Shown: positions 1 through 64,000 of the stretch, piece after piece | Numbering within the stretch: the stretch's first letter is position 1 | Layout of the letters: each line of letters opens with the position of its first letter | DNA from: Roseibium sp. | Lineage (GTDB): Bacteria; Pseudomonadota; Alphaproteobacteria; Rhizobiales; Stappiaceae | Assembly (NCBI GenBank): GCA_017643215.1 | Contig: JAEPNV010000001.1 | Location: 186,001 to 250,000 of the forward strand | Length of the DNA stretch: 64,000 bases | Reading direction: 5' to 3' | Position numbers and translations under genes: made by a program | The notes under the pieces: model-generated | The model's input: the letters and a program-made list of their open reading frames with translations, nothing else | Database searches by the model: none | Told to the model about the DNA's origin: nothing

Positions 1-670
1 TCGAATAGGCCAGAACGGCCAGAACCGGCAGGCGGATCTGCGGATAGATTTGCGGCACGGAGACCATGAGAAACCCCCAGATCCGGCCGATGCCGAGATT
101 GGCGGTCGCCTTCATCATCTGCGGCACCCGTGTCTGCGGGATCGCGGCAAGCGTCATCAGGAACAGAAACGGCACTTCCTTCACGATCAGGCCGGCGGTC
201 ATGGCAAGGCCATACGGATCGTTGAGGATGAGGAGATCTGGTGGCCGGTCCCAACCGGTCGCCCAGGGGGAGAAGAGCCGCACGACAAATCCAGATGGCG
301 CGATCAAAAACGCCAGCCCGAAGGCGGCCGCGGCATGGGGAACGGAAAGAAGCGGCGATAAAAACCGGCTGATGAAGCCAAACACCCGGGTGCCGATCCA
401 GCTTGCGGTGAAGAGCAGCACCAGCGCCAGGGAGATCAGCGTCGCGGCGAGGCCGGTCAAAAGGCTCAGGGCAAGCGATGTCATCATGCCCGGGGCCGAC
501 AGGACGGCGCGGACCGGATCAAGGGAAAAGGACATCGCACCGATCGCCGGCAGATATCCGAAGGCGGGCAGTATGGTGCCCGCAAGGCCCGCGGCGACCG
601 GCGCTGAAAGGCACAGGATCACGACCGCCAATGGCAGCCGTGATCCCGTCAAGGAACGCCGTTTCGTCAC
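1..670 (-). CDS. ynjC: ABC transporter permease, YnjC-like (partial, runs off left edge)
   Basis: Reading the minus strand from a GTG at 670 gives an open frame to the window edge (223 codons seen, C-terminus missing). It is very hydrophobic with several membrane segments, and it contains a stretch typical of binding-protein-dependent permeases (SVPHAAAAFGLAFLIAPSG, then a long loop before LILNDPYGLAMTAGLIVKEVPF). It starts 17 bases after the stop of the binding-protein gene, so the two form one operon. In E. coli the ynjBCD order would place the ATPase next, outside the window. The substrate of this family is not firmly known. The start is uncertain because no strong ribosome binding site precedes the GTG. 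Confidence 0.8.
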   Translation of the reverse strand, partial: MTKRRSLTGSRLPLAVVILCLSAPVAAGLAGTILPAFGYLPAIGAMSFSLDPVRAVLSAPGMMTSLALSLLTGLAATLISLALVLLFTASWIGTRVFGFISRFLSPLLSVPHAAAAFGLAFLIAPSGFVVRLFSPWATGWDRPPDLLILNDPYGLAMTAGLIVKEVPFLFLMTLAAIPQTRVPQMMKATANLGIGRIWGFLMVSVPQIYPQIRLPVLAVLAYS

Positions 671-687
671 GATTGCCCGGTCAGATT

Positions 688-1908
688 TCAGGAGCCGCCA
701 TAACGCGCGGCCCATGCCCGTTCAATGCGGGCGACCCAGCTTGGATGCGGCTCGGGGAGGGTGGCCCCAAGGTCTTCGGGCGAGAGGGTCGCAATGCCAA
801 GGTCGAGTTCGGTGAACCGGGCCTGGTCCTCATTTGAAAGCGCGGCGACATCCAGGACCGTCGGATCCCCCCAGATTTGCGGATCCTGCTTGCGGGCCTG
901 GGCCTCCGGCGACAGCAGGAAATTGGCGAGCACCATGGCGCCCTCCTTGGCGGTGCTGTTGAACGGGATCGCAACAAAATGTGTGTTGCCGATCGTGCCG
1001 CCATCCAGCACGAAGCTTCGCACGCTGTCCGGCAATTCCCCATTCGCGATCGCGCTGGAGGCATCGCTTGGATTGAAGGAAAAGGCGATGTCGAGTTCCC
1101 CGTCCGCCAGGAGCTGGCGCATCTGGGCGGCGTTTTGCGGAAACGCCTGGCCGCGCCGCCAAAGGTTGGGATGCAGCCGGTCGAGATACGCAAACAACGG
1201 CGCGACGTCGCGTTCGAAGCTGGTTTCGTCAACCGGCCGCGTCAGCTTGTCCGGATCCTCGATCAGCGTGATCAGGGCCTGCTTCAGGAAGGTCGTGCCG
1301 TAGAAATTCGGCGGCTGGGGATAGGTGAAGCGGCCGGGATGGGCAGCCACATGGGCTTCGATCGCCGCCAGACTGCGCGGGGCTTCGGCAAGCAGCCGCG
1401 TGTCATGCATGAAAACGAGCTGCGCCATGCCCCAGGGGCTTTCCTGGCCATCGGTCGGCACGGTGAAGTCGCTCAAGACGGTCGGCTTGCCCTCGACATC
1501 GACATAGGTCCAGTTCGGCAAGCGCTGGGCCCAACCGGGCGCGGCCAGAAGATCCTGGGATTTCAACGTGCTGAAATTCTCGCCGTTGATCCAGACGAGA
1601 TCGACGCTGCCGCCGGTCTCGCGTCCCGCCGTCTTTTCCGCGATGATTTGGGTCACGACCGTCGCCGTCTCGCTGACCTTGACATGTTCCACGGTGACGC
1701 CGAAGCGGTTCTTGACCTTACCGGCGGCCCAATCGAGGTAAGCATTGATGCGCGGTTCACCGCCCCAGGCATGGAAATAGACCGTCTGGCCCTCTGCCTT
1801 GCGCTCCACCTCGGCCCAGTCCATCGGCTCCGTGGCATGCGCGGCTGCGGGCGCGATCATGAACAAAGCGGCCGCTATCGAAGCCAGAAGGCGTTTCATT
1901 TGCATCAT
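688..1908 (-). CDS. ynjB: ABC transporter substrate-binding protein, YnjB-like (COG4134)
   Basis: This is a 406-aa periplasmic solute-binding protein. It has a signal peptide (KRLLASIAAALFMIAPAAAHA) and then a segment strongly reminiscent of E. coli YnjB (GQTVYFHAWGGEPRINAYLDW, SVDLVWINGENFSTLK). I take the ATG at 1908 as start because GAGG lies just upstream; an in-frame ATG at 1938 would add ten arginine-rich residues. The downstream permease completes a YnjBC-type importer. The ligand is unknown; YnjB has been discussed as thiamine-like or metal-related only by loose similarity. Family assignment is firm, substrate is not. Confidence 0.9.
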   Translation of the reverse strand: MMQMKRLLASIAAALFMIAPAAAHATEPMDWAEVERKAEGQTVYFHAWGGEPRINAYLDWAAGKVKNRFGVTVEHVKVSETATVVTQIIAEKTAGRETGGSVDLVWINGENFSTLKSQDLLAAPGWAQRLPNWTYVDVEGKPTVLSDFTVPTDGQESPWGMAQLVFMHDTRLLAEAPRSLAAIEAHVAAHPGRFTYPQPPNFYGTTFLKQALITLIEDPDKLTRPVDETSFERDVAPLFAYLDRLHPNLWRRGQAFPQNAAQMRQLLADGELDIAFSFNPSDASSAIANGELPDSVRSFVLDGGTIGNTHFVAIPFNSTAKEGAMVLANFLLSPEAQARKQDPQIWGDPTVLDVAALSNEDQARFTELDLGIATLSPEDLGATLPEPHPSWVARIERAWAARYGGS

Positions 1909-2007
1909 GGTACCTCGTGTTCTCGGGCGGCGTTTCATCGCGCAGCTTTCAAGTCGCGGTCAAGACAAGGCTTTGTGACAACCGGTGAACGGTCCGCGGC
2001 CAACCGC

Positions 2008-2475
2008 TCAGACAGGCAACACATGCGTGTCCTTGATTTCTTCCATGACAGCATAGGTATGCGTTTCTCGGACGCCGGGAAGGGCCAGGACCACATCGGA
2101 CAAGAACCGGCGATAGGCGTCCATGTCCGACACACGGCTTTTGATCAGGTAGTCAAAGCCGCCGGCGACCATGTGGCATTCCAAAATGTCTTCGGCGCGC
2201 TCGACCGCCCGGCGGAACGCGTCGAAGATCTCCGGCGACGTCCGATCCAGTTTGATTTCCACGAACACCAGCAGCCCGCGGCCGATCTTTTGCGGGCTGA
2301 GCGTGGCGGAAAAACTGGTGATGAGCCCGTCTTTGACAAGGCGCTTAAACCGTTCGCTGGTCGCGTTGGTCGACAGGCCGACTTTGTCGGCAAGATCGGT
2401 GGTCGTGATCCGGCCTTCGCGCTGGAGAACCTTCAGGATTTTACGGTCAATCCGATCCAGATTGTGTGTCGCCAA
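2008..2475 (-). CDS. putR: Lrp/AsnC-family regulator, probable PutR
   Basis: This 155-aa protein has the Lrp layout: an N-terminal helix-turn-helix (LDRIDRKILKVLQREGR, then DLADKVGLSTNATSERFKRL, about residues 6-45) and a C-terminal RAM effector-binding domain (HMVAGGFDYLIKSRVSDMDA). It is divergent from putA, as in many alphaproteobacteria where an Lrp-type PutR activates putA in response to proline. The frame stays open far upstream into putA, but the family length and the position of the helix-turn-helix point to the TTG at 2475. An upstream ATT or another rare start cannot be excluded. Confidence 0.88.
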   Translation of the reverse strand: MATHNLDRIDRKILKVLQREGRITTTDLADKVGLSTNATSERFKRLVKDGLITSFSATLSPQKIGRGLLVFVEIKLDRTSPEIFDAFRRAVERAEDILECHMVAGGFDYLIKSRVSDMDAYRRFLSDVVLALPGVRETHTYAVMEEIKDTHVLPV

Positions 2476-2495
2476 CGGAAACAGACCCTTGTTTC

Positions 2496-2507
2496 GTGGA
2501 ATTTCAC
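2496..2507. promoter_or_regulatory. candidate PutR operator 1 (imperfect palindrome)
   Basis: GTGGAATTTCAC is a 12-bp palindrome with one mismatched pair. It shares the GTG-N6-CAC skeleton with the perfect palindrome at 2526-2539. Its role as an operator is inferred from position and spacing. Confidence 0.5.
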
Positions 2508-2525
2508 AGACAATAGCTAAAACTT

Positions 2526-2539
2526 GGTGATTAATCACC
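2526..2539. promoter_or_regulatory. candidate PutR operator 2 (perfect palindrome)
   Basis: GGTGATTAATCACC is a perfect 14-bp palindrome between the two divergent genes, 66 bases upstream of the putA start. It is the best operator candidate in the gap. Direct proof of binding is not available from sequence. Confidence 0.6.
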
Positions 2540-2604
2540 CTTAAATCGCGGCATACTTGACCAATCCATGAGCCTTCGGGCTGCCCGTTCAGTGGAGGAT
2601 GGCC

Positions 2605-5600
2605 ATGTCCGTCGAAGCCGCCGCAACACCGCTCGATACCGACGAGATCGGGATCCCGCCGTTCCGCGCCGAGGCCGCGCCCGGCGACCGGCGGCTGATC
2701 GAGCAATTGCTCCAGGAAACGGTGCTGGGGATCGACGCCGACCGGCGCATCGACACTCAGGCCACTGGGTATATCCAGGACATGCGCTCAACGCCGGTCG
2801 GCCTTGGCGGGGTGGAAGACTTCATGCGCGAGTTCGGGCTGACCACCCGCGAAGGCCTGGCGATGATGGTCCTGGCCGAGGCGCTGCTGCGCGTGCCCGA
2901 TGCCACGACGGCCGACAAGCTGATCGAGGACAAGCTGGCCGCCGCCCGGTTCGATGAGCCCAGCCAGGCCAAATCCGACACCTGGCTGGTCTCCGCCTCG
3001 TCCTGGGCGCTCGGCATCACCTCCCGGCTCCTGCATCCCGGTGATACGCCGCAGACCATTCTGGCGTCGCTCGTCAAACGCATGGGCATGCCCGCCGTGC
3101 GAACCGCGACCCGCAAGGCCATGCGCCTTCTCGGCCATCAGTTCGTTCTTGGCGAAAGCATCGAAAAGGCGCTCGACCGGGCCCGGCCGCAGGTGGCCAA
3201 GGGATACCGGTATTCCTTTGACATGCTCGGCGAAGGCGCCCGGACGGCGCGCGACGCGGACCGCTACTTTGACGCCTATGCCCACGCGATCGAAGCCATC
3301 GGTAAAAGCGCCGGTGACACGCGCCTTCCGGCCCGGCCCGGGATCTCCGTCAAATTGTCGGCGCTGCATCCCCGCTACGAAGCCGTTCACGGGGACCGCG
3401 TCCGGGACGAGCTTGTTCCGCGGCTTTTGCGGCTTGTGGCGATGGCACGCGCGCATGATCTCAATTTCACCGTCGATGCCGAAGAGGCCGCGCGCTTGGA
3501 AATCTCGCTGGATGTGATCGCGGCCGTTCTCGCCGATCCGGTCATGGAGGGCTGGGACGGATTTGGCCTTGCGGTCCAAGCCTATCAAAAACGTGCGCCC
3601 GAGGTGATCGACTGGCTGATCAGCGCGGCCCGGCGCCACAACCGGCGTCTCATGGTCCGTCTGGTCAAGGGCGCGTATTGGGACACCGAAATCAAGCACG
3701 CCCAGGAAATGGGTGTTGACGACTACCCGGTCTTCACCCGGAAAGCGGCGACGGACCTGTGTTATCTCGCCTGTGCGAAGCGCATGCTGGCGGCGCGCGA
3801 TGTGCTTTATCCGCAATTCGCCACCCACAACGCGCTGACGGTCGCGCAAGTTGCGGAGCTTGCCGGCGATAAGACGGGTTACGAGTTCCAGCGCCTGCAC
3901 GGCATGGGCGAAAGCTTGTTTCAGGCCGTCAGCGGGCGCGACGGCTATCCGTGCCGGATTTACGCGCCGGTTGGTGGCCACAAGGATCTGCTGGCCTATC
4001 TCGTCCGGCGGCTTTTGGAAAACGGCGCGAATTCCTCTTTCGTGACGATCGTCGGTGACAGTTCCGTGCCGGTGGCTGAAATGCTCAAACGCCCCTCCGA
4101 GATCCTGGAAGACGGGGCGCATGCGCGAAACCGCTCGATCCCGGCCCCGCCCGCACTCTACGGTGCAAGCCGGCGAAACTCCGCAGGAGTTGACCTGGCC
4201 TACGCGCAAGACAGGAGTGGCCTGACACGCGGCATCGACCGGTTTACCTCAAAGACCGTGGCGGCGCGGCCGCGGGTTATGGGTCTTGAACCGGCCGGAC
4301 CAGAGCAGCCCGTGGTATCGCCGGTCGATGGGAAAACCGTGGCCGGCACCGTCGTGATGATGACCCCCGGCGAGGTCGAACCGGCGATGGCGGTGGCACA
4401 GGACGGGTTCAAATCCTGGTCGCGGACATCGGTCGAAATCCGCGCTGCCGCACTGGAAAAAATGGCCGATCTTATGGAGGAGAACCGCGACCGGTTGATG
4501 GCGCTGCTCTGCGCTGAGGGCGGCAAGACGCTCACCGACGGTATTGCCGAAATCCGCGAAGCGGTTGATTTTTGCCGGTATTACGCGGTTGAGGCGCGCG
4601 GCCTGTTTGGCGCCGGAACTTTGATGCCGGGCCCGACCGGCGAGGAAAACCGCTACCGGTTTCGCGGCCGCGGCGTGTTCGTCTGCATCTCGCCCTGGAA
4701 TTTTCCGTTGGCGATCTTTCTTGGCCAGGTTTCGGCCGCGCTCGTCGCCGGCAATGCGGTGATCGCGAAGCCGGCCGAACAAACGCCGTTGATTGCCCAT
4801 GAGGTGATCAAACTCTTCCACGCCGCCGGGATTCCGGAGGACGCGCTTTTGTACGTCCCAGGCGATGGAAAGCTTGGCGCCGCGCTGACCGCGCATCCCG
4901 GCGTTGCCGGCGTCGCCTTTACCGGGTCCACCGAGACGGCCTGGGCGATCAATTGCACGCTTGCGCAAAAACGCGGCCCGATCGTGCCCCTGATCGCCGA
5001 AACCGGTGGCATCAACGCCATGATCGTCGACGCCACGGCCCTGCCCGAACAGGTCTGCGACGACGTGATGATCTCCGCCTTCCGCTCCGCCGGCCAGCGC
5101 TGTTCCGCCCTGCGTCTTCTGTTCGTCCAGGCCGATGTCGCCGATCAGGTGCTCGCCATGCTTGAGGGCGCGGCGGCCGAACTGACACTCGGCGATCCCC
5201 GTTTGCCATCGACCGACATTGGTCCCGTGATTGACACTGAGGCGCGGGATACGATCCTGGGTCACATCGATCGCATGCGGGCTGAGCAGAAGCTGCGTTC
5301 CGCCGGGCATACGCCGGGCGGCGATCTAGCTGGCGGATCCTGGGTGGCGCCGCACATCATTGAACTCGATGCGCCTGAGGCGCTGACCTGCGAGGTGTTT
5401 GGGCCGGTGCTTCACGTCGTGCGCTATGAAGCCAAGGATCTGGATGGCGTGCTCGATGCGATCGAAAAAACGGAATACGGCCTGACACTTGGCGTTCACA
5501 GCCGGATCGATGCCACCTTGGAAAAGGTCGTCGACCGCCTGTCTGTTGGCAATGTCTATGTTAACCGGAACACGATCGGCGCGGTTGTCGGCACACAGCC

Positions 5601-5745
5601 ATTCGGCGGATCGGGGCTTTCGGGAACCGGACCGAAGGCCGGCGGGCCGAATTATCTGTCCCGCTTTGCCCAGGAGCAGGTCGTTTCGATCAACACGGCG
5701 GCGGCCGGTGGCAACGCCAGCCTCGTCGCGGCCTCTGATGAATAA
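2605..5745 (+). CDS. putA: Bifunctional proline dehydrogenase / L-glutamate gamma-semialdehyde dehydrogenase PutA
   Basis: PutA oxidises proline to glutamate in two steps, using FAD and then NAD. The N-terminal half shows the proline dehydrogenase barrel (RLVKGAYWDTEIKHA around residue 355; YLVRRLLENGAN). The C-terminal half is an aldehyde dehydrogenase with general base Glu about 799 (IAETGGINA) and catalytic Cys about 833 (SAGQRCSALR), plus TQPFGGSGLSGTG near the end. At 1046 aa it is the shorter form: it lacks the ribbon-helix-helix DNA-binding domain of E. coli PutA, which fits external control by the adjacent PutR. Start: the ATG at 2605 has GGAGG six bases upstream; the ATG at 2599 abuts that site and is unlikely. 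Confidence 0.98.
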   Translation: MSVEAAATPLDTDEIGIPPFRAEAAPGDRRLIEQLLQETVLGIDADRRIDTQATGYIQDMRSTPVGLGGVEDFMREFGLTTREGLAMMVLAEALLRVPDATTADKLIEDKLAAARFDEPSQAKSDTWLVSASSWALGITSRLLHPGDTPQTILASLVKRMGMPAVRTATRKAMRLLGHQFVLGESIEKALDRARPQVAKGYRYSFDMLGEGARTARDADRYFDAYAHAIEAIGKSAGDTRLPARPGISVKLSALHPRYEAVHGDRVRDELVPRLLRLVAMARAHDLNFTVDAEEAARLEISLDVIAAVLADPVMEGWDGFGLAVQAYQKRAPEVIDWLISAARRHNRRLMVRLVKGAYWDTEIKHAQEMGVDDYPVFTRKAATDLCYLACAKRMLAARDVLYPQFATHNALTVAQVAELAGDKTGYEFQRLHGMGESLFQAVSGRDGYPCRIYAPVGGHKDLLAYLVRRLLENGANSSFVTIVGDSSVPVAEMLKRPSEILEDGAHARNRSIPAPPALYGASRRNSAGVDLAYAQDRSGLTRGIDRFTSKTVAARPRVMGLEPAGPEQPVVSPVDGKTVAGTVVMMTPGEVEPAMAVAQDGFKSWSRTSVEIRAAALEKMADLMEENRDRLMALLCAEGGKTLTDGIAEIREAVDFCRYYAVEARGLFGAGTLMPGPTGEENRYRFRGRGVFVCISPWNFPLAIFLGQVSAALVAGNAVIAKPAEQTPLIAHEVIKLFHAAGIPEDALLYVPGDGKLGAALTAHPGVAGVAFTGSTETAWAINCTLAQKRGPIVPLIAETGGINAMIVDATALPEQVCDDVMISAFRSAGQRCSALRLLFVQADVADQVLAMLEGAAAELTLGDPRLPSTDIGPVIDTEARDTILGHIDRMRAEQKLRSAGHTPGGDLAGGSWVAPHIIELDAPEALTCEVFGPVLHVVRYEAKDLDGVLDAIEKTEYGLTLGVHSRIDATLEKVVDRLSVGNVYVNRNTIGAVVGTQPFGGSGLSGTGPKAGGPNYLSRFAQEQVVSINTAAAGGNASLVAASDE

Positions 5746-5766
5746 AGGTCCGAACAGAACGGAGAA

Positions 5767-6657
5767 CTATTTGCTGCCGGACCGCGGCGGCGTGTTTTCG
5801 TTTTCCGCGTGATCGGGGAAGACCGGGCCGGCGACTTTTTCCTCAGCCGCCTGGGAGACGATGGCGCGCCGTTCGTCCTCGGTGGTTCCAGGTGCCAGCC
5901 GGGCGGCGCTGTAAAAATCGTACTTCGTGTAAGGACTTGCGCCGAAGGGGATATATCCGTGGGTCAGGCGCCAATTCGCCGTCTTGCGCTTTTGCGGCGT
6001 ATTGGAAGCCGCCGCGTTTGCCAGCGCGGAAAGGTCCCGATCGGAAAGACCGAGGCTTCCTCCGGCGATCCGCCCGGATGACACGAGGCCCGGGACCGTT
6101 TGAAACAGCGCCGCGAACCCGACATCCGAAGCCGTGTTGAGCCAGCTCACCCATAGGGGATCGGCGGCCTGCAGACTGACGATGTTGGGAAATTCGCGCA
6201 GCAAGTGCCGGGCCTTGGCGCGTTCGACTTGTCCGCACAGAACCTCATAGGCCCATGCCTTCAAATAGGCGTCGCGGATGAGCCAATCGGCCGGCCCGCC
6301 GGTCGCCGCCTGCCACAGAAGATCGGCGTCGGATTGGCTCAAGGCCATCAGAATGCGCGGCAATGTCTCGCCCAAGGCCGGGTCGCCCAGGATCCGGTCG
6401 GTCTCTTCCCGGTGATTGGCCAGAAGGATCATCAACGGGCCGAGGGCCTCGTGTGTTTTCAATGCGCCGAGGAGATGAATTCCATAATAAAGCGCGGCTT
6501 CTTCTCTCTCCGACAGGCGCGGGCCGTCGCCGATCCGGGTCAAAAGGCTGAGGAAGATCGTTTGTGTACGGTTTTGTTCCTCAAGGCAGGCCGACAGGAT
6601 GCCCCACGGCATGCGGGACCTTTCAGCAAGGGCGGCAAGAATTTCTGAGCGGTCCAT
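5767..6657 (-). CDS. DUF1186 family protein
   Basis: A 296-aa soluble, helix-rich protein that I recognise as DUF1186 (PF06685) from its overall pattern: an N-terminal DRSEILAALAERSRMP segment, a middle LYYGIHLLGALKTHEALGPL and a central IRDAYLKAWAYEVLCGQ. The C-terminal tail is charged (EEKVAGPVFPDHAENENTPP). Function is unknown; some relatives carry a SEC-C metal-binding tail, which I do not see here. The gene converges on putA with a 21-base gap. The start is a choice: ATG 6657 fits the family N-terminus, while ATG 6696 would add 13 residues. Confidence 0.75.
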   Translation of the reverse strand: MDRSEILAALAERSRMPWGILSACLEEQNRTQTIFLSLLTRIGDGPRLSEREEAALYYGIHLLGALKTHEALGPLMILLANHREETDRILGDPALGETLPRILMALSQSDADLLWQAATGGPADWLIRDAYLKAWAYEVLCGQVERAKARHLLREFPNIVSLQAADPLWVSWLNTASDVGFAALFQTVPGLVSSGRIAGGSLGLSDRDLSALANAAASNTPQKRKTANWRLTHGYIPFGASPYTKYDFYSAARLAPGTTEDERRAIVSQAAEEKVAGPVFPDHAENENTPPRSGSK

Positions 6658-7072
6658 AACATCATCAATATACCGCAGAAAAATCGCCGCCGTCATGCCG
6701 GAAAACAGTTCCGTTTCTGCTGCCGGTATTAGGGTCAGGACCGACAAACTGGCTCTAACCTCGACGTTAGCTTCTACCAACAGCGGACGTTCGACAAAAT
6801 CGGGGCAACGACGGAGTTGCGGACAATCCGGAATTTCGCGATGTCGGCGCCGATGGCGGCTTCTTGCCAAAAGCTGTGCAGGTTCAGCAGCGAATAGGCA
6901 GACATCTCGTAGAGACCGCATAACCGGACACTCCCTTGGAGCGGCACAGTTTGGTCCAAGACAGTCTGGCGGACAGGATTATCCAGTATCGGCAGCGGCT
7001 GCTTTGAGTGGCTGACCTTCTCAACGCAGAACAGGCAGTCCAACCCAACCGGAAACCGATGCCGCAAATGCG
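6658..7072. other. gene-poor stretch between the DUF1186 gene and the LysR gene
   Basis: This 415-bp stretch has lower GC than the surrounding core genes. A minus-strand open frame at 6774-7067 (97 codons) includes the residues GLDCLFCVEKVSHSKQPLP and SAYSLLNLHSFWQEAAIGAD. It has no clear ribosome binding site and matches no family I know. It may be a decayed gene or a remnant from the event that brought in the neighbouring islet. The promoter of the DUF1186 gene should also lie here. Confidence 0.4.
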
Positions 7073-7993
7073 CTATTCCAACCGCGGTACATCAATGCTG
7101 CGGAAATTGGATCTGATGTGGTTGCCCAGGAAATCGACGACGGCACGAATCCGTGCAGATGTGAGACCGGTCTCCTTGTGTACGATGTGTACAGGCACGG
7201 ATGGCGGGCAATAGGTGTCCAGTACCAGCTTCAATTCCCCGGAGCGAATTTGGTTTGCAACCTGATACGACAGCATACGAACGATTCCGAACCCAGCAAC
7301 GGCCGCTGCAATGGTGACGTCACCATTGTTTGAACTGACGCGTGAACTCGGGCGAAAGCTCTCGGTTTCGTTGTCCTTGCTGAAACACCACTCTCCACCA
7401 GCCGTCATCGCATTGAAATCAATCGTTTGATGATTGATCAAATCGCTCGGCGTCATTGGCTCACCATACTGGTCTAGATATGCAGGGGAGGCACAAAGAA
7501 CACGCCTCACTTCGCCTACTTTGATCGCTGAGAGCGATGAATGGGGCAACTCGGCAATGCGCAGGGCGACGTCGACCCCCTCATCAACAAGGTGAACAAT
7601 GCGATCCACGAAAATGGTGGACACGCTGATTTCCGGGTAGCGTTCCAGTAGGCCAAGTATAGCTGGTGCCACCATTTTTCGACCGAAGAGGATCGGTGCA
7701 GTGATCGTCACTTTACCCCTTGGGGTGGCGTAAAGACCAGCTGCAAGTCGGTCTGCTGCCTCGACTTCGGCGAGAATCCGTCTGCAATCGGCAAGATAAC
7801 CCTCGCCAGTTTGTGATAAATGCACGGAACGTGTTGTCCGGTGGAACAAGCGGACACCGAGACTGTCTTCCAATGTAGATACCGCACGTGTAACTGTCGG
7901 CGGTGTCATATTGAGCCGCCTTGCGGCCGGTGCAAATCCCATTTCCTCGGCGACAGCAACGAAGACTGTCATCATCCGTAGTCTGTCCATCAT
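7073..7993 (-). CDS. LysR-family transcriptional regulator
   Basis: A 306-aa LysR-type regulator with an N-terminal winged helix-turn-helix (MTVFVAVAEEMGFAPAARRL, TRAVSTLEDSLGVRLFHRTT) and a type-2 periplasmic-binding-protein-like effector domain (GKVTITAPILFGRKM to the C-terminus). It is divergent from the isochorismatase-like gene and probably controls it and the YHS gene. The start ATG at 7993 follows GGA at a short distance; a longer frame extends to 8041. Its base composition is lower in GC than the flanking genes, pointing to acquisition of the whole islet. The inducer is unknown. Confidence 0.93.
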   Translation of the reverse strand: MMDRLRMMTVFVAVAEEMGFAPAARRLNMTPPTVTRAVSTLEDSLGVRLFHRTTRSVHLSQTGEGYLADCRRILAEVEAADRLAAGLYATPRGKVTITAPILFGRKMVAPAILGLLERYPEISVSTIFVDRIVHLVDEGVDVALRIAELPHSSLSAIKVGEVRRVLCASPAYLDQYGEPMTPSDLINHQTIDFNAMTAGGEWCFSKDNETESFRPSSRVSSNNGDVTIAAAVAGFGIVRMLSYQVANQIRSGELKLVLDTYCPPSVPVHIVHKETGLTSARIRAVVDFLGNHIRSNFRSIDVPRLE

Positions 7994-7994
7994 A

Positions 7995-8011
7995 ATTCCA
8001 TTTTTTGGAAT
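7995..8011. promoter_or_regulatory. inverted repeat at the LysR start, candidate LTTR box
   Basis: ATTCCA-N5-TGGAAT is a perfect 6+6 inverted repeat directly upstream of the LysR start codon, inside the 254-bp gap shared with the divergent hydrolase gene. LysR proteins bind T-N11-A dyads of this size, so it is a candidate for autoregulation and divergent control. Confidence 0.45.
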
Positions 8012-8247
8012 GGTGAGTTTCCTTTTATCCGCATTCACCAAATTTCTAAAATCCTTAATGTCTCTCTCGTGGTCTACACCTCAGTTTTTTGAGTCCGAGA
8101 AGACCTCAAGCAAAGCGGAATTGACGGGCGCACAACGGGACCATCAACGATCTCGAACGGGTGACTTTAGCCTCATGGTGCGTTTCCAAATTCCGCATGA
8201 TTTCACAGCGGCGAAGACACCGCCGACCAAAACCAAGGAGACTTGAT

Positions 8248-9111
8248 ATGAAACGCACAGATGAAGGCGGGCACAATTGCGGATGCGGTTCCGAGGCACA
8301 AAGTGTCGATCTTGTACGCCGCCGAGTGTTGACCGGCGTTGCTGCCGCCGGAGCTGCCGGTGCCGTATCTGTTGCTTCGGTTGCTGCAACGGCTGCGACG
8401 CCCGAAGCACGGGCCATGTACGCCGATCCCGACAACCCGGCACTGCCCAACATGGACATGGAAATCGATCCAGAGCGTACGGCACTTGTTGTCGTCGACC
8501 CGCAGATCGACTTCCTTGACCCGAACGGCGTTGCTTGGGGTGTTGTGGGTGAAAGCGTCACCGAACAGGGCGTTGTCGAGAACTTAGAACGACTCTTCAT
8601 TGCCGCCAAAGCGGCCGACATGCCAACGGTTGTGTCGCCGCATTATTACTACCCACAAGACCACAAATGGAAATTTGAAGGCACCCTCGAACGGGTTATG
8701 CACGGTATCAAAATGTTCGACCGCCCGGACCCGCTGGACCTTGAAGGTTTTGAAGGCTCAGGCGCGGATTGGATGCCGCAGTACAAGAATTACATCAACG
8801 ACGGCAAGACAATCGTTTGCTCTCCACACAAAGTTTACGGGCCAGAGCAGAATGATCTCGTGCTCCAGCTTCGAAAAATCGGTATCGACAAGGTGATCCT
8901 TGCGGGAATGTCAGCCAACCTTTGCGTCGAAAGCCATATGCGCGAACTGCTGGAGACTGGCTTTGAAGTCGCCGTGGTGCGGGATGCAACCGCAGGCGCG
9001 AAGGTGCCTGAAGGGGACGGATACCTCGCCGCGTTGATCAACTTTCGAATGATCGCCAACGCCGTTTGGTGGACCGACGAAGCCGTAACCCGCATCGGCA
9101 ACTCCGTATAA
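8248..9111 (+). CDS. Exported isochorismatase-like (cysteine) hydrolase with twin-arginine-like leader
   Basis: A 287-aa member of the isochorismatase/nicotinamidase superfamily. The N-terminus carries RRRVLTG (residues 24-30) followed by an Ala-rich hydrophobic stretch, which resembles a Tat signal. The catalytic set of the family is visible: Asp84 in VVVDPQIDFLD, Lys about 195 in SPHKVYGPEQ, and Cys226 in GMSANLCVESHM. The ATG at 8248 is preceded by AAGGAG. The substrate cannot be named; the superfamily includes amidases and carbamoyl hydrolases. It shares the islet with a divergent LysR regulator and a downstream exported YHS protein. Confidence 0.9.
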   Translation: MKRTDEGGHNCGCGSEAQSVDLVRRRVLTGVAAAGAAGAVSVASVAATAATPEARAMYADPDNPALPNMDMEIDPERTALVVVDPQIDFLDPNGVAWGVVGESVTEQGVVENLERLFIAAKAADMPTVVSPHYYYPQDHKWKFEGTLERVMHGIKMFDRPDPLDLEGFEGSGADWMPQYKNYINDGKTIVCSPHKVYGPEQNDLVLQLRKIGIDKVILAGMSANLCVESHMRELLETGFEVAVVRDATAGAKVPEGDGYLAALINFRMIANAVWWTDEAVTRIGNSV

Positions 9112-9246
9112 CGCTCCTTGACGATCCAATCCAATTCGGGACAGCGGCCGGAACGTCTCCCCTCGACCGTGCCTAAAACCGCTGTACGCCTGGAAACGGC
9201 GTAGCCACGGGTCACCGCAATAGAAGCACATCGAAAGGAAAGAAAA

Positions 9247-9750
9247 ATGGAACGTTTCAAAAGGTTTGTAACAACCGCACTGATTTCGGTTTCCATCGTT
9301 GCTGCAGCGCCGGTCTGGGCTGCTGACGAGTATAACGTATCGAAAGGCACAACGGTCGACGGCAACGGGGTCGCGTTCCGCGGCAACGATCTGGTCGCCA
9401 TTCAAAATGGTCTGGGCGTCGTCCCGGGTCGCGCCGAGTTTACCCACGTTCATGACGGAGTGGCCTATTACTTCGCGTCCGAAGCCGCGCAAAGGGAATT
9501 TGCATCTAACCCGGATAAATTCATGCCACAATACGGTGGATATTGCGCACTTGGTGTCGCACTCGGCAAGAAACTGGATGGCAGTCCGCGTTTTGCTGAC
9601 ATCGTTGACGGCAAGCTTTACGTTTTCTTGAACGCGGCCGTGTTCGTCGCGTATGAAAAAGACAAGGCCGGCGTCCTGCAAAACGCCGCCGCGAACTGGC
9701 CTGAAATGCGGGAGGTTGCCGTCTCTGACGTCAATGGGACAGGTAGCTAG
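9247..9750 (+). CDS. Exported YHS domain-containing protein
   Basis: A 167-aa secreted protein. A signal peptide (FVTTALISVSIVAAAPVWAA) is followed by a YHS-type domain, with FRGNDLVAIQNGLGVVPGRA, then YYFASEAAQREFASNPDKFM and PQYGGYCALGVALGKKLDG. YHS domains are often linked to metal handling (copper/heavy-metal ATPases and oxygenase components), and the single Cys in YGGYC is conserved in exported relatives. It lies 135 bases after the hydrolase gene with a good ribosome binding site (GAAAGGAAAG). Function beyond the domain is unknown. Confidence 0.88.
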   Translation: MERFKRFVTTALISVSIVAAAPVWAADEYNVSKGTTVDGNGVAFRGNDLVAIQNGLGVVPGRAEFTHVHDGVAYYFASEAAQREFASNPDKFMPQYGGYCALGVALGKKLDGSPRFADIVDGKLYVFLNAAVFVAYEKDKAGVLQNAAANWPEMREVAVSDVNGTGS

Positions 9751-9775
9751 ATTTCACTGTTGCCGTACCAAAGGA

Positions 9776-9817
9776 GCAGGCATTGGCTGGGCCGAATGCC
9801 TGCTTACCAGATTTTTT
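9776..9817 (+). terminator. probable intrinsic terminator after the YHS gene
   Basis: A perfect 9-bp stem (GCAGGCATT / AATGCCTGC) with a 10-base loop is followed eight bases later by six Ts. It closes the islet's plus-strand transcription unit. The spacer before the T run is longer than ideal. Confidence 0.6.
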
Positions 9818-10103
9818 ATCCAAAATGTAACCCGTCCGCATATTTGTATGACCTAGGAACGCATGGTTTGCGGACACCACAGAAGACATCCGTGCTATCC
9901 GCAGCAATGGTCAAAGTGGGCTCGTTGCTGTCATCTGGCTCTTTTTGTCGGATGACCGGCTCTCCATGCTGAGCGGACAGTGCGATGCCAGATTCCATTC
10001 ATATTCGGACCGTATCGCGACCCGCCATGACCGATGTGGTGAACTGTTCCTGCCGGCAGTCTGTATCGCTGCGACCGCCATATTTTGGTTGCGGGTCCTG
10101 ACC
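9818..10103. other. non-coding stretch between the islet and hrpB
   Basis: I see no credible gene between the terminator and the hrpB stop codon. The stretch is lower in GC than hrpB. It ends with GGGTCCTGACCC at 10093-10104, a word also found at the ends of the MITE-like element near 26.0-26.3 kb, which hints that it holds mobile-element remains. Confidence 0.4.
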
Positions 10104-12575
10104 CTACGAGCCGGATTTGCGTTTGGTATGGCGGGTCGCAGAAGCCTGCGTCGGATCGTCCGGCCAGGCGTGTTTTGGATAGCGGCCCTTCATGTCCGCC
10201 TTCACATCCGACCAGGAACCGGCCCAAAAGCCCGGCAGGTCCCGCGTGATCTGGATTGGTCGGTGCGCCGGGGACAGCAGTTCCAAGGTCAGCGGCAGCG
10301 TGCCTTGGCAGATCGCCGGGTGTTGCGTCAGACCGAAGAGCTCCTGAACGCGGATCGAAACCGTCGGTCCGGCTTCCGCTCCATAGTCGATCGGCACCTT
10401 GCTTCCCGTTGGCGCGGTGAAATGCGACGGGACCGCCTGGTCGACCCGCGCCGCCAGTTCAAATGGCAACAGGCTTTGCAGGGCGGTGTCCAGGATCTCG
10501 GACTTGACGTCGGACAGTGCGCTGCACCCGGCAAGGAACGGACCGAGCCAGGTGTCAAGACGATCGGCAAGTCCACCATCCGACATGTCGGGCAGGCCCG
10601 GCTGCCCGCCCGCCCGCGCAAATCCGACACGTGCCCTGAGCCGGTTCTGCTTGTTGGTCCAGGGCAGGCGATCGACACCCCGGCGGCGGATTTCGGAAAT
10701 GAGCGCGTCAACCACCGCGTCCGGCGCGGGCTGGGCAATCGTCCGGCTCTCCAGGACCACGTTTTGATAGCGCCGGACGCGCCGGGCCTTCACTCTCCCG
10801 TCCTTGTCCAGTTTGACCTCGTCCGTCTCGCTAATCTCCGCGGCAAACAGCTCCTCGATGTCAGCGCGTGCCAGCGGCGCGCAAAGGGCGATCCGCCCGC
10901 GCGCCGCCTGGCCCTGGACATCGGCAACCGTCAGATACGGCTCAATGGCGAGGGAATCCGACTCGTCCAGTTCCGCGCCGCGGCCGTTGGCGAGCCGGAA
11001 CCGTCCGGGCTGACCGCGGGCCTCCGCCACGCGGTCCGGATAGGCAAGGGCGAGCAGGCGGCCGGCGGCTTGCGGGTTCACTGCGCCGCCGCCGCCTCCA
11101 GCGAATTCGAGCCAGCGCTCCGCCATTTGCCGCGCGGATTTTGCGTGCGGTGACCGGTCGTTCTGCAGTCGTGTCAGCCGGGTTCTCAAATCAACGTCGC
11201 GGCCGCCCAATCCGGGTTCGGAGACAAGGACGGCGATGAGCGCGGCCGTTTGTCCGTTACCCTCCGTCACCGCCTGCGTCAGCATGTGCGCAGGGCGCGG
11301 GTGAATGGGCATGCGCGCGAGCGCCTTGCCTTCTTGGGTCAACCGGCCGCCGGCATCCAGTGCATGAAGCGATGTGAGCAGCGAGACCGCCTCCGCCCAG
11401 GCCGCGGCCGGGGGTGGATCCGAAAAGGCCAGTTGCCCCGGATCGGTCGTGCCCCAAAGGGCAAGATCAAGAACCAGCGGCGCCAGATCGGCTTCCAGGA
11501 TTTCCGGCGTATCAGCGGCCGGAAGCGCCGCGGTTTGCGCTTCGTCCCACAGGCGGTAACAGATGCCCGGCTCGGTCCGGCCGGCACGGCCGCGCCGCTG
11601 GTCGGCGGATGCGCGCGACACACGGACCGTTTCAAGCCGGGTCAGACCGGTCCGGGGTTCATAACGCGGCACGCGGGCAAAGCCGCTGTCGACCACGATC
11701 CTGACGCCTTCGATGGTCAAAGAGGTTTGCGCGATCGCGCTGGCAAGCACCACCTTTCTTTGGCCGTCTGGCGCCGGGCGGATGGCGCGATCCTGCTCCT
11801 TGGCATCGAGCGCGCCGTAAAGCGGCGCCAGAGACGTGTCTTTCGGTATCTGCCCGGCGAGCCGATCGGCGGTACGGCGGATCTCCTTCTGGCCGGGCAG
11901 GAACGCCAGGATCGATCCGGTTTCCGCTGTAAGCGCGACGCTGATCGCGCGTGCCACGGCTTGGTCCACCGGCTCGTGCGGATTGCGGCCCAGGTACCGG
12001 GTGACGACGGGAAAACTCCGGCCCTCGCAGGTAATCACCGGCGCCCCTCGCAAGAGCGCCGAGACGGACGCGGTGTCCAACGTCGCGGACATGGCAATGA
12101 GCCTGAGATCGGGCCGCAAGGCCGACTGCGCGTCAAGGGCAAGCGCCAGGCCGAGATCGCCGTCCAGGGAGCGCTCATGGAACTCGTCAAACAGAACCGC
12201 GGCGATGCCGGCAAGCTCCGGATCCTCCTGGATCATGCGGGTGAAGATCCCCTCGGTGACCACCTCGATCCGCGTGCGCCGGCCCACTTTCGTGTCCATG
12301 CGGACCCGGTAGCCGACCGTCTCGCCGACGGCTTCGCCCAGTTCAAAGGCCATCCGCCGCGCGGCCGCCCGGGCGGCGAGGCGCCGTGGTTCCAGAACGA
12401 TGATCTTATTGTCATGCCGCCAGGACGACGCCAAAAGCGCCCGTGGGACCCGGGTCGTCTTGCCCGCGCCGGGTTCGGCGACCAGGACCGCGTTGCAGGA
12501 TGTCTCGAGTGTCTGCACGAGCTCCGGCAAAACGCCGTCGATCGGCAGGCTTGTTGCGGTCGTGCGCCCGGTCAT
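10104..12575 (-). CDS. hrpB: ATP-dependent helicase HrpB
   Basis: An 823-aa DEAH/RHA-like helicase. Motifs in order: Walker A AEPGAGKTT (33-41), DEFH (130-133), SATLD, LAFLPGQKEIRR, and QRRGRAGR; then the HrpB-type C-terminal domain (HPAICQGTLPLTLELLSP, PIQITRDLPGFW). Length is normal for HrpB. The role of HrpB in most bacteria is undefined. It is the last gene of a minus-strand operon, 16 bases after glk. Its stop codon TAG is the edge of the sequence TAGGGTCAGGACCC, which matches a repeat end elsewhere in the window. Confidence 0.96.
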   Translation of the reverse strand: MTGRTTATSLPIDGVLPELVQTLETSCNAVLVAEPGAGKTTRVPRALLASSWRHDNKIIVLEPRRLAARAAARRMAFELGEAVGETVGYRVRMDTKVGRRTRIEVVTEGIFTRMIQEDPELAGIAAVLFDEFHERSLDGDLGLALALDAQSALRPDLRLIAMSATLDTASVSALLRGAPVITCEGRSFPVVTRYLGRNPHEPVDQAVARAISVALTAETGSILAFLPGQKEIRRTADRLAGQIPKDTSLAPLYGALDAKEQDRAIRPAPDGQRKVVLASAIAQTSLTIEGVRIVVDSGFARVPRYEPRTGLTRLETVRVSRASADQRRGRAGRTEPGICYRLWDEAQTAALPAADTPEILEADLAPLVLDLALWGTTDPGQLAFSDPPPAAAWAEAVSLLTSLHALDAGGRLTQEGKALARMPIHPRPAHMLTQAVTEGNGQTAALIAVLVSEPGLGGRDVDLRTRLTRLQNDRSPHAKSARQMAERWLEFAGGGGGAVNPQAAGRLLALAYPDRVAEARGQPGRFRLANGRGAELDESDSLAIEPYLTVADVQGQAARGRIALCAPLARADIEELFAAEISETDEVKLDKDGRVKARRVRRYQNVVLESRTIAQPAPDAVVDALISEIRRRGVDRLPWTNKQNRLRARVGFARAGGQPGLPDMSDGGLADRLDTWLGPFLAGCSALSDVKSEILDTALQSLLPFELAARVDQAVPSHFTAPTGSKVPIDYGAEAGPTVSIRVQELFGLTQHPAICQGTLPLTLELLSPAHRPIQITRDLPGFWAGSWSDVKADMKGRYPKHAWPDDPTQASATRHTKRKSGS

Positions 12576-12591
12576 GCGGCTGCGACCGGGA

Positions 12592-13638
12592 TCAGGACAT
12601 CGCCGCTTCGCGGTGATCGGCGGCCCAGCTCCTTCCGCTCAACTCGACGGCATAGCGTTCGGGATTGCGGGCGAACGACGCCAATCCCTCGAGCGCCGGA
12701 TTTGGATGGCGGACGATATAGGTCGGGATTGTCCGCAGCAGCGCTTCGTGCGGCGCCTTGGCCTCAAACGCCGACCGGAAGTGTCCGTCGGTCAAGAACG
12801 CGGCAATGCGCGGCGTGACGCCGCCGGTGAGATAAACGCCGCCGCGGGCCAGAAGCGTGAGCGCGAAATCGCCGGCGACCCGGCCAAGGGCCTCGGCAAA
12901 GACATTCAGCGTCTTGACGGCGACCGGATCGCCGTCATGGGCGGATTTCGTGACATCGGCGGCGCTGTCATAGCTCCGGTCGGCGCCCATGCTCTTGGCA
13001 ACGGCGCGGGCGAGCCGGGGAAGTCCGCTGCCGCTCAGGATCTGTTCGGCACCAATGCGGCCTCCAAGGCGCTCGATATGCGGCCAAATGCTCAGGTCAT
13101 CGGCCGATAGCGGGCCGATTTCGACATGGCCGCCCTCGCCGGGGACCGGGACCCAGGTCTGCGCGGCATGAATCATGGCCGCCGCCCCGAGACCCGTGCC
13201 GGGGCCAAGGACAAACTTGGTCGAGTTTTGCCGGGGCACGCCCGGCCCGACCTGTTCCAGGTCCTCGCCGGCAAGGGTCGGCAAGGCGAGCGCCTGGGCT
13301 TCGAAGTCGTTGAGCACGATGACCTGTTTGAGGCCAAGATCCGCCATCAGCTTTTTGGGTTCCACCACCCACGCGGCATTGGTCAGGGGAATCCGGTCGC
13401 CGGTCACCGGCCCGGCCACGGCGATGATTGCGGTTTTTGGCTGGTTTTGCGCGCCCGGCAGGACCGTTTCGCGGATGGCGTCCCCGATCCCGGCATGGCC
13501 TGCTGTCGCGGTCGAGCCGCAAAACACGGTTTCAGCACCCGGCGTGTCGACAAGCGCGAACCGGGCGTTTGTGCCGCCGATATCGGCGACAAGGACGGGA
13601 AATTCAAAGGCGCCGTTTTGGCGCAACGCGAGGCTCAT
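12592..13638 (-). CDS. glk: Glucokinase
   Basis: A 348-aa glucokinase of the bacterial Glk (COG0837) type that phosphorylates glucose with ATP. The N-terminal ATP-binding loop reads [16 protein letters not shown] (15-30). The substrate loop [16 protein letters not shown] and the glycine-rich [10 protein letters not shown] follow, as does [10 protein letters not shown], where the Glu and His contact sugar in the family. The start ATG overlaps the mgsA stop (ATGA), so translation is probably coupled to mgsA, and hrpB follows. Confidence 0.97.
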
Positions 13639-14066
13639 GTGTCAAGGACGCCGATTTCGGGAGTTTCGGACGATGTTTTTAAACCCGTTAATCGCGCTGA
13701 GCGAAGCAAAATCTCGGCGGTCGACAGGTTGAGCGCCATCGGCATGTCGTAAACGAGTGCAAGGCGCATCAGAGCCTTGACGTCGACATCATGCGGCATG
13801 GGGCTGAGCGGATCGACGAAGAAGAACAGACCATTCAAGTCGCCTTCGGCTATCAGCGCGCCGAGTTGCTGATCACCGCCAAGGGGGCCGCTTTTCAGCC
13901 GCTTCACGGTCAGCGATGGGCAGGCGTCGGCGATCCGCCCGCCGGTCGTACCGGTCGCCACAAGGTCAAAGGCGCCGAGTTTTTCCTCGTTGCGCTGGGC
14001 GAAAGCGACCATGGCGTCCTTCTTGGCGTCATGGGCCACGAGCGCAAGGGTCGATCGAAAGGGCAT
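13635..14066 (-). CDS. mgsA: Methylglyoxal synthase
   Basis: A 143-aa enzyme converting dihydroxyacetone phosphate to methylglyoxal and phosphate. The family pattern is clear: [11 protein letters not shown] (residues 7-17), TGTTGGRI (38-45), [17 protein letters not shown] (59-75) and [17 protein letters not shown] (85-101). Length is typical. It is first in the mgsA-glk-hrpB operon; pairing it with glucokinase suggests control of upper-glycolytic flux and phosphate release. No strong ribosome binding site is visible before the ATG at 14066. Confidence 0.97.
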
Positions 14067-14310
14067 CGGTGAATGGTCCGGTTGGGGATGCGTCGGGCAA
14101 AGCTTTATCGCTTCGGCGCGCCAAGCGCAAAGCCTGATCGGACAATTGCAAGGTGGGTTTTTGGCCGGGCGATCGAGACAGCCGTACCGGGCCGGTGGCC
14201 GGTCATGCCAGAATACGGGCCTGTTCCAGGGCCGATAGTCCCTGCCGGCGGACGGGCGTTGGTCGCCCGCCGCGGCAGTGAATGCGTCTCGGCCTGTTTG
14301 ATCCGCTATA

Positions 14311-15159
14311 TCAATCGAACATGTTGCAGCGGATGGATTTGCGCGCTGCGGCTTTCTTGACCAGCGGTTCCTCGAAGGTCAGCCCGGCGATTTCCATGAC
14401 CAGCTTCATGCGGATCGCATCAGCAAAGCCTTCCTTCGACCGCACCGGGATCGCGAACGATCCGGGTCCGCCGATCACGCAGTCTTCGTAGTAGTGGTCG
14501 AGATGCAGCATGGCTTGCCACGTGTTGGCGCTTGATTTCATCATCAGCGGCAGACCGTTGATGACGACGCCAGTTGACAGGAGCTGATCCCGCATGTCGG
14601 TGACGGGGCTGCCCTGGTTGTTGGGCCCGTCACCGGAGATGTCGATCACCCGACGAAGACCGACATACTTGTTCGTTTGGACGAGCTCGACCGATTTTTG
14701 AAGTGCCGAACTGATCGATGTCCGCTGGACCTGGCGAAGCGGGGCTTCGGCGATCTGGGCGGCAAAGCTGTCCGCGGAGCGTTTGTCGTTCACAACAGTC
14801 CAGTCGGCGACGATGAAATGCTGATCAACGCCGCCCCATTCCATGTAGGTAATGGCAACCTTGCCGATCGGGCCAAGTTGTACGGCATCGAGGAATTCCT
14901 GGGAGGTCAGGGCCGACACGTATCCGGCGCGCTGGACTTCCTGTTCTTCCGTGTCCATCGATTGGGAAATATCGACCGCAAGAACCAGTTCGACGTCGAC
15001 CTCGTTGGCGGGGTCGTAGGCATAGGCCATGAACGGTTGGGTCGGAGCCTTCAATGTCGTTGCATTTGCCAGCCAGGGCGCCGCCGTCAGGCAAAGGGCA
15101 AAAGCGAACGCGAATGAGGCCGTTCGGTGCACTACTCTGGAACCAGTTCCGAGACGCAT
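14311..15159 (-). CDS. DUF1194 family exported von Willebrand A-like protein
   Basis: A 282-aa protein with a signal peptide ([18 protein letters not shown]) and then a vWA-like fold with a MIDAS-type motif DISQSMD (Asp63-Ser65-Ser67), [11 protein letters not shown] in the middle and [15 protein letters not shown] near the end. These match DUF1194 (PF06707), common in alphaproteobacteria and of unknown function; an extracytoplasmic metal-dependent adhesion role is only an inference. The ATG at 15159 follows AGGAGA. It appears monocistronic, with a long AT-rich upstream region. Confidence 0.9.
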
Positions 15160-15738
15160 TTTTGTTCTCCTATTAGGCCTTTCGGCCGGTTGAACACGTC
15201 TCCCCAAAGATTTTCTTGTTGTTTTTCGTTTGCTCGTTCGTCTCCTGAAAACCGACAGGATTACAGTCTATACGTTAGGTGTCGCACGTGAATAACAGTG
15301 CAAAGCCTATGCCAATAGCGTAATGATTCGAATTTATACGGCAAAATCAAAAGTGCACGCAGTGCACATGTTATTCACATGGGAATTGTTTGCCGAATGT
15401 CTAGGCATTTATTTCCGCCTGAATGCCCCAATCCGCGAATACCGGGCAAATTTTGCCGGTTTTCCAGGATTTTAGCTGCACGCCTCAAAGATGCTCAAAA
15501 CAGCGTCATGTGATCGACAATTGTGCGGATTCCGTGCTTGACGCGGCGATGTTGGTGCGCGATGATCTGAAGAAATAATCAGCAAGTGAATATTTTTTCG
15601 TTTGTTTGATTGAACCGCGCTCTGTGACCGTCATGCCGGTACGCGCGGCGTCCAGCCCAAAAGCACGGGCGGTCGATCCAAGGGGACAAGGGCTCCGCCG
15701 CCGCGGGGCCGCCGGGAGCGGGAGGCGGGCTTCACGCC
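15160..15738. promoter_or_regulatory. long AT-rich divergent control region with inverted repeats
   Basis: This 579-bp stretch separates the divergent DUF1194 and SorC-type regulator genes and encodes nothing I can support. It is much richer in A and T than its surroundings from about 15240 to 15600. It holds a 10-bp inverted repeat with an 81-bp centre-to-centre spacing and a GTGCAC dyad, both between 15288 and 15378. Confidence 0.55.
15288..15378. repeat. inverted repeats GTGAATAACA / TGTTATTCAC with internal GTGCAC dyad
   Basis: GTGAATAACA (15288-15297) and its exact reverse complement TGTTATTCAC (15369-15378) flank about 70 bp. Each is followed on its inner side by a GTGCA word (one base shifted between arms). 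GTGCAC-GCA-GTGCAC sits at 15353-15367. The arrangement looks like paired regulator sites that could act by looping. Confidence 0.5.
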
Positions 15739-16767
15739 ATGCAGGCGCGGGACGACGAGTGGACAACCTATCTGGCGATCCGTGCGGCGTGGCTGTCGTT
15801 TATCGGCGGCCGCACGCAAGGTGAAATCGCCGCGCAGATGGGGATGTCGCCGGCCAAGGTCCATCGGCTGATCGCCCATGCCCAGAAATCCGGATACGTC
15901 AAATTCCAGATCGAAGGCCGGCCCTTGGAATGCCTTGAGCTTGAGGACAGCCTGGGCCGGCAATTCGGATTGAACAGCTGCATCATCGCGCCGGACCTTG
16001 GAGGCGCAGACCAGGAAACGGCAATTCGCGCCGTGGCCATGTCCGCGGGACAGATGCTGGCCGGTCTTTTGGCGTCAGAAACGGTCCGCCGGATTGGCGT
16101 CGGCATGGGCCGCACGCTCAAGGCGGCCGTCGAGGCGATGCCCAAGATCAACCGGCCGGACGTGGAAATCATTTCCATCAGCGGTTCGCTGACCCGGAAA
16201 CTGGCCGCCAATCCGTTTGATGTTGTCCAGCAGTTGCAGGAGCGGACGGGCGGCGAGGGTTTTTATCTGCCGGTTCCCTATTTTGCCGAGACGCTGTCTG
16301 AAAAGGATGTCTTTTTAGGCCAGCGCAGCGTCCAGAACCTTTTGGCCCGGGCGCGCGGGTCTGATGTGTTTGTGGTTGGTCTGGGGTCGGTCGAGAACGA
16401 GGGTCATCTCGTTCAGCGCGGCATGATTTCCAAGGAAGAGCAGAATGATCTTTTGGAAAATGGCGCCGTTTCGGACTTAATGGGACGGTTTTTGACGCTG
16501 GATGGGCGTCTGGCGCCGGTCCGGCTTGGAGATTGCGCGGTTGGCCTGCATTTTGAGGAGGTTCGCGGCGCACGTATTGTGGCTCTGGCAGGTGGAGCGA
16601 GCAAAGCCGATGCGACATTGGCGGCTCTGCGAACCGGGGTCATCACCGATCTGATCGCCGACGAAACCCTGGCAAGGGCGATCAGCGCGAAGATCGGACC
16701 GCAACTGGTGCACACAGCCGGCAACGGCGGGCGCCAAAAGGGGAAGTCAAACGGGAATGGCAGGTAA
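15739..16767 (+). CDS. SorC/DeoR-type sugar-binding transcriptional regulator
   Basis: A 342-aa regulator of the SorC family: an N-terminal helix-turn-helix (GRTQGEIAAQMGMSPAKVHRLI, split as residues about 24-46) and a long C-terminal sugar-phosphate-binding domain (IGVGMGRTLKAAVEAM, VGLGSVENEGHLVQRG, GDCAVGLHFEE, IVALAGGASKADATLAAL). B. subtilis DeoR belongs to this family and senses deoxyribose 5-phosphate, the DeoC substrate. Position ahead of a nucleoside importer and deo genes makes it the likely local regulator. It ends 31 bases before the first binding-protein gene, so it may autoregulate the operon. Confidence 0.92.
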   Translation: MQARDDEWTTYLAIRAAWLSFIGGRTQGEIAAQMGMSPAKVHRLIAHAQKSGYVKFQIEGRPLECLELEDSLGRQFGLNSCIIAPDLGGADQETAIRAVAMSAGQMLAGLLASETVRRIGVGMGRTLKAAVEAMPKINRPDVEIISISGSLTRKLAANPFDVVQQLQERTGGEGFYLPVPYFAETLSEKDVFLGQRSVQNLLARARGSDVFVVGLGSVENEGHLVQRGMISKEEQNDLLENGAVSDLMGRFLTLDGRLAPVRLGDCAVGLHFEEVRGARIVALAGGASKADATLAALRTGVITDLIADETLARAISAKIGPQLVHTAGNGGRQKGKSNGNGR

Positions 16768-16798
16768 GGGCCGTTCAGTGTTCTGGAGGACAATCGAA

Positions 16799-17794
16799 GT
16801 GAAAAAACTGTTCATGCTCAGTGCTGCCGCCGCGATGATGATGTCGGTTGGCGCGATGGCCGAGGATTTCAAACCGGCGGTGCTCTATGATCTTGGCGGC
16901 AAGTTCGACAAGTCATTCAATGAAGCGGCCTATACGGGCGCGCAAAAGTTCAAAGAAGACACCGGGATCGAATACCGCGACTTCGAAATCCAGAACGATG
17001 CCCAACGCGAACAGGCGATGCGCAATTTCGCAAAACGCGGCATGAGCCCGATCGTCGCAATCGGGTTTGCCCAGGCCAACGCCGTTGAAAAGGTGGCCAA
17101 GGAGTTCCCCGACATTCAGTTCGCCATTGTCGACATGGTGGTCGATCTGCCGAATGTGCGCTCGATCGTGTTCAAGGAGCATGAAGGCTCCTACATCGTC
17201 GGCATGTTGGCCGCGATGGCGTCGGAAACCGGCAAGGTCGGGTTCGTTGGCGGGATGGATATCCCGCTGATCCGCAAATTCGCCTGCGGCTACAAGCAGG
17301 GCGTCATGGCGGCCAACGCGCAAGCCGAAATTTTCGAAAACATGACCGGGACCACGGGCGCGGCCTGGAACGATCCGGTGAAGGGCGGTGAATTGGCCAA
17401 GTCGCAGTTCGACCGCGGCGCCGACATCGTTTACCACGCGGCCGGTGGCACCGGAATTGGCGTGCTTCAGGCGGCGGCCGATGCCGGCAAGCTCGGTATT
17501 GGCGTCGACAGCAACCAGAACGGCCTGCACCCCGGGTCGGTCCTGACCTCCATGCTCAAGCGCGTTGATGTCGCCGTCTATCAGGCCTTCGAGGACGCCA
17601 AGAACGACATCTGGACGTCCGGTTTCGAAGTGCTGGGTCTGGCCGAAGGCGGTGTCGATTGGGCCCTTGACGACAACAACGCGCCCTTGATCTCCGACGA
17701 TATGAAAGCCGCGGTCGAGAAGGCATCGGCCGGCATCATTTCGGGCGAGATCGTTGTCCACGACTATATGTCGGACCAAAGCTGCCCGTTCTAA
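16799..17794 (+). CDS. BMP-family ABC transporter substrate-binding protein (first copy)
   Basis: A 331-aa periplasmic protein of the Bmp/PnrA/Med family, which binds nucleosides in characterised members. A signal peptide (KKLFMLSAAAAMMMSVGAMA) precedes the domain; typical stretches are YDLGGKFDKSFNEAAYTGA, AIGFAQANAVEKVA, FVGGMDIPLIRKFACGY, AAGGTGIGVLQAA and GVDSNQNGLHPGSVLTSM. I choose the GTG at 16799 with GGAGG nine bases upstream; an ATG at 16757 would lie inside the regulator gene and add residues before the signal peptide. It is followed by a strong terminator and then a paralogue. Confidence 0.93.
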   Translation: MKKLFMLSAAAAMMMSVGAMAEDFKPAVLYDLGGKFDKSFNEAAYTGAQKFKEDTGIEYRDFEIQNDAQREQAMRNFAKRGMSPIVAIGFAQANAVEKVAKEFPDIQFAIVDMVVDLPNVRSIVFKEHEGSYIVGMLAAMASETGKVGFVGGMDIPLIRKFACGYKQGVMAANAQAEIFENMTGTTGAAWNDPVKGGELAKSQFDRGADIVYHAAGGTGIGVLQAAADAGKLGIGVDSNQNGLHPGSVLTSMLKRVDVAVYQAFEDAKNDIWTSGFEVLGLAEGGVDWALDDNNAPLISDDMKAAVEKASAGIISGEIVVHDYMSDQSCPF

Positions 17795-17801
17795 TATCTG
17801 T

Positions 17802-17834
17802 GCCGTCCCGGCCTTCGGGCAGGGACGGCTTTTT
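17802..17834 (+). terminator. intrinsic terminator after the first BMP gene
   Basis: GCCGTCCC (17802-17809) and GGGACGGC (17822-17829) form an 8-bp stem with a small inner helix, followed at once by five Ts. It would end or attenuate transcription between the two tandem binding-protein genes. Confidence 0.85.
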
Positions 17835-17990
17835 CACCGTCCAATCCAGTCAAGGAACGTGGGAGCTGCGCCCGGCGCGTCGGCAGGGGCCTTGGATTGT
17901 GGCGGGCAAACTCGAATATGTTGCATCCCCCGGCCTTCGGGGGAATGGTGACAAGAGTTCGAAACCAATGCGAATTGGATCGGGGGCAAC

Positions 17991-18989
17991 ATGAGCCGTC
18001 ATGTTTTGGCACTGATCGCAGCAATCGGTGCCTGTGTCGCCAGCGTAATGCCAGGCGCCGCGGACCCGGCGATCGTCTATTCGGTCGGCGGCAAGTTCGA
18101 TGGATCCTTCAACGAAAGCGCGTTCGCGGGCGTGGAACGGTACAAGGCGGAGACCGGAGCCAGCGTCCGCGAATTCGAACTCGGCCGGGATTCGCAAAGC
18201 CTGCAAACCTTGCGGAATTTCGCCAGCCGCGGCGGGCAGCCGGTCGTTGCGATTGGTTTCAATCAGGCGTCTGCCGTTGCCGCCGCGGCGTCGGAATTTC
18301 CCGGCACGGGCTTTGCCATCATTGATATGGTTGTCGATGCACCGAATGTGGCCTCCTACGTCTTCAAGGAACACGAAGGCGCCTATATCGCCGGGCTCTT
18401 GGGCGCCATGGCCTCCACGTCGGGCACGATCGGCTTTGTCGGCGGCATGGATATTCCCATTATCCGCCGCTTTTTGTGCGGCTACCGGCAAGGCGCGGCA
18501 GCTGCCGATCCAACGGTCAAGGTGGTCTTCAACATGGCCGGGGACACGCCCGCCGCCTTTGCCGATCCGGCGCGCGGGGCCGAACTTGCCCGCAGCCAGG
18601 TGCAAAAGGGCGCCGATGTCATCATTCAGGCGGCTGGTGGGACGGGCATTGGCGTCCTCCAGGCTGCGGCCGATGCCGGTATTCTGGGGATCGGCACGGA
18701 TTCCAACCAGAACGGCCTCCATCCCGGACAAGTCCTGACATCGATTAGAAAGCGCGTCGACAACGCGGTCTATGACAGTTTCATGAGCGCCCGGGACGAC
18801 CAGTTCACGCCTGGCATCCGGGTCCTTGGGCTCGCCGAGGGCGGCATGGATTGGGTGATTGATGACAACAACCGATCCTTGATCAGTGCGAACATGAAGG
18901 CGGCGGCCGACCGGGCGGTCGAGGCGATCTCCAGTGGCGCCTTGAAGGTGCACGACGTCGTCGCCGATGGCCCCTGCCCGATTTCCTGA
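17991..18989 (+). CDS. BMP-family ABC transporter substrate-binding protein (second copy)
   Basis: A 332-aa paralogue of the preceding gene, collinear along its whole length (YSVGGKFDGSFNESAFAGV, AIGFNQASAVAAAA, FVGGMDIPIIRRFLCGY, AAGGTGIGVLQAAADAG, GTDSNQNGLHPGQVLTS). It has its own signal peptide (LALIAAIGACVASVMPGAA). Only 24 bases separate it from the ATPase gene, so this copy travels with the transporter while the first copy stands before a terminator. A nucleoside ligand is inferred from family and context; the two may differ in specificity. Confidence 0.93.
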   Translation: MSRHVLALIAAIGACVASVMPGAADPAIVYSVGGKFDGSFNESAFAGVERYKAETGASVREFELGRDSQSLQTLRNFASRGGQPVVAIGFNQASAVAAAASEFPGTGFAIIDMVVDAPNVASYVFKEHEGAYIAGLLGAMASTSGTIGFVGGMDIPIIRRFLCGYRQGAAAADPTVKVVFNMAGDTPAAFADPARGAELARSQVQKGADVIIQAAGGTGIGVLQAAADAGILGIGTDSNQNGLHPGQVLTSIRKRVDNAVYDSFMSARDDQFTPGIRVLGLAEGGMDWVIDDNNRSLISANMKAAADRAVEAISSGALKVHDVVADGPCPIS

Positions 18990-19013
18990 AGTGTTGAAGC
19001 GCGGTCCAGACCC

Positions 19014-20579
19014 ATGAACAAGCCGATCCCGAATTCGCAATTGGACGCCGCCGCGCCGGTGGCGATCGAATTGCGGAACATCAACAAGCGGTTTGGACCG
19101 GTGCATGCCAACAAGGACATTGACCTTGTCGTCCGCAAGGGCTCGATCCACGGCATCATCGGCGAGAATGGCGCCGGCAAATCGACGCTCATGTCGATCC
19201 TCTACGGCTTTTACCATGCGGACGAGGGCGACATTCTGATTGACGGCCAGAAGGTCTCGATCGCCGATTCCAAAGCCGCGATCTCGCTCGGCATCGGCAT
19301 GGTGCACCAGCATTTCATGCTGGTCGACAACTTCTCGGTGCTGGAAAACGTCGTCCTTGGCGCGGAAGAAAGCGCCCGGCTGGCCGGTGGGCTGGACCGG
19401 GCCCGGACCGAACTCAAACGCCTGGAGGACGAGTATGAATTGCGGGTCGATCCGGATGCGCTCATTCAGGATCTGCCGGTCGGCCTGCAGCAGCGCGTGG
19501 AAATCCTCAAGGCGCTATTCCGGGGTGCCGATGTGCTGATCCTCGATGAGCCCACCGGCGTTTTGACGCCAGCCGAGGCCGATCACCTCTTCAAGATCCT
19601 GAACGTTTTGAAGGAGGAGGGCAAAACGGTTCTTCTGATCACCCACAAACTGCGGGAAATCATGGCCGTCACTGACACCGTCTCGGTCATGCGCCGCGGC
19701 GAGATGGTCGCCACCAAACACACGGCGGACACCAACATGTCGGAGCTGGCCGAACTGATGGTCGGCCGGAACGTGCTTCTCAACGTCGACAAGCAACCCG
19801 CGCGGCCGCGCGAAAAGGTGCTGGTCGTCGAGGGATTGAACGTCACCGATTCCCGGGGCGTCAGGGTGGTCAAGGACGTCTCCTTCGATGTGAAGGCCGG
19901 TGAGATCGTTGGTATTGCCGGCGTTTCCGGCAACGGCCAGACCGAGTTGATGGAGACGATCGCCGGCATTCGCCGCGCGACGAGCGGCACGCTTCAAATT
20001 GACGGCGAACGCATTGATCTGGCCAAGGCGGCGCCGAGCCCGGCCGAAATGCGGGACAAGAACCTTGCCCATGTGCCGGAGGACCGGCACCGGATGGGGC
20101 TCGTCACCAGTTTTGCCGAGTATGAGAACGCCATTCTCGGCTATCACAACGCGCCGGAATACTCCAAGGGTTGGCTGCTTGATATCGCCGCGATCAAGCA
20201 GACCGCGCAGGCCGAGATCGAAAAATACGACATCCGCCCGCCGGACCCCCTGTTGAAGACGGCGAATTTTTCTGGCGGCAACCAGCAGAAGATCGTTCTG
20301 GCGCGGGAAATGGAGCGCGACCCGACTGTCTTGCTCGTCGGCCAGCCGACGCGCGGGGTCGATATCGGAGCGATCGAATTCATCCACAAGCGGCTGATTG
20401 AAATGCGCGATGCCGGCAAGGGCATCCTGCTCGTCTCGGTCGAACTCGATGAAATCCGGTCTTTGGCCGATCGGATTCTGGTGATGTTCGATGGCAACGT
20501 CGTCGGCGAACGGTCCCCGGACGCAGACGAAAGCGAGCTCGGTCTTCTCATGGCCGGCGTGGACGGAGACGTGACATGA
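19014..20579 (+). CDS. ABC transporter ATP-binding protein, duplicated-domain nucleoside/sugar type
   Basis: A 521-aa ATPase with two fused nucleotide-binding domains, as in RbsA/YufO proteins. Domain 1 has Walker A GENGAGKST, Q-loop HQHFMLVDN, a divergent signature LPVGLQQRVEI and Walker B VLILDEPTGVL. Domain 2 has a degenerate P-loop GVSGNGQTEL, signature FSGGNQQKIVLAREM and LLVGQPTRGVDIG. Degeneration of one site is normal for the family. It overlaps the next gene by four bases (ATGA), and context assigns it to nucleoside import with the BMP proteins. Confidence 0.95.
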   Translation: MNKPIPNSQLDAAAPVAIELRNINKRFGPVHANKDIDLVVRKGSIHGIIGENGAGKSTLMSILYGFYHADEGDILIDGQKVSIADSKAAISLGIGMVHQHFMLVDNFSVLENVVLGAEESARLAGGLDRARTELKRLEDEYELRVDPDALIQDLPVGLQQRVEILKALFRGADVLILDEPTGVLTPAEADHLFKILNVLKEEGKTVLLITHKLREIMAVTDTVSVMRRGEMVATKHTADTNMSELAELMVGRNVLLNVDKQPARPREKVLVVEGLNVTDSRGVRVVKDVSFDVKAGEIVGIAGVSGNGQTELMETIAGIRRATSGTLQIDGERIDLAKAAPSPAEMRDKNLAHVPEDRHRMGLVTSFAEYENAILGYHNAPEYSKGWLLDIAAIKQTAQAEIEKYDIRPPDPLLKTANFSGGNQQKIVLAREMERDPTVLLVGQPTRGVDIGAIEFIHKRLIEMRDAGKGILLVSVELDEIRSLADRILVMFDGNVVGERSPDADESELGLLMAGVDGDVT

Positions 20580-21682
20580 GCGCTGGGCAGCTTCCGCGCT
20601 GGGTGGATTACGGCCTGATCCCGGTCCTCAATCTGGTCGCGGCGTTTCTGGTCTCCGGACTGGTTGTGATCCTGATCGGTGAGAGCCCGATCGAAGCCGT
20701 TCAGATCCTCTTGTGGGGATCGCTCGGCTTCGGCGAGGGGATCGGCTTCACCCTGTTCTACGCCACCAATTTCATCTTCACCGGCCTTGCGGTGGCGGTC
20801 GCCTTTCATGCCGGCCTTTTCAACATTGGCGGTGAGGGACAGGCCTATATTGGCGGGCTTGGTGTGGCCTGGGCCTGTCTCCTGCTGGATCACTATGTGC
20901 CCTGGTGGGTGACGATGCCGCTTGCGGTGGCGGGCGCTGCGCTGATGGGCGCGGCCTGGGCGTTCATTCCCGCCTGGCTGCAGGCAACCCGTGGCAGCCA
21001 CGTGGTGATCACCACGATCATGTTCAATTTCATCGCCGCCTCCCTCATGGTCTACCTGCTCGTCAATGTCATGAGCGAGCCGGGGTCCATGCAGCCTGAA
21101 ACCCGGACGTTCGAGGACGGCGGCCGGCTGCCGTTTCTGAACGACATGATGCCGTGGGTGGATTTCGGCACCGCGCCGGTGAATTTCTCCCTCATTCTTG
21201 CGATCCTCGCCTGTATCGCCGTGTGGCTGATCATCTGGCGCACGCGGCTGGGTTATGAGATCCGGTCCTTCGGCGCCAATGCCAGCGCTGCCGTTTACGC
21301 CGGGATCGACCCGGTGCGCACCATCATCATCACCATGCTGATTTCCGGCGCGCTCGCCGGCATGATGGCGATCAACGAGATCATGGGCTCGCAGCACCGG
21401 CTGCTTATCGAGTTCGTGACCGGCTACGGGTTTGTCGGCATCGCTGTTGCGCTGATGGGCCGGGCGCATCCAGTCGGCATTGTCCTGGCCGCGATCCTGT
21501 TCGGCATGCTCTACCAGGGCGGCGCGGAGCTGTCGTTCGAGATCCCGGCGATCACCCGGGACATGATTGTCGTCATCCAGGGCCTTGTGATCCTGTTCGC
21601 CGGTGCGCTGGAGCACATGTTCCGGCCGTTCCTGATCCAGGCGTTCGCTGTTGGCCGCGGCGCGGCGGCACAAGCCGGATAG
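20576..21682 (+). CDS. ABC transporter permease (nucleoside type, YufP-like)
   Basis: A 368-aa inner-membrane permease of the BPD_transp_2 family with about nine or ten hydrophobic segments. Typical motifs are FNIGGEGQAYIGGLG, AFIPAWLQATRGSHVVITT and RTIIITMLISGALAGMMAINE followed by GYGFVGIAVALMGRAHP. Translation is coupled to the ATPase gene through an ATGA overlap. It pairs with the next permease as the heterodimeric channel of a Bmp-type nucleoside importer. Confidence 0.94.
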   Translation: MSAGQLPRWVDYGLIPVLNLVAAFLVSGLVVILIGESPIEAVQILLWGSLGFGEGIGFTLFYATNFIFTGLAVAVAFHAGLFNIGGEGQAYIGGLGVAWACLLLDHYVPWWVTMPLAVAGAALMGAAWAFIPAWLQATRGSHVVITTIMFNFIAASLMVYLLVNVMSEPGSMQPETRTFEDGGRLPFLNDMMPWVDFGTAPVNFSLILAILACIAVWLIIWRTRLGYEIRSFGANASAAVYAGIDPVRTIIITMLISGALAGMMAINEIMGSQHRLLIEFVTGYGFVGIAVALMGRAHPVGIVLAAILFGMLYQGGAELSFEIPAITRDMIVVIQGLVILFAGALEHMFRPFLIQAFAVGRGAAAQAG

Positions 21683-21691
21683 GAGGGGGCC

Positions 21692-22660
21692 ATGTTTGAC
21701 ACGTTCATTCTGATACTGGACTCCACCGTCCGCCTGTCGACGCCGCTGTTGCTCGCCTGCCTGGCCGGTCTTTATTCGGAGCGGGCCGGTGTCGTGGATA
21801 TCGGCCTGGAGGGCAAGATGCTCGGCGCGGCCTTTGGTGCTGGGGCCGTCGGCTATCTGACCGGCAATGCCTGGGCCGGGCTCCTTGCCGGGATCGCCGT
21901 CTCCATCGGGTTGGCGCTCATTCACGGCTTTGCCTCGATCACCAATCGGGGCAACCAGATCGTCTCCGGCGTTGCGATCAATTTCCTCGCCGCCGGTTTG
22001 ACCGCACTATTAGGCCAGACCTGGTTCCGCCAGGGCGGCCGGACGCCGCCGCTGCCGGAAGGCGGCCGGTTCGAAAACATCGAGCTGCCCTTTGCAGAAG
22101 CGATGCGGGATGTGCCATTGATCGGGCAGATTTATTCGGAACTTTTGTCCGGACACAACATCCTCGTCTACATCGCGTTCGCGGCGGTGCCGATCACCTG
22201 GTGGGTCCTGTTCCGCACCCGCTTCGGCTTGCGGCTGCGGGCCGTCGGCGAGAACCCGGCCGCGGTCGATACCGCCGGGATCTCCGTCATCTGGCTGCGC
22301 TACCGGGCGGTGATCGTCTGCGGAATGCTCTGCGGTGTCGCGGGAAGCTACCTGTCGATCGCGCAATCCTCCGGGTTCATCACCAACATGACCGCCGGCA
22401 AGGGCTTTATCGCGCTGGCGGCTCTGATCTTCGCCAAATGGCAGCCGCTCAACGCGATGCTGGCCTGCCTTCTGTTCGGCTTTCTGGACGCGGTGGCGAT
22501 CCGTCTTCAGGGCCAGGAGCTGCCGGGCATTGGCGAAGTGCCGGTCCAGTTCTTCCAGGCGCTGCCCTACATCTTGACCGTGATCCTGCTCGCCGGGTTT
22601 ATCGGCAAGGCGATCCCGCCGAAAGCGGCCGGTGTTCCGTATACGAAGGAACGCACATGA
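21692..22660 (+). CDS. ABC transporter permease (nucleoside type, YufQ-like)
   Basis: A 322-aa second permease of the same family with the usual signatures LYSERAGVVDIGLEGKML, FASITNRGNQIVSGVAINF, RLRAVGENPAAVDTAGISV and TAGKGFIALAALIFAKW. It follows the first permease by nine bases with an AGGAGG site. Its stop overlaps the cdd start (ATGA), tying import directly to catabolism. Confidence 0.94.
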   Translation: MFDTFILILDSTVRLSTPLLLACLAGLYSERAGVVDIGLEGKMLGAAFGAGAVGYLTGNAWAGLLAGIAVSIGLALIHGFASITNRGNQIVSGVAINFLAAGLTALLGQTWFRQGGRTPPLPEGGRFENIELPFAEAMRDVPLIGQIYSELLSGHNILVYIAFAAVPITWWVLFRTRFGLRLRAVGENPAAVDTAGISVIWLRYRAVIVCGMLCGVAGSYLSIAQSSGFITNMTAGKGFIALAALIFAKWQPLNAMLACLLFGFLDAVAIRLQGQELPGIGEVPVQFFQALPYILTVILLAGFIGKAIPPKAAGVPYTKERT

Positions 22661-23052
22661 GCCGCGTCGATCAGCTCTTCGAGGCGGCCAAAGCCGCCCG
22701 CGCGCGCGCCTATGCGCCCTATTCAAACTTCAAGGTCGGCGCGGCGCTTCTGACCAAGGGCGGCAAGCTCATCACCGGCTGTAATGTCGAGAACGCCGCC
22801 TTTCCGGAGGGCGTGTGCGCCGAGGGCGGAGCGATCAGCGCTATGATCCTGGCCGGCGAAACGGAAATCGCCGAGGCGCTTGTGATCGGTGACGCCGCGT
22901 TGTGCACGCCCTGCGGTGGATGCCGCCAGAAACTGAAGGAGTTCGCCGGACCGGACGTTGTCGTCCACGTGGCCGATCTCAATGAGGTCAAGCGCAGCTT
23001 CACTGTGGCCGAATTGCTTCCGGCCGGGTTTGAATTGAACGAAAAGGACTGA
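22657..23052 (+). CDS. cdd: Cytidine deaminase
   Basis: A 131-aa homotetrameric-type cytidine deaminase that converts cytidine and deoxycytidine to the uridine forms. The zinc site is visible: Cys54 and Glu56 in GVCAEGGAI, and Cys86 and Cys89 in CTPCGGCRQ. NVENAAFPEG precedes it as in the family. Its ATG overlaps the permease stop. The product feeds DeoA (deoxyuridine, thymidine). Confidence 0.96.
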   Translation: MSRVDQLFEAAKAARARAYAPYSNFKVGAALLTKGGKLITGCNVENAAFPEGVCAEGGAISAMILAGETEIAEALVIGDAALCTPCGGCRQKLKEFAGPDVVVHVADLNEVKRSFTVAELLPAGFELNEKD

Positions 23053-23057
23053 CCACC

Positions 23058-23867
23058 ATGAGCGGTTATGGCCGTGAATGCGCGGACATTGTGCGCGCGG
23101 CCCGTCCGGGCAGCTACAAGATCGGCATGATCCTGGGCTCGGGCCTCGGATCCCTGGCCGAAGAGGTCGAGGACGCGGCCCGCATCCCGTATGCGCATTT
23201 GACCGAGTTTCCCATATCCACGGTGACCTCGCATTCCAGCGAGCTCGTCGCCGGCACGCTCGCGGGCGTGCCGGTCGTCATCCTGTCTGGGCGGGCGCAC
23301 TATTACGAAAGCGGCGATCCGGCGGTCATGCGGACCCCGGTCGAAACCTTGAAGGAGCTCGGCTGCGAGATCCTGCTGGCCACCAACGCGGCCGGATCCT
23401 TGCGCGAGGAAGTCGCGCCGGGCGATCCGATGATCATTTCCGATCATGTCAACGGGTCGGGAAAGAACCCGCTGATTGGCGAGGAGGACGAGGCCCGGTT
23501 TTTGGACATGAGCGCGGCCTATGATCCCGAATTGCGGGCGGTTCTGCACCGGGCGGCCGCCGAAACCGGCGATCCGGTGTCGGATGGCGTCTACATGTGG
23601 TTTTCCGGCCCCTCCTTTGAAACGCCGGCGGAGATCAAGATGGCACGGCTTTTGGGCGCGGATGCGGTCGGTATGTCGACCGTGCCGGAGGTCATCATGG
23701 CACGGTTCGTTGGACTGAAGGTCGCGGCCATGTCGATCATCACCAATTACGGCGCGGGCATGCAGGCCGAGGCGCTGTCGCACGACGAGACCAAGAGCGT
23801 CGCCAAGCAGGGGATGGACCGGATGAAACGGATCGTGCGTGCCTTCGTCAAGGAGGCCGGAAAATGA
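23058..23867 (+). CDS. punA: Purine nucleoside phosphorylase (trimeric PNP class)
   Basis: A 269-aa enzyme that splits purine nucleosides with phosphate into base plus (deoxy)ribose 1-phosphate. Family features are [15 protein letters not shown] (phosphate loop), [45 protein letters not shown] and [13 protein letters not shown]. This is the low-molecular-mass trimeric class, not the E. coli DeoD hexamer. It starts five bases after cdd and overlaps deoC by four bases. Confidence 0.95.
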
Positions 23868-24643
23868 ACGAGCTGTCACAAAAGGACCTGGCCAAGCGGG
23901 CGCTGAGTCTGGTCGATCTCACCAACTTGAACGACGGCTGCACGGCGGCCGATATCACCGCCTTGACGGCGCGCGCGGTCACCCCGCATGGCGCTGTCGC
24001 CGCCGTGTGCATCTGGCCGGAATTCGTCGCGCAGGCGGTCCGCGAGTTGAAAGGCACCGGCGTGAACGTCGCGACCGTCGTCAATTTCCCGGACGGCGGC
24101 ACGGAGACCGGCAAGGTTGTCGCGGAAACGGAACAAGCGATCGCCGATGGCGCGGACGAAATCGATCTGGTGATGCCCTACCGGGCCTTTGTCGAAGGGC
24201 GCAAGGGATTTGCGGAAGAGCAGATCATTCGAGTGCGGGATGTGATCCCCGAGCCGGGCAAATTGAAGGTTATTTTGGAGACAGGCGAGATCAAGGACCC
24301 GCTCCTGATCCATCTGGCGTCCGAAATTGCGATCGGCGCGGGCGCGGATTTCATCAAGACCTCAACGGGAAAAGTCGCGGTCAACGCCACGTTGGAAGCC
24401 GCCGAAATCATGCTGACCGCGATCGAGGAAGCGCGCCGAGATCACCGGGCCGAGGTCGGCTTCAAGCCGGCCGGCGGCATCAGGACGCTCGCCGATGCTG
24501 CCGCCTATCTGGCGCTGGCCGACCGGATCATGGGGCCGAACTGGGTCTCGGCCGCCACCTTCCGGTTCGGAGCGAGCGGACTGCTCGATGCCTTGATTGC
24601 CGAGATCGAGGGCACGGACGCGGCAGGGGGCGAGGGATATTGA
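23864..24643 (+). CDS. deoC: Deoxyribose-phosphate aldolase
   Basis: A 259-aa DeoC that cleaves 2-deoxyribose 5-phosphate to acetaldehyde and glyceraldehyde 3-phosphate. The Schiff-base lysine is Lys165 in FIKTSTGKV; the second active-site lysine lies in [27 protein letters not shown] near the N-terminus also fits the family. The ATGA overlap with punA couples their translation. Confidence 0.97.
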
Positions 24644-24645
24644 CC

Positions 24646-25962
24646 ATGCTGCCGCAGGAAATCATTCGTAAGAAGCGGGATGGCGAAACCTTAAGCCCGG
24701 ACGAGATCCGGTTTTTTGTCAAAGGCTTGGCTGATGAGAGCATCACGGAGGGCCAGGTCGCGGCCTTTGCCATGGCCGTGTTCTTCAAGGGATTGACCAT
24801 CGACGAGCGCGTGACCTTGACCCTTGGCATGCGCGACAGCGGCGACGTGCTGGACTGGTCGGAGATCAATGCGCCCGCCCTGGACAAGCATTCCACGGGC
24901 GGTGTCGGCGATAATGTCTCCTTGATGCTGGCGTCGGCGCTGGCCGCCTGCGGGGCGGCTGTGCCGATGATTTCAGGGCGGGGCCTGGGGCATACCGGCG
25001 GCACGCTCGATAAGTTCGACAGCATCCCCGGCTACCAGACTCAGCCGGACAATGCGCTTTTCAAAAAGGTGGTCAAGGAGATCGGCTGTGCCGTGATTGG
25101 CCAGACCGGCAATCTGGCGCCCGCCGACAAGCGGTTCTACGGCATTCGCGATGTCACCGCGACGGTGGAAAGCATTGATCTCATCACCGCCTCGATCCTG
25201 TCGAAAAAACTCGCCGCCGGACTGCAAGGGCTGGTGCTTGACGTCAAATGGGGCTCCGGCGCCTTCATGGCCGAACTCGACGATGCGCGGGCGCTGGCCA
25301 AAAGCCTCGTGAAGGTCGCGAACGGCGCTGGGTTGAAAACGACGGCGCTGATCACCGACATGAACGAGCCGCTGGCCTCGGCCGCCGGCAACGCGGTCGA
25401 AATGCAAAACGCCGTCGATTTTCTCAAAGGCACGGCTGTCGACAACCGGCTGTGGGACATCACGGTTGCCCAGGGCGGCGAGCTTTTGGCAAGCGGCGGT
25501 CTGGCCGCCGGCGCCAAGGCCGGCGCGGATCAAATGCGTGAGGCGTTCGAGAGCGGCCGCGCGGCGGAAACCTTCGCCAGGATGGTGGCCGCTCTCGGCG
25601 GGCCGGCCGATTTCATGGAAAAGGCCGAACTCTATCTCGCCAAGGCCCCGGTTCAGGCCCCGGTCTACGCCGATCATGAGGGCGTCGTGACCGGGATCGA
25701 CACACGGGCGATCGGCCTTGCGGTCGTTCAGCTCGGGGGTGGCCGGACTGCGGCGGACCAGGCCGTCGATCCAGCGGTCGGACTGACCGATCTGGCCGGC
25801 ATCGGCAACTCGGTCGACGCGGATGCGCCGCTGGCGATTGTGCATGCCCGATCGGAAGCTCAGGCGGAGGACGCAGCCGCAATGGTGCGGCAGGCGTACC
25901 GGGTGGGCGAGGCCGCGCATGTGCCTGATCATGCCGCGGTCGTCGAACGGATCGCGGTTTAA
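24646..25962 (+). CDS. deoA: Thymidine phosphorylase
   Basis: A 438-aa pyrimidine nucleoside phosphorylase releasing thymine or uracil and deoxyribose 1-phosphate. The family signature [16 protein letters not shown] begins at residue 81, followed by [20 protein letters not shown] and [14 protein letters not shown]. Length is normal. It begins two bases after the deoC stop and is the last gene before the MITE-like insertion, which now separates it from deoB. Confidence 0.97.
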
Positions 25963-25991
25963 CAACAAAAAACGGGCCAGTTGAAGGCCCG
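25963..25991 (-). terminator. hairpin with T tract on the minus strand, directly after deoA
   Basis: CGGGCC (25973-25978) and GGCCCG (25986-25991) form a 6-bp stem with a 7-base loop. The A-rich run at 25963-25972 gives TTTTTTGTTG on the minus strand, so the signal terminates minus-strand transcripts. On the plus strand no T run follows. The plus-strand half of a once bidirectional terminator may have been displaced by the adjacent repeat. Confidence 0.55.
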
Positions 25992-26003
25992 GTCCTGACA
26001 CTA

Positions 26004-26267
26004 GGGTCAGGACTCATTCATGTGATTGAAATGGCGCTGCAAACGGCAAAGAGATGCAAGGAGAAACGCGACAAGCGGGCTGGTGGCCCGGTTGAGCGGT
26101 TTGACACGGCAGATCGCAGCCGGTCGCACGTCCCTGCGGGATATGAGCAATTTGCCCCGCTACAGCGTCGCAAGCCCTTGAAAACCGGAAGGTTTCCTGC
26201 AGGCTTGCTTCTCGTATCGAAGCAAATTGCTTCATACCATTTCAACCAGATTAAGGGGTCCTGACCC
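26004..26267. mobile_element. MITE-like element with 31-bp imperfect terminal inverted repeats
   Basis: The outer ends 26004-26034 and 26237-26267 are inverted repeats matching at 26 of 31 positions; both begin GGGTCAGGAC and end TTGAAATGG. The 264-bp element encodes no transposase. Inside are further dyads, such as GAAGCAA-A-TTGCTTC near 26219-26233, and GCAAGCC paired with GGGCTTGC. It sits between deoA and deoB. No clear target duplication is seen. A shorter copy of the end word lies at 25991-25999 (GGTCCTGAC), and another at 10093-10104. Confidence 0.65.
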
Positions 26268-26294
26268 TTGGGCGGAAAAGAAAAGGACGGGCTC

Positions 26295-27515
26295 ATGCCA
26301 CGGGCAATTCTGTGCGTGTTGGACAGCTTCGGCATTGGCGGGGCGGCCGATGCGGCCCGGTTTGGGGATGCCGGGTCCGACACGCTGGGTCACATCGCCG
26401 AACACTGTGCGAGCGGCAAGGGCGACCGGGCCGGTCTGCGCGACGGGCCGTTGCGTCTTCCCAATATGGACCGTTTGGGCCTTGGCGCCGCGTCGAAGAA
26501 CTCCAATGGCAAGGCTGCGCCGGGCCTTGATTTTGCCGGCGCGCCGGAGGGCCTTTGGGGACACGCGGAGGAAGTCTCGAACGGCAAGGACACCCCGTCC
26601 GGACACTGGGAAATCGCCGGGGTTCCCGTGCGGTTCGACTGGGGCTATTTTCCCGAAGCCGTGCCGGCCTTTCCGGACGATCTGATCGCGGCGGTCAAGG
26701 ACAAGGGGGTCATTGGCGGCGTTCTCGGCAACAAACACGCCTCCGGCACCGTGATCATCGAAGAGCTCGGCGAGGAGCATATCCGCACCGGATGGCCGAT
26801 CTATTATACCTCCGCCGACAGCGTCATCCAGATCGCCGCCCACGAAGACCATTTCGGTTTGGAGCGGCTGTATGACCTTTGCGAGATCACGCGCGAGATC
26901 GCCGATCCCTACAATATCGGGCGGGTGATTGCCCGCCCGTTTGTCGGCGACAGTGCGGCAACGTTTCAACGGACGGCCAACCGGCGGGACTATTCGGTTC
27001 TGCCGCCCGAACCGACGCTGCTTGACCGGCTGACGGGAGCGGGCCGCACGGTTTACGGGATCGGCAAGATCTCCGACATCTTCGCCCATCAGGGCGTGTC
27101 GAAGGTGTTGAAGGGGGCCGGTAACGACCAGTTGTTCGACAAAACCCTGGAAGCGATGGAAAGCGCCGGCGATGGCGACCTGGTGTTCGCCAACTTCATC
27201 GACTTCGATTCCCTTTATGGCCACCGCCGGGACGTGCCGGGTTATGCGGCCGCGCTGGAGCAGTTTGACACCCGGCTGCCGGACATGATCTCAAGGCTGC
27301 GTGAAGGCGACCTTCTGATCCTGACGGCGGATCATGGCTGTGATCCGACCTGGAAAGGCTCCGATCATACGCGTGAGCATATCCCCATTTTGGGTGTCGG
27401 TCCGGGCGTTCCGGGACGGGCGATCGGCGCGCGCAAGACATTTGCCGATATCGGCGAAAGCGTCGCCGCGCATCTTCAAATCGCGCCCGGAGCACACGGC
27501 ACCAGTTTTCTTTGA
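26295..27515 (+). CDS. deoB: Phosphopentomutase
   Basis: A 406-aa metal-dependent mutase of the alkaline phosphatase superfamily that turns (deoxy)ribose 1-phosphate into the 5-phosphate. Metal ligand Asp10 is in [15 protein letters not shown]; the phosphorylated residue is Thr100 in [36 protein letters not shown] and [11 protein letters not shown] complete the site. The ATG at 26295 follows AAAGGA; an in-frame upstream TTG at 26268 overlaps the repeat end and is unlikely. A MITE-like element lies just upstream, so its promoter may differ from that of deoA. Confidence 0.97.
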
Positions 27516-27609
27516 CCGCGGCGATGGCAAGGGTGTTGCGCCTGCGGCCGTGACGTAGTCCATTTGACGGCACTTGGAATCTCACGACTCGGGCCACCGG
27601 ACACCTTTC

Positions 27610-28605
27610 ATGACCAAACACAGCACGGTGCCCAAGGCCGAACTGCATTGTCACATTGAAGGCGCAGCGCCGCCGTCGCTGGTTATGCGCCTCGCCGAGC
27701 GCTACCGGATCGATGTTTCGCCGGTGATCGACCGGAATGGCCGGTACATCTGGTCCGATTTCACCGAGTTCCTGCGGGCCTATGACCTGGCAAGTTCCGT
27801 CTTCCGCACACCGGCCGATTACGGCCTTCTAGCCGAAACCTATTTCCGGATGCTGGCCGCCGAGGGTGCCATCTACGGCGAAGTGTTCATATCCCCCGAT
27901 CACGCACAGTCGGCGGGTCTGTCCTACCGTTCCTATGTCGAAGGTCTTGCCGCCGGGATCGAGCGCGCCAAGATCGACACCGGGATCGAAGCCCGCATGA
28001 TCGCCGTTGGCGTCCGCCATTTTGGCGCCAAGTCGGTCGAGCGGGTGGTTCAGGAGGTGATCGCCAATCCGCATCCGCTGGTCACCGGATTTGGCCTGGC
28101 GGGAGATGAGCGGGAGGGTCATCCGGCGAATTTCGCCAGGGCCTTCCGCATGGCCGGTGAGGCCGGGCTTGGATTGACCGCCCATGCGGGTGAACTCGCG
28201 GGGCCGGAAAGTGTGCTTGCCGCGATCGAATTCTTGCGCGTCAAGCGGATCGGGCACGGCGTTCGGGCGATCGAGGACCAGGATCTGGTCCGCCGTCTGG
28301 CAGATGAGGAGATTGTCCTGGAAGTTTGCCCGGGATCGAACGTGGCGCTCGGGATCTATCCCGTCCTGCGCTTTCATCCGATCAATCTTCTGCGCCGGGC
28401 CGGCGTACGCGTGACGTTGAACTCCGATGACCCGCCCTTCTTCAACACCACGCTCGGCAAGGAATACACATCGCTCGCCAAGACCTTCGGCTGGAAGGTC
28501 AAGGACCAGCTGGCCTTGACCCGTACCGCGATCGATGCCGCCTTCTGTGATCCAGCGACCCGGAAACGTCTGATTGTCCGACTGGACAGCGCGGTGGTTC
28601 CGTGA
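27610..28605 (+). CDS. add: Adenosine deaminase
   Basis: A 331-aa zinc-dependent deaminase of adenosine/deoxyadenosine. It shows the HxH metal motif ELHCHIEGAAP (His13, His15), LTAHAGELAGPESV, RIGHGVRAIED, EVCPGSNVALGIYP and NSDDPPFFNT. An assignment to the adenine deaminase subgroup is possible for such proteins. The nucleoside-importer context favours adenosine. It lies 94 bases after deoB. Confidence 0.92.
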   Translation: MTKHSTVPKAELHCHIEGAAPPSLVMRLAERYRIDVSPVIDRNGRYIWSDFTEFLRAYDLASSVFRTPADYGLLAETYFRMLAAEGAIYGEVFISPDHAQSAGLSYRSYVEGLAAGIERAKIDTGIEARMIAVGVRHFGAKSVERVVQEVIANPHPLVTGFGLAGDEREGHPANFARAFRMAGEAGLGLTAHAGELAGPESVLAAIEFLRVKRIGHGVRAIEDQDLVRRLADEEIVLEVCPGSNVALGIYPVLRFHPINLLRRAGVRVTLNSDDPPFFNTTLGKEYTSLAKTFGWKVKDQLALTRTAIDAAFCDPATRKRLIVRLDSAVVP

Positions 28606-28641
28606 GACCACCGGTCCGCCGCCTCGAGAACGGGCCGTCCC

Positions 28642-29886
28642 ATGTCCGCTGACACACCGTCATCAGAGATGCGCGATTTGTTTTCCGCCCGCGCGGCGCG
28701 CGGCGCAGCGCGGGCCATACTCGATAGCGCCATATCGGGTGATGTGGCAGGTCTGTCCGTCCATCCGGAAGCCATGGCGCGCGCGGCAGAATTGGCCGCC
28801 GATAGCATGACCAATGCGTACCCGGATCTTCAGATCCCGCCCTGCGGCTGCTGGCGCGATTTTGACATCGGTGATGTGCCGCGGTGGGATGTGTTGGCGC
28901 AAGCGCGTGGCTTTTCGTCCCCGGAAGACCTCTTGCAGGTCGCCGGTGACCTGGCGCTTTTGGGCGCGATCGCCGCCGTGCGTCCGCCGCGCGGCTGGCA
29001 CTTCGAAGACGGGCAGTCCGGCATGGATTTTGGCGGTGTCACCGGTCTCCGGCTCGCCGCGTTTTCAATGTTCCAAAGCGGCATGTTCTCCACCCGGCCC
29101 GCTGATCCGCTGCGCGTTGACGCCGATGCGCTGATCCGCCTGGAGGACAATGAAATCGCCGCCGGCTTCGGCGTTGCGGAGCAACAGGACGGGTCCTGGA
29201 TCGCGGAGATGACGCGCCACCTGCGCCGGTTCGGCGAAACAGTCGGCATGCGGCCTGACCTTTTCGAGCGCGGCGGCGATTTGCGGCCATCGGGCGTTGT
29301 CTTGAACCATCTGTTCGACCCGGGCGGCGCGCCGGTACCGCTAGAGACCGTGTTCGAAACGCTGGTGGATGCCTTTGCGCCGCTCTGGCCTGGCGGTGCG
29401 CAAAAGGGCGATGTCATTCTCGGAGATGTGTGGGCGCGGCGTGCGCCGCAAAGCCAGGCTTTGCCGGACGCGGTTCCCTTTCATTCAGCGCCTGCGGACA
29501 TGGCTTATGGCCTGATCGAGCCATTTGCCTGGGCGGGCCGCGACGTGGCGGATCTTGATGCCCTACCCGGTCCCTCGGACGCCCATCACGCCATGCTTTT
29601 CGTGTCCGCAGGTGTTGTTGAACTGACCGGCGCGGTGGGTGTCCAGCCGGATATCGACACGATGATCGCCCTGCGCGCAGTCACGTCCGCCTTGTCCCGG
29701 GACGTGGCGGATACTGTTCGGGTGAAGCTCGGCGTCGACGCAGCCACGATGCCGCTGCCCTGCATCATCGAGGCAGGAACCGCCCGGGCTGGCCGGGATC
29801 TCGCCCGGCAAAATCCCGAACCCGCTCAAAACATCTCGAAAATCCTGTTGGCGGGGTCTGTTTTTTGGCTGCCGTTCGGGGCATAG
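28642..29886 (+). CDS. DUF1688 protein, URC4/Urg3-like (uracil catabolism family)
   Basis: A 414-aa protein I recognise as DUF1688 from its run of family-like segments: MTNAYPDLQIPPCGCWRDFD, GVTGLRLAAFSMFQSG, FAPLWPGGAQKGDVILGDVW, and VPFHSAPADMAYGLIEPF near the C-terminus. The yeast homologue URC4 (fission yeast Urg3) is required for the URC route of uracil degradation, with a uracil phosphoribosyltransferase and the GTP-cyclohydrolase-II-like URC1. Here upp follows directly, which supports that role. URC1 is not in the window. Its biochemical activity is inference. Confidence 0.82.
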   Translation: MSADTPSSEMRDLFSARAARGAARAILDSAISGDVAGLSVHPEAMARAAELAADSMTNAYPDLQIPPCGCWRDFDIGDVPRWDVLAQARGFSSPEDLLQVAGDLALLGAIAAVRPPRGWHFEDGQSGMDFGGVTGLRLAAFSMFQSGMFSTRPADPLRVDADALIRLEDNEIAAGFGVAEQQDGSWIAEMTRHLRRFGETVGMRPDLFERGGDLRPSGVVLNHLFDPGGAPVPLETVFETLVDAFAPLWPGGAQKGDVILGDVWARRAPQSQALPDAVPFHSAPADMAYGLIEPFAWAGRDVADLDALPGPSDAHHAMLFVSAGVVELTGAVGVQPDIDTMIALRAVTSALSRDVADTVRVKLGVDAATMPLPCIIEAGTARAGRDLARQNPEPAQNISKILLAGSVFWLPFGA

Positions 29887-29963
29887 GTCATGAACCGCAC
29901 GCACCGTGCCCGTAACGATGTAACCCAGGCCCAAACGACCGGGCCCAACGGAAAGAGACAGCC

Positions 29964-30593
29964 ATGTCCGGAGCCAATGTCATCAGCCATCCGCTCGTTC
30001 AGCACAAGCTGACGATCATGCGCGACAAGGGAACTTCCACCCAAGGGTTCCGGCGTTTGCTGCGGGAGATCTCCACGCTGCTGTGTTATGAGGTCACCCG
30101 TGATCTCCCGTTGGTCCGGCAGACGATCGAAACGCCGCTTGCCGAAATGCAGGCCCCGACGCTGGCCGGCAAGAAACTGGTTTTTGCATCCGTACTTCGC
30201 GCTGGGAATGGCCTTTTGGAGGGCATGCTGGAGCTCGTGCCGTCCGCCCGGGTCGCGCATATCGGTCTTTACCGGGACCCGGAAACCCTCCACCCGGTGG
30301 AGTATTATTTCAAGGCGCCGGAAGATCTGAACGAGCGGCTTGTGATCGTGGTCGATCCGATGCTGGCAACGTCCAATTCGGCGATCGCCGCGGTTCAAAA
30401 GCTCAAGGAGCGGGGCGCCAACCATCTTCGGTTCCTCTGTCTTTTGGCCGCGCCGGAAGGTGTTGCCAAGTTCAACGAGGCCCATCCGGACGTGCCGATC
30501 TACACGGCCGCGATCGACGAGCGGCTGAATGAAAAGGGCTACATCGTGCCCGGGCTCGGCGATGCCGGAGACCGGATGTACGGAACGAAATAG
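29964..30593 (+). CDS. upp: Uracil phosphoribosyltransferase
   Basis: A 209-aa enzyme making UMP from uracil and PRPP. Family marks are [16 protein letters not shown] at the N-terminus, [13 protein letters not shown], the PRPP loop [16 protein letters not shown] (130-144) and [18 protein letters not shown] at the C-terminus. The PRPP loop reads LATSNSA where most Upp proteins have LATGGSA, a notable change at the phosphate-binding turn. It lies 77 bases after the URC4-like gene, so it could serve salvage, URC-type degradation, or both. Confidence 0.95.
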
Positions 30594-30623
30594 GCCGCGG
30601 GCATTCAGCGCAAGGGGCGTGTC

Positions 30624-31529
30624 ATGATCACGGTGTTCGGGTCGATCAATCTGGACCTGGTGGTGAGCGTGCCAAGGCTTCCGGGACCGGGCGAAACCGT
30701 CAGTGGACCCGATCACCAGAGTTTTGCCGGTGGCAAGGGTGCGAACCAGGCCTTGTCCGCCCGGCGCGCCGGCGCTGATGTCGCCATGGTCGGCGCGGTC
30801 GGCAATGATGCGTTCGCCGATCTCGCCCTTGCGAATTTGCGGCTGTCCGGGGTCGATCTGTCCGGTGTCCGCGCTCTGGATGGCGCGACCGGGCTTGCCT
30901 TGATCGGGGTCGAGGACAGCGGCGAAAATCAGATCATCGTGGCAAGCGGTGCCAATGCCCGGGTGGACGCGGAATGGCTGGACGGCCGCCTAACACCGGG
31001 CGCATGGCTCCTCGTGCAGGGCGAGGTTCGCGTAGATCAGATCGAAACGGCAATGACTGCCGCCCGCCGCGCCGGAACGAAGGTCTTTTTCAATCCCGCG
31101 CCGGTCCCGGGATCTAGCCTTAAAGCCTTGCTCGACCTCACCGACGTTCTTGTGGTCAACGAGGGTGAGGCGCGGGACGTGGCCGAGGCATTGGACCTGC
31201 CGGCAGACCCGGAGGCTTTCGCCGCGGCGTTCGCGGCCAAGGACCGGATCGCCGTCGTCACGCTCGGTGGGGCTGGTGCGGTTGCCTGCAGTAGGGAAAG
31301 GACAATCCGCTGCCGCCCGCCGGCCATCGACGTGGTTGATACGACCGGCGCAGGCGATGCGTTTTGCGGGGCTCTCGCCGCCGCGCTCGATGCGGGTCTC
31401 AATCTCGATCTGGGCGTGCGGCGTGCCGTTGCGGCCGGGGCACTTGCCTGCCAGGTGACCGGTGCGCAATCGAGCGCGCCGGACGCAAAGGCCATCTCCG
31501 ACATGGCCGGCAATGTCCGGATTGTGTGA
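30624..31529 (+). CDS. rbsK: Ribokinase
   Basis: A 301-aa PfkB-family sugar kinase phosphorylating ribose to ribose 5-phosphate. Features are FGSINLDLVVSVPRLPGPGE, the substrate loop FAGGKGANQALSARRAG, FFNPAP, VVNEGEA and the catalytic DTTGAGDAFCGAL (Asp245). It follows upp by 30 bases and probably closes the nucleoside block. Free ribose could arise from nucleoside hydrolysis or from a URC-type step. Confidence 0.95.
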   Translation: MITVFGSINLDLVVSVPRLPGPGETVSGPDHQSFAGGKGANQALSARRAGADVAMVGAVGNDAFADLALANLRLSGVDLSGVRALDGATGLALIGVEDSGENQIIVASGANARVDAEWLDGRLTPGAWLLVQGEVRVDQIETAMTAARRAGTKVFFNPAPVPGSSLKALLDLTDVLVVNEGEARDVAEALDLPADPEAFAAAFAAKDRIAVVTLGGAGAVACSRERTIRCRPPAIDVVDTTGAGDAFCGALAAALDAGLNLDLGVRRAVAAGALACQVTGAQSSAPDAKAISDMAGNVRIV

Positions 31530-31597
31530 CCGTCTTCACCGGCTGATAAGATCGCGGTGGTACGGCTAAGGCTAGAACGACCGGTGCGGAGCCTTTC

Positions 31598-32101
31598 ATG
31601 TGGCGTTTGGTGGTCTGTGTGTTGCTTTTGGCGGCTGTTGCCCCTTTGATCCCGGAATATGTCGTTCCGGCGCTAGAAGCGCGGCACTCGGGCGGCGTGG
31701 ATCAGACAACCACTGAAGACGAGGGCGCAGCGCGCGTCCATCGCATTCCCGTATCGCGCAACGGCCAATATGTCACCGAGGGCCGCCTAAATGGGCGAAT
31801 TGTCACGATGCTGGTCGACACCGGAGCATCCAAGCTTGCGATTCCCGAGGCGATTGCCAACCAGATCGGCATATTCCTGCAGCCGTCGGACTTCAATCAG
31901 CCGGTGCGGACCGCCAACGGGCGCACGTTTGGCGCAGCTGCGCGCGTGCGCGATTTCCGGCTTGGGCCGATCCGGTTGAAAGATGTTGACGCCATTGTCA
32001 TGAAAGACGGCCGCCTGGGCGTTCCGCTGCTGGGCATGTCGGCGCTTGGCCGGCTGGACCGGTTCGACATTTCCGATGACACGTTGGTTCTGGTTCAATA
32101 A
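31598..32101 (+). CDS. TIGR02281-type retropepsin-like aspartic protease
   Basis: A 167-aa membrane-anchored clan AA protease. An N-terminal hydrophobic helix (WRLVVCVLLLAAVAPLIP) is followed by a single retropepsin-like domain with the catalytic motif LVDTGASKLAIPE (Asp74), and a C-terminal LLGMSALGRLDRFDI typical of these proteins. Such proteases are frequent in alphaproteobacteria, and a homodimer is expected. Substrates are unknown. It stands alone between rbsK and the phosphohexomutase gene. Confidence 0.9.
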   Translation: MWRLVVCVLLLAAVAPLIPEYVVPALEARHSGGVDQTTTEDEGAARVHRIPVSRNGQYVTEGRLNGRIVTMLVDTGASKLAIPEAIANQIGIFLQPSDFNQPVRTANGRTFGAAARVRDFRLGPIRLKDVDAIVMKDGRLGVPLLGMSALGRLDRFDISDDTLVLVQ

Positions 32102-32168
32102 GCTGACATCCCTTCCGCTTACGCCTTTGTATTCCGCGTTTTCGTCCGTTCGCGACTGAGAGGTCTTC

Positions 32169-33668
32169 ATGTTTCCAAAACCCATTGCGGCGCTCAGCCC
32201 CAACACCTTCGCCTACGAATCCAGCCCGATGGTCAAACCGACGGGATTCCGCGAATACGACGCCCGCTGGCTGTTTGAAAAAGAAATCAACCTGATGGGC
32301 ATGCAGGCGCTTGGCATGGGTATCGGCACCTTGATGCATGAACGGGGCGTGCGGCCCGAGATAGTGGTGGCCCATGATTTTCGCGGCTATTCGGCCTCCA
32401 TCAAGATGGCGGTCGTGAACGGCCTTCTGGCGGCCGGGATCAATGTCCATGACATCGGTCTGGCACTGTCGCCGATGGCCTATTTTGCCCAGTTCGCGCT
32501 GGATGTTCCGGCTGTTGCCATGATCACCGCTTCGCACAACGACAATGGCTGGACGGGTGTCAAGATGGGTATTGACCGGCCGCTGACGTTCGGACCGGAC
32601 GAGATGGGCCGGCTGAAGGAGATCGTGCTTGGCGCCCTGTTCAATCTGAAGGCCGGCGGCAGCTACCGGTTCGTCGACGGGTTCCCGGATGTCTACATGA
32701 ACGACCTGACCGAGCGGCCGAACCTGAAGCGCCCGATCAAGGTTGTCGCCGCTTGCGGCAACGGCACGGCGGGCGCGTTCGCGCCGCGCATCCTGGAGGC
32801 GATCGGCGCCGAGGTCATCCCGCTCGATGCCGAACTCGACCACACATTCCCGCGTTATAACCCCAATCCCGAAGACCTGAAGATGCTGCACGCGCTGCGT
32901 GACAAGGTGCTGGAAACCGGCGCGGAGGTCGGGCTCGGATTTGATGGCGACGGTGACCGCTGCGGGGTTGTCGACAACGAGGGCGAGGAGATCTTCGCCG
33001 ACAAGGTCGGTGTGATGCTGGCCCGCGACATCTCCGGGCTTAATCCCGGCAGCCAGTTCGTGGTCGACGTCAAATCGACCGGCCTGTTTCACACCGATCC
33101 GGTGCTTCAGGCCAACGGTGCCAAAACCGACTATTTCAAGACCGGCCATTCCTACATCAAACGCCGGGTCCGCGAACTCAACGCGGTGGCCGGCTTTGAA
33201 AAGTCAGGCCATTACTTCTTCAATGCGCCGATCGGCCGGGGTTACGACGACGGTCTCGTTTCGGCGATCGCGATCCTCGACATGCTGGACCGCAATCCCG
33301 GAAAGAAGATGGCCGATCTTCGCCGAGATCTTCCGAAGACCTGGGGCTCGCCGACCATGTCGCCGCACTGCGCGGATGAGACGAAATACGGCGTCGTCGA
33401 CAAGGTCGTGGCCAGGTTTCAGGCCATGAAGGCGGAAGGTGAACCGGTCGCCGGTCAGCCGATCGCCGATCTGATCACCGTCAACGGCGTGCGGGTCGTC
33501 GCCGATGACGGCACATGGGGGCTTGTCCGCGCGTCCTCCAACAAGCCGGAACTCGTCGTGGTGGTGGAAAGTCCGGTCTCGGAAGAGCGCATGCGCGCCA
33601 TGTTCCACGCGGTCGACGCGGTCTTGCGCGAAAATCCCGAGGTCGGCGCGTACAATCAGACGATCTAG
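32169..33668 (+). CDS. Phosphomannomutase/phosphoglucomutase
   Basis: A 499-aa alpha-D-phosphohexomutase interconverting hexose 1- and 6-phosphates. The catalytic phosphoserine loop is TASHNDNGWTGVKMG (Ser122), the Mg loop GFDGDGDRCG (Asp259, 261, 263), the sugar loop GFEKSGHYFF, and the phosphate-binding tail RASSNKPEL. It resembles the AlgC/ManB branch. galM follows, so the pair may handle hexose for polysaccharide or nucleotide-sugar synthesis. Confidence 0.94.
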   Translation: MFPKPIAALSPNTFAYESSPMVKPTGFREYDARWLFEKEINLMGMQALGMGIGTLMHERGVRPEIVVAHDFRGYSASIKMAVVNGLLAAGINVHDIGLALSPMAYFAQFALDVPAVAMITASHNDNGWTGVKMGIDRPLTFGPDEMGRLKEIVLGALFNLKAGGSYRFVDGFPDVYMNDLTERPNLKRPIKVVAACGNGTAGAFAPRILEAIGAEVIPLDAELDHTFPRYNPNPEDLKMLHALRDKVLETGAEVGLGFDGDGDRCGVVDNEGEEIFADKVGVMLARDISGLNPGSQFVVDVKSTGLFHTDPVLQANGAKTDYFKTGHSYIKRRVRELNAVAGFEKSGHYFFNAPIGRGYDDGLVSAIAILDMLDRNPGKKMADLRRDLPKTWGSPTMSPHCADETKYGVVDKVVARFQAMKAEGEPVAGQPIADLITVNGVRVVADDGTWGLVRASSNKPELVVVVESPVSEERMRAMFHAVDAVLRENPEVGAYNQTI

Positions 33669-33737
33669 GCTCACTGGCGATGCCGGGCCTGCGGCCGTGG
33701 GCCGCTGTTCCGGCGCGCGGTTTGGAGATGCTGTCGC

Positions 33738-34727
33738 ATGATCCGCGACTTTGGCATGCTGGAAGACGGAACGCCGGTCCAGGAAGTCAGCCTTAAAAAG
33801 GGGCCGCTGGAGGCCAAGATTCTCACCCTCGGCGCCGTGATCCGCGACCTGACGTTCAATGGCCGGTCGGTCGTTCTCGGATTTGACGATCTGGAAAGCT
33901 ACATCAAGCATTCACCCTACTTCGGAGCTGTCGTTGGACGGTGCGCGAACCGGATCGCCGATGGGCGTTTTGCGCTCGATGGCAAACAAATCCAGTTGGA
34001 CCGGAACGAAAACGGCCAGCACCACCTGCATGGCGGGCGGGGCGGTTTTTCATCCCGCAACTGGTCCCTGGAACAGCACGACAAGGCAAGCGTGCTTTTA
34101 AAGCATGTGTCAGCGGACGGGGAGGAAGGCTATCCGGGAAAGGTGGAGGCGCTGGTGCGCTACACGCTGACCGGCGCAGGGGCACTCCGGGTCAAAATGA
34201 CCGCGACGGCGACAGATCCGACCCCTGTCAGCCTTGCCCAGCACAGCTATTTCAACCTCGATGGCAGTCAGACGATCGCCGATCATCTGCTTGAGATCGC
34301 GGCCGAACGCTATCTGCCGGTGGGTGATGATCTCATTCCAACGGGCGAGATCCGCAATGTCGCCTGGACGCCCTATGACTTTCGCGATGGGCGGAAGATC
34401 GGCGCCGGCGGCGGGATCGTTTACGACATCAACTATTGCCTGAACGAGGCGCCGCTGGAGGCCGTGGCCTTTGCCGCCGCCCTGGAAGACAGCGCCGGGG
34501 ATTTGCGTATGGAAGTCTGGACGACAGAGCCGGGCCTGCAGTTTTATGATGGATCCCATATCAACTGCCCGGTGCCGGGCCTGAATGGCCGGATTTACGG
34601 CCCGCGGGCCGGTCTGTGCCTGGAAGCGCAGAGATGGCCCGATAGCGTCAATCACACGCAATTTCCCAACGTGGTGCTGCGGCCGGGTGAAACCTACACC
34701 CAGATCACCGAATTCCGCTTTTCCTAG
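33738..34727 (+). CDS. galM: Aldose 1-epimerase (mutarotase)
   Basis: A 329-aa GalM that interconverts anomers of aldohexoses. Diagnostic stretches are GAVVGRCANRIADGRF, QHHLHGGRGGFSSRNW, SLAQHSYFNLDG (catalytic His) and GLQFYDGSHIN, with the C-terminal Glu-containing GLCLEAQRWPDSVNH. Length is typical. It is 69 bases downstream of the phosphohexomutase gene and upstream of the deacetylase-like gene. Confidence 0.95.
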   Translation: MIRDFGMLEDGTPVQEVSLKKGPLEAKILTLGAVIRDLTFNGRSVVLGFDDLESYIKHSPYFGAVVGRCANRIADGRFALDGKQIQLDRNENGQHHLHGGRGGFSSRNWSLEQHDKASVLLKHVSADGEEGYPGKVEALVRYTLTGAGALRVKMTATATDPTPVSLAQHSYFNLDGSQTIADHLLEIAAERYLPVGDDLIPTGEIRNVAWTPYDFRDGRKIGAGGGIVYDINYCLNEAPLEAVAFAAALEDSAGDLRMEVWTTEPGLQFYDGSHINCPVPGLNGRIYGPRAGLCLEAQRWPDSVNHTQFPNVVLRPGETYTQITEFRFS

Positions 34728-34747
34728 ATATGACACAGGGGATCTGA

Positions 34748-35775
<1,028 letters not shown>

Positions 35776-35779
<4 letters not shown>

Positions 35780-36396
35780 CCGACGGGAAATCCAAGGCCG
35801 CGCAGATCTTCGGCGAGCGCATCGGGACCGGTGAAATGGTGGCCGGTCAATCCGAGCGCGCGGGCCGCCGTGATGTTTTTCAATGAATCGTCGATGAAGA
35901 CGCATTGGCGCGGATCGAGACCGTTCCGGTCCAGAAGCAGCTGGAAAATGGCGGGATCCGGCTTGATGAGCCCGACCGCCCCCGACACCACCGTGTCGAT
36001 GAAGGAATGCGCAAGGAACGGAAACCGGGTCTGCGCCTCGGCATATTTCTCCGTCGAGAAGTTGGTGATCGCATAAAGCGGGACACCTGTTCTCTTTAAT
36101 TCCGCCAGAATGGTGACGGAGCCTTGGATGGCGCCCGGAACCATTTCATGCCAGCGCTCGTCATAGGCGCGGATCAGGTCGGTCTCCGCGGGGTGTTGTG
36201 CGCTGAGGATGGCCACCGCGTCGCGCCATGGGCGGCCGAGATCCTGTTCAAGGTTCCACGCCATGGAACAGACTTCGGTCAGAAAACGCCGCCGCTTTTG
36301 GTCGTCGGGGATCAGTGTCCGGTAAAGGTGTTCAGGATCCCAGTGGATCAGGACATTTCCAACATCGAATATGATGTATTTTGGGTCGGCGGGCAT
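35776..36396 (-). CDS. HAD-superfamily hydrolase (haloacid dehalogenase-like, YihX type)
   Basis: A 206-aa HAD phosphatase. Motif I reads IFDVGNVLIHWDPEHL (nucleophile Asp11), motif II ITNFS, motif III SGAVGLIKPDPAIFQLLL, and motif IV VFIDDSLKNITAARALG. A Gly at the second position of motif I is usual in this subgroup, whose E. coli member YihX is a sugar-phosphate phosphatase. Substrate here is unknown. It is convergent with, and overlaps by four bases, the deacetylase-like gene. Confidence 0.92.
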
Positions 36397-36476
36397 GCGT
36401 ATCCTCGGCTATTCTGCGAATCGCGCTGCGGTCTTGTCCGGCTGGCGGGCGCGTTAGATCAAAGGGGTGTGACATC

Positions 36477-37403
36477 GTGGTGACGGCGGTCAAGCCAACG
36501 TTCCTGGCGCGGATCGGCCTGATCATCTGCCTGTTTGTCCCCTCGGCCGGGTGGGCGTCGGACGCAGTGGACCGGTTCCGCTTTGGCATATCGGTTGGCG
36601 CAGAACAAGACATCCGGGAGCGGATTGAGCCGTTCCGCGTTGCGCTGGAAGAGATCCTGGACCTGCCGGTCGACCTTTACCTGATCGAGACAATGGGCGG
36701 CCTGGTGGATGCGCTCGCCAAAGGCGAAATCGATTATGCGCGCCTGTCGCCGTCCGCCTATGCCGCGGTCCATACCCTGTGTGCTTGCGTCGAACCGCTG
36801 GCGGCCGCGCGGCCCGACAGCATATCCGACCGGTTCTATTCGATTATGGTGGGCCGACGGACGGCCGATCAGACGGCGCTGGCCGATCTTGAGGGGGGCT
36901 TGCTTGGCATTTCTGGCGCACCATCCGTTGCCGGCTATCGTGTTCCGCTGGCGAACCTCGCCGCAGACGGTGTTGACGCACGCCGGCACTTCAGGGCGTT
37001 GGTGCGCATCAAGGATCCGCTCGATGGATTGCGGGCCGTTCTGGACGGCCGCATTGATGCCGCCCTTGCCTGGTCGACTTTGGCCGGCAATGCCCGCACC
37101 GGTTATTCCGCCGGCAGCTTGAACGACCTTTACGCGTCCGGCGCCAAGGGCCTTGAAAAACTGGTCGTGGTCTGGCGGTCCCCCGGCATTCCCTATTCCG
37201 CGCACACGGTCCGCTTGGCGTTGCCGGATGAATTCAAGCGGCGTCTGCGGGCGGGTTTGCTGGACATCCGGGACACGGCGCCGGACGCATATCTGGCGGT
37301 TGAACCGGACTATCCCGGCGGTTTCGAACCGGTGGTTCACACGGACTTTCGAGCCGTTTTGAGGACGTATGATCCAGATCTTCGTGCCACGCTCGATCCA
37401 TGA
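36477..37403 (+). CDS. PhnD/SsuA-like periplasmic substrate-binding protein (orphan)
   Basis: A 308-aa secreted protein of the phosphate/phosphite/phosphonate-binding (PF12974) type, with a signal peptide (LARIGLIICLFVPSAGWA) and the segments RFRFGISVGAEQDIRERI, LAKGEIDYARLSPSAYAAV and IDAALAWSTLAG. No ABC permease or ATPase gene lies next to it, so it may work with a distant transporter or as the sensing part of another system. I start at the GTG at 36477 behind AGGGG; the upstream extension overlaps the divergent HAD gene. Confidence 0.85.
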   Translation: MVTAVKPTFLARIGLIICLFVPSAGWASDAVDRFRFGISVGAEQDIRERIEPFRVALEEILDLPVDLYLIETMGGLVDALAKGEIDYARLSPSAYAAVHTLCACVEPLAAARPDSISDRFYSIMVGRRTADQTALADLEGGLLGISGAPSVAGYRVPLANLAADGVDARRHFRALVRIKDPLDGLRAVLDGRIDAALAWSTLAGNARTGYSAGSLNDLYASGAKGLEKLVVVWRSPGIPYSAHTVRLALPDEFKRRLRAGLLDIRDTAPDAYLAVEPDYPGGFEPVVHTDFRAVLRTYDPDLRATLDP

Positions 37404-37435
37404 CGTGTCCAATTCCCGGAACAACCGTCTACAGA

Positions 37436-38614
37436 CTAAAGAGCACGCAGAATCCTTGCCGTATGGCGTCGGATCATTTCCTCTTCATTGGTGGGAATGA
37501 CCATGACCTTGACCGTTGAGGGTCCGGACGAAATGTCTTGCTCTGCGGCCATGTTCTTTTCAGGGTCGATCGCAAGTCCAAGCCAATTCTGGTCCGCGCA
37601 GACCTTTTCGCGAACCATTGCCGAGTTTTCGCCAATACCACCGGTAAAGACCAGGGTGTCGATTCCGCCAAGAACGGCCGCCATGGCGCCGAGTTCGCGG
37701 CGGATCCGGAACACGAAATAGTCGATCGCGCGTTTTGCGTCCGGGTCGCCGCTCGATTGAAGCGTGCGCATGTCCTGGCTGATCCCCGACATCCCTTTCA
37801 GGCCGGATTGCGTGTAGAGAAGCGCCGTAACATCGTCCGCCGTCATGCCTTTGGCGGTCATGAGATAAAGCACGACGCCGGGATCGAGCTGCCCGCACCG
37901 CGTGCCCATAGGCAGTCCGTCAAGCGCTGTGAAACCCATGGTCGAGCCGATACTCTGCCCGTTCTTGATCGCGCACATGGATGCACCATTGCCAAGATGG
38001 GCAACGACCAGCCTTCCGTCATGCGCCCGCGGGTCGGCGGCTTCAAGGTGGCTTAAGATGTATTCATAGGACAATCCGTGGAAGCCGTAGCGGCGCACGC
38101 CCTCCTCGTAAAGCGCCCGGGGGAGCGCGAACGTGTCGTTCACCCACGGATGATGGCGGTGAAAGGCCGTGTCGAAGCAGGCGACTTGGACGGCGTCCGG
38201 AAACAGCGCTCGCGCACTCTCGATGCCCGCCAGATTGTGCGGTTGATGGAGCGGGGCAAGGGGGACGAGTTTTTCAAGGCGGGCGATAGCGGCCTGGTCG
38301 ATCGGGATGGGCGCGGCGTGGTCGACGCCGCCATGAACGACGCGGTGTCCGACCGCATCAACCGCGCGGCCATGTGTTCTGGACGTCAACATCGGCAGGA
38401 GCGCGGCCAGGGCGGTGGTGTGCGATTGTCCGTCCTCTGAACCGAGATCCCGATCAAACCGGTCCTTGTCCTGACTGGATTTAAGGCTGATGCGGGGCGC
38501 CGCGCCAAGGCCCGAGATTTGTCCGTCGACAATTGGATCTTGGCCGGCAAAAAGCGTGAATTTGATGGACGACGATCCTGAATTCAGGACCAGAATGGTC
38601 TGAGCGTCCGTCAT
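37436..38614 (-). CDS. ackA: Acetate kinase
   Basis: A 392-aa acetate kinase (acetyl phosphate + ADP to acetate + ATP, reversible). It has LVLNSGSSSIKF at the N-terminus, VGHRVVHGGVDHAAP, CFDTAFHRHHP, YGFHGLSYEYIL, VVAHLGNGASMCAI and LVFTGGIGENSAMVRE. Its ATG overlaps the stop of the upstream MaoC-Pta fusion (ATGA), giving a coupled two-step acetyl-CoA to acetate pathway. Confidence 0.97.
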   Translation of the reverse strand: MTDAQTILVLNSGSSSIKFTLFAGQDPIVDGQISGLGAAPRISLKSSQDKDRFDRDLGSEDGQSHTTALAALLPMLTSRTHGRAVDAVGHRVVHGGVDHAAPIPIDQAAIARLEKLVPLAPLHQPHNLAGIESARALFPDAVQVACFDTAFHRHHPWVNDTFALPRALYEEGVRRYGFHGLSYEYILSHLEAADPRAHDGRLVVAHLGNGASMCAIKNGQSIGSTMGFTALDGLPMGTRCGQLDPGVVLYLMTAKGMTADDVTALLYTQSGLKGMSGISQDMRTLQSSGDPDAKRAIDYFVFRIRRELGAMAAVLGGIDTLVFTGGIGENSAMVREKVCADQNWLGLAIDPEKNMAAEQDISSGPSTVKVMVIPTNEEEMIRRHTARILRAL

Positions 38615-40029
38615 GCGCCATCCTTGAGACTCGACAAAAGGCCCACCGGTTCGCCGTGTTCGAGCCAGTGGTTGTAAAGCAGGGCGAACGCGCAAGACGC
38701 AAGACGGGCCCGTCCGTCATCCGCCCGGCTTGTCAGCATCACCGGCGCCTTTGCGCCAACCACAAGACCCGCCGCTTCCGCGTGGGCGATGAAGGTGAGT
38801 TCCTTCGCCAGCATGTTTCCGGCTTCCAGATTGGGAACGACCAGCACCTGCGCATGGCCCGCGACAAGCGACGTGATGCCTTTTGTCCGCGCCGCTTGCA
38901 CATCGATCGCGTTGTCCATGGCCAGCGGACCGTCGACAATGCCGCCCTTGATCTGGTTGCGTTCCGCCATTTTGGACAGGATCGCGCCGTCCAGACTGGA
39001 CGGAATGGCGGGATTAACGGTTTCAATCGCCGACAGAATACCGACCTTCGGCGTTTCCAGACCGAGCGCCAGAGCGGCGTCGATGGCGTTTTGGGTGATA
39101 TCGACCTTTGTGGTGAGATCCGGCGAGATATTGATGGCCGCATCAGTGATCAGGACGGGGGTGTCCCGGCCGGGAATGTCCATGACGAAGACGTGGCTGA
39201 TCCGGCGTTTTGTCCGCAAGCCTCCATCGCGTTTGACGACGTGGCGCAGCAGATCGTCGGTATGAAGGTGACCCTTCATGACGGCCTGAACGCGGCCGTC
39301 ATGGACCATCTTCACAGCGCGTGCCGCTGCCTCGGATTCGTTCTCAATGTCGATCAGGTCGCATCCGGCAATATCAGTGCCCAACTCTTCCGCGGCTTTT
39401 TGGATCCGCCCGGCAGCTCCGATCAGGACCGGTTCGATCAAGCCCTCCCGAGCCGCAAGTATCGTTCCTTGCAGCGAATTCGGATCGTCGGGCGCGACCA
39501 CCGCCGTCGGCAGGGCCGGCTGTGACTTGGCCATCTGGATCAGACTGTTGAAGTGACGGTGCCGTTCCACAAGCAGGCCGGGCAAATCGGACGTGGCGTA
39601 CTCGATCGTCTCACGCGGCGCGTCCACGACGGCGACACCGTCCGCGACCTTCGTTCCGTCTTTTTTGACAACCGAAACACTCAGCTCGACCTGCCCATCC
39701 GGCTTTTTTTCGAGCACTTCGACCCGGACCGTGAGCGTGTCGCCGACCGCGACGCGGGTATGAAATTCAATGCTTTGCGCCCGGTAGGTTGTTCCGGGCC
39801 CCGGCAGGATGTTTCCCAGCACCGCGGAGACCAGTGCCCCGACCCACATGGAGGGTGCGACCGGCTTGTCGATTTTACCGTCACCCGTCCAGTCCGTGTC
39901 CGGCAGATGCAGCGGATTCAGATTCCCCGATGCATGGGCAAAAACCAGCAGGTCATTAGAGGAGCATGTGCGGATGATCTCGGCATGATCACCCACCACG
40001 ATCTGGTCATATGTCCGATTTGTCGCCAT
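38611..40029 (-). CDS. Bifunctional MaoC-like hydratase / phosphate acetyl(butyryl)transferase
   Basis: A 472-aa fusion. Residues about 1-150 form a MaoC-type hot-dog domain (LVFAHASGNLNPLHLP, PVAPSMWVGALVSAVLGN). Residues about 165-465 form a PTA/PTB domain (MKGHLHTDDLLRHVV, FVMDIPGRDTPVLITDAAIN, GPLAMDNAIDVQAARTKGI, VPNLEAGNMLAKELTF). This architecture is usually annotated as bifunctional enoyl-CoA hydratase/phosphate acetyltransferase in alphaproteobacteria. Coupling to ackA supports acyl-CoA to acyl phosphate conversion. The ATG at 40029 has GGGAG upstream. Whether it prefers acetyl- or butyryl-CoA cannot be read from sequence. Confidence 0.93.
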   Translation of the reverse strand: MATNRTYDQIVVGDHAEIIRTCSSNDLLVFAHASGNLNPLHLPDTDWTGDGKIDKPVAPSMWVGALVSAVLGNILPGPGTTYRAQSIEFHTRVAVGDTLTVRVEVLEKKPDGQVELSVSVVKKDGTKVADGVAVVDAPRETIEYATSDLPGLLVERHRHFNSLIQMAKSQPALPTAVVAPDDPNSLQGTILAAREGLIEPVLIGAAGRIQKAAEELGTDIAGCDLIDIENESEAAARAVKMVHDGRVQAVMKGHLHTDDLLRHVVKRDGGLRTKRRISHVFVMDIPGRDTPVLITDAAINISPDLTTKVDITQNAIDAALALGLETPKVGILSAIETVNPAIPSSLDGAILSKMAERNQIKGGIVDGPLAMDNAIDVQAARTKGITSLVAGHAQVLVVPNLEAGNMLAKELTFIAHAEAAGLVVGAKAPVMLTSRADDGRARLASCAFALLYNHWLEHGEPVGLLSSLKDGA

Positions 40030-40174
40030 ATCGTGCTCCCGGCGCCGTGCCAATCTGTCGATTCACCGCCGCATGGCGCCGCAGCATCGAAATGATGCGG
40101 AGACTAGCGCCGCTGTGCGACGGAACAAATACGGGTGAATTGTTATGCGCACTCAAACGTGGCCGCGCGCGGGC

Positions 40175-40756
40175 TCAGCATGCCGGGCACAGCACCGTTT
40201 GGACAAGGCGCGGCCGCAGAAAGAAGGTCTCGCTGAAGTTCATCGAACTGGCCCGGGGGAAGATCGATTGCAGCGAGGACGCGAACATCGGGGTGTAGGT
40301 GTAGCTGGCGTCGCCGACGACCACGGACGCCCCGGGCACGCGGATGGTGGCGGGCAGGGTGATCGGTGGCGGGCCGCCGGCCGGCCAGGGGCTGCCGCCA
40401 TCATTGTCTTCACTCCAGTCCACGACCGGGTCGCCGTCAGCGTCGAAGGTCACGCTGGCGACGATGATGTCGAGCGTTGTTGTGGGATAGGGTTCCATGA
40501 TCGCTTCCGCGCCGAGGAAATAGTCGCTCAATTCGGTCGGCGAGACGATCTGTCCCTGCGCCACCAGGTCGGCGATCGTGCTGGCGACCTGGCTGACCTT
40601 TCGGTCGTGATTGAGGGCGTCCGTGGTTTCGGCCATCCCAATCACCAGAATGAGCAGCACGGGAAGCAGCAGGGCAAATTCGACCGCGGCAACACCCTGC
40701 CGGTTTTTAATGAGCTGGTAAAATTGCTGCAAGATCAGGTGAAGAGCGCCGAACAT
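40175..40756 (-). CDS. TadE-like minor pilin (second in operon)
   Basis: A 193-aa TadE/TadG-family protein. The N-terminal hydrophobic helix is preceded by the pilin-like Glu+5 motif (NRQGVAAVEFALLLPVLLIL). The remainder is an extracytoplasmic domain rich in Pro and Gly around GGSPWPAGGPPPI, ending in a CPAC motif at the extreme C-terminus. It would be processed by the prepilin peptidase and act as a pseudopilin in Tad pilus assembly. It starts six bases after the other TadE-like gene. Confidence 0.85.
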   Translation of the reverse strand: MFGALHLILQQFYQLIKNRQGVAAVEFALLLPVLLILVIGMAETTDALNHDRKVSQVASTIADLVAQGQIVSPTELSDYFLGAEAIMEPYPTTTLDIIVASVTFDADGDPVVDWSEDNDGGSPWPAGGPPPITLPATIRVPGASVVVGDASYTYTPMFASSLQSIFPRASSMNFSETFFLRPRLVQTVLCPAC

Positions 40757-40762
40757 GTCAGA

Positions 40763-41335
40763 TCACAGCCACGGTTCGTTGCGGAAGACAAAGGTCGAAT
40801 AGAGAAACCGTTCGTTCGATCCGGTATCGCCTTCGTCGAACCGGAACAGGGCCGAAAACATTGGCCACCGGTAAATCACCCGGACAACCACGATTTCGGT
40901 CGGTCCGGTCACGGTAAAGCTGCTGTCTTTGGGTTGCCCGTCGACATCAAGCATGGATTCGAGCGCGGACGAGCCGGCAAACGTCGTTATCGTATCGATA
41001 TCGAATGAGATCCGTGAACGATGACAGAACAGCGTCGAAAGATTGTCGCACAGGGCGTCCTCGAAATCCGTCGCATCGAAGGTGGTTGCCTGTCCGGTCC
41101 TGATCAATCGCGACGTTTCCAGTACCGCGTTGTCGACGATGCGGTTGACGAAAAACGCCAGTCCGAATTCAAAGATGCCGAGCATGATTGTGAGAAACGG
41201 CAGACCGATGATTGCGAATTCGACGGCGGTCGCGCCTTCCCGGTCCTTGGTGTACCGATTCAATAAACGCGTCAGGACGCGGACGACTCCCCGGCGTCTT
41301 GAGGGTGCGCATGCAGTGGCGGGTTGGTCATCCAT
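40763..41335 (-). CDS. TadE-like minor pilin (first in operon)
   Basis: A 190-aa TadE-family protein with an arginine-rich N-terminus, the helix REGATAVEFAIIGLPFLTIM and the following EFGLAFFVNRIVDNAVLETSR pattern typical of TadE. Two cysteines (ALCDNLSTLFCHR) could form a disulfide outside the membrane. It is part of a three-gene minus-strand operon with the secretin-N-domain protein upstream. Confidence 0.87.
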   Translation of the reverse strand: MDDQPATACAPSRRRGVVRVLTRLLNRYTKDREGATAVEFAIIGLPFLTIMLGIFEFGLAFFVNRIVDNAVLETSRLIRTGQATTFDATDFEDALCDNLSTLFCHRSRISFDIDTITTFAGSSALESMLDVDGQPKDSSFTVTGPTEIVVVRVIYRWPMFSALFRFDEGDTGSNERFLYSTFVFRNEPWL

Positions 41336-41346
41336 GCGCGCTGTCC

Positions 41347-41835
41347 TTAATCCGCCCCTGTTCCGGCCTGACCGCTTGCGGCCTGCACCGCGAGTTCATT
41401 CCTTTGCGTCGCCTGTTCGGCAACCTTGTCAAACACTTCGGACTGATCGCCGAGACGCAAAGTCGGTTCACACATGGGCGCGCAGGAATAGGATTGCCGG
41501 GCGGCGTTCCGCTGAACCATGACAACATTGTCTTCCGATGCCCGGACAGTGACGACCTCATCGACAATTGGCGCGTTGTTCTCGTCCAAAATGACGAGGT
41601 TTGTGCTGCCGTAGGATTTCCCGGTGATCACCACGGTCGTGGCATCATGCATTGAGACATCGGCGATGAAGGGATTTCCGATGATCACCGTGCTGGCCGG
41701 TTCTTGGATTCGGAACACTTTTGCGCGGTCGACGGTAACCGACACCGGCCCGTCCTGGGCGAAGGATGGTGCAGGTCCGCAGGCAACCGCCGCAAGCACG
41801 ATGCATGCTCTGACCAGATGTGCCAACGCTCCCAT
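41347..41835 (-). CDS. Stand-alone pilus secretin N-domain protein (PF13629-like)
   Basis: A 162-aa exported protein. After a signal peptide (LVRACIVLAAVACGPAPSFA) it carries the N-terminal domain found in CpaC secretins: VTVDRAKVFRIQEPASTVII, IADVSMHDATTVVITGKSYG, STNLVILDENNAPI. It lacks the secretin pore domain. The C-terminal tail has two nearby cysteines (SYSCAPMCEP). It could assist or compete with CpaC. The ATG at 41835 is preceded by GGAG; a TTG at 41847 is also in frame. It is divergent from the pilin gene. Confidence 0.82.
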   Translation of the reverse strand: MGALAHLVRACIVLAAVACGPAPSFAQDGPVSVTVDRAKVFRIQEPASTVIIGNPFIADVSMHDATTVVITGKSYGSTNLVILDENNAPIVDEVVTVRASEDNVVMVQRNAARQSYSCAPMCEPTLRLGDQSEVFDKVAEQATQRNELAVQAASGQAGTGAD

Positions 41836-42301
41836 CACGTTCTCCAATTCACTTGCCGTCCGAAGTCATGTCCTCATATGCGGCAAACAAGGTGAAGGAA
41901 TCCCTAATTTGAGCTTTGGCCTGGGGCTTCGATCTGGATTGCCAGTGCCGCGAACCGCTGCGTCAAGATCCCGTCCGCGCCAGTCCACCCGGCTCGAACG
42001 CGATCCGGCAGGAGCGTCTTGAGGATTACGTTAGTGCTGCAACCTTAAATTCAGAGAAAGTGCTGTAGTAATATTTGATTAAAATTTTAGCTCATGACAA
42101 AAATTCGAGTAAATAAATAGATAATCAAGTATACACATTCTTAACCATAAGTTTTTTTTCGGTAGATACATGATGGGAATTGAGTAAATTTAACCGCTTG
42201 GAAACGGCTGAGGTGTAGCTTCTGCCTATGTTCGAACGGCCGAGACACAAGGTCCGGCGAACACTGAAGCTGTCAACACAAGTGGTACTTGGAGCAAACC
42301 C
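41836..42301. promoter_or_regulatory. divergent control region upstream of the Flp pilin
   Basis: A 466-bp gap without genes, AT-rich from about 42040 to 42200. It contains TTAACCAT at 42141-42148 and TTAACC at 42190-42195, both resembling CtrA half-sites (consensus TTAA-N7-TTAAC). In Caulobacter the pilin gene is CtrA-controlled. Promoter elements could not be assigned with confidence. Confidence 0.5.
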
Positions 42302-42478
42302 ATGAAGAAGCTTTTCGCACGTTTTGTAGAAGATGAATCTGGCGCGACTGCAATTGAATATGGTCTGATTGCCGGCCTGATCGCCGTTGTCATCATCGGC
42401 ACGGTCGCAACGCTCGGTGATGACATCGACGATGTCTTCTCGACCATCAGCAGTGCTTTGGCTGCAGAAGGTCTGTAA
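42302..42478 (+). CDS. flp: Flp-family type IVb pilin
   Basis: A 58-aa major pilin, the subunit of the Tad/Flp fibre. It reads MKKLFARFVEDESG followed by ATAIEYGLIAGLIAVV: the prepilin cleavage site is after Gly14, with Glu19 and Tyr20 at the conserved +5/+6 positions, then one hydrophobic helix and a short acidic tail. The gene has its own terminator, so it is transcribed as a separate abundant unit, and cpaA follows. Confidence 0.96.
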   Translation: MKKLFARFVEDESGATAIEYGLIAGLIAVVIIGTVATLGDDIDDVFSTISSALAAEGL

Positions 42479-42505
42479 GTTTTCGGACTTTCAGTATTTC
42501 GAAAG

Positions 42506-42528
42506 CGGGCGGTCCGTCGCCCGTTTTT
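42506..42528 (+). terminator. intrinsic terminator after the pilin gene
   Basis: CGGGCG (42506-42511) and CGCCCG (42518-42523) form a 6-bp GC stem with a 6-base loop, followed immediately by five Ts, 27 bases after the flp stop codon. Confidence 0.88.
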
Positions 42529-42606
42529 CTTTGTTTACATCAAATTAATCGACCTCGGCCGATAGTGGCGCGCGGATGGTAACGCGCTCCAAGGCGGTCA
42601 GGACGA

Positions 42607-43101
42607 ATGTACACCGATTATCTTGCGACAATCTTTCCCGCGCTCGTCATTGCCGCGGGCTTGTCTGATCTTTTGACCATGAAGATCCCGAATTGGTTGA
42701 CCGGCGCGATCGGCGCGGCGTTTGTCCTCTTGGCTGTGTCCGCCGGTTTTGACGGTCAGCAGTGGCTCAACCACGCCGCGGGTTTCGCTGCGGCTTTTGT
42801 TGCCGGCTTCATCCTGTTCGCCGCGCGCTGCATGGGCGGCGGCGATGCCAAGCTGATCAGCGGGATTGGCCTGTGGTTCGGATGGTCCGCAAATTTGGTG
42901 AATTTCGCGGTGCTCACGGCCGTCCTTGGTTTGGTCGTGACACTGGCGATCGTGGCGGCGCGGTTAATCCCCGTGTTGCCGTTTGCGCTCGGCCAACATG
43001 CTTGGATCGCTCGGTTGCACGACCGTCAAACGGGAATTCCTTATGGGATTGCGATCGCCCCGGCGGCATTAACAATCTATTGGAACGGCGGCTGGTTCTG
43101 A
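42607..43101 (+). CDS. cpaA: Prepilin peptidase CpaA/TadV
   Basis: A 164-aa integral membrane aspartic protease of the short TadV/CpaA type that cleaves Flp and TadE-like prepilins. The two catalytic aspartates are Asp21 (AGLSDLLTMKIPNW) and Asp80 (GGGDAKL). Four or five membrane helices are visible. It sits between the pilin gene and the assembly genes. Confidence 0.94.
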   Translation: MYTDYLATIFPALVIAAGLSDLLTMKIPNWLTGAIGAAFVLLAVSAGFDGQQWLNHAAGFAAAFVAGFILFAARCMGGGDAKLISGIGLWFGWSANLVNFAVLTAVLGLVVTLAIVAARLIPVLPFALGQHAWIARLHDRQTGIPYGIAIAPAALTIYWNGGWF

Positions 43102-43205
43102 CACTGCGATAAGATGCGTTTTGCAAGTCTTTGTGGTCCAATTCTGCCGCTCTACGCGTTAGTAAATCACAAGAATCCGCTTTATTAATATTGTATTTAT
43201 TTATC

Positions 43206-43247
43206 TTAACATGAATTAACCTTATTCCCTCATAGGGTATTAACCAT
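43206..43247 (+). promoter_or_regulatory. CtrA-like TTAACC cluster upstream of cpaB
   Basis: TTAAC at 43206, TTAACC at 43216 and TTAACCAT at 43240 lie within an AT-rich 218-bp gap that precedes cpaB. The first two form TTAA-N6-TTAACC, one base short of the CtrA spacing. Their closeness to the box ahead of flp suggests shared control. Confidence 0.4.
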
Positions 43248-43319
43248 GTTTTGACGAATTGGTGTGCAGGTTTAACGGTGACAAAGCGCATGGGGCGCTT
43301 GCTATCGTGGAACGCTGTC

Positions 43320-44084
43320 ATGAAGTATGCGCGATTGGTGGTTTTGGGTGTGGCGCTGGGTGCCGGCGTGCTGGCGGCACGCATTGTCATGAACGCCAGC
43401 GCACCTGCGCCTGAACCGGTCGCGAGTGCGCCGATCCCGGTTGAGAAGACTGAAATCCTTGTAGCGGCCAAAGACATCAACCTTGGCGCTAAGATCGCCG
43501 GTTCGGATATGACCTGGGCTGCATGGCCAAGCAATGCCGTTCCGCGTGGGGTCGTTACGCGCCAGGACAACGCGGGCGCCGACGAAGCCTTTGCCGGACG
43601 GATTGCAAAAGCGCCGATTTATGCCGGTGAACCGATCCGCAGCGAGCGGTTGATCAACACCGACAAGGGATTCATGGCGGCAATCCTGCCAAAGGGTATG
43701 CGCGCGATCGCGGTCAGCGTTGAGGCCGAAACCACGGCGGGCGGGTTCATCCTCCCGGGCGACAAGGTCGATGTCATCTTGACCAAGACGGACGAAGTCC
43801 GCGGCGTGGTCAGCGAGACAATTCTGGAAAACGTCCGGGTTCTGGCGATCGATGGGACAACGGCGGGCGAGCAGGACCAGAAAAACCTGTCGCCAAAACG
43901 CACCGCGACACTGGAACTCGGGCTCGAGCAGTCCGAAATCGTCGCCCAGGCCCAGCAGCTCGGAACCATCGCGCTGGCGCTGCGCAGCGCACAGGATTCA
44001 TCCGACGACGCCGAAAAGACCGTCCGGCGGCGCGGCGTGAACTTTGTCAAATACGGCGTTTCAAGTCAGGCGAATGCGCAATGA
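43320..44084 (+). CDS. cpaB: Flp pilus assembly protein CpaB/RcpC
   Basis: A 254-aa inner-membrane-anchored periplasmic protein with an N-terminal helix (YARLVVLGVALGAGVLAARI), an SAF domain (EILVAAKDINLGAKI, RIAKAPIYAGEPIRSERL) and the RcpC domain (GMRAIAVSVEAETTAGGFI, PGDKVDVILTK). It acts with the CpaC secretin. I start at ATG 43320 because the family begins just before the helix; earlier in-frame starts exist at 43251, 43278 and 43290. It overlaps cpaC by four bases. Confidence 0.93.
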   Translation: MKYARLVVLGVALGAGVLAARIVMNASAPAPEPVASAPIPVEKTEILVAAKDINLGAKIAGSDMTWAAWPSNAVPRGVVTRQDNAGADEAFAGRIAKAPIYAGEPIRSERLINTDKGFMAAILPKGMRAIAVSVEAETTAGGFILPGDKVDVILTKTDEVRGVVSETILENVRVLAIDGTTAGEQDQKNLSPKRTATLELGLEQSEIVAQAQQLGTIALALRSAQDSSDDAEKTVRRRGVNFVKYGVSSQANAQ

Positions 44085-45541
44085 GCTACTTCAGGCGGAA
44101 ATTGGTTGAACCGGCCGGCTTGGTCGCCCGCATGCGAACTCGCGGCGCGGCCGCGGCCGTCGGATTGGCCGTTTTGGCGGCAGGCCTGACGGTCCCTGCG
44201 GTCACATACGCTCAAGACGCCTTTCCCAAACAAGTTCACATTGCCGCCGGCGAACGTGTCTCGAACCGGATCATGAGCGTCGGTATCGGCCGGTCCATGG
44301 TCCTCAACGTGGCCGAGCCGGTGGCCGACGTCCTTGTATCGAACCCCAAGGTGGCGGATGCGGTCGTCCGCACGCCGCACCGGATCTTTGTTCTCGGCAA
44401 TGAAGCCGGGCAGGCAAACCTTGTTCTGTTCGGCCGCTCGGGGCGTGAGCTTGCGAGTTTCAACCTGCGGATCGAACCGGACACATCCGACCTTGCCCGG
44501 TTGATCAAGAAATTCATTCCGCGCGCCAACGTTCAGGCGCAATCGATCAACGGCAATGTCGTGCTGTCAGGTACGGCGCCAAGCACGGCCGATGCGCAAA
44601 GAGCGGCTGATCTTGCGGCCCGGTTCACCGGCGACAATGTCAAGGCGTCCAGCATCTTGAACATGATCACGGTGGATGGAAAGGATCAGGTTCATCTGAA
44701 GGTTACGGTCGCCGAAGTCGAACGCTCGGTGATCAAGCAACTCGGCGTCGAATTGTCCGGCGTGGTGGCCGTCGGCAACTACAGCAGCACGTTCAACAAC
44801 GCGACGTCCTTCCCCGTGAATTCGTCCATTACCAGCCAGGCGTCCGTTGCCGGCGGGTTCCTGGCCGGGGGAACGTCCCTGTCCGCCGAGGTCAAGGCGC
44901 TCCAGCGCGAAGGCATCATCCGTACCCTCGCTGAACCGACCTTGACCGCGATCTCCGGCGAAAATGCCAGTTTCCTGGCCGGTGGCGAGTTTCCGATCCC
45001 AATCTCGCAAAGCGACGGCGAAGTGACCGTTGAGTTCAAGAAATTTGGTGTCGGGCTTGACTTCACGCCGGTTGTTCTGTCCGGCGGCCGCATCAGCCTG
45101 CGGGTCCTGACCGAGGTCAGCGAACTGAGTTCCGAAGGCGCAATCACGCTTGGTGCATTGACGCTGTCCGCGCTCAAGGTCCGGCGGGCCGAATCCACAC
45201 TGGAGCTTCCCTCCGGCGGCACCCTGGTCATGGCCGGCCTGTTGCAGGAATCCTATCGCCAGTCCATCACCGGCGTTCCGGGTCTGATGCAGCTTCCGGT
45301 GCTTGGCTCCCTGTTCAAAAGCCGCGATTTCCTTCGCCAGCAAACGGAACTTGTGGTGTTCGTCACGCCCTATGTCGTCAGCCCCGTGGCTGCCAGTAAG
45401 ATCACCCGTCCTGACCAGAACCTGGCCCCGGCAACCGATGCGGAAACGGTATTCCTCAATCGGCTTAACAAGCTTTTCCGGATCGGTGGTGATCCGAACG
45501 CGGGCGCCTATCACGGCCAAGTTGGCTTTATCTACAAGTGA
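44081..45541 (+). CDS. cpaC: Outer-membrane secretin CpaC/RcpA
   Basis: A 486-aa type II/III secretin forming the outer-membrane pore of the Tad apparatus. A signal peptide (LAVLAAGLTVPAVTYAQDA) is followed by the pilus N-domain (VADVLVSNPKVADAVVRTP), a BON/N1-like region and the secretin domain (LKVTVAEVERSVIKQLGVEL, SGENASFLAGGEFPIPI, ELPSGGTLVMAGLL, PVLGSLFKSRDF, ELVVFVTPYVV). The start overlaps cpaB (ATGA). Confidence 0.96.
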   Translation: MSYFRRKLVEPAGLVARMRTRGAAAAVGLAVLAAGLTVPAVTYAQDAFPKQVHIAAGERVSNRIMSVGIGRSMVLNVAEPVADVLVSNPKVADAVVRTPHRIFVLGNEAGQANLVLFGRSGRELASFNLRIEPDTSDLARLIKKFIPRANVQAQSINGNVVLSGTAPSTADAQRAADLAARFTGDNVKASSILNMITVDGKDQVHLKVTVAEVERSVIKQLGVELSGVVAVGNYSSTFNNATSFPVNSSITSQASVAGGFLAGGTSLSAEVKALQREGIIRTLAEPTLTAISGENASFLAGGEFPIPISQSDGEVTVEFKKFGVGLDFTPVVLSGGRISLRVLTEVSELSSEGAITLGALTLSALKVRRAESTLELPSGGTLVMAGLLQESYRQSITGVPGLMQLPVLGSLFKSRDFLRQQTELVVFVTPYVVSPVAASKITRPDQNLAPATDAETVFLNRLNKLFRIGGDPNAGAYHGQVGFIYK

Positions 45542-45551
45542 GGACCGGACC

Positions 45552-46265
45552 ATGCGATTGAAGACCCTGTTCCAGTCCCGCTCCCGGATCGCCGGAGGCC
45601 TTGTGATTGCCCTGGCGGTGTCTGCCTGTCAAAGTCAGGCGCCGAGCCAGAACAACGCGTATCTTGCGGCCAACGATTACCGGCTGCGCCATCCCATCGT
45701 GGTGACGGAACAGCCCGAGATCCTTGATTTGCCGGTTGGTGCACACATGCGCACGCTGAACCGCGATCTGACCAGCACTATCACAGCGTTCGGTGCCCAA
45801 GCGCGGAAGAAGGGCAACGGCCACGTTGAAATTCTCGTCCCGTCCGGCGCCCGCAATGAGGCCGCTGTTCACGCCATCGTGCCCAAGATCAGGGCTGCCT
45901 TGCGGCAAGGCGGAGTTCCGGCCGGGTCGATTTCAACGCGCAGCTATCCGGTACACAACAGCCATGCCGATGCGGCGGTGCGGCTGTCCTATCCGCGGGT
46001 GATGGCGACGGCCGGACCGTGCGGCGAATGGGTCGGTGATTTCGGCGGCGGGATCAACCGCAACACCGACTATCGGAATTTCGGATGCGCAACCCAGGCG
46101 AACCTGGCCACGATGGTCGACAATCCCGCGGACCTGCTGACGCCCCGTGCATCCGCGCCGGCCGACCAACTGCGCAGGGCAACTGTCTTCGAGAAATACC
46201 GCGCAGGCGAAGCCACAGCCGGCCAATACACCGAGGGTGTCGGCGCATCGGTATCGGAGGATTGA
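45552..46265 (+). CDS. cpaD: Pilus assembly lipoprotein CpaD
   Basis: A 237-aa lipoprotein with lipobox LAVSACQS. Domain features of CpaD are NDYRLRHPIVVTEQPEILDL, the OmpA-like stretch GNGHVEILVPSGARNEAAV, and the C-terminal CGEWVGDFGGGI with DYRNFGCATQANLATMVDNP, where cysteines are conserved. It probably supports secretin assembly in the outer membrane. It lies ten bases after cpaC. Confidence 0.94.
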   Translation: MRLKTLFQSRSRIAGGLVIALAVSACQSQAPSQNNAYLAANDYRLRHPIVVTEQPEILDLPVGAHMRTLNRDLTSTITAFGAQARKKGNGHVEILVPSGARNEAAVHAIVPKIRAALRQGGVPAGSISTRSYPVHNSHADAAVRLSYPRVMATAGPCGEWVGDFGGGINRNTDYRNFGCATQANLATMVDNPADLLTPRASAPADQLRRATVFEKYRAGEATAGQYTEGVGASVSED

Positions 46266-46273
46266 TCGGCGCT

Positions 46274-47572
46274 ATGAGTTCAAACCTACCCATGACCAGC
46301 GCGCCGATGGAAGGCGCATATCCGGTGGAACACAGCGACGAGGTGCCGCTTGATACGGCCAGCATCCGGCCGGTTCCCCGCATTTCCATTCAGGCTTTTT
46401 GCCTGTCGGAGGACACCGCGCGGATTGTCGAGGCCTCGGCCGAGGACCGGCGCATGGCCAAAGCCCATGTCAAGGTCCACATGGGCGGCATCGCGGCGGC
46501 CATCGATCACTTTTCCCAGGCGCCAACACCCAATCTGGTTCTGGTCGAGGCGCGGGCGTCGACCGGCTCGCTGATCGCGGATCTGGACAATCTCGCCGAA
46601 TATTGTGACGCCGGCACAAAAGTCATCGTGATCGGCGAGGTGAACGATGTGAAGCTTTACCGTGACCTGATGCAAAGGGGCGTGAGCGACTATCTGATCA
46701 CGCCGCTGGACATTTATCAGCTGGTCGGCGCGATCGGAGAGCTCTACGCCGATCCGACCAGCGAACCGTTGGGCCGGACCATTGCCTTCTTCGGTGTGAA
46801 AGGCGGGTGCGGGGCATCGACCATCGCGCACAATGGTGCTTGGGCGGTCACCCGCAATTTCAAGCATGACGTCGTCGTTGCCGATCTGGATCTGCCGTTC
46901 GGCACGGCCGGTCTCGATTTCAATCAGGATCCGCTTCAGGGCGTGTTTGAAGCCGTGTCCACACCGGACCGGCTCGATGAAACGCTGCTCGACCGCATTC
47001 TTTCGAAATGCTCGGAGCATTTGAGCTTGCTGGCGGCTCCGGCGTCCCTGGAACGCACCTATGACTACGGCGAGTCGGCCTTTGAAACCCTGGTCGATAC
47101 GATGCGCAACAGCACGCCGACGATCATCCTCGACGTTCCGCACGCCTGGAACGCGTGGGTCAAGAACGTTCTGGTCACCGCCGACGAGGTCGTCATGGTC
47201 GCCGAGCCGGATCTTGCCAACCTGCGCAACGCCAAAAACGTGGTCGACACGCTCAAGCAGCTCCGGCCCAACGACGGCCCGCCGCATCTGGTCATCAACC
47301 GGATCAACGTTCCGAAGCGGCCGGAGATCAAGCCCGACGAATTCGCGACGGCCTTGGGGCTTAAGACGCTGGTTGCGATTCCGTTTGAACCGCAACTCTT
47401 TGGCACGGCGGCAAACAACGGCCAGATGATCGCCGAAGTCGATGGCAAGCATGCCGTGGCCGAAATGTTCTCTGAATTGGCCAATGTGGTGACGGGCAAG
47501 GTCAACCCCGGCAAAGGGAAACGATCCGGCTTGACCAAGCTGTTGTCCATGTTCGGCCGGAAATCGGCTTGA
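46274..47572 (+). CDS. cpaE: Pilus assembly/localisation ATPase CpaE/TadZ
   Basis: A 432-aa protein with an N-terminal response-regulator-like domain (about 35-150; the aspartate pocket is not conserved) and a MinD/ParA-like ATPase domain. The deviant Walker A reads KGGCGAST (176-183), followed by VVVADLDLPFGTAGLDF and IILDVPHAWNAW. TadZ proteins mark the cell pole for Tad assembly. It lies eight bases after cpaD. Confidence 0.94.
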   Translation: MSSNLPMTSAPMEGAYPVEHSDEVPLDTASIRPVPRISIQAFCLSEDTARIVEASAEDRRMAKAHVKVHMGGIAAAIDHFSQAPTPNLVLVEARASTGSLIADLDNLAEYCDAGTKVIVIGEVNDVKLYRDLMQRGVSDYLITPLDIYQLVGAIGELYADPTSEPLGRTIAFFGVKGGCGASTIAHNGAWAVTRNFKHDVVVADLDLPFGTAGLDFNQDPLQGVFEAVSTPDRLDETLLDRILSKCSEHLSLLAAPASLERTYDYGESAFETLVDTMRNSTPTIILDVPHAWNAWVKNVLVTADEVVMVAEPDLANLRNAKNVVDTLKQLRPNDGPPHLVINRINVPKRPEIKPDEFATALGLKTLVAIPFEPQLFGTAANNGQMIAEVDGKHAVAEMFSELANVVTGKVNPGKGKRSGLTKLLSMFGRKSA

Positions 47573-47608
47573 CGCACTGGGATTCAAGAAACGGGGTGTC
47601 GTATCGCT

Positions 47609-49117
47609 ATGTTTGGTAGACGGGGGAGCACACCGGGCGAGCCAAATGGGGGACGGATCGCGCCCGCACCGGCCATGCCCGCGCCCAAGGCGCCAGAACC
47701 GAAACCGGCGATGCATGACACGGTCGCCGGGTCCCCGGCTTCGGCTCCAAAGCCGGCTCCAGCGCCCGCGCCGGAACCGATTGTTGTTCAGCAAGAAACC
47801 CAAAGCGATCAAAGCCGCCGCAAGTCCGGTGAGTACTACGAGACCAAGGCGCAAATCTTCAACGCGCTGGTCGAGGCGATCGATCTGTCCCAGTTGAGCC
47901 GGTTGGACGCCGAGGACGCCCGGGACGAGATCCGCGATGTTGTCAACGATATCATCGCGCTGAAAAACCTCGTTATGTCGATTGCCGAGCAGGAGGACAT
48001 GCTCGAGGACATCTGCAACGATGTTCTGGGTTATGGACCTCTGGAGCCGCTGCTGGCCCGCGATGACATTGCCGACATCATGGTCAACGGCGCCCACACC
48101 GTCTACATCGAGACGCAGGGCAAGGTTCAGCAGACCGGTGTCAACTTCCGCGACAATGCGCAGTTGATGAACATCTGCCAGCGCATCGTCAGCCAGGTCG
48201 GCCGCCGGGTCGATGATTCAAGCCCGATCTGTGACGCCCGTTTGCCGGACGGCTCTCGTGTCAACGTCATCGCGCCGCCGCTTGCGATCGACGGTCCGGC
48301 GCTGACCATCCGGAAATTCAAGCGCGACAAGCTCACGCTCGACCAATTGGTGAAATTCGGCTCGATTACGCCCGAGGGCGCGACGATCCTTCAGATCGTG
48401 GGCCGGTCAAGGTGCAATGTCCTGATCTCCGGCGGAACGGGTTCGGGCAAAACCACGCTTTTGAACTGCCTGACGGGTTACATCGAAAACACCGAACGGA
48501 TCATCACCTGCGAGGACTCGGCCGAACTGCAGCTCCAGCAGCCCCACGTGGTCCGGCTCGAAACCCGCCCGCCAAATCTGGAGGGTGAAGGCGAGATCAC
48601 CATGCGCGACCTGGTCAAGAACTGCCTGCGCATGCGCCCGGAACGGATCATCGTCGGCGAGGTGCGCGGTCCGGAAGCCTTTGATCTGCTGCAGGCCATG
48701 AACACCGGTCACGACGGCTCCATGGGCACGCTGCACGCCAACTCCCCGCGGGAAGCCCTGTCGCGTCTGGAATCGATGATCACGATGGGCGGTTTCTCGC
48801 TGCCGTCGAAGACGCTGCGCGAAATGATCGTGTCCTCCATCGACGTTGTCGTCCAGGCCGCACGGCTTCGTGACGGGTCCCGCCGGATCACCCATGTCAC
48901 CGAAGTCATGGGGATGGAGGGCGATGTGATCATCACGCAGGATGTCTTCGTCTACGAAATGCAGGGCGAGGATGCGAGCGGCCGGATCATCGGTCAGCAC
49001 CGTTCGACGGGCATCGGGCGTCCGAGGTTCTGGGAGAAAGCGCGTTACTTCGGCGATGAGGCGCGGCTGGCCCAGGCGCTCGATGCGTCCGAGGCGCCCG
49101 AACTTGTTCGTGAGTGA
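47609..49117 (+). CDS. cpaF: Type II/IV secretion ATPase CpaF/TadA
   Basis: A 502-aa hexameric ATPase powering pilus extension (and probably retraction). After a Pro/Ala-rich linker (about 1-65) come the N-terminal domain, Walker [10 protein letters not shown] (from residue 275), Walker B-region [19 protein letters not shown], the [18 protein letters not shown] box and [18 protein letters not shown]. All catalytic motifs are intact. It precedes tadB by eight bases. Confidence 0.97.
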
Positions 49118-49125
49118 GGTCTGAC

Positions 49126-50145
49126 ATGTCCGGATTTGAGGCGTTCCTCACACCTGAAATCACCAAACTGGCCGCCGCCATTTTGATCGCGCTCAGCATT
49201 TGCGGCGTTCTTTATGCCGTCTTTCAACCGTTGTTGTCGGGAAATCGGCGCCGCGACGAACGCATCAGTTCGATCGCCGACCGGCCGCAGTCCGTCGAAC
49301 GCCGCAAACAGGTGCGGGACGGCGAGCGCCGGCGCCGGTCGGTGCAAGATCAACTAAGCCAGTTCGAGGAGCGGCAAAAGGCCAAGCAGGACAAGCAGAA
49401 AAAGCTTCCCATTCGCGCGCGCCTGGAACAGGCCGGCCTTTCCTGGGAGCTCAAGCATTTTGTCTATTTCAGCATTGCCTGCGGGATTGTGTCCTTGCTT
49501 ATCGGCTATCTGGTCAGTTCAAATCTGCTGATCACCGCCGCCATCGGTTTTGCGGGCGGATTCGGCCTGCCCCGTTGGTATGTCAGCTTCAAACGCAAAC
49601 GCCGGTTCAACGCCTTTCTCGACGAGTTGCCCAACGGCGTGGACATCATCGTGCGGGGCGTCAAGGCGGGTCTTCCATTGGGTGACTGCATCAAGGTCGT
49701 CGCCAAGGAAGCCCGCGAACCGGTCGCCACCGAGTTTCAGAAGATTGTTGAAACACAGGTCATGGGCCTGTCGCTCGCCGATGCGGTGGCCCGTCTTCCG
49801 GACCGGGTGCCGGTCGCCGAAGCCAACTTTTTTGCGATCGTCGTGGCGATCCAGCAAAAGGCCGGTGGCGGGTTATCTGAAGCACTCGCAAACCTGTCCA
49901 AGGTGCTGCGCGGCCGCAAGGCCATGAAGCGGAAGATCGCCGCCTTGAGTTCGGAGGCCAAGTCCTCCGCCGGGATCATCGGGTCCTTGCCGTTTCTGGT
50001 CACGCTCGCCCTTTATCTGATCGCACCCGACTACATCATGCTCCTGTTTACCACCACCGGCGGCAACATCATCATTGCTGGCTGCCTTTTGTGGATGTTC
50101 ATCGGCATCATGGTGATGCGTCAGATGATCAATTTCGATTTCTAG
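49126..50145 (+). CDS. tadB: Tad inner-membrane platform protein TadB
   Basis: A 339-aa membrane protein of the T2SSF family. It has an N-terminal helix, a charged linker (QFEERQKAKQDKQKKLP), paired helices, the cytosolic T2SSF domain (LPNGVDIIVRGVKAGLPLGD, VAEANFFAIVVAIQQKAGGG) and C-terminal helices. The ATG at 49126 has GAGG seven bases upstream. With TadC it forms the platform for CpaF. Confidence 0.95.
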   Translation: MSGFEAFLTPEITKLAAAILIALSICGVLYAVFQPLLSGNRRRDERISSIADRPQSVERRKQVRDGERRRRSVQDQLSQFEERQKAKQDKQKKLPIRARLEQAGLSWELKHFVYFSIACGIVSLLIGYLVSSNLLITAAIGFAGGFGLPRWYVSFKRKRRFNAFLDELPNGVDIIVRGVKAGLPLGDCIKVVAKEAREPVATEFQKIVETQVMGLSLADAVARLPDRVPVAEANFFAIVVAIQQKAGGGLSEALANLSKVLRGRKAMKRKIAALSSEAKSSAGIIGSLPFLVTLALYLIAPDYIMLLFTTTGGNIIIAGCLLWMFIGIMVMRQMINFDF

Positions 50146-50154
50146 GGGCCGATC

Positions 50155-51135
50155 ATGCTTGACCTGTCGGACATCGCCAGCAGCCAGTTTGTCGTTGCCG
50201 CTCTGGCAATGATCGCTGTCACCGGAACCTTGTTCACGCTTGTTGTCCCGCTTCTGGAACGCGACGGTCTGAAATCCCGGATGAAGTCCGTCGCCCTTGA
50301 ACGGGAAAAGCTTCGGGCGAAGGAGCGCGCCCGCATCGCCACCGAAAAGACGGATGCCAGGGCGTCGCTGCGCCAACAGCCCAAGGAACACGTTAAACAC
50401 CTGGTTGACCGGTTCAATCTTCGGGCCATGCTGGCCGACGGCACGACCCAGGAAAAGCTGCGCATGGCGGGCTACCGTGGCACCGCGCCGCTCTACACCT
50501 TTGTGTTCATGCGCGTGGTGATGCCCGTTGTGCTGCTTCTGGTCTCGCTGTTCTACAGCTACGTGATTCTGGGCGACAGCCTGCCGGCGATCACCAAATT
50601 CGCGATCCCGCTCGTGGTGGCAGGTCTCGGGTTCTTCGCCCCGAACATCTACATCCAGAACAAGATTTCAAAACGCCAATTGTCGATCAAACGGGCCTGG
50701 CCGGACGCGCTCGATCTGATGCTGATCTGTGTGGAATCGGGCATGTCGATTGAAGCGGCCTTTCAACGGGTGGCAGAGGAAATCGGATCACAGTCCATTC
50801 CGCTGGCTGAGGAACTGACCCTCACAAATGCCGAACTGTCCTATCTGGGCGAGCGCCGTCAGGCCTACGAGAATCTGGCCAAACGGACAGGGATCGACGG
50901 GGTCAAGAACGTCATGATGGCGTTGATCCAGGCGGAACGGTACGGCACGCCGATCGGTCATGCGATCCGGGTCATGTCCGACGACAACCGCGAGCAGCGC
51001 ATGCAGGAGGCCGAGAAAAAGGCCGCTTCCCTGCCGCCCAAGCTGACCGTGCCGATGATTGTCTTCTTCCTGCCGGTCCTGTTCTTCATCATCATGTCGC
51101 CGGCGGTCATGCAGATCATGGATTCCTTCAGCTGA
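50155..51135 (+). CDS. tadC: Tad inner-membrane platform protein TadC
   Basis: A 326-aa T2SSF-family membrane protein with an N-terminal helix, a basic linker, LYTFVFMRVVMPVVLLLVSL, the cytosolic domain (AWPDALDLMLICVESGMSIE, AFQRVAEEIG) and a terminal helix (MIVFFLPVLFFIIM). It follows tadB by nine bases and ends the plus-strand tad operon. Confidence 0.95.
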   Translation: MLDLSDIASSQFVVAALAMIAVTGTLFTLVVPLLERDGLKSRMKSVALEREKLRAKERARIATEKTDARASLRQQPKEHVKHLVDRFNLRAMLADGTTQEKLRMAGYRGTAPLYTFVFMRVVMPVVLLLVSLFYSYVILGDSLPAITKFAIPLVVAGLGFFAPNIYIQNKISKRQLSIKRAWPDALDLMLICVESGMSIEAAFQRVAEEIGSQSIPLAEELTLTNAELSYLGERRQAYENLAKRTGIDGVKNVMMALIQAERYGTPIGHAIRVMSDDNREQRMQEAEKKAASLPPKLTVPMIVFFLPVLFFIIMSPAVMQIMDSFS

Positions 51136-51449
51136 TCCCACCGGCACCGCACAGCATTGCGGGTCTTCCGGGTCGGCGGGTTCGCCATTCCCGGCACAAG
51201 AGAATCCGGCGTTGTCGCTCGATCCATGAGAAGGTGGGCGATCGACTCCACCGCTCGTAAATCCAATAACTGCGGTGATCCGAACCGGCGACGAGCCGAG
51301 AGGCCAACGGTCACCCCTTAGTTTCCAAATCGAATGTATTGAAGCGCGAGAAAAAGATAGGCGATACCGGCGTGCCAACGAGAGTTGCGCGAAGCCGCTC
51401 AGGTTCTGATGAAAACAGGATTGTTGGTTGGATGCCGGTCCTTCCGGCC
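51136..51449. other. convergent gap between tadC and tadD
   Basis: This 314-bp stretch lies between converging genes. I see no gene, no clear terminator hairpin with a T run and no repeat in it. Confidence 0.5.
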
Positions 51450-52226
51450 TCAGCCCCGGCTCTGCAGCATGCCTTTCAGATACGCGATATTGGCCTCGGC
51501 CTGGCGCGGATCGAGTTCGGCGCGGGCGACTTGCTCGGCTTCGGAGAACTTGCCTTGAATGCCCAGAACGAGCGCGAGGTTCTGCCGCACCCGGCTGTCC
51601 GCGCCCGGCAGGGATGCGGCCTTGCGCAAGGTGTATTCGGCTTCCGGCAGTTCGTTTGAAAGCAAGTGCGACAGGCCGAGATTGTTCAAAAGGTTCGGAT
51701 CGTCCGGGGCGATCTTGAGCGCCTGCCGGTAAAGGCTGCGGGCCTTTTCGTGGTTGCCCAACTGGTCATTGACGGCCGCCTCCGCCGACAACAGCTTCCA
51801 ATCGGGAGTTTGTGGCGTCTGTGCGCGCTGAATGACGTTGAGGGCCTCGGTGAACCGGCCGTTCATGGCCAGGATCTTGCCGTAGGCCGAAGCGATTTCC
51901 CGGTCACCTGGATGCGCGATCACCGCACTTCGCAAGACGGCCTTGGCCTGAACGAATTGGCGGTTTTGGCTGAGCGCGTTGGAATAGCCGAGAATCGCCC
52001 GCCGGTCAGTCCGGTCACGTTCATACTCCTTGGCCCAGCGGGCGATCGCCTGACGGGCGCCGCTCGATCCAGGAACGACGGAAGCGCTCGCCGCATTTGG
52101 CGAATGGGTCGCAACGTTTTTCTGTTTGGACGAGGCGCATCCGCTGAGAACGGCCACAGCCGAAAGGACAGCGACCGCGGCCAGCAGCCGGCGGCGCGGC
52201 GCGGGTTTTATGGCTGATCCTTGCAT
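51450..52226 (-). CDS. tadD: Tad pilus lipoprotein TadD (TPR)
   Basis: A 258-aa lipoprotein (lipobox VAVLSGCASS) with tandem tetratricopeptide repeats, for example YGKILAMNGRFTEALNVI, QLGNHEKARSLYRQALKIAP, NNLGLSHLLSNELPEAEYTL. It matches TadD, the pilotin-like partner of the Tad secretin. It faces the rest of the cluster from downstream, under its own promoter. The ATG at 52226 has AAGGA upstream; an earlier start at 52271 is less likely. Confidence 0.9.
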   Translation of the reverse strand: MQGSAIKPAPRRRLLAAVAVLSAVAVLSGCASSKQKNVATHSPNAASASVVPGSSGARQAIARWAKEYERDRTDRRAILGYSNALSQNRQFVQAKAVLRSAVIAHPGDREIASAYGKILAMNGRFTEALNVIQRAQTPQTPDWKLLSAEAAVNDQLGNHEKARSLYRQALKIAPDDPNLLNNLGLSHLLSNELPEAEYTLRKAASLPGADSRVRQNLALVLGIQGKFSEAEQVARAELDPRQAEANIAYLKGMLQSRG

Positions 52227-52278
52227 GGCGTACGTCCTTGGCGTTGACGGCAAAATCGAATGTTTTAGCAATAAGTTA

Positions 52279-52299
52279 TTAACCCTAACGCTTGGTTAA
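52279..52299 (-). promoter_or_regulatory. CtrA-like box upstream of tadD
   Basis: On the minus strand, TTAA-N7-TTAGG followed by GTTAA lies 53-73 bases before the tadD start, close to the CtrA consensus TTAA-N7-TTAAC. It is the third TTAACC-containing site in front of a pilus gene in this window. Confidence 0.4.
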
Positions 52300-52418
52300 G
52301 GTGGCGGTGCGCGCCAACGGCGGCCGGCGGTGCGCCGTTGCCTTTCCTTGCCTTCGCCCTTAGGTCTGAAACCGGGCTTTGGCTGGCCCGGTTGGAATTG
52401 AAAAACCAGGAGAAATCT

Positions 52419-53813
52419 GTGCGCGATCTGTTCATCGATCCAAGTGAGGCATCCAATCCCATTCAGCTTGTGGCCGTCGGAGAAAGCGGCCTTGCTGAGA
52501 CGCTCAAGGCACTCGGCCCGCAAGCGGAGGCAGTGTGCGGCTTGCAAAAATTCACCGCGCAGGCCGGAATGGCACAGATCGTGATGGGATCAGAGGATGA
52601 TCGCCCGTTCGTTCTGCTCGGACTTGGCGCGGGCGATGAGATCGATGCGTTCAAGATCGGTGCGGCGATCTCGGCCCTTCCGGCGAACGACTATGTCTTT
52701 CCGGTCGAATTGGCGGACCCGGCACCGATCCTGCTCGGATTTGGCCTGTCGTCCTACCGGTTCACAAGATACCGGGACGCCCCGCCGGAGGCGCCCCGGC
52801 TTGTGCTATCTGATGCGGCCGAGCTCCAGCGGGTGCGGACCATATTGAATGGCGTTTATCTGACCCGCGATCTGATCAACACACCGGCCAACGATTTGGG
52901 CCCGGCGGACCTTGCCGCTGCCGTCCGCGCCCTGTTCGACCGCCATGGAGGAAAGGGTGAGGTCATTGAGGGCGACAGTCTCCTGGCCCGCGGATTCCCG
53001 ATGGTTCACACCGTTGGCCGGGCCAGCAGCCGCCCGCCATGCCTGGCGGATTTCACCTGGGGTGATGAAGCAGCGCCAAAGGTGACGCTGGTCGGAAAAG
53101 GCGTCGTTTTTGACACCGGCGGGCTCGATATCAAACCGTCAAACGCCATGCTGTTGATGAAGAAGGATATGGGCGGCGCGGCAAATGTCCTCGGTCTTGC
53201 CTCCATGATCATGGAGGCGGAAGTCCCCGTGCGCCTGCGGGTCATTGTGCCGTGTGTGGAAAACGCTGTCTCGGGTGACGCGTTCCGCCCAGGCGACGTT
53301 CTGGAGAGCCGGAAGGGCCTGACGGTCGAAATCGGCAACACCGACGCCGAAGGCCGCCTGATTTTGGCCGATGCGCTTGTGTTGGCTGATGACGAAAAAC
53401 CGGATCTCCTGATCGATATGGCCACGTTGACCGGCGCGGCCCGTGTTGCACTTGGACCGGACCTGCCGGCTTTTTTCACCAATGACGATGCGATTGCGCA
53501 GGACCTCGACGTGATGTCCGAGGCCGCCGCCGATCCGCTCTGGCGCTTACCGTTGTGGCAGCCTTACATGAGGTACCTCGACAGCAAGGTTGCCGACATC
53601 AACCATATCAACACGACCGGTGGCGGATTTGCCGGATCGATCACCGCCGCCCTGTTCCTGTCGCGATTTGTCGAAAAGGCCGCGTCCTGGGTGCACTTCG
53701 ACATCTACGGCTGGACACCGGTTGAGCGGCCAGGGCGGCCGGCGGGCGGCGAAGCGCAGGGCATTCGGTGCCTGTTTGACCTGATCGCCGATCGGTACAC
53801 CGGAAAATCATAA
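52419..53813 (+). CDS. Leucyl aminopeptidase family protein (M17)
   Basis: A 464-aa M17 metallo-aminopeptidase. The C-terminal catalytic domain shows LVGKGVVFDTGGLDIKPSN, MKKDMGGAANVLGLA, the signature NTDAEGRLILADAL (307-320) and HINTTGGGFAGSITAALFL. The GTG at 52419 is the start, with AGGAGA upstream. The N-terminal domain is shorter than in E. coli PepA, as in PepB-like alphaproteobacterial forms. A MarR-like and an NlpC/P60 gene follow, a frequent neighbourhood in alphaproteobacteria. Confidence 0.93.
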   Translation: MRDLFIDPSEASNPIQLVAVGESGLAETLKALGPQAEAVCGLQKFTAQAGMAQIVMGSEDDRPFVLLGLGAGDEIDAFKIGAAISALPANDYVFPVELADPAPILLGFGLSSYRFTRYRDAPPEAPRLVLSDAAELQRVRTILNGVYLTRDLINTPANDLGPADLAAAVRALFDRHGGKGEVIEGDSLLARGFPMVHTVGRASSRPPCLADFTWGDEAAPKVTLVGKGVVFDTGGLDIKPSNAMLLMKKDMGGAANVLGLASMIMEAEVPVRLRVIVPCVENAVSGDAFRPGDVLESRKGLTVEIGNTDAEGRLILADALVLADDEKPDLLIDMATLTGAARVALGPDLPAFFTNDDAIAQDLDVMSEAAADPLWRLPLWQPYMRYLDSKVADINHINTTGGGFAGSITAALFLSRFVEKAASWVHFDIYGWTPVERPGRPAGGEAQGIRCLFDLIADRYTGKS

Positions 53814-53875
53814 CTGAAGCGAAACGGATTGCCGGTAATATCGCGGCCAAACGGCCCGAGGGAAAGTGATCGACG

Positions 53876-54226
53876 ATGCCGATTGAGCTGCGCCCGTCGC
53901 AGGCGCTGCGTTTGCTGCAGGACGTCAATTTGGCGCTGGTTCGCGACAGCGACCATGACCTGTCCGCCCGCCAATTGACGATCCTCTTGACCGTCTATCT
54001 GGATCCGCCGCCGCATACGGTGCGCGGACTGGCGGCCAAGCTCAATGTCACGAAACCGGCGATCACGCGGGCGCTCGATACGCTTGGTGGCATGAAGCTT
54101 TTGACCCGCAAGCGCGATGAAGCGGACCGGCGGAACGTGATTATCTCACGGACGGTCAATGGCGCGCTCTACCTTGAGCAGCTCGGAGACCTCGTGTCGG
54201 AAAAGGCGAAGGGCTTGCCCTGGTAG
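53876..54226 (+). CDS. MarR-family winged-helix regulator
   Basis: A 116-aa protein, short for MarR (usually about 140-150), with the winged helix DLSARQLTILLTVYLDP, TVRGLAAKLNVTKPAITRAL, DTLGGMKLLTRKRDEADRRN. The C-terminal dimerisation helix is reduced. It is flanked by the aminopeptidase and the NlpC/P60 gene in the same direction. Its ligand and targets are unknown. Confidence 0.85.
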   Translation: MPIELRPSQALRLLQDVNLALVRDSDHDLSARQLTILLTVYLDPPPHTVRGLAAKLNVTKPAITRALDTLGGMKLLTRKRDEADRRNVIISRTVNGALYLEQLGDLVSEKAKGLPW

Positions 54227-54250
54227 CGGGACAAGGGGGAGTGGATCGAC

Positions 54251-55117
54251 ATGGCGCTGAAACTTGACCGCCGCCGCCATCCTGTCCGGCCAGACCTGGC
54301 GGCCCGGGCATACCAGGGGAAGGTCGAAGCCGCCCGCTTTGTCGATGGCACAAAACGCACTGTGATCGCCGATCGCCTGGCGTTCCGTGCGCACCCGCGC
54401 CTGGATGCCGGCATTGATACCGAAGCGCTCTACGGCGAGGAGATCACGGTCTTCGAGGAAACGCCCGATGGTTGGGCCTGGGGTCAACTCTCCACCGACG
54501 GCTATGTTGGCTGGTTCTCAACGGGCGGGATCGGCGCGCATATTGGTTGGTCCCACCGGGTGTCTGCGCTGCGGACCTTCCGCTATCCGGGCCCCGATCT
54601 GAAACACCCGCCCTTGGGCGCATTGTCGCTTGGCAGCCGTGTGCGGGCCGAACGCGAAACGGTCACGCGCGGCCTTGTCTATGCGGAGCTCGCGGACGGC
54701 TCCTTTGTCGTTGCCAAACATCTGACGCCGATGGACAGGCTTATCGATGATTGGGTGACGGTCGCCGAACAGTTTTTGGAAACGCCCTATCTTTGGGGCG
54801 GGCGCAGCAGTTTGGGCCTTGATTGTTCGGCCCTCGTGCAATTGGCGGCGGCCGAAGCCGGCCTGGCGGTGCCGCGTGACAGCGACATGCAGGCCGCCGA
54901 GGCCGGCACAGCGGTGTTCCCGGATGATCTCGATGCTTTAATGCGGGGCGATCTTGTGTTCTGGACCGGACATGTTGGCATCGTGCAGGGTCCGAACCGG
55001 ATGCTTCACGCCAACGGCTACACCATGACCGTGGCGTCGGAGCCGTTGAAGGCGGCCGTCGACCGGATTCTCGCCAGCGAATTCGGCGCTGTAACAGGCG
55101 TTCGCCGGCTCGGATAA
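54251..55117 (+). CDS. NlpC/P60 family cysteine peptidase with SH3-like domain
   Basis: A 288-aa cell-wall-type hydrolase. Residues about 35-155 resemble bacterial SH3 repeats (LYGEEITVFEETPDGWAWGQ, GYVGWFS). Residues about 165-285 form the NlpC/P60 domain with YLWGGRSSLGLDCSALVQLA (Cys192) and WTGHVGIVQG (His241). No signal peptide is seen, which is usual for this alphaproteobacterial group; a gamma-D-glutamyl-meso-diaminopimelate peptidase role in murein peptide turnover is inferred. Confidence 0.92.
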   Translation: MALKLDRRRHPVRPDLAARAYQGKVEAARFVDGTKRTVIADRLAFRAHPRLDAGIDTEALYGEEITVFEETPDGWAWGQLSTDGYVGWFSTGGIGAHIGWSHRVSALRTFRYPGPDLKHPPLGALSLGSRVRAERETVTRGLVYAELADGSFVVAKHLTPMDRLIDDWVTVAEQFLETPYLWGGRSSLGLDCSALVQLAAAEAGLAVPRDSDMQAAEAGTAVFPDDLDALMRGDLVFWTGHVGIVQGPNRMLHANGYTMTVASEPLKAAVDRILASEFGAVTGVRRLG

Positions 55118-55128
55118 TCCGTTATCCG
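55111..55128. repeat. symmetric hairpin spanning two convergent stop codons
   Basis: CGGATAA-TCCG-TTATCCG is a perfect 7-bp inverted repeat. Each arm ends in the TAA stop of one of the convergent genes (NlpC/P60 on plus, rmuC on minus), which are four bases apart. It has no T run. Confidence 0.6.
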
Positions 55129-56303
55129 GTCAGGGATGCACGCGGTTCCGAGATGACGTCAGGCTCAGAGGCCGACGGCGTGTCGCCGAGGTCCAGGTCC
55201 TCAATTCTTTGGCTGCGCTTCGTGATCTTGTCCGATGAGATCAGGATCTGGTCGATATCCTTGTTGGCCTGTGCGAAATGGGCCTGGAGCTTCCCGACCC
55301 GTTCGTTGAGCCGCGCCACATCTGCGGTCAAATGCCCGACTTCGGCCTGGATCAAGTGGGCCTGCTCGCGCATCTTCGCATCGCGCAGCACTGCCTGAAT
55401 GACCTGGATCGACAGCATCAACAGGGACGGGGACACGACGACGACCCGTGCCCGGTGCGCTTTTTGGACAAGGTCCTCGAACTGCTCGTTGAGCTCGGCA
55501 AAAACGCTCTCTGACGGCACGAAAAGGAACGCCGTGTCCTGGGTTTCGCCGGGAATGAGGTACTTCGCCCCGACATCCTGGACATGCTTGGTCAAATCGC
55601 GGCGGAATTGCGCATGCGCGTATTTCAGTTGCTCCTCCGTTTCCGCGTTTTGGATCAGGTTGAAGGCCTCCAGCGGAAACTTGGCATCGATGGCAAGCGG
55701 CGGTGCGCCGTTCGGCATGTGGATCAGGCAGTCCGGCCGGGTCGAATTCGACAAGGTCGCCTGAAAGCTGTACCCCGACACGGGAAGCTGATCCTGGATG
55801 ATCGCTTCCATGCGGCCCTGACCGAAGGCGCCCCGCGTCTGCTTGTTGGCAAGGATCGCCTGCAGTTGCCCGACCTGACCGGAAAGGTCGCTGATCGTGC
55901 GCTGCGCCCGGTCGATCACCGCAAGCCGCTCATGCAACTGCCGCAGGCCGTCATGGGTCTGCTTGCTGGTGTCGGCCATGGATAGCCCCAGCTTATGCCC
56001 CATCCCGTCCAGCCGTTCATTGACGACGCGCACCATGTCGGATTGCCGGGACCCGAACACCTCCGCCATGGTCTGCATCCGGCCGGTCATTTCGCCCTGG
56101 GATTTGAGCAAGGCGCCAAGATGGCTTTCAAGCTCATGGATCCGTTCCCGCGCGGCGGCCTCGGCGGTTTCGCGCGCCCGGACCTGGCGCAGGATGCGCA
56201 ATCCGAGCCACACAATGAGCAGCAGCAACACAAAGCCGGCGGCTAGGGCGGCCTCAAGCAGCGTGACGGGACGTCCGTGAAAAATGAACACGATATCGGT
56301 CAT
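55122..56303 (-). CDS. rmuC: DNA recombination protein RmuC
   Basis: A 393-aa RmuC-family protein. It has an N-terminal membrane helix (LLEAALAAGFVLLLLIVWLG), a coiled coil (about 50-140), and the PD-(D/E)XK-like RmuC domain (RGAFGQGRMEAIIQDQLP, LSNSTRPDCLIHMPNG, LAIDAKFPLEAFN, TAFLFVPSESVFAEL). RmuC limits inversion at short inverted repeats in E. coli. The ATG at 56303 precedes the helix. Confidence 0.94.
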   Translation of the reverse strand: MTDIVFIFHGRPVTLLEAALAAGFVLLLLIVWLGLRILRQVRARETAEAAARERIHELESHLGALLKSQGEMTGRMQTMAEVFGSRQSDMVRVVNERLDGMGHKLGLSMADTSKQTHDGLRQLHERLAVIDRAQRTISDLSGQVGQLQAILANKQTRGAFGQGRMEAIIQDQLPVSGYSFQATLSNSTRPDCLIHMPNGAPPLAIDAKFPLEAFNLIQNAETEEQLKYAHAQFRRDLTKHVQDVGAKYLIPGETQDTAFLFVPSESVFAELNEQFEDLVQKAHRARVVVVSPSLLMLSIQVIQAVLRDAKMREQAHLIQAEVGHLTADVARLNERVGKLQAHFAQANKDIDQILISSDKITKRSQRIEDLDLGDTPSASEPDVISEPRASLTG

Positions 56304-56416
56304 GAAACAAACATAGAACGATTCGGTCAAAAACGCAGCGCCAGGCTGTGATGTCTCCGGTGGTTGGCGGGCGTTCGCGCATTGACCGTCCGTTCGCCAT
56401 TGCTTATGTCAGGCGC

Positions 56417-56935
56417 ATGACGAAACGCACAATCCTGACCATCCCCGACAGCCAGCTTCGTGAGGTCTGCGCCCCGGTTCAGACCGTGGATGACGGCATC
56501 CGGGCGCTGGCCGACGACATGCTCGAAACCATGTATGACGCGCCGGGCATCGGCTTGGCGGCAAGTCAGGTCGGGGAGCTGAAACGGCTTTTTGTTCTGG
56601 ATGTTGCGCCTGAAGATGCGCCGAGGAACCCGCTGGTCTTTATCAATCCTAAGATAGTCTGGTCCAGCGAGGAAACCTCGGTCTATCAGGAGGGGTGTCT
56701 CTCCATCCCGGAGTATTACGAGGATGTGGAACGGCCGGCGGTTGTCAAAGTCCAGTTTCAGAACCGGGACGGTGAAGATCAGGAACTGGAAGCCAACGGC
56801 CTGCTCGCGACGTGCATCCAGCACGAGCTGGATCACCTGAACGGCACGTTGTTCATTGATTATCTGTCGAAGCTGAAGCGCGACCGGGTCCTTAAGAAAT
56901 TCACCAAGCAGGCCAAGCTGGCCGGCAAGATCTAA
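56417..56935 (+). CDS. def: Peptide deformylase
   Basis: A 172-aa metalloenzyme removing the N-formyl group from nascent proteins. All three motifs are present: GIGLAASQ (44-51), EGCLS with metal Cys94, and QHELDH with His136, Glu137 and His140. It begins the def-marC-fmt-GNAT-truA run on the plus strand. Confidence 0.98.
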
Positions 56936-56965
56936 AGCCAACCGACCACGGCCGGCGGAGTTGGG

Positions 56966-57604
56966 GTGCACGTGGACACCGCGTTGTTTTTAAAAATGTT
57001 CGCGGCCCTTTTCGCCATCATGAATCCGGTCGCGAACCTTCCGGTTTTTCTGTCCCTGACCTCCGACAAGAACGCCAGCGGGCAGCGGCAGGTTGTCGTC
57101 ACGCTGCTGATCTCGCTTGTGATCGGCTGCACGGTCGTTTCCCTTGCGGGTAATGCACTGCTTGCCGTTTTCGGGATCGACGTGAACGCGTTTCGGCTCG
57201 CCGGCGGGTTCCTGATCCTGTTGATTGCGCTGAACCTGATCTCCGGTGAGCAAAGCAAGGCGCATCACGGCACCGACCAGGAAAAGGCCCATCACGCGCA
57301 GCAGGACAACCCGGCGATCTATCCGCTCACTGTCCCGATCCTGCTTGGGCCCGGCACGATTTCCACCATCATCATCTTTCGCGGCGACGTTCACGGTCTT
57401 TCGCAGGAAATCGCGTTTGCCGCGGCGATCGCGGCGGCCGTGTTCCTTTTGATCGCCACGTTTTTCGCCGCGCCGGTCCTGGCGCGGTTCCTCGGTCAGA
57501 CGGCGACCAGCGTGATGAGCCGCATCATGGGCATCATTCTGGCCGCCATCGCGATGGATATGATGGTCGACAGCCTGAAGGTCCTGTTGCCCGGGCTGGC
57601 CTGA
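56966..57604 (+). CDS. MarC-family integral membrane protein
   Basis: A 212-aa protein with six hydrophobic segments and MarC-family features: FAIMNPVANLPVFLSL near the N-terminus, FRLAGGFLILLIALNLI and PLTVPILLGPGTISTII. A His-rich cytosolic loop (KAHHGTDQEKAHHAQQ) joins the halves. Function of MarC proteins is unresolved. The GTG at 56966 follows GGAG; a second in-frame GTG lies at 56972. It is inserted between def and fmt, which are commonly adjacent. Confidence 0.9.
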   Translation: MHVDTALFLKMFAALFAIMNPVANLPVFLSLTSDKNASGQRQVVVTLLISLVIGCTVVSLAGNALLAVFGIDVNAFRLAGGFLILLIALNLISGEQSKAHHGTDQEKAHHAQQDNPAIYPLTVPILLGPGTISTIIIFRGDVHGLSQEIAFAAAIAAAVFLLIATFFAAPVLARFLGQTATSVMSRIMGIILAAIAMDMMVDSLKVLLPGLA

Positions 57605-57652
57605 TTGGGCCATAAGGACGCTTGAAGCCGAAATGATTGGAGCAGCAGGTCA

Positions 57653-58588
57653 GTGCGCATTGTTTTCATGGGAACGCCGGCGTTTTCCGTCCCGACGCTG
57701 ATGGAAATCGTCGGTCAGGGTCACGATGTCGTGGCCTGTTATTCCCAGCCGCCGCGGCCGTCCGGTCGAGGCATGGATCTGAAAAAATCTCCGGTGCATG
57801 AAGCGGCCGAAACGCTCGGAATCCCGGTCGTGACGCCGGAAAGCCTGAAAGACCCGCAAGAACAGCAGCGGTTTGAGGAACTTGAACCCGACGTCGCCGT
57901 CGTTGTCGCCTATGGTTTGTTGCTGCCAAAGTCGGTTTTGGAGACACCAAAAGAGGGCTGCCTGAACCTTCATGCGTCGTTGCTTCCGCGCTGGCGGGGC
58001 GCTGCGCCAATCAACCGCGCGGTCATGGCCGGCGACACGGAGACGGGCATTCAGGTCATGCGGATGGAGGAAGGTCTCGACACCGGGCCGGTCTGTATGT
58101 CCGAGACAGTTGCAATCGGCCCGGACATGACGGCCGGCGAATTGCATGACCGCCTGTCTGTGCTGGGTGGTGACTTGATGGTCCGGGCGCTGGCGGCCGT
58201 GTCGCGCGGCGGATTGGCAGAGCGGGCGCAATCAGCCGACGGTGTGACCTATGCCGCCAAGCTGTCGAAAGACGAAACGCGCATCGATTGGACCTTAGCT
58301 GCCGGTGACATTCACAACCACATTCGCGGTCTCTCGCCATTTCCCGGCGCCTGGTGCACCTTGGATGTCGGCGGCAAGTCCGAGCGCCTGAAGGTCCTGC
58401 GCAGCCATGTTGTGGAGGATCGGACCGGCCCGCCCGGCGAGGTCGTATCGCTGGATGATGGTCCGGTGATTGCCTGCGGGACCCAGGCCATTCGCCTTGT
58501 CCAGGTGCAACGGGCGGGCAAGAAACCGATGAGCGGTTCGGAGTTTTTGCATGGTGTGAATTTGTCGACCGGCGATCACCTATCGTAA
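57653..58588 (+). CDS. fmt: Methionyl-tRNA formyltransferase
   Basis: A 311-aa enzyme formylating initiator Met-tRNA. The N-terminal Rossmann domain begins [15 protein letters not shown] and includes [18 protein letters not shown], where Asn, His and the following loop form the folate site, and [19 protein letters not shown]; the C-terminal OB-like domain binds tRNA. The start is a GTG at 57653. Function pairs with def upstream. Confidence 0.97.
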
Positions 58589-58610
58589 GGCGCGTTTTGA
58601 AGGAATACCG

Positions 58611-59150
58611 ATGAGCCATAGTCCTCTACTGACCGAGCTGACCGTGCGCGATGTAGATGCCGATGATGAGGCTGAAGTGCGGGACCTGGTGGTCGCCGCT
58701 TTTGGTCAGGAGGCCGAGGCCGATCTGGTCTACAAGTTACGCCACTGCGGAGCCCTGGTGCTGGAGCAGGTGGCGGTGGCCGAGGATGGCAGGATTCTCG
58801 GACATGTTTCCTACAGCCGTGTCACGCCGCGGGCCATCGGCGCGGGCCAGTCCATGCAAGTCACCTGTCTGGCCCCCGTATCCGTTTGGCCGGCCTATCA
58901 AAAGCAGGGCATTGGGTCGGCCTTGATTACGGCGTCGTTGGACCGTTTGAAAGCAATGGGCGAGGATCTTGTTTTGGTCCTGGGTCATCCGGCCTATTAT
59001 CCGCGCTTTGGTTTCGACGCCGCGCTGGCACGCCAGGTGACGGGTCCATACGCCGGCAACGCCTTCATGGCGCTGGCGTTAACGGCGGCCGGGCGCGGAA
59101 ATCTGCCGATCGAGGTTGCTTTCGCGACGCCATTTGAGGAGTTCGAATAG
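58611..59150 (+). CDS. GNAT-family N-acetyltransferase (YhbS-like)
   Basis: A 179-aa acetyltransferase with GNAT motif [21 protein letters not shown] followed by [14 protein letters not shown], and [13 protein letters not shown], characteristic of the YhbS group. The substrate is unknown. It lies between fmt and truA with short gaps, so it is cotranscribed with translation-related genes. Confidence 0.9.
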
Positions 59151-59157
59151 GCCATCC

Positions 59158-59970
59158 ATGCCGCGCTACAAGCTGACTGTCGAATATGATGGCCGGCCGT
59201 TTTGCGGCTGGCAGCGTCAGGCGAACGGCCCCTCCGTCCAGGCGGTGATCGAGCGCGCCATCCGAGCCTTTTCCGGCGAAACGGTGACCATCGGAGGCGC
59301 GGGCCGGACCGACACGGGGGTTCATGCCCTGGGTCAGGTTGCCCATGCGGATCTGTCCAAGGACTGGCCGGCCCGAACGGTGCTTGGCGCCTTGAACTTC
59401 CATTGCCAGCCCGATCCGGTCGCGATTCTCGCCTGTGAAAAAATGCACCAGGGATTTGATGCGCGGTTTTCCGCGATCCGCCGCGCCTATCGATACCGGA
59501 TCGTCAATCGGGTGCCGCCCCTGACCCATGAGGCGGGCTTGGCTTGGCATGTCAAGTCCGAGCTCGACGCCGCCGCCATGCACGAGGCCGCGCAAGTGTT
59601 CGTCGGCCACCATGATTTCACCACCTTCCGCCACTCGCGGTGCCAGGCCAAGAGCCCGGAAAAAACGCTTGAGATGTTCACCGTTCGCCGGAATGGCGAT
59701 GTTGTCACCGCAGAATGCGCGTCGCGCTCGTTCCTGCACAATCAAGTGCGCTCGATGGTCGGCACATTGCGGCTCGTCGGGGAAGGCCGATGGGGCGCGG
59801 CTGATGTGCGTGCAGCGTTGGACGCCCGGGACCGGACCGCGTGCGGACCCGTTGCGCCCGCCGACGGGCTCTATCTCACACAGGTCGACTATCGCAGCGC
59901 CGCCGACGACCTAGCCGCTGATCAGGCCTGGCGCGGACGCCAGGCGGAGCTGTCGGACGCCGACACCTAG
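59158..59970 (+). CDS. truA: tRNA pseudouridine(38-40) synthase TruA
   Basis: A 270-aa pseudouridine synthase modifying positions 38-40 of tRNA anticodon arms. The N-terminus [18 protein letters not shown] and the catalytic [17 protein letters not shown] (Asp52) are diagnostic, as are [13 protein letters not shown] and [13 protein letters not shown]. It starts seven bases after the GNAT gene and converges on the DUF2189 gene. Confidence 0.97.
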
Positions 59971-59983
59971 CCTCAAAAGGCGG

Positions 59984-60817
59984 TCATGCCGGTATCGTTT
60001 CGGTCTTTTGATCCGCGATGGTCACGCATTTGCGGTAAAGATGCCACGTCGTGTGGCCCAGGATCGGCAGTGTGAACACAAGCCCGACAAACGCCGGGAT
60101 GATTGACGCGATCAATGTGATCGTCACGACCAGCGCCCATCCGATCATGGGGATGGGTGATGTCACAACCGCCCGTACGCTCGTGATCATGGCGGTGATG
60201 AAATCCCGGTCCTGTTCCATCAAAAGCGGGAACGAAATCACTGTGAGTGAGAACAAGATCAAGGCCAGGATCGCGCCGACCACGTGTCCGACCGCAAGGA
60301 ACATCAAGCCTTCAGGCGTTCCGACAACCTCCGAAAGGAACTCCGTGAAAGAGGCAAAGGACTGGAATCCCAGGAAGAGCGCCAGCAGCATTCGAACCTG
60401 ATACATCCACATGATTTGAATGAACAGCACCACAAAGGCCATCCATGACAATTCGCGTCCCTTTTGTTCCCACATGCGTCCGAATATGCCCGACCAGGTG
60501 ACGGCTTCGCCTGCCTCCAGCCTGCGGCTGATTTCATAAAGGCCGACCGCGGCGAACGGGCCCATCAGCACAAAGCCTGCGGCAAGCGGATAGCTGAGAT
60601 AGCTCATGCCGAGGGCCGACGCGGTCAGCACGACCAGGACGCCGCCAATGGCGAAGAACGCGCCGATCACAAGGCCGTGGACCGGCGCACTGCGGAAATC
60701 GCGAAGCCCGGCGGCCAATGCGTCGATCACGTCCTCTTTGGTGATCGTGTTGACGATCGGATCGGGCCGGACCTGGGGTTTTGAACTCGACGCGTTCGGC
60801 GCGTCCTGGCTTTCCAT
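59984..60817 (-). CDS. DUF2189 family membrane protein
   Basis: A 277-aa integral membrane protein with about six helices. After a polar N-terminus come ALAAGLRDFRSAPVHGLVIG, PLAAGFVLMGPFAAVGLYE with ISRRLEAGE, then further helices and a LGHTTWHLYRKCV tail, all typical of DUF2189 (COG5473). Function is unknown. The ATG at 60817 follows GGAGG; the frame extends upstream but into unlikely sequence. Confidence 0.9.
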   Translation of the reverse strand: MESQDAPNASSSKPQVRPDPIVNTITKEDVIDALAAGLRDFRSAPVHGLVIGAFFAIGGVLVVLTASALGMSYLSYPLAAGFVLMGPFAAVGLYEISRRLEAGEAVTWSGIFGRMWEQKGRELSWMAFVVLFIQIMWMYQVRMLLALFLGFQSFASFTEFLSEVVGTPEGLMFLAVGHVVGAILALILFSLTVISFPLLMEQDRDFITAMITSVRAVVTSPIPMIGWALVVTITLIASIIPAFVGLVFTLPILGHTTWHLYRKCVTIADQKTETIPA

Positions 60818-61131
60818 AGTCAAAGCTTCCTCCAAAAAAGCTTTCCGTTCCCCACAGTGACCTTTATCCGCCCGCTTTCCAATCGTAATTTCCGGTACGT
60901 CGCTGTCATTTTTTCGCGGTTCAAACGTAAAAAACCGGCCGCCTGATCCGCAAAACCACCTGTTTTCGGTCCGCGCGGCACGGAACGCTGAGGCGCGGTC
61001 GGGATATCGGACCGCCTTTTGTCCCGAAGGCGGGACGATAATCGACAAAAACCCGTTCCGCGCTTGATCCAGCTTCGACTTGAGACTAACTCCAAGTCAA
61101 TCAATCCGACGCACGTCAAGAACGGACCCCG
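60818..61131. other. divergent gap between the DUF2189 and DUF805 genes
   Basis: This 314-bp gap should hold both promoters. A GCGGTC / GACCGC hairpin at 60995-61015 is followed by only four Ts and no gene reads into it from nearby, so I do not call a terminator. Nothing else is recognisable. Confidence 0.45.
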
Positions 61132-61560
61132 ATGGCTTCCACTGCACCTGCCGCCAATTTCAGCCCGGGCCTTGTCTGGCTCTTTCTGAGCCCGATCGGC
61201 CGTCTGGGCCGACACGCCTATTGGCTTGGCTTTGCCTTTGTCTGGCTGATTATCGCTATGGCGCTGCGCATGTGGTGGACGTCGCTCGATCCAGGCGTAA
61301 ATGTCGAGGAGTTGAGCCTGATCAGCTTTATGGAATCCAATCCGCTTTTCCCGATCTTGTTTTTCGTACTGCAATGGATCGAACTGGCCATGGTGATCAA
61401 GCGCTGTCAGGACATTGGGATCACCGGTTTTCTCGCGCTACTGATCTTCATTCCGGGGGTGAATCTTCTGGCCGTGATCATCTTTGGTGTGGTGCCGAGT
61501 GCCGGGGGCGCCAACCGCTACGGGCCATGCCCGGACAGTTACTACCGGCGGTCCAGCTGA
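61132..61560 (+). CDS. DUF805 family membrane protein
   Basis: A 142-aa protein with about four membrane segments and the DUF805 pattern: LFLSPIGRLGRHAYWLGFAF near the start, VIKRCQDIGITGFLALL, and NRYGPCPDSY at the C-terminus. Function is unknown. One base separates its stop from the dapE start, so the two are cotranscribed. Confidence 0.9.
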   Translation: MASTAPAANFSPGLVWLFLSPIGRLGRHAYWLGFAFVWLIIAMALRMWWTSLDPGVNVEELSLISFMESNPLFPILFFVLQWIELAMVIKRCQDIGITGFLALLIFIPGVNLLAVIIFGVVPSAGGANRYGPCPDSYYRRSS

Positions 61561-61561
61561 C

Positions 61562-62746
61562 ATGTCCGCAGAATCCTCGCAGGTCGTCCGTTTAACTCAA
61601 GATCTTATTCGCTGTCCGTCGGTCACACCGGCCGAGGGCGGTGCCTTGCGCACGCTGGCCGCTTTTTTGATCCCCCTTGGATTTGACGTGGAGCATGTCA
61701 CTTTCTCAGACGACGACACGCCGGACGTCGAAAATCTGTTTGCGACCATTGGAAGCGGCGCGCCGCATTTTGTGTTTGCCGGGCACACGGACGTCGTGCC
61801 GCCGGGGCAAAAAGCGCTCTGGACTCACGATCCGTTTGAGGCGTCGATCGAGGATGGCCGGGTGTTCGGCCGTGGGGCTGTTGACATGAAGGGCGGCGTG
61901 GCCGCCTTTGCCGCTGCGGTGGCAGCGTTCGTCACCGGCAAGGGGGACGGCTTTACCGGGACCATTTCGTTTCTCATCACCGGCGACGAGGAGGGGCCGG
62001 CGGTCAACGGCACCGTCAAGCTTCTGGACTGGGCACGGGCACGCGGTCATCGGTTCGATGCGTGTATTGTCGGCGAGCCGACCAACCCCGAGATCCTTGG
62101 GGAGGCCATCAAGGTGGGGCGCCGCGGATCTTTGTCCGGAACCATCACCGTCACCGGCACGCAGGGCCACGCGGCCTATCCGCATTTGGCTGAAAATCCG
62201 ATTTCGGGAATCTTGAAGCTTCTCGCTGCTCTGGATGCGATGGAACTCGATGCGGGAAATGCCCGCTTCCAACCGTCCAATTTGGAGATTGTATCGGTGG
62301 ATGTCGGAAATCCGGCGTTCAACGTCATTCCGGCGAAAGCGGAAGGACGTTTCAACATCCGGTTCAACGACGAATGGAGCCTTGAGGGATTGCGGGAACA
62401 GGTTCGCAGCGTCTTGGGGAATGCCGCGCCATCGGGTCTAACCTGGAACGTCGTGTTTAAACGCGATGCAAGTGAATCCTTCCTCACCAGGGATGAGACG
62501 CTGATCTCCACATTGTCGGATGCGATCGAACAGGTGGTCGGCCGCCGGCCTGAACTGTCCACCGGCGGCGGGACGTCCGATGCCCGGTTCATAAAGAACC
62601 ATTGTCCGGTCGTGGAATTCGGTCTGGTGGGCCAGACCATGCACAAAGTCGATGAACATGTACCACTTTGCGACCTGGAACGGCTGACGGCGATCTATCT
62701 GAGGTTCCTGGAGCTTTATTTCGGCGAGGCAACCGGACGGTCATGA
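61562..62746 (+). CDS. dapE: Succinyl-diaminopimelate desuccinylase
   Basis: A 394-aa M20 metallohydrolase of the lysine/diaminopimelate pathway. Metal ligands appear in FAGHTDVVPPG (His75) and GRGAVDMKGGVAA (Asp108), with the catalytic Glu in ITGDEEGPAVNGT and the late STGGGTSDARFI and HKVDEHVP. Length is normal for DapE. The start ATG at 61562 directly follows the DUF805 gene; the stop overlaps the next gene by four bases. Confidence 0.96.
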   Translation: MSAESSQVVRLTQDLIRCPSVTPAEGGALRTLAAFLIPLGFDVEHVTFSDDDTPDVENLFATIGSGAPHFVFAGHTDVVPPGQKALWTHDPFEASIEDGRVFGRGAVDMKGGVAAFAAAVAAFVTGKGDGFTGTISFLITGDEEGPAVNGTVKLLDWARARGHRFDACIVGEPTNPEILGEAIKVGRRGSLSGTITVTGTQGHAAYPHLAENPISGILKLLAALDAMELDAGNARFQPSNLEIVSVDVGNPAFNVIPAKAEGRFNIRFNDEWSLEGLREQVRSVLGNAAPSGLTWNVVFKRDASESFLTRDETLISTLSDAIEQVVGRRPELSTGGGTSDARFIKNHCPVVEFGLVGQTMHKVDEHVPLCDLERLTAIYLRFLELYFGEATGRS

Positions 62747-63336
62747 TCACCCTTGGCGAGATCGCCCGGTCGTTGCAGGGCTCGTGGCTGCTGCTGAAAA
62801 ACCGGCCGGATGCCTTGAAGTGGTTTGATCTCTCGCTTGGCGGCTTCTGGCGGTCTTTTGGTGTCGTCTTTTTGCTGTTGCCGATGTTCTGGGCAAGTTC
62901 CGTTGCGGAGAAGAAGCTGCTGTTGTCCGAAACGGGGCTTGTTGAAAGCGCGTTTCCAAATGCCAACTTCTGGGCAGCCCAGTTTACCGCCCTTGGTCTG
63001 GACTGGATTGCCTTGCCGCTGCTTCTGGCGGCGCTGGCCGGACCGTTGGGGATCTCCAGGTTCTACGTGCCGTTCATAGCCGTCCGGAACTGGTCCAGCC
63101 TCTTGATCTCGTTCCCCTATCTCGCCGTCGCGCTGCTTTATCTGGCCGGTGTGGTCTCGGGTGGGATGATGGTGTTGCTGTCCTTGAGCATCCTCGTCGC
63201 GGTGCTCTGGTACCGCTATTTGATTGCCCGGATCACGCTCCAGGCCGGCATGGGGCTGGCCATCGGGATCGTCATGCTCGACATCGTGCTGTCGCTCTTG
63301 ATCCGCGAAATGGTCGGTCGGATCTGGGGCGCGTAA
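62743..63336 (+). CDS. Hypothetical integral membrane protein
   Basis: A 197-aa protein with about five hydrophobic segments (FWRSFGVVFLLLPMFWASSV, IALPLLLAALAGPLGISRFY, LISFPYLAVALLYLAGVVSG, MMVLLSLSILVAVLWYRYLI, MGLAIGIVMLDIVLSLLI). Genes of this kind often follow dapE in rhizobia-like genomes, but I know no function. Its ATG overlaps the dapE stop (ATGA), showing translational coupling. Confidence 0.8.
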   Translation: MITLGEIARSLQGSWLLLKNRPDALKWFDLSLGGFWRSFGVVFLLLPMFWASSVAEKKLLLSETGLVESAFPNANFWAAQFTALGLDWIALPLLLAALAGPLGISRFYVPFIAVRNWSSLLISFPYLAVALLYLAGVVSGGMMVLLSLSILVAVLWYRYLIARITLQAGMGLAIGIVMLDIVLSLLIREMVGRIWGA

Positions 63337-63521
63337 GGATTTGCCGCCAACGCTGGTCCGGAGTGTGTAACGGGCACGTGATATCAATGTGCCGCTCCGT
63401 TAACTCAATCCACACTCTCTTTCCTCCACATTTGCATTAAATGTTATAGCGAGTCGCCGCTTTCGCCGGAAGGGATAGGTTGCGGCCAAGAATACTGTCT
63501 GGTCGCACCCAGGGGCTGTTT

Positions 63522-64000
63522 GTGCTGAATATTTCACCCGTATCGCGTAAAAACCTCTTCCGGAAGCGGCGGGTGGCGATGTTTCGTGCCTTGGTGGACG
63601 ATTATGTCCGCCTGAACGGAATTTGCCGTATTATCGATCTGGGCGGCACAATCGAGTTCTGGGACGTTTGGGGACATGAGCTTGGCGAAACGCCGGTCGA
63701 AATCCTGTGTGTCAATATCGAGGCGCAGCCGGAAGTTGGAACGGTGCCGGGCATCCGGAGCATCCGTGCCGACGCGCGTGAACTCAGCGACATACCCGAT
63801 GGCAGCTATGACATCGCGTTTTCCAATTCGGTGATCGAGCATGTCGGCCGTTGGACGGATATGGAGCGGTTTGCTGCCGAAGCGCGTCGGATCGCGCGCA
63901 GCTGTTTCATTCAGACGCCGAATTTCTGGTTCCCCTTTGAGCCGCATGCCCGCTTGCCGCTTGTCCATTGGCTGCCCGATCCGATTGCCTACAGGTTGCA
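63522..64000 (+). CDS. Class I SAM-dependent methyltransferase (partial, cut by right edge)
   Basis: The first 159 codons of a methyltransferase type 11 protein. The SAM-binding motif I is degenerate but recognisable as CRIIDLGGTIEFWD; motif II follows in EILCVNIEA, and motif III/IV in YDIAFSNSVIEHVG. The later FIQTPNFWFPFEPH resembles enzymes found in polysaccharide loci. The GTG at 63522 has AGGGG seven bases upstream. The C-terminus is outside the window and the substrate is unknown. Confidence 0.85.
   Translation, partial: MLNISPVSRKNLFRKRRVAMFRALVDDYVRLNGICRIIDLGGTIEFWDVWGHELGETPVEILCVNIEAQPEVGTVPGIRSIRADARELSDIPDGSYDIAFSNSVIEHVGRWTDMERFAAEARRIARSCFIQTPNFWFPFEPHARLPLVHWLPDPIAYRL

Follow-up and report, generated by a model that had tools for sequence, protein, structure and literature searches.

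The DUF1688 gene in a 64,000-nucleotide stretch of DNA from a marine Roseibium (hereafter, the window) appears to represent URC4 in a URC1-URC4-upp cassette set inside a Stappiaceae nucleoside operon. In the window lineage URC1 is missing and DUF1688 persists, although most residues of the canonical motifs have changed, either by acceleration after the loss of URC1 or because one old, divergent type shares the slot. The reading that we favor, tentatively and at close to an even chance, is that the window protein has been repurposed as an N-ribosyl hydrolase that acts on a different riboside, one processed by this operon. With less confidence, we propose a wider model, in which DUF1688 would be a second branch of Qng1-type N-ribosyl hydrolases and the URC4 step would be hydrolysis of an N-glycosidic bond. 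The URC1-free Roseibium branch, with a rebuilt pocket, would then be a new nucleoside hydrolase, its substrate being a riboside resistant to the deo operon phosphorylases.

The DUF1688/URC4-family gene (28642..29886), upp, encoding uracil phosphoribosyltransferase (29964..30593; TIGR01091, 273 bits, cut-off 208), and a gene for a ribokinase-like PfkB kinase (30624..31529; PF00294, 187.5 bits) are open frames on the plus strand, spanning 28642..31529. We call the kinase ribokinase-like because its top NCBIfam match, the ribokinase model TIGR02152, scored 254 bits, below the cut-off of 299.65. DUF1688 itself matched PF07958 with 179.9 bits (E 9e-53, cut-off 25), residues 13-392 aligning with positions 2-403 of the 420 in the model; no NCBIfam model matched it at E 0.001. 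The order on the plus strand is an ABC transporter (an ATPase and two permeases, 19014..22660, presumed from translation and position to be of the nucleoside type), the nucleoside catabolism genes cdd, punA, deoC, deoA and deoB (22651..27515, in the same operon as DUF1688), add, encoding adenosine deaminase (27601..28605; NF006848, 450.8 bits, cut-off 426), DUF1688, upp and the ribokinase-like kinase, with 36 bp between the add stop and DUF1688. The frames and profile matches therefore confirmed the claim of a first-pass annotation of this DNA that DUF1688, upp and the kinase gene are adjacent inside a nucleoside catabolic block.

In S. pombe, urg1 (GTP cyclohydrolase II family), urg2 (uracil phosphoribosyltransferase-like) and urg3 (DUF1688) are described as clustered and uracil-induced (PMC2174524). 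Yeast URC4 is described as breaking ribosylurea down to urea, in a pathway of which some steps are given as uncharacterised (PMC7530994). The same annotation had taken a URC4-family gene beside upp as the mark of a bacterial URC cassette, and this was borne out, with URC1-URC4-upp conserved in the Alphaproteobacteria that we sampled. In a class-wide sample, 385 genomes were searched, 38 had a match, and 30 loci were compared (two of them, L016 and L230, from genomes also present in the order sample below). The loci had the order URC1-URC4-upp, URC1 being no more than 1.5 kb from DUF1688 in 29 of the 30 (the exception was L219) and upp being equally close in all 30. Scores for DUF1688 in this sample were at least 414.9 bits, except in the window genome and for two matches cut by contig ends. 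The trio also occurs on annotated plasmids of Azospirillum brasilense Sp7, with a BMP-family transporter after it, and of Gordonia polyisoprenivorans (p174), and the DUF1688 family is already annotated on plasmids as "URC4/urg3 family protein". The window shares with the Sp7 and p174 cassettes the order and strand of URC4 followed by upp, but it has no URC1, and the remaining pair lies inside a deo-type nucleoside operon.

The first-pass annotation had further proposed that the window genes form an intact uracil-degradation module, to be checked by a search for URC1. No match to the URC1 N-terminal domain PF12471 (GTP_CH_N) was found in the window genome, where the GTP_cyclohydro2 domain gave a single match (103 bits). 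Among 61 sampled genomes of the family, PF12471 was present in four and absent from 57, the window genome included; DUF1688 was present in 43 and upp in all 61. Of 249 genomes sampled from the order, 61 had DUF1688 and 54 had PF12471, all 54 falling within the 61. The seven DUF1688-bearing genomes without PF12471 were three Stappiaceae (the window genome, G237 and G116; DUF1688 scores of 144-207 bits) and also G137, G188, G210 and G247 (394-455 bits).

The window genome does carry genes of the reductive route of uracil breakdown. These are PreA (732.6 bits, cut-off 335), with an adjoining PreT-like gene whose best NCBIfam matches were below their cut-offs, and dihydropyrimidinase (598 bits, cut-off 393), which has beside it a hydantoinase/carbamoylase-family amidase (TIGR01879, 386.5 bits, cut-off 204) and an omega-aminotransferase gene. 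PreA and dihydropyrimidinase were over their cut-offs in 44 and 56 of the 61 family genomes, respectively. Because these genes are present and URC1 gave no match, uracil in the window genome probably goes through the reductive route, each enzyme being assigned its putative function from family membership. The combination that the annotation had named as contrary to its own proposal, a reductive pathway without URC1, is thus what we found at the level of gene families. Although URC4 and upp are adjacent and in the canonical cassette order, an intact URC module is highly improbable in a genome that has no URC1 match, contains reductive pathway genes and encodes a divergent URC4. As a separate observation, ten genomes of the Pseudovibrio genus (G251, G255, G263, G267, G273, G282, G288, G291, G296 and G298) had neither PF12471 nor PreA over its cut-off; the six of these that were aligned had a near-canonical DUF1688, a pattern confounded by kinship.

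Roseibium and Pseudovibrio both belong to the Stappiaceae, within the Hyphomicrobiales. When the contigs of a second genome collection were scanned, the window protein alone returned nothing and alignment A2 returned 31 loci; the named relatives in that collection were Roseibium/Labrenzia, Pannonibacter and Pseudovibrio. We compared 42 Stappiaceae regions, all of which contained punA, deoC, deoA, deoB, add and upp, and counterparts of the ABC transporter genes were present in the compared regions. DUF1688 lay between add and upp in 31 of them and was absent from the other 11. The order add-DUF1688-upp was found in every one of the 31, many with extra genes between add and DUF1688, and its recurrence argues that the arrangement is not due to chance. 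In four Pseudovibrio-genus genomes URC1 was directly upstream of DUF1688, between it and add; the two frames overlapped by 11 bases in G270, and the two matches by 8 bases in three named loci. From this synteny with Pseudovibrio, we infer that the absence of URC1 from the window lineage represents a loss.

The kinase gene was present in 19 of the 31 regions with DUF1688 (absent from 12) and in all 11 regions without it. This distribution argues that the kinase belongs to the old operon, and ribokinase was rejected as a linked partner of DUF1688. The annotation had read the neighboring kinase as a sign that a ribosyl or ribose intermediate is released and recaptured; the argument from the kinase falls with its distribution, and cleavage of a ribosyl bond gained support from the Qng1-like predicted fold (see below). 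The idea that DUF1688 stands in for an IU nucleoside hydrolase was likewise not supported: the nucleoside hydrolase family PF01156 occurred in 25 of the 61 family genomes, all 25 of which bear DUF1688, and it was confined to three DUF1688-bearing genera.

Several regions had local peculiarities. G274 carries an insert of ~5 kb between DUF1688 and upp (L121:10330-15370), with a ParA/MipZ-type ATPase. Several Roseibium and Pannonibacter regions (L052:10793-12178, L139:8553-9878 and others) have an opposite-strand transporter-like gene, MFS-like by translation, separating add from DUF1688; in G249, which has no DUF1688, such a gene separates add from upp. The rbsK-like gene of G265 (L129:11978-12879) matched as two overlapping pieces, suggesting a broken frame.

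To measure divergence, 34 canonical rows (30 from URC1-bearing genomes and four, L054-L057, from URC1-less genomes of the order sample) were aligned with 37 of the 43 family rows; G254 and G258 were left out for broken frames, and G251, G255, G263 and G282 were not included. We scored 114 columns whose conservation among the canonical rows was 94% or higher. Of these columns, the four URC1-bearing family rows kept 0.95-0.96, and six URC1-less rows of the Pseudovibrio genus (G267, G273, G288, G291, G296 and G298) kept 0.90-0.93. The corresponding values were 0.49 and 0.46 for G276 and G285, also of the Pseudovibrio genus; 0.92, 0.79, 0.75, 0.51 and 0.51 for Pannonibacter-genus rows; 0.63 for G250; and 0.40-0.61 for 19 Roseibium-genus rows, the window row being at 0.47. 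Rows that kept 0.63 or less were designated class B (n = 24). Within the same genomes, identity to the window protein was 77-96% for Upp versus 29-45% for DUF1688.

The pattern of kept columns in Roseibium was two-humped, with 27 of the 114 columns kept in less than 10% of rows and 26 in at least 90%. All or almost all Roseibium rows lacked R70, R190, K282, W286, Y314, R315, N316, G317, W344, W381 and R392; W71, R72, D103, W119, G147, F149, G198, R215, D262, E293, R345 and P371 were kept in all 24 class B rows. In place of the canonical URC4 motifs FHKLSQW and LTGLAEYRNGGLF, the window protein has FHSAPAD and LPGPSDAHHAMLF. Position 282, aligned with Qng1 K199, is Lys in 33 of the 34 canonical rows and in none of the 24 class B rows, and is Ser in the window (codon 29485..29487, +). 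Position 313, aligned with Qng1 D231, is acidic in 33 of the 34 canonical rows (Glu in 31, Asp in two) and Asp in 22 of the 24 class B rows, including the window (codon 29578..29580, +). Two other features were specific to the class: H316, found in 21 of its 24 rows, and a C-terminal extension starting with WL, present in 19/19 Roseibium-genus rows and 0/34 canonical rows, which in the window reads WLPFGA (29866..29883, +). The window protein shares with URC4/urg3 of Lachancea and S. pombe (the partner of URC1 and UPRT) a Pfam family over nearly the full length, and with canonical URC4/urg3 a place beside upp, and its predicted fold is that of canonical bacterial URC4. It differs in the missing URC1 match, the reductive-route genes in its genome, the keeping of only 47% of canonical conserved columns, the loss of Lys 282 and the YRNGG motif, and the WLPFGA tail.

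It is a reasonable guess, from the loss of conserved R70, R190, K282, R315 and R392, that the substrate of the window protein would be an unphosphorylated nucleoside; this argument for a loss of phosphate binding takes five chosen columns as its basis. A preferential loss of basic residues over the alignment was not supported statistically (Mann-Whitney p 0.63).

In a tree of all 71 rows, the 19 Roseibium rows formed one group (100/99). A single branch separated the 24 class B rows from every other family row (one change, 100/99, 100% of 200 bootstrap trees), and beyond it lay the canonical rows along with the near-canonical ones. The single class B grouping involves long branches and may be an artefact. 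If it is true, class B would be one old type sharing its slot with class A within Pannonibacter and Pseudovibrio, which would imply exchange at the slot; if it is false, acceleration would have occurred repeatedly after URC1 loss. A repeated origin of class B was not supported by the tree, in which the class occupies one side of one branch, though long-branch joins may be false. Between two Pannonibacter genomes (G257 and G265; L154/L129), dS was 0.14-0.16 for punA, deoA, add and upp versus 1.36 for DUF1688, which differs as if exchanged.

Pairwise dN/dS values (Nei-Gojobori, own script) for DUF1688 were 0.155 for G116/G253, 0.153 for G280/G289 and 0.257 for G297/G268; three close pairs within Roseibium gave 0.163, 0.220 and 0.211, and URC1-less Pseudovibrio pairs 0.011-0.064. 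More distant pairs with class B rows gave 0.26-0.67 at dS >1.1, with 0.43-0.67 at dS 1.15-1.3; these values are unsure because dS is likely saturated. The DUF1688 frame was open in all 19 Roseibium-genus genomes and broken in G254 and G258, where add (G254) and several operon genes (G258) were split or broken too, so that the assembly is possibly at fault. Thus, DUF1688 in the window lineage is under weaker but real purifying selection. The open Roseibium frames, together with dN/dS values well under 1 for the most closely related pairs, argue against a neutral pseudogene.

The same data bear on whether the window protein, without URC1 and with catalytic residues lost, is a relic or pseudoenzyme, either drifting or serving only in binding or as a structural protein. 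We regard this as a real possibility but a rather doubtful one. Its dN/dS in G116/G253 and G280/G289 exceeds that of other operon genes in these pairs (0.02-0.11); class B has lost several tryptophans along with Lys 282 and the YRNGG motif; erosion within the Pannonibacter genus is graded, from 0.92 to 0.51; and, subject to the assembly problem, two frames are broken. Residue 313 may also be non-essential, since it is Asn in Roseibium-genus G286 and in G276 and Gly in the near-canonical, URC1-less G267 and G296. However, besides the open frames and low dN/dS, a relic would not readily explain the core of W71, R72, D103, W119, D262, E293 and R345 in 24/24 class B rows, or the class-specific D313, H316 and C-terminal tail. 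With the acidic residue and this core kept and the lysine lost, the window protein may use another substrate or may be inactive.

Support for cleavage of a ribosyl bond came from the predicted structures. Using Foldseek, the predicted fold of window DUF1688 matched Qng1 over about 305-327 residues, at 11-21% identity, and had the overall Qng1 fold; the VIA list re-examines matches from Foldseek and no others. Canonical bacterial URC4 had the same predicted fold. Matches to HhH DNA glycosylases (AGOG, EndoIII and MutY) were much weaker than those to Qng1, extending over about 190-230 residues. The link at the level of sequence is weak: profile-profile comparison with Qng1 gave P values of 0.0089 (A1) and 0.57 (A3), the canonical profile A3 had no match among PDB sequences up to E 10, and a Pfam scan of the window protein at E 0.001 returned PF07958 only, with no match to the Qng1/DUF2419 family. 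Of the Qng1 residues mutated in PDB entries, D231 falls on D313 and K199 on S282, in a register taken from sequence alignment and not from superposed coordinates. In the DUF1688 papers covered by our search, which left subscription papers mostly outside, there was no mention of queuosine or DUF2419.

Qng1 (DUF2419) is a queuosine-5'-monophosphate N-ribosyl hydrolase. We know of no enzyme mechanism for the URC4 reaction. A hydrolase of the Qng1 type would fit the conversion of ribosylurea to urea, because both substrates are N-ribosides. The Qng1 fold is predicted for URC4 proteins, and the most likely reaction of canonical URC4 is cleavage of ribosylurea, or of its 5'-phosphate, at the N-glycosidic bond, yielding urea and ribose (or its phosphate). 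The window protein shares with Qng1 the predicted fold and, by sequence alignment, an acidic residue at the place of D231; the lysine that aligns with K199 is kept in canonical URC4 and lost in the window class, and the context of DUF1688 differs from that of Qng1, being nucleoside and uracil catabolism. The window protein might instead have kept URC4 chemistry, hydrolysing ribosylurea (phosphate) that arises from damaged pyrimidine nucleosides or from an unknown enzyme replacing URC1. The fold shared with canonical URC4 would agree with this, as would the six near-canonical rows from URC1-less Pseudovibrio-genus genomes, which are under strong constraint. However, the window class is without K282, Y314, R315, N316, W286, R70 and R190, all near-invariant in canonical rows, and we consider retention of the original reaction unlikely.

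Whether or not the window protein is a repurposed N-ribosyl hydrolase, as we prefer, independent observations hint that proteins of the URC4 type can function in the absence of URC1. URC1-less Pseudovibrio keep a near-canonical URC4 under strong constraint. In G210, G137 and G188, genomes without PF12471, DUF1688 lies beside upp, with rbsK also present in G210 and G137, and in G247 it follows the genes of a ribose-type ABC transporter and one for a ribokinase-like protein. The Stappiaceae provide a natural series, i.e., a complete cassette, URC1 absent with URC4 nearly unchanged, and URC1 absent with URC4 remodelled, which suggests that URC4-type proteins have a use that does not involve URC1, and that use could be sought by clean comparison along the series. 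The Qng1-type fold suggests a concrete and cheap test of URC4, in which urea would be released together with ribose or its phosphate, and it singles out candidate residues.

Some neighboring genes in these genomes may also be of interest. At L057:1427-9212, in a genome without PF12471, a LacI-type regulator, a ribose-type ABC transporter, a phosphotriesterase-family gene, GATase1_like, a ribokinase-like gene and DUF1688 form a run that is possibly an operon for the uptake of a sugar or riboside, organised around DUF1688. In the nucleoside operon of another genome without PF12471, a DUF1989 (PF09347) gene (L056:8825-9685) is convergent to DUF1688 and lies between deoB and DUF1688. Finally, positions 37436-40053 of the window encode, by translation, acetate kinase and a protein in which a MaoC-like domain is fused to phosphate acetyltransferase; a gene similar to this fusion, at L056:2341-3819, matched both PF01515 and PF01575.
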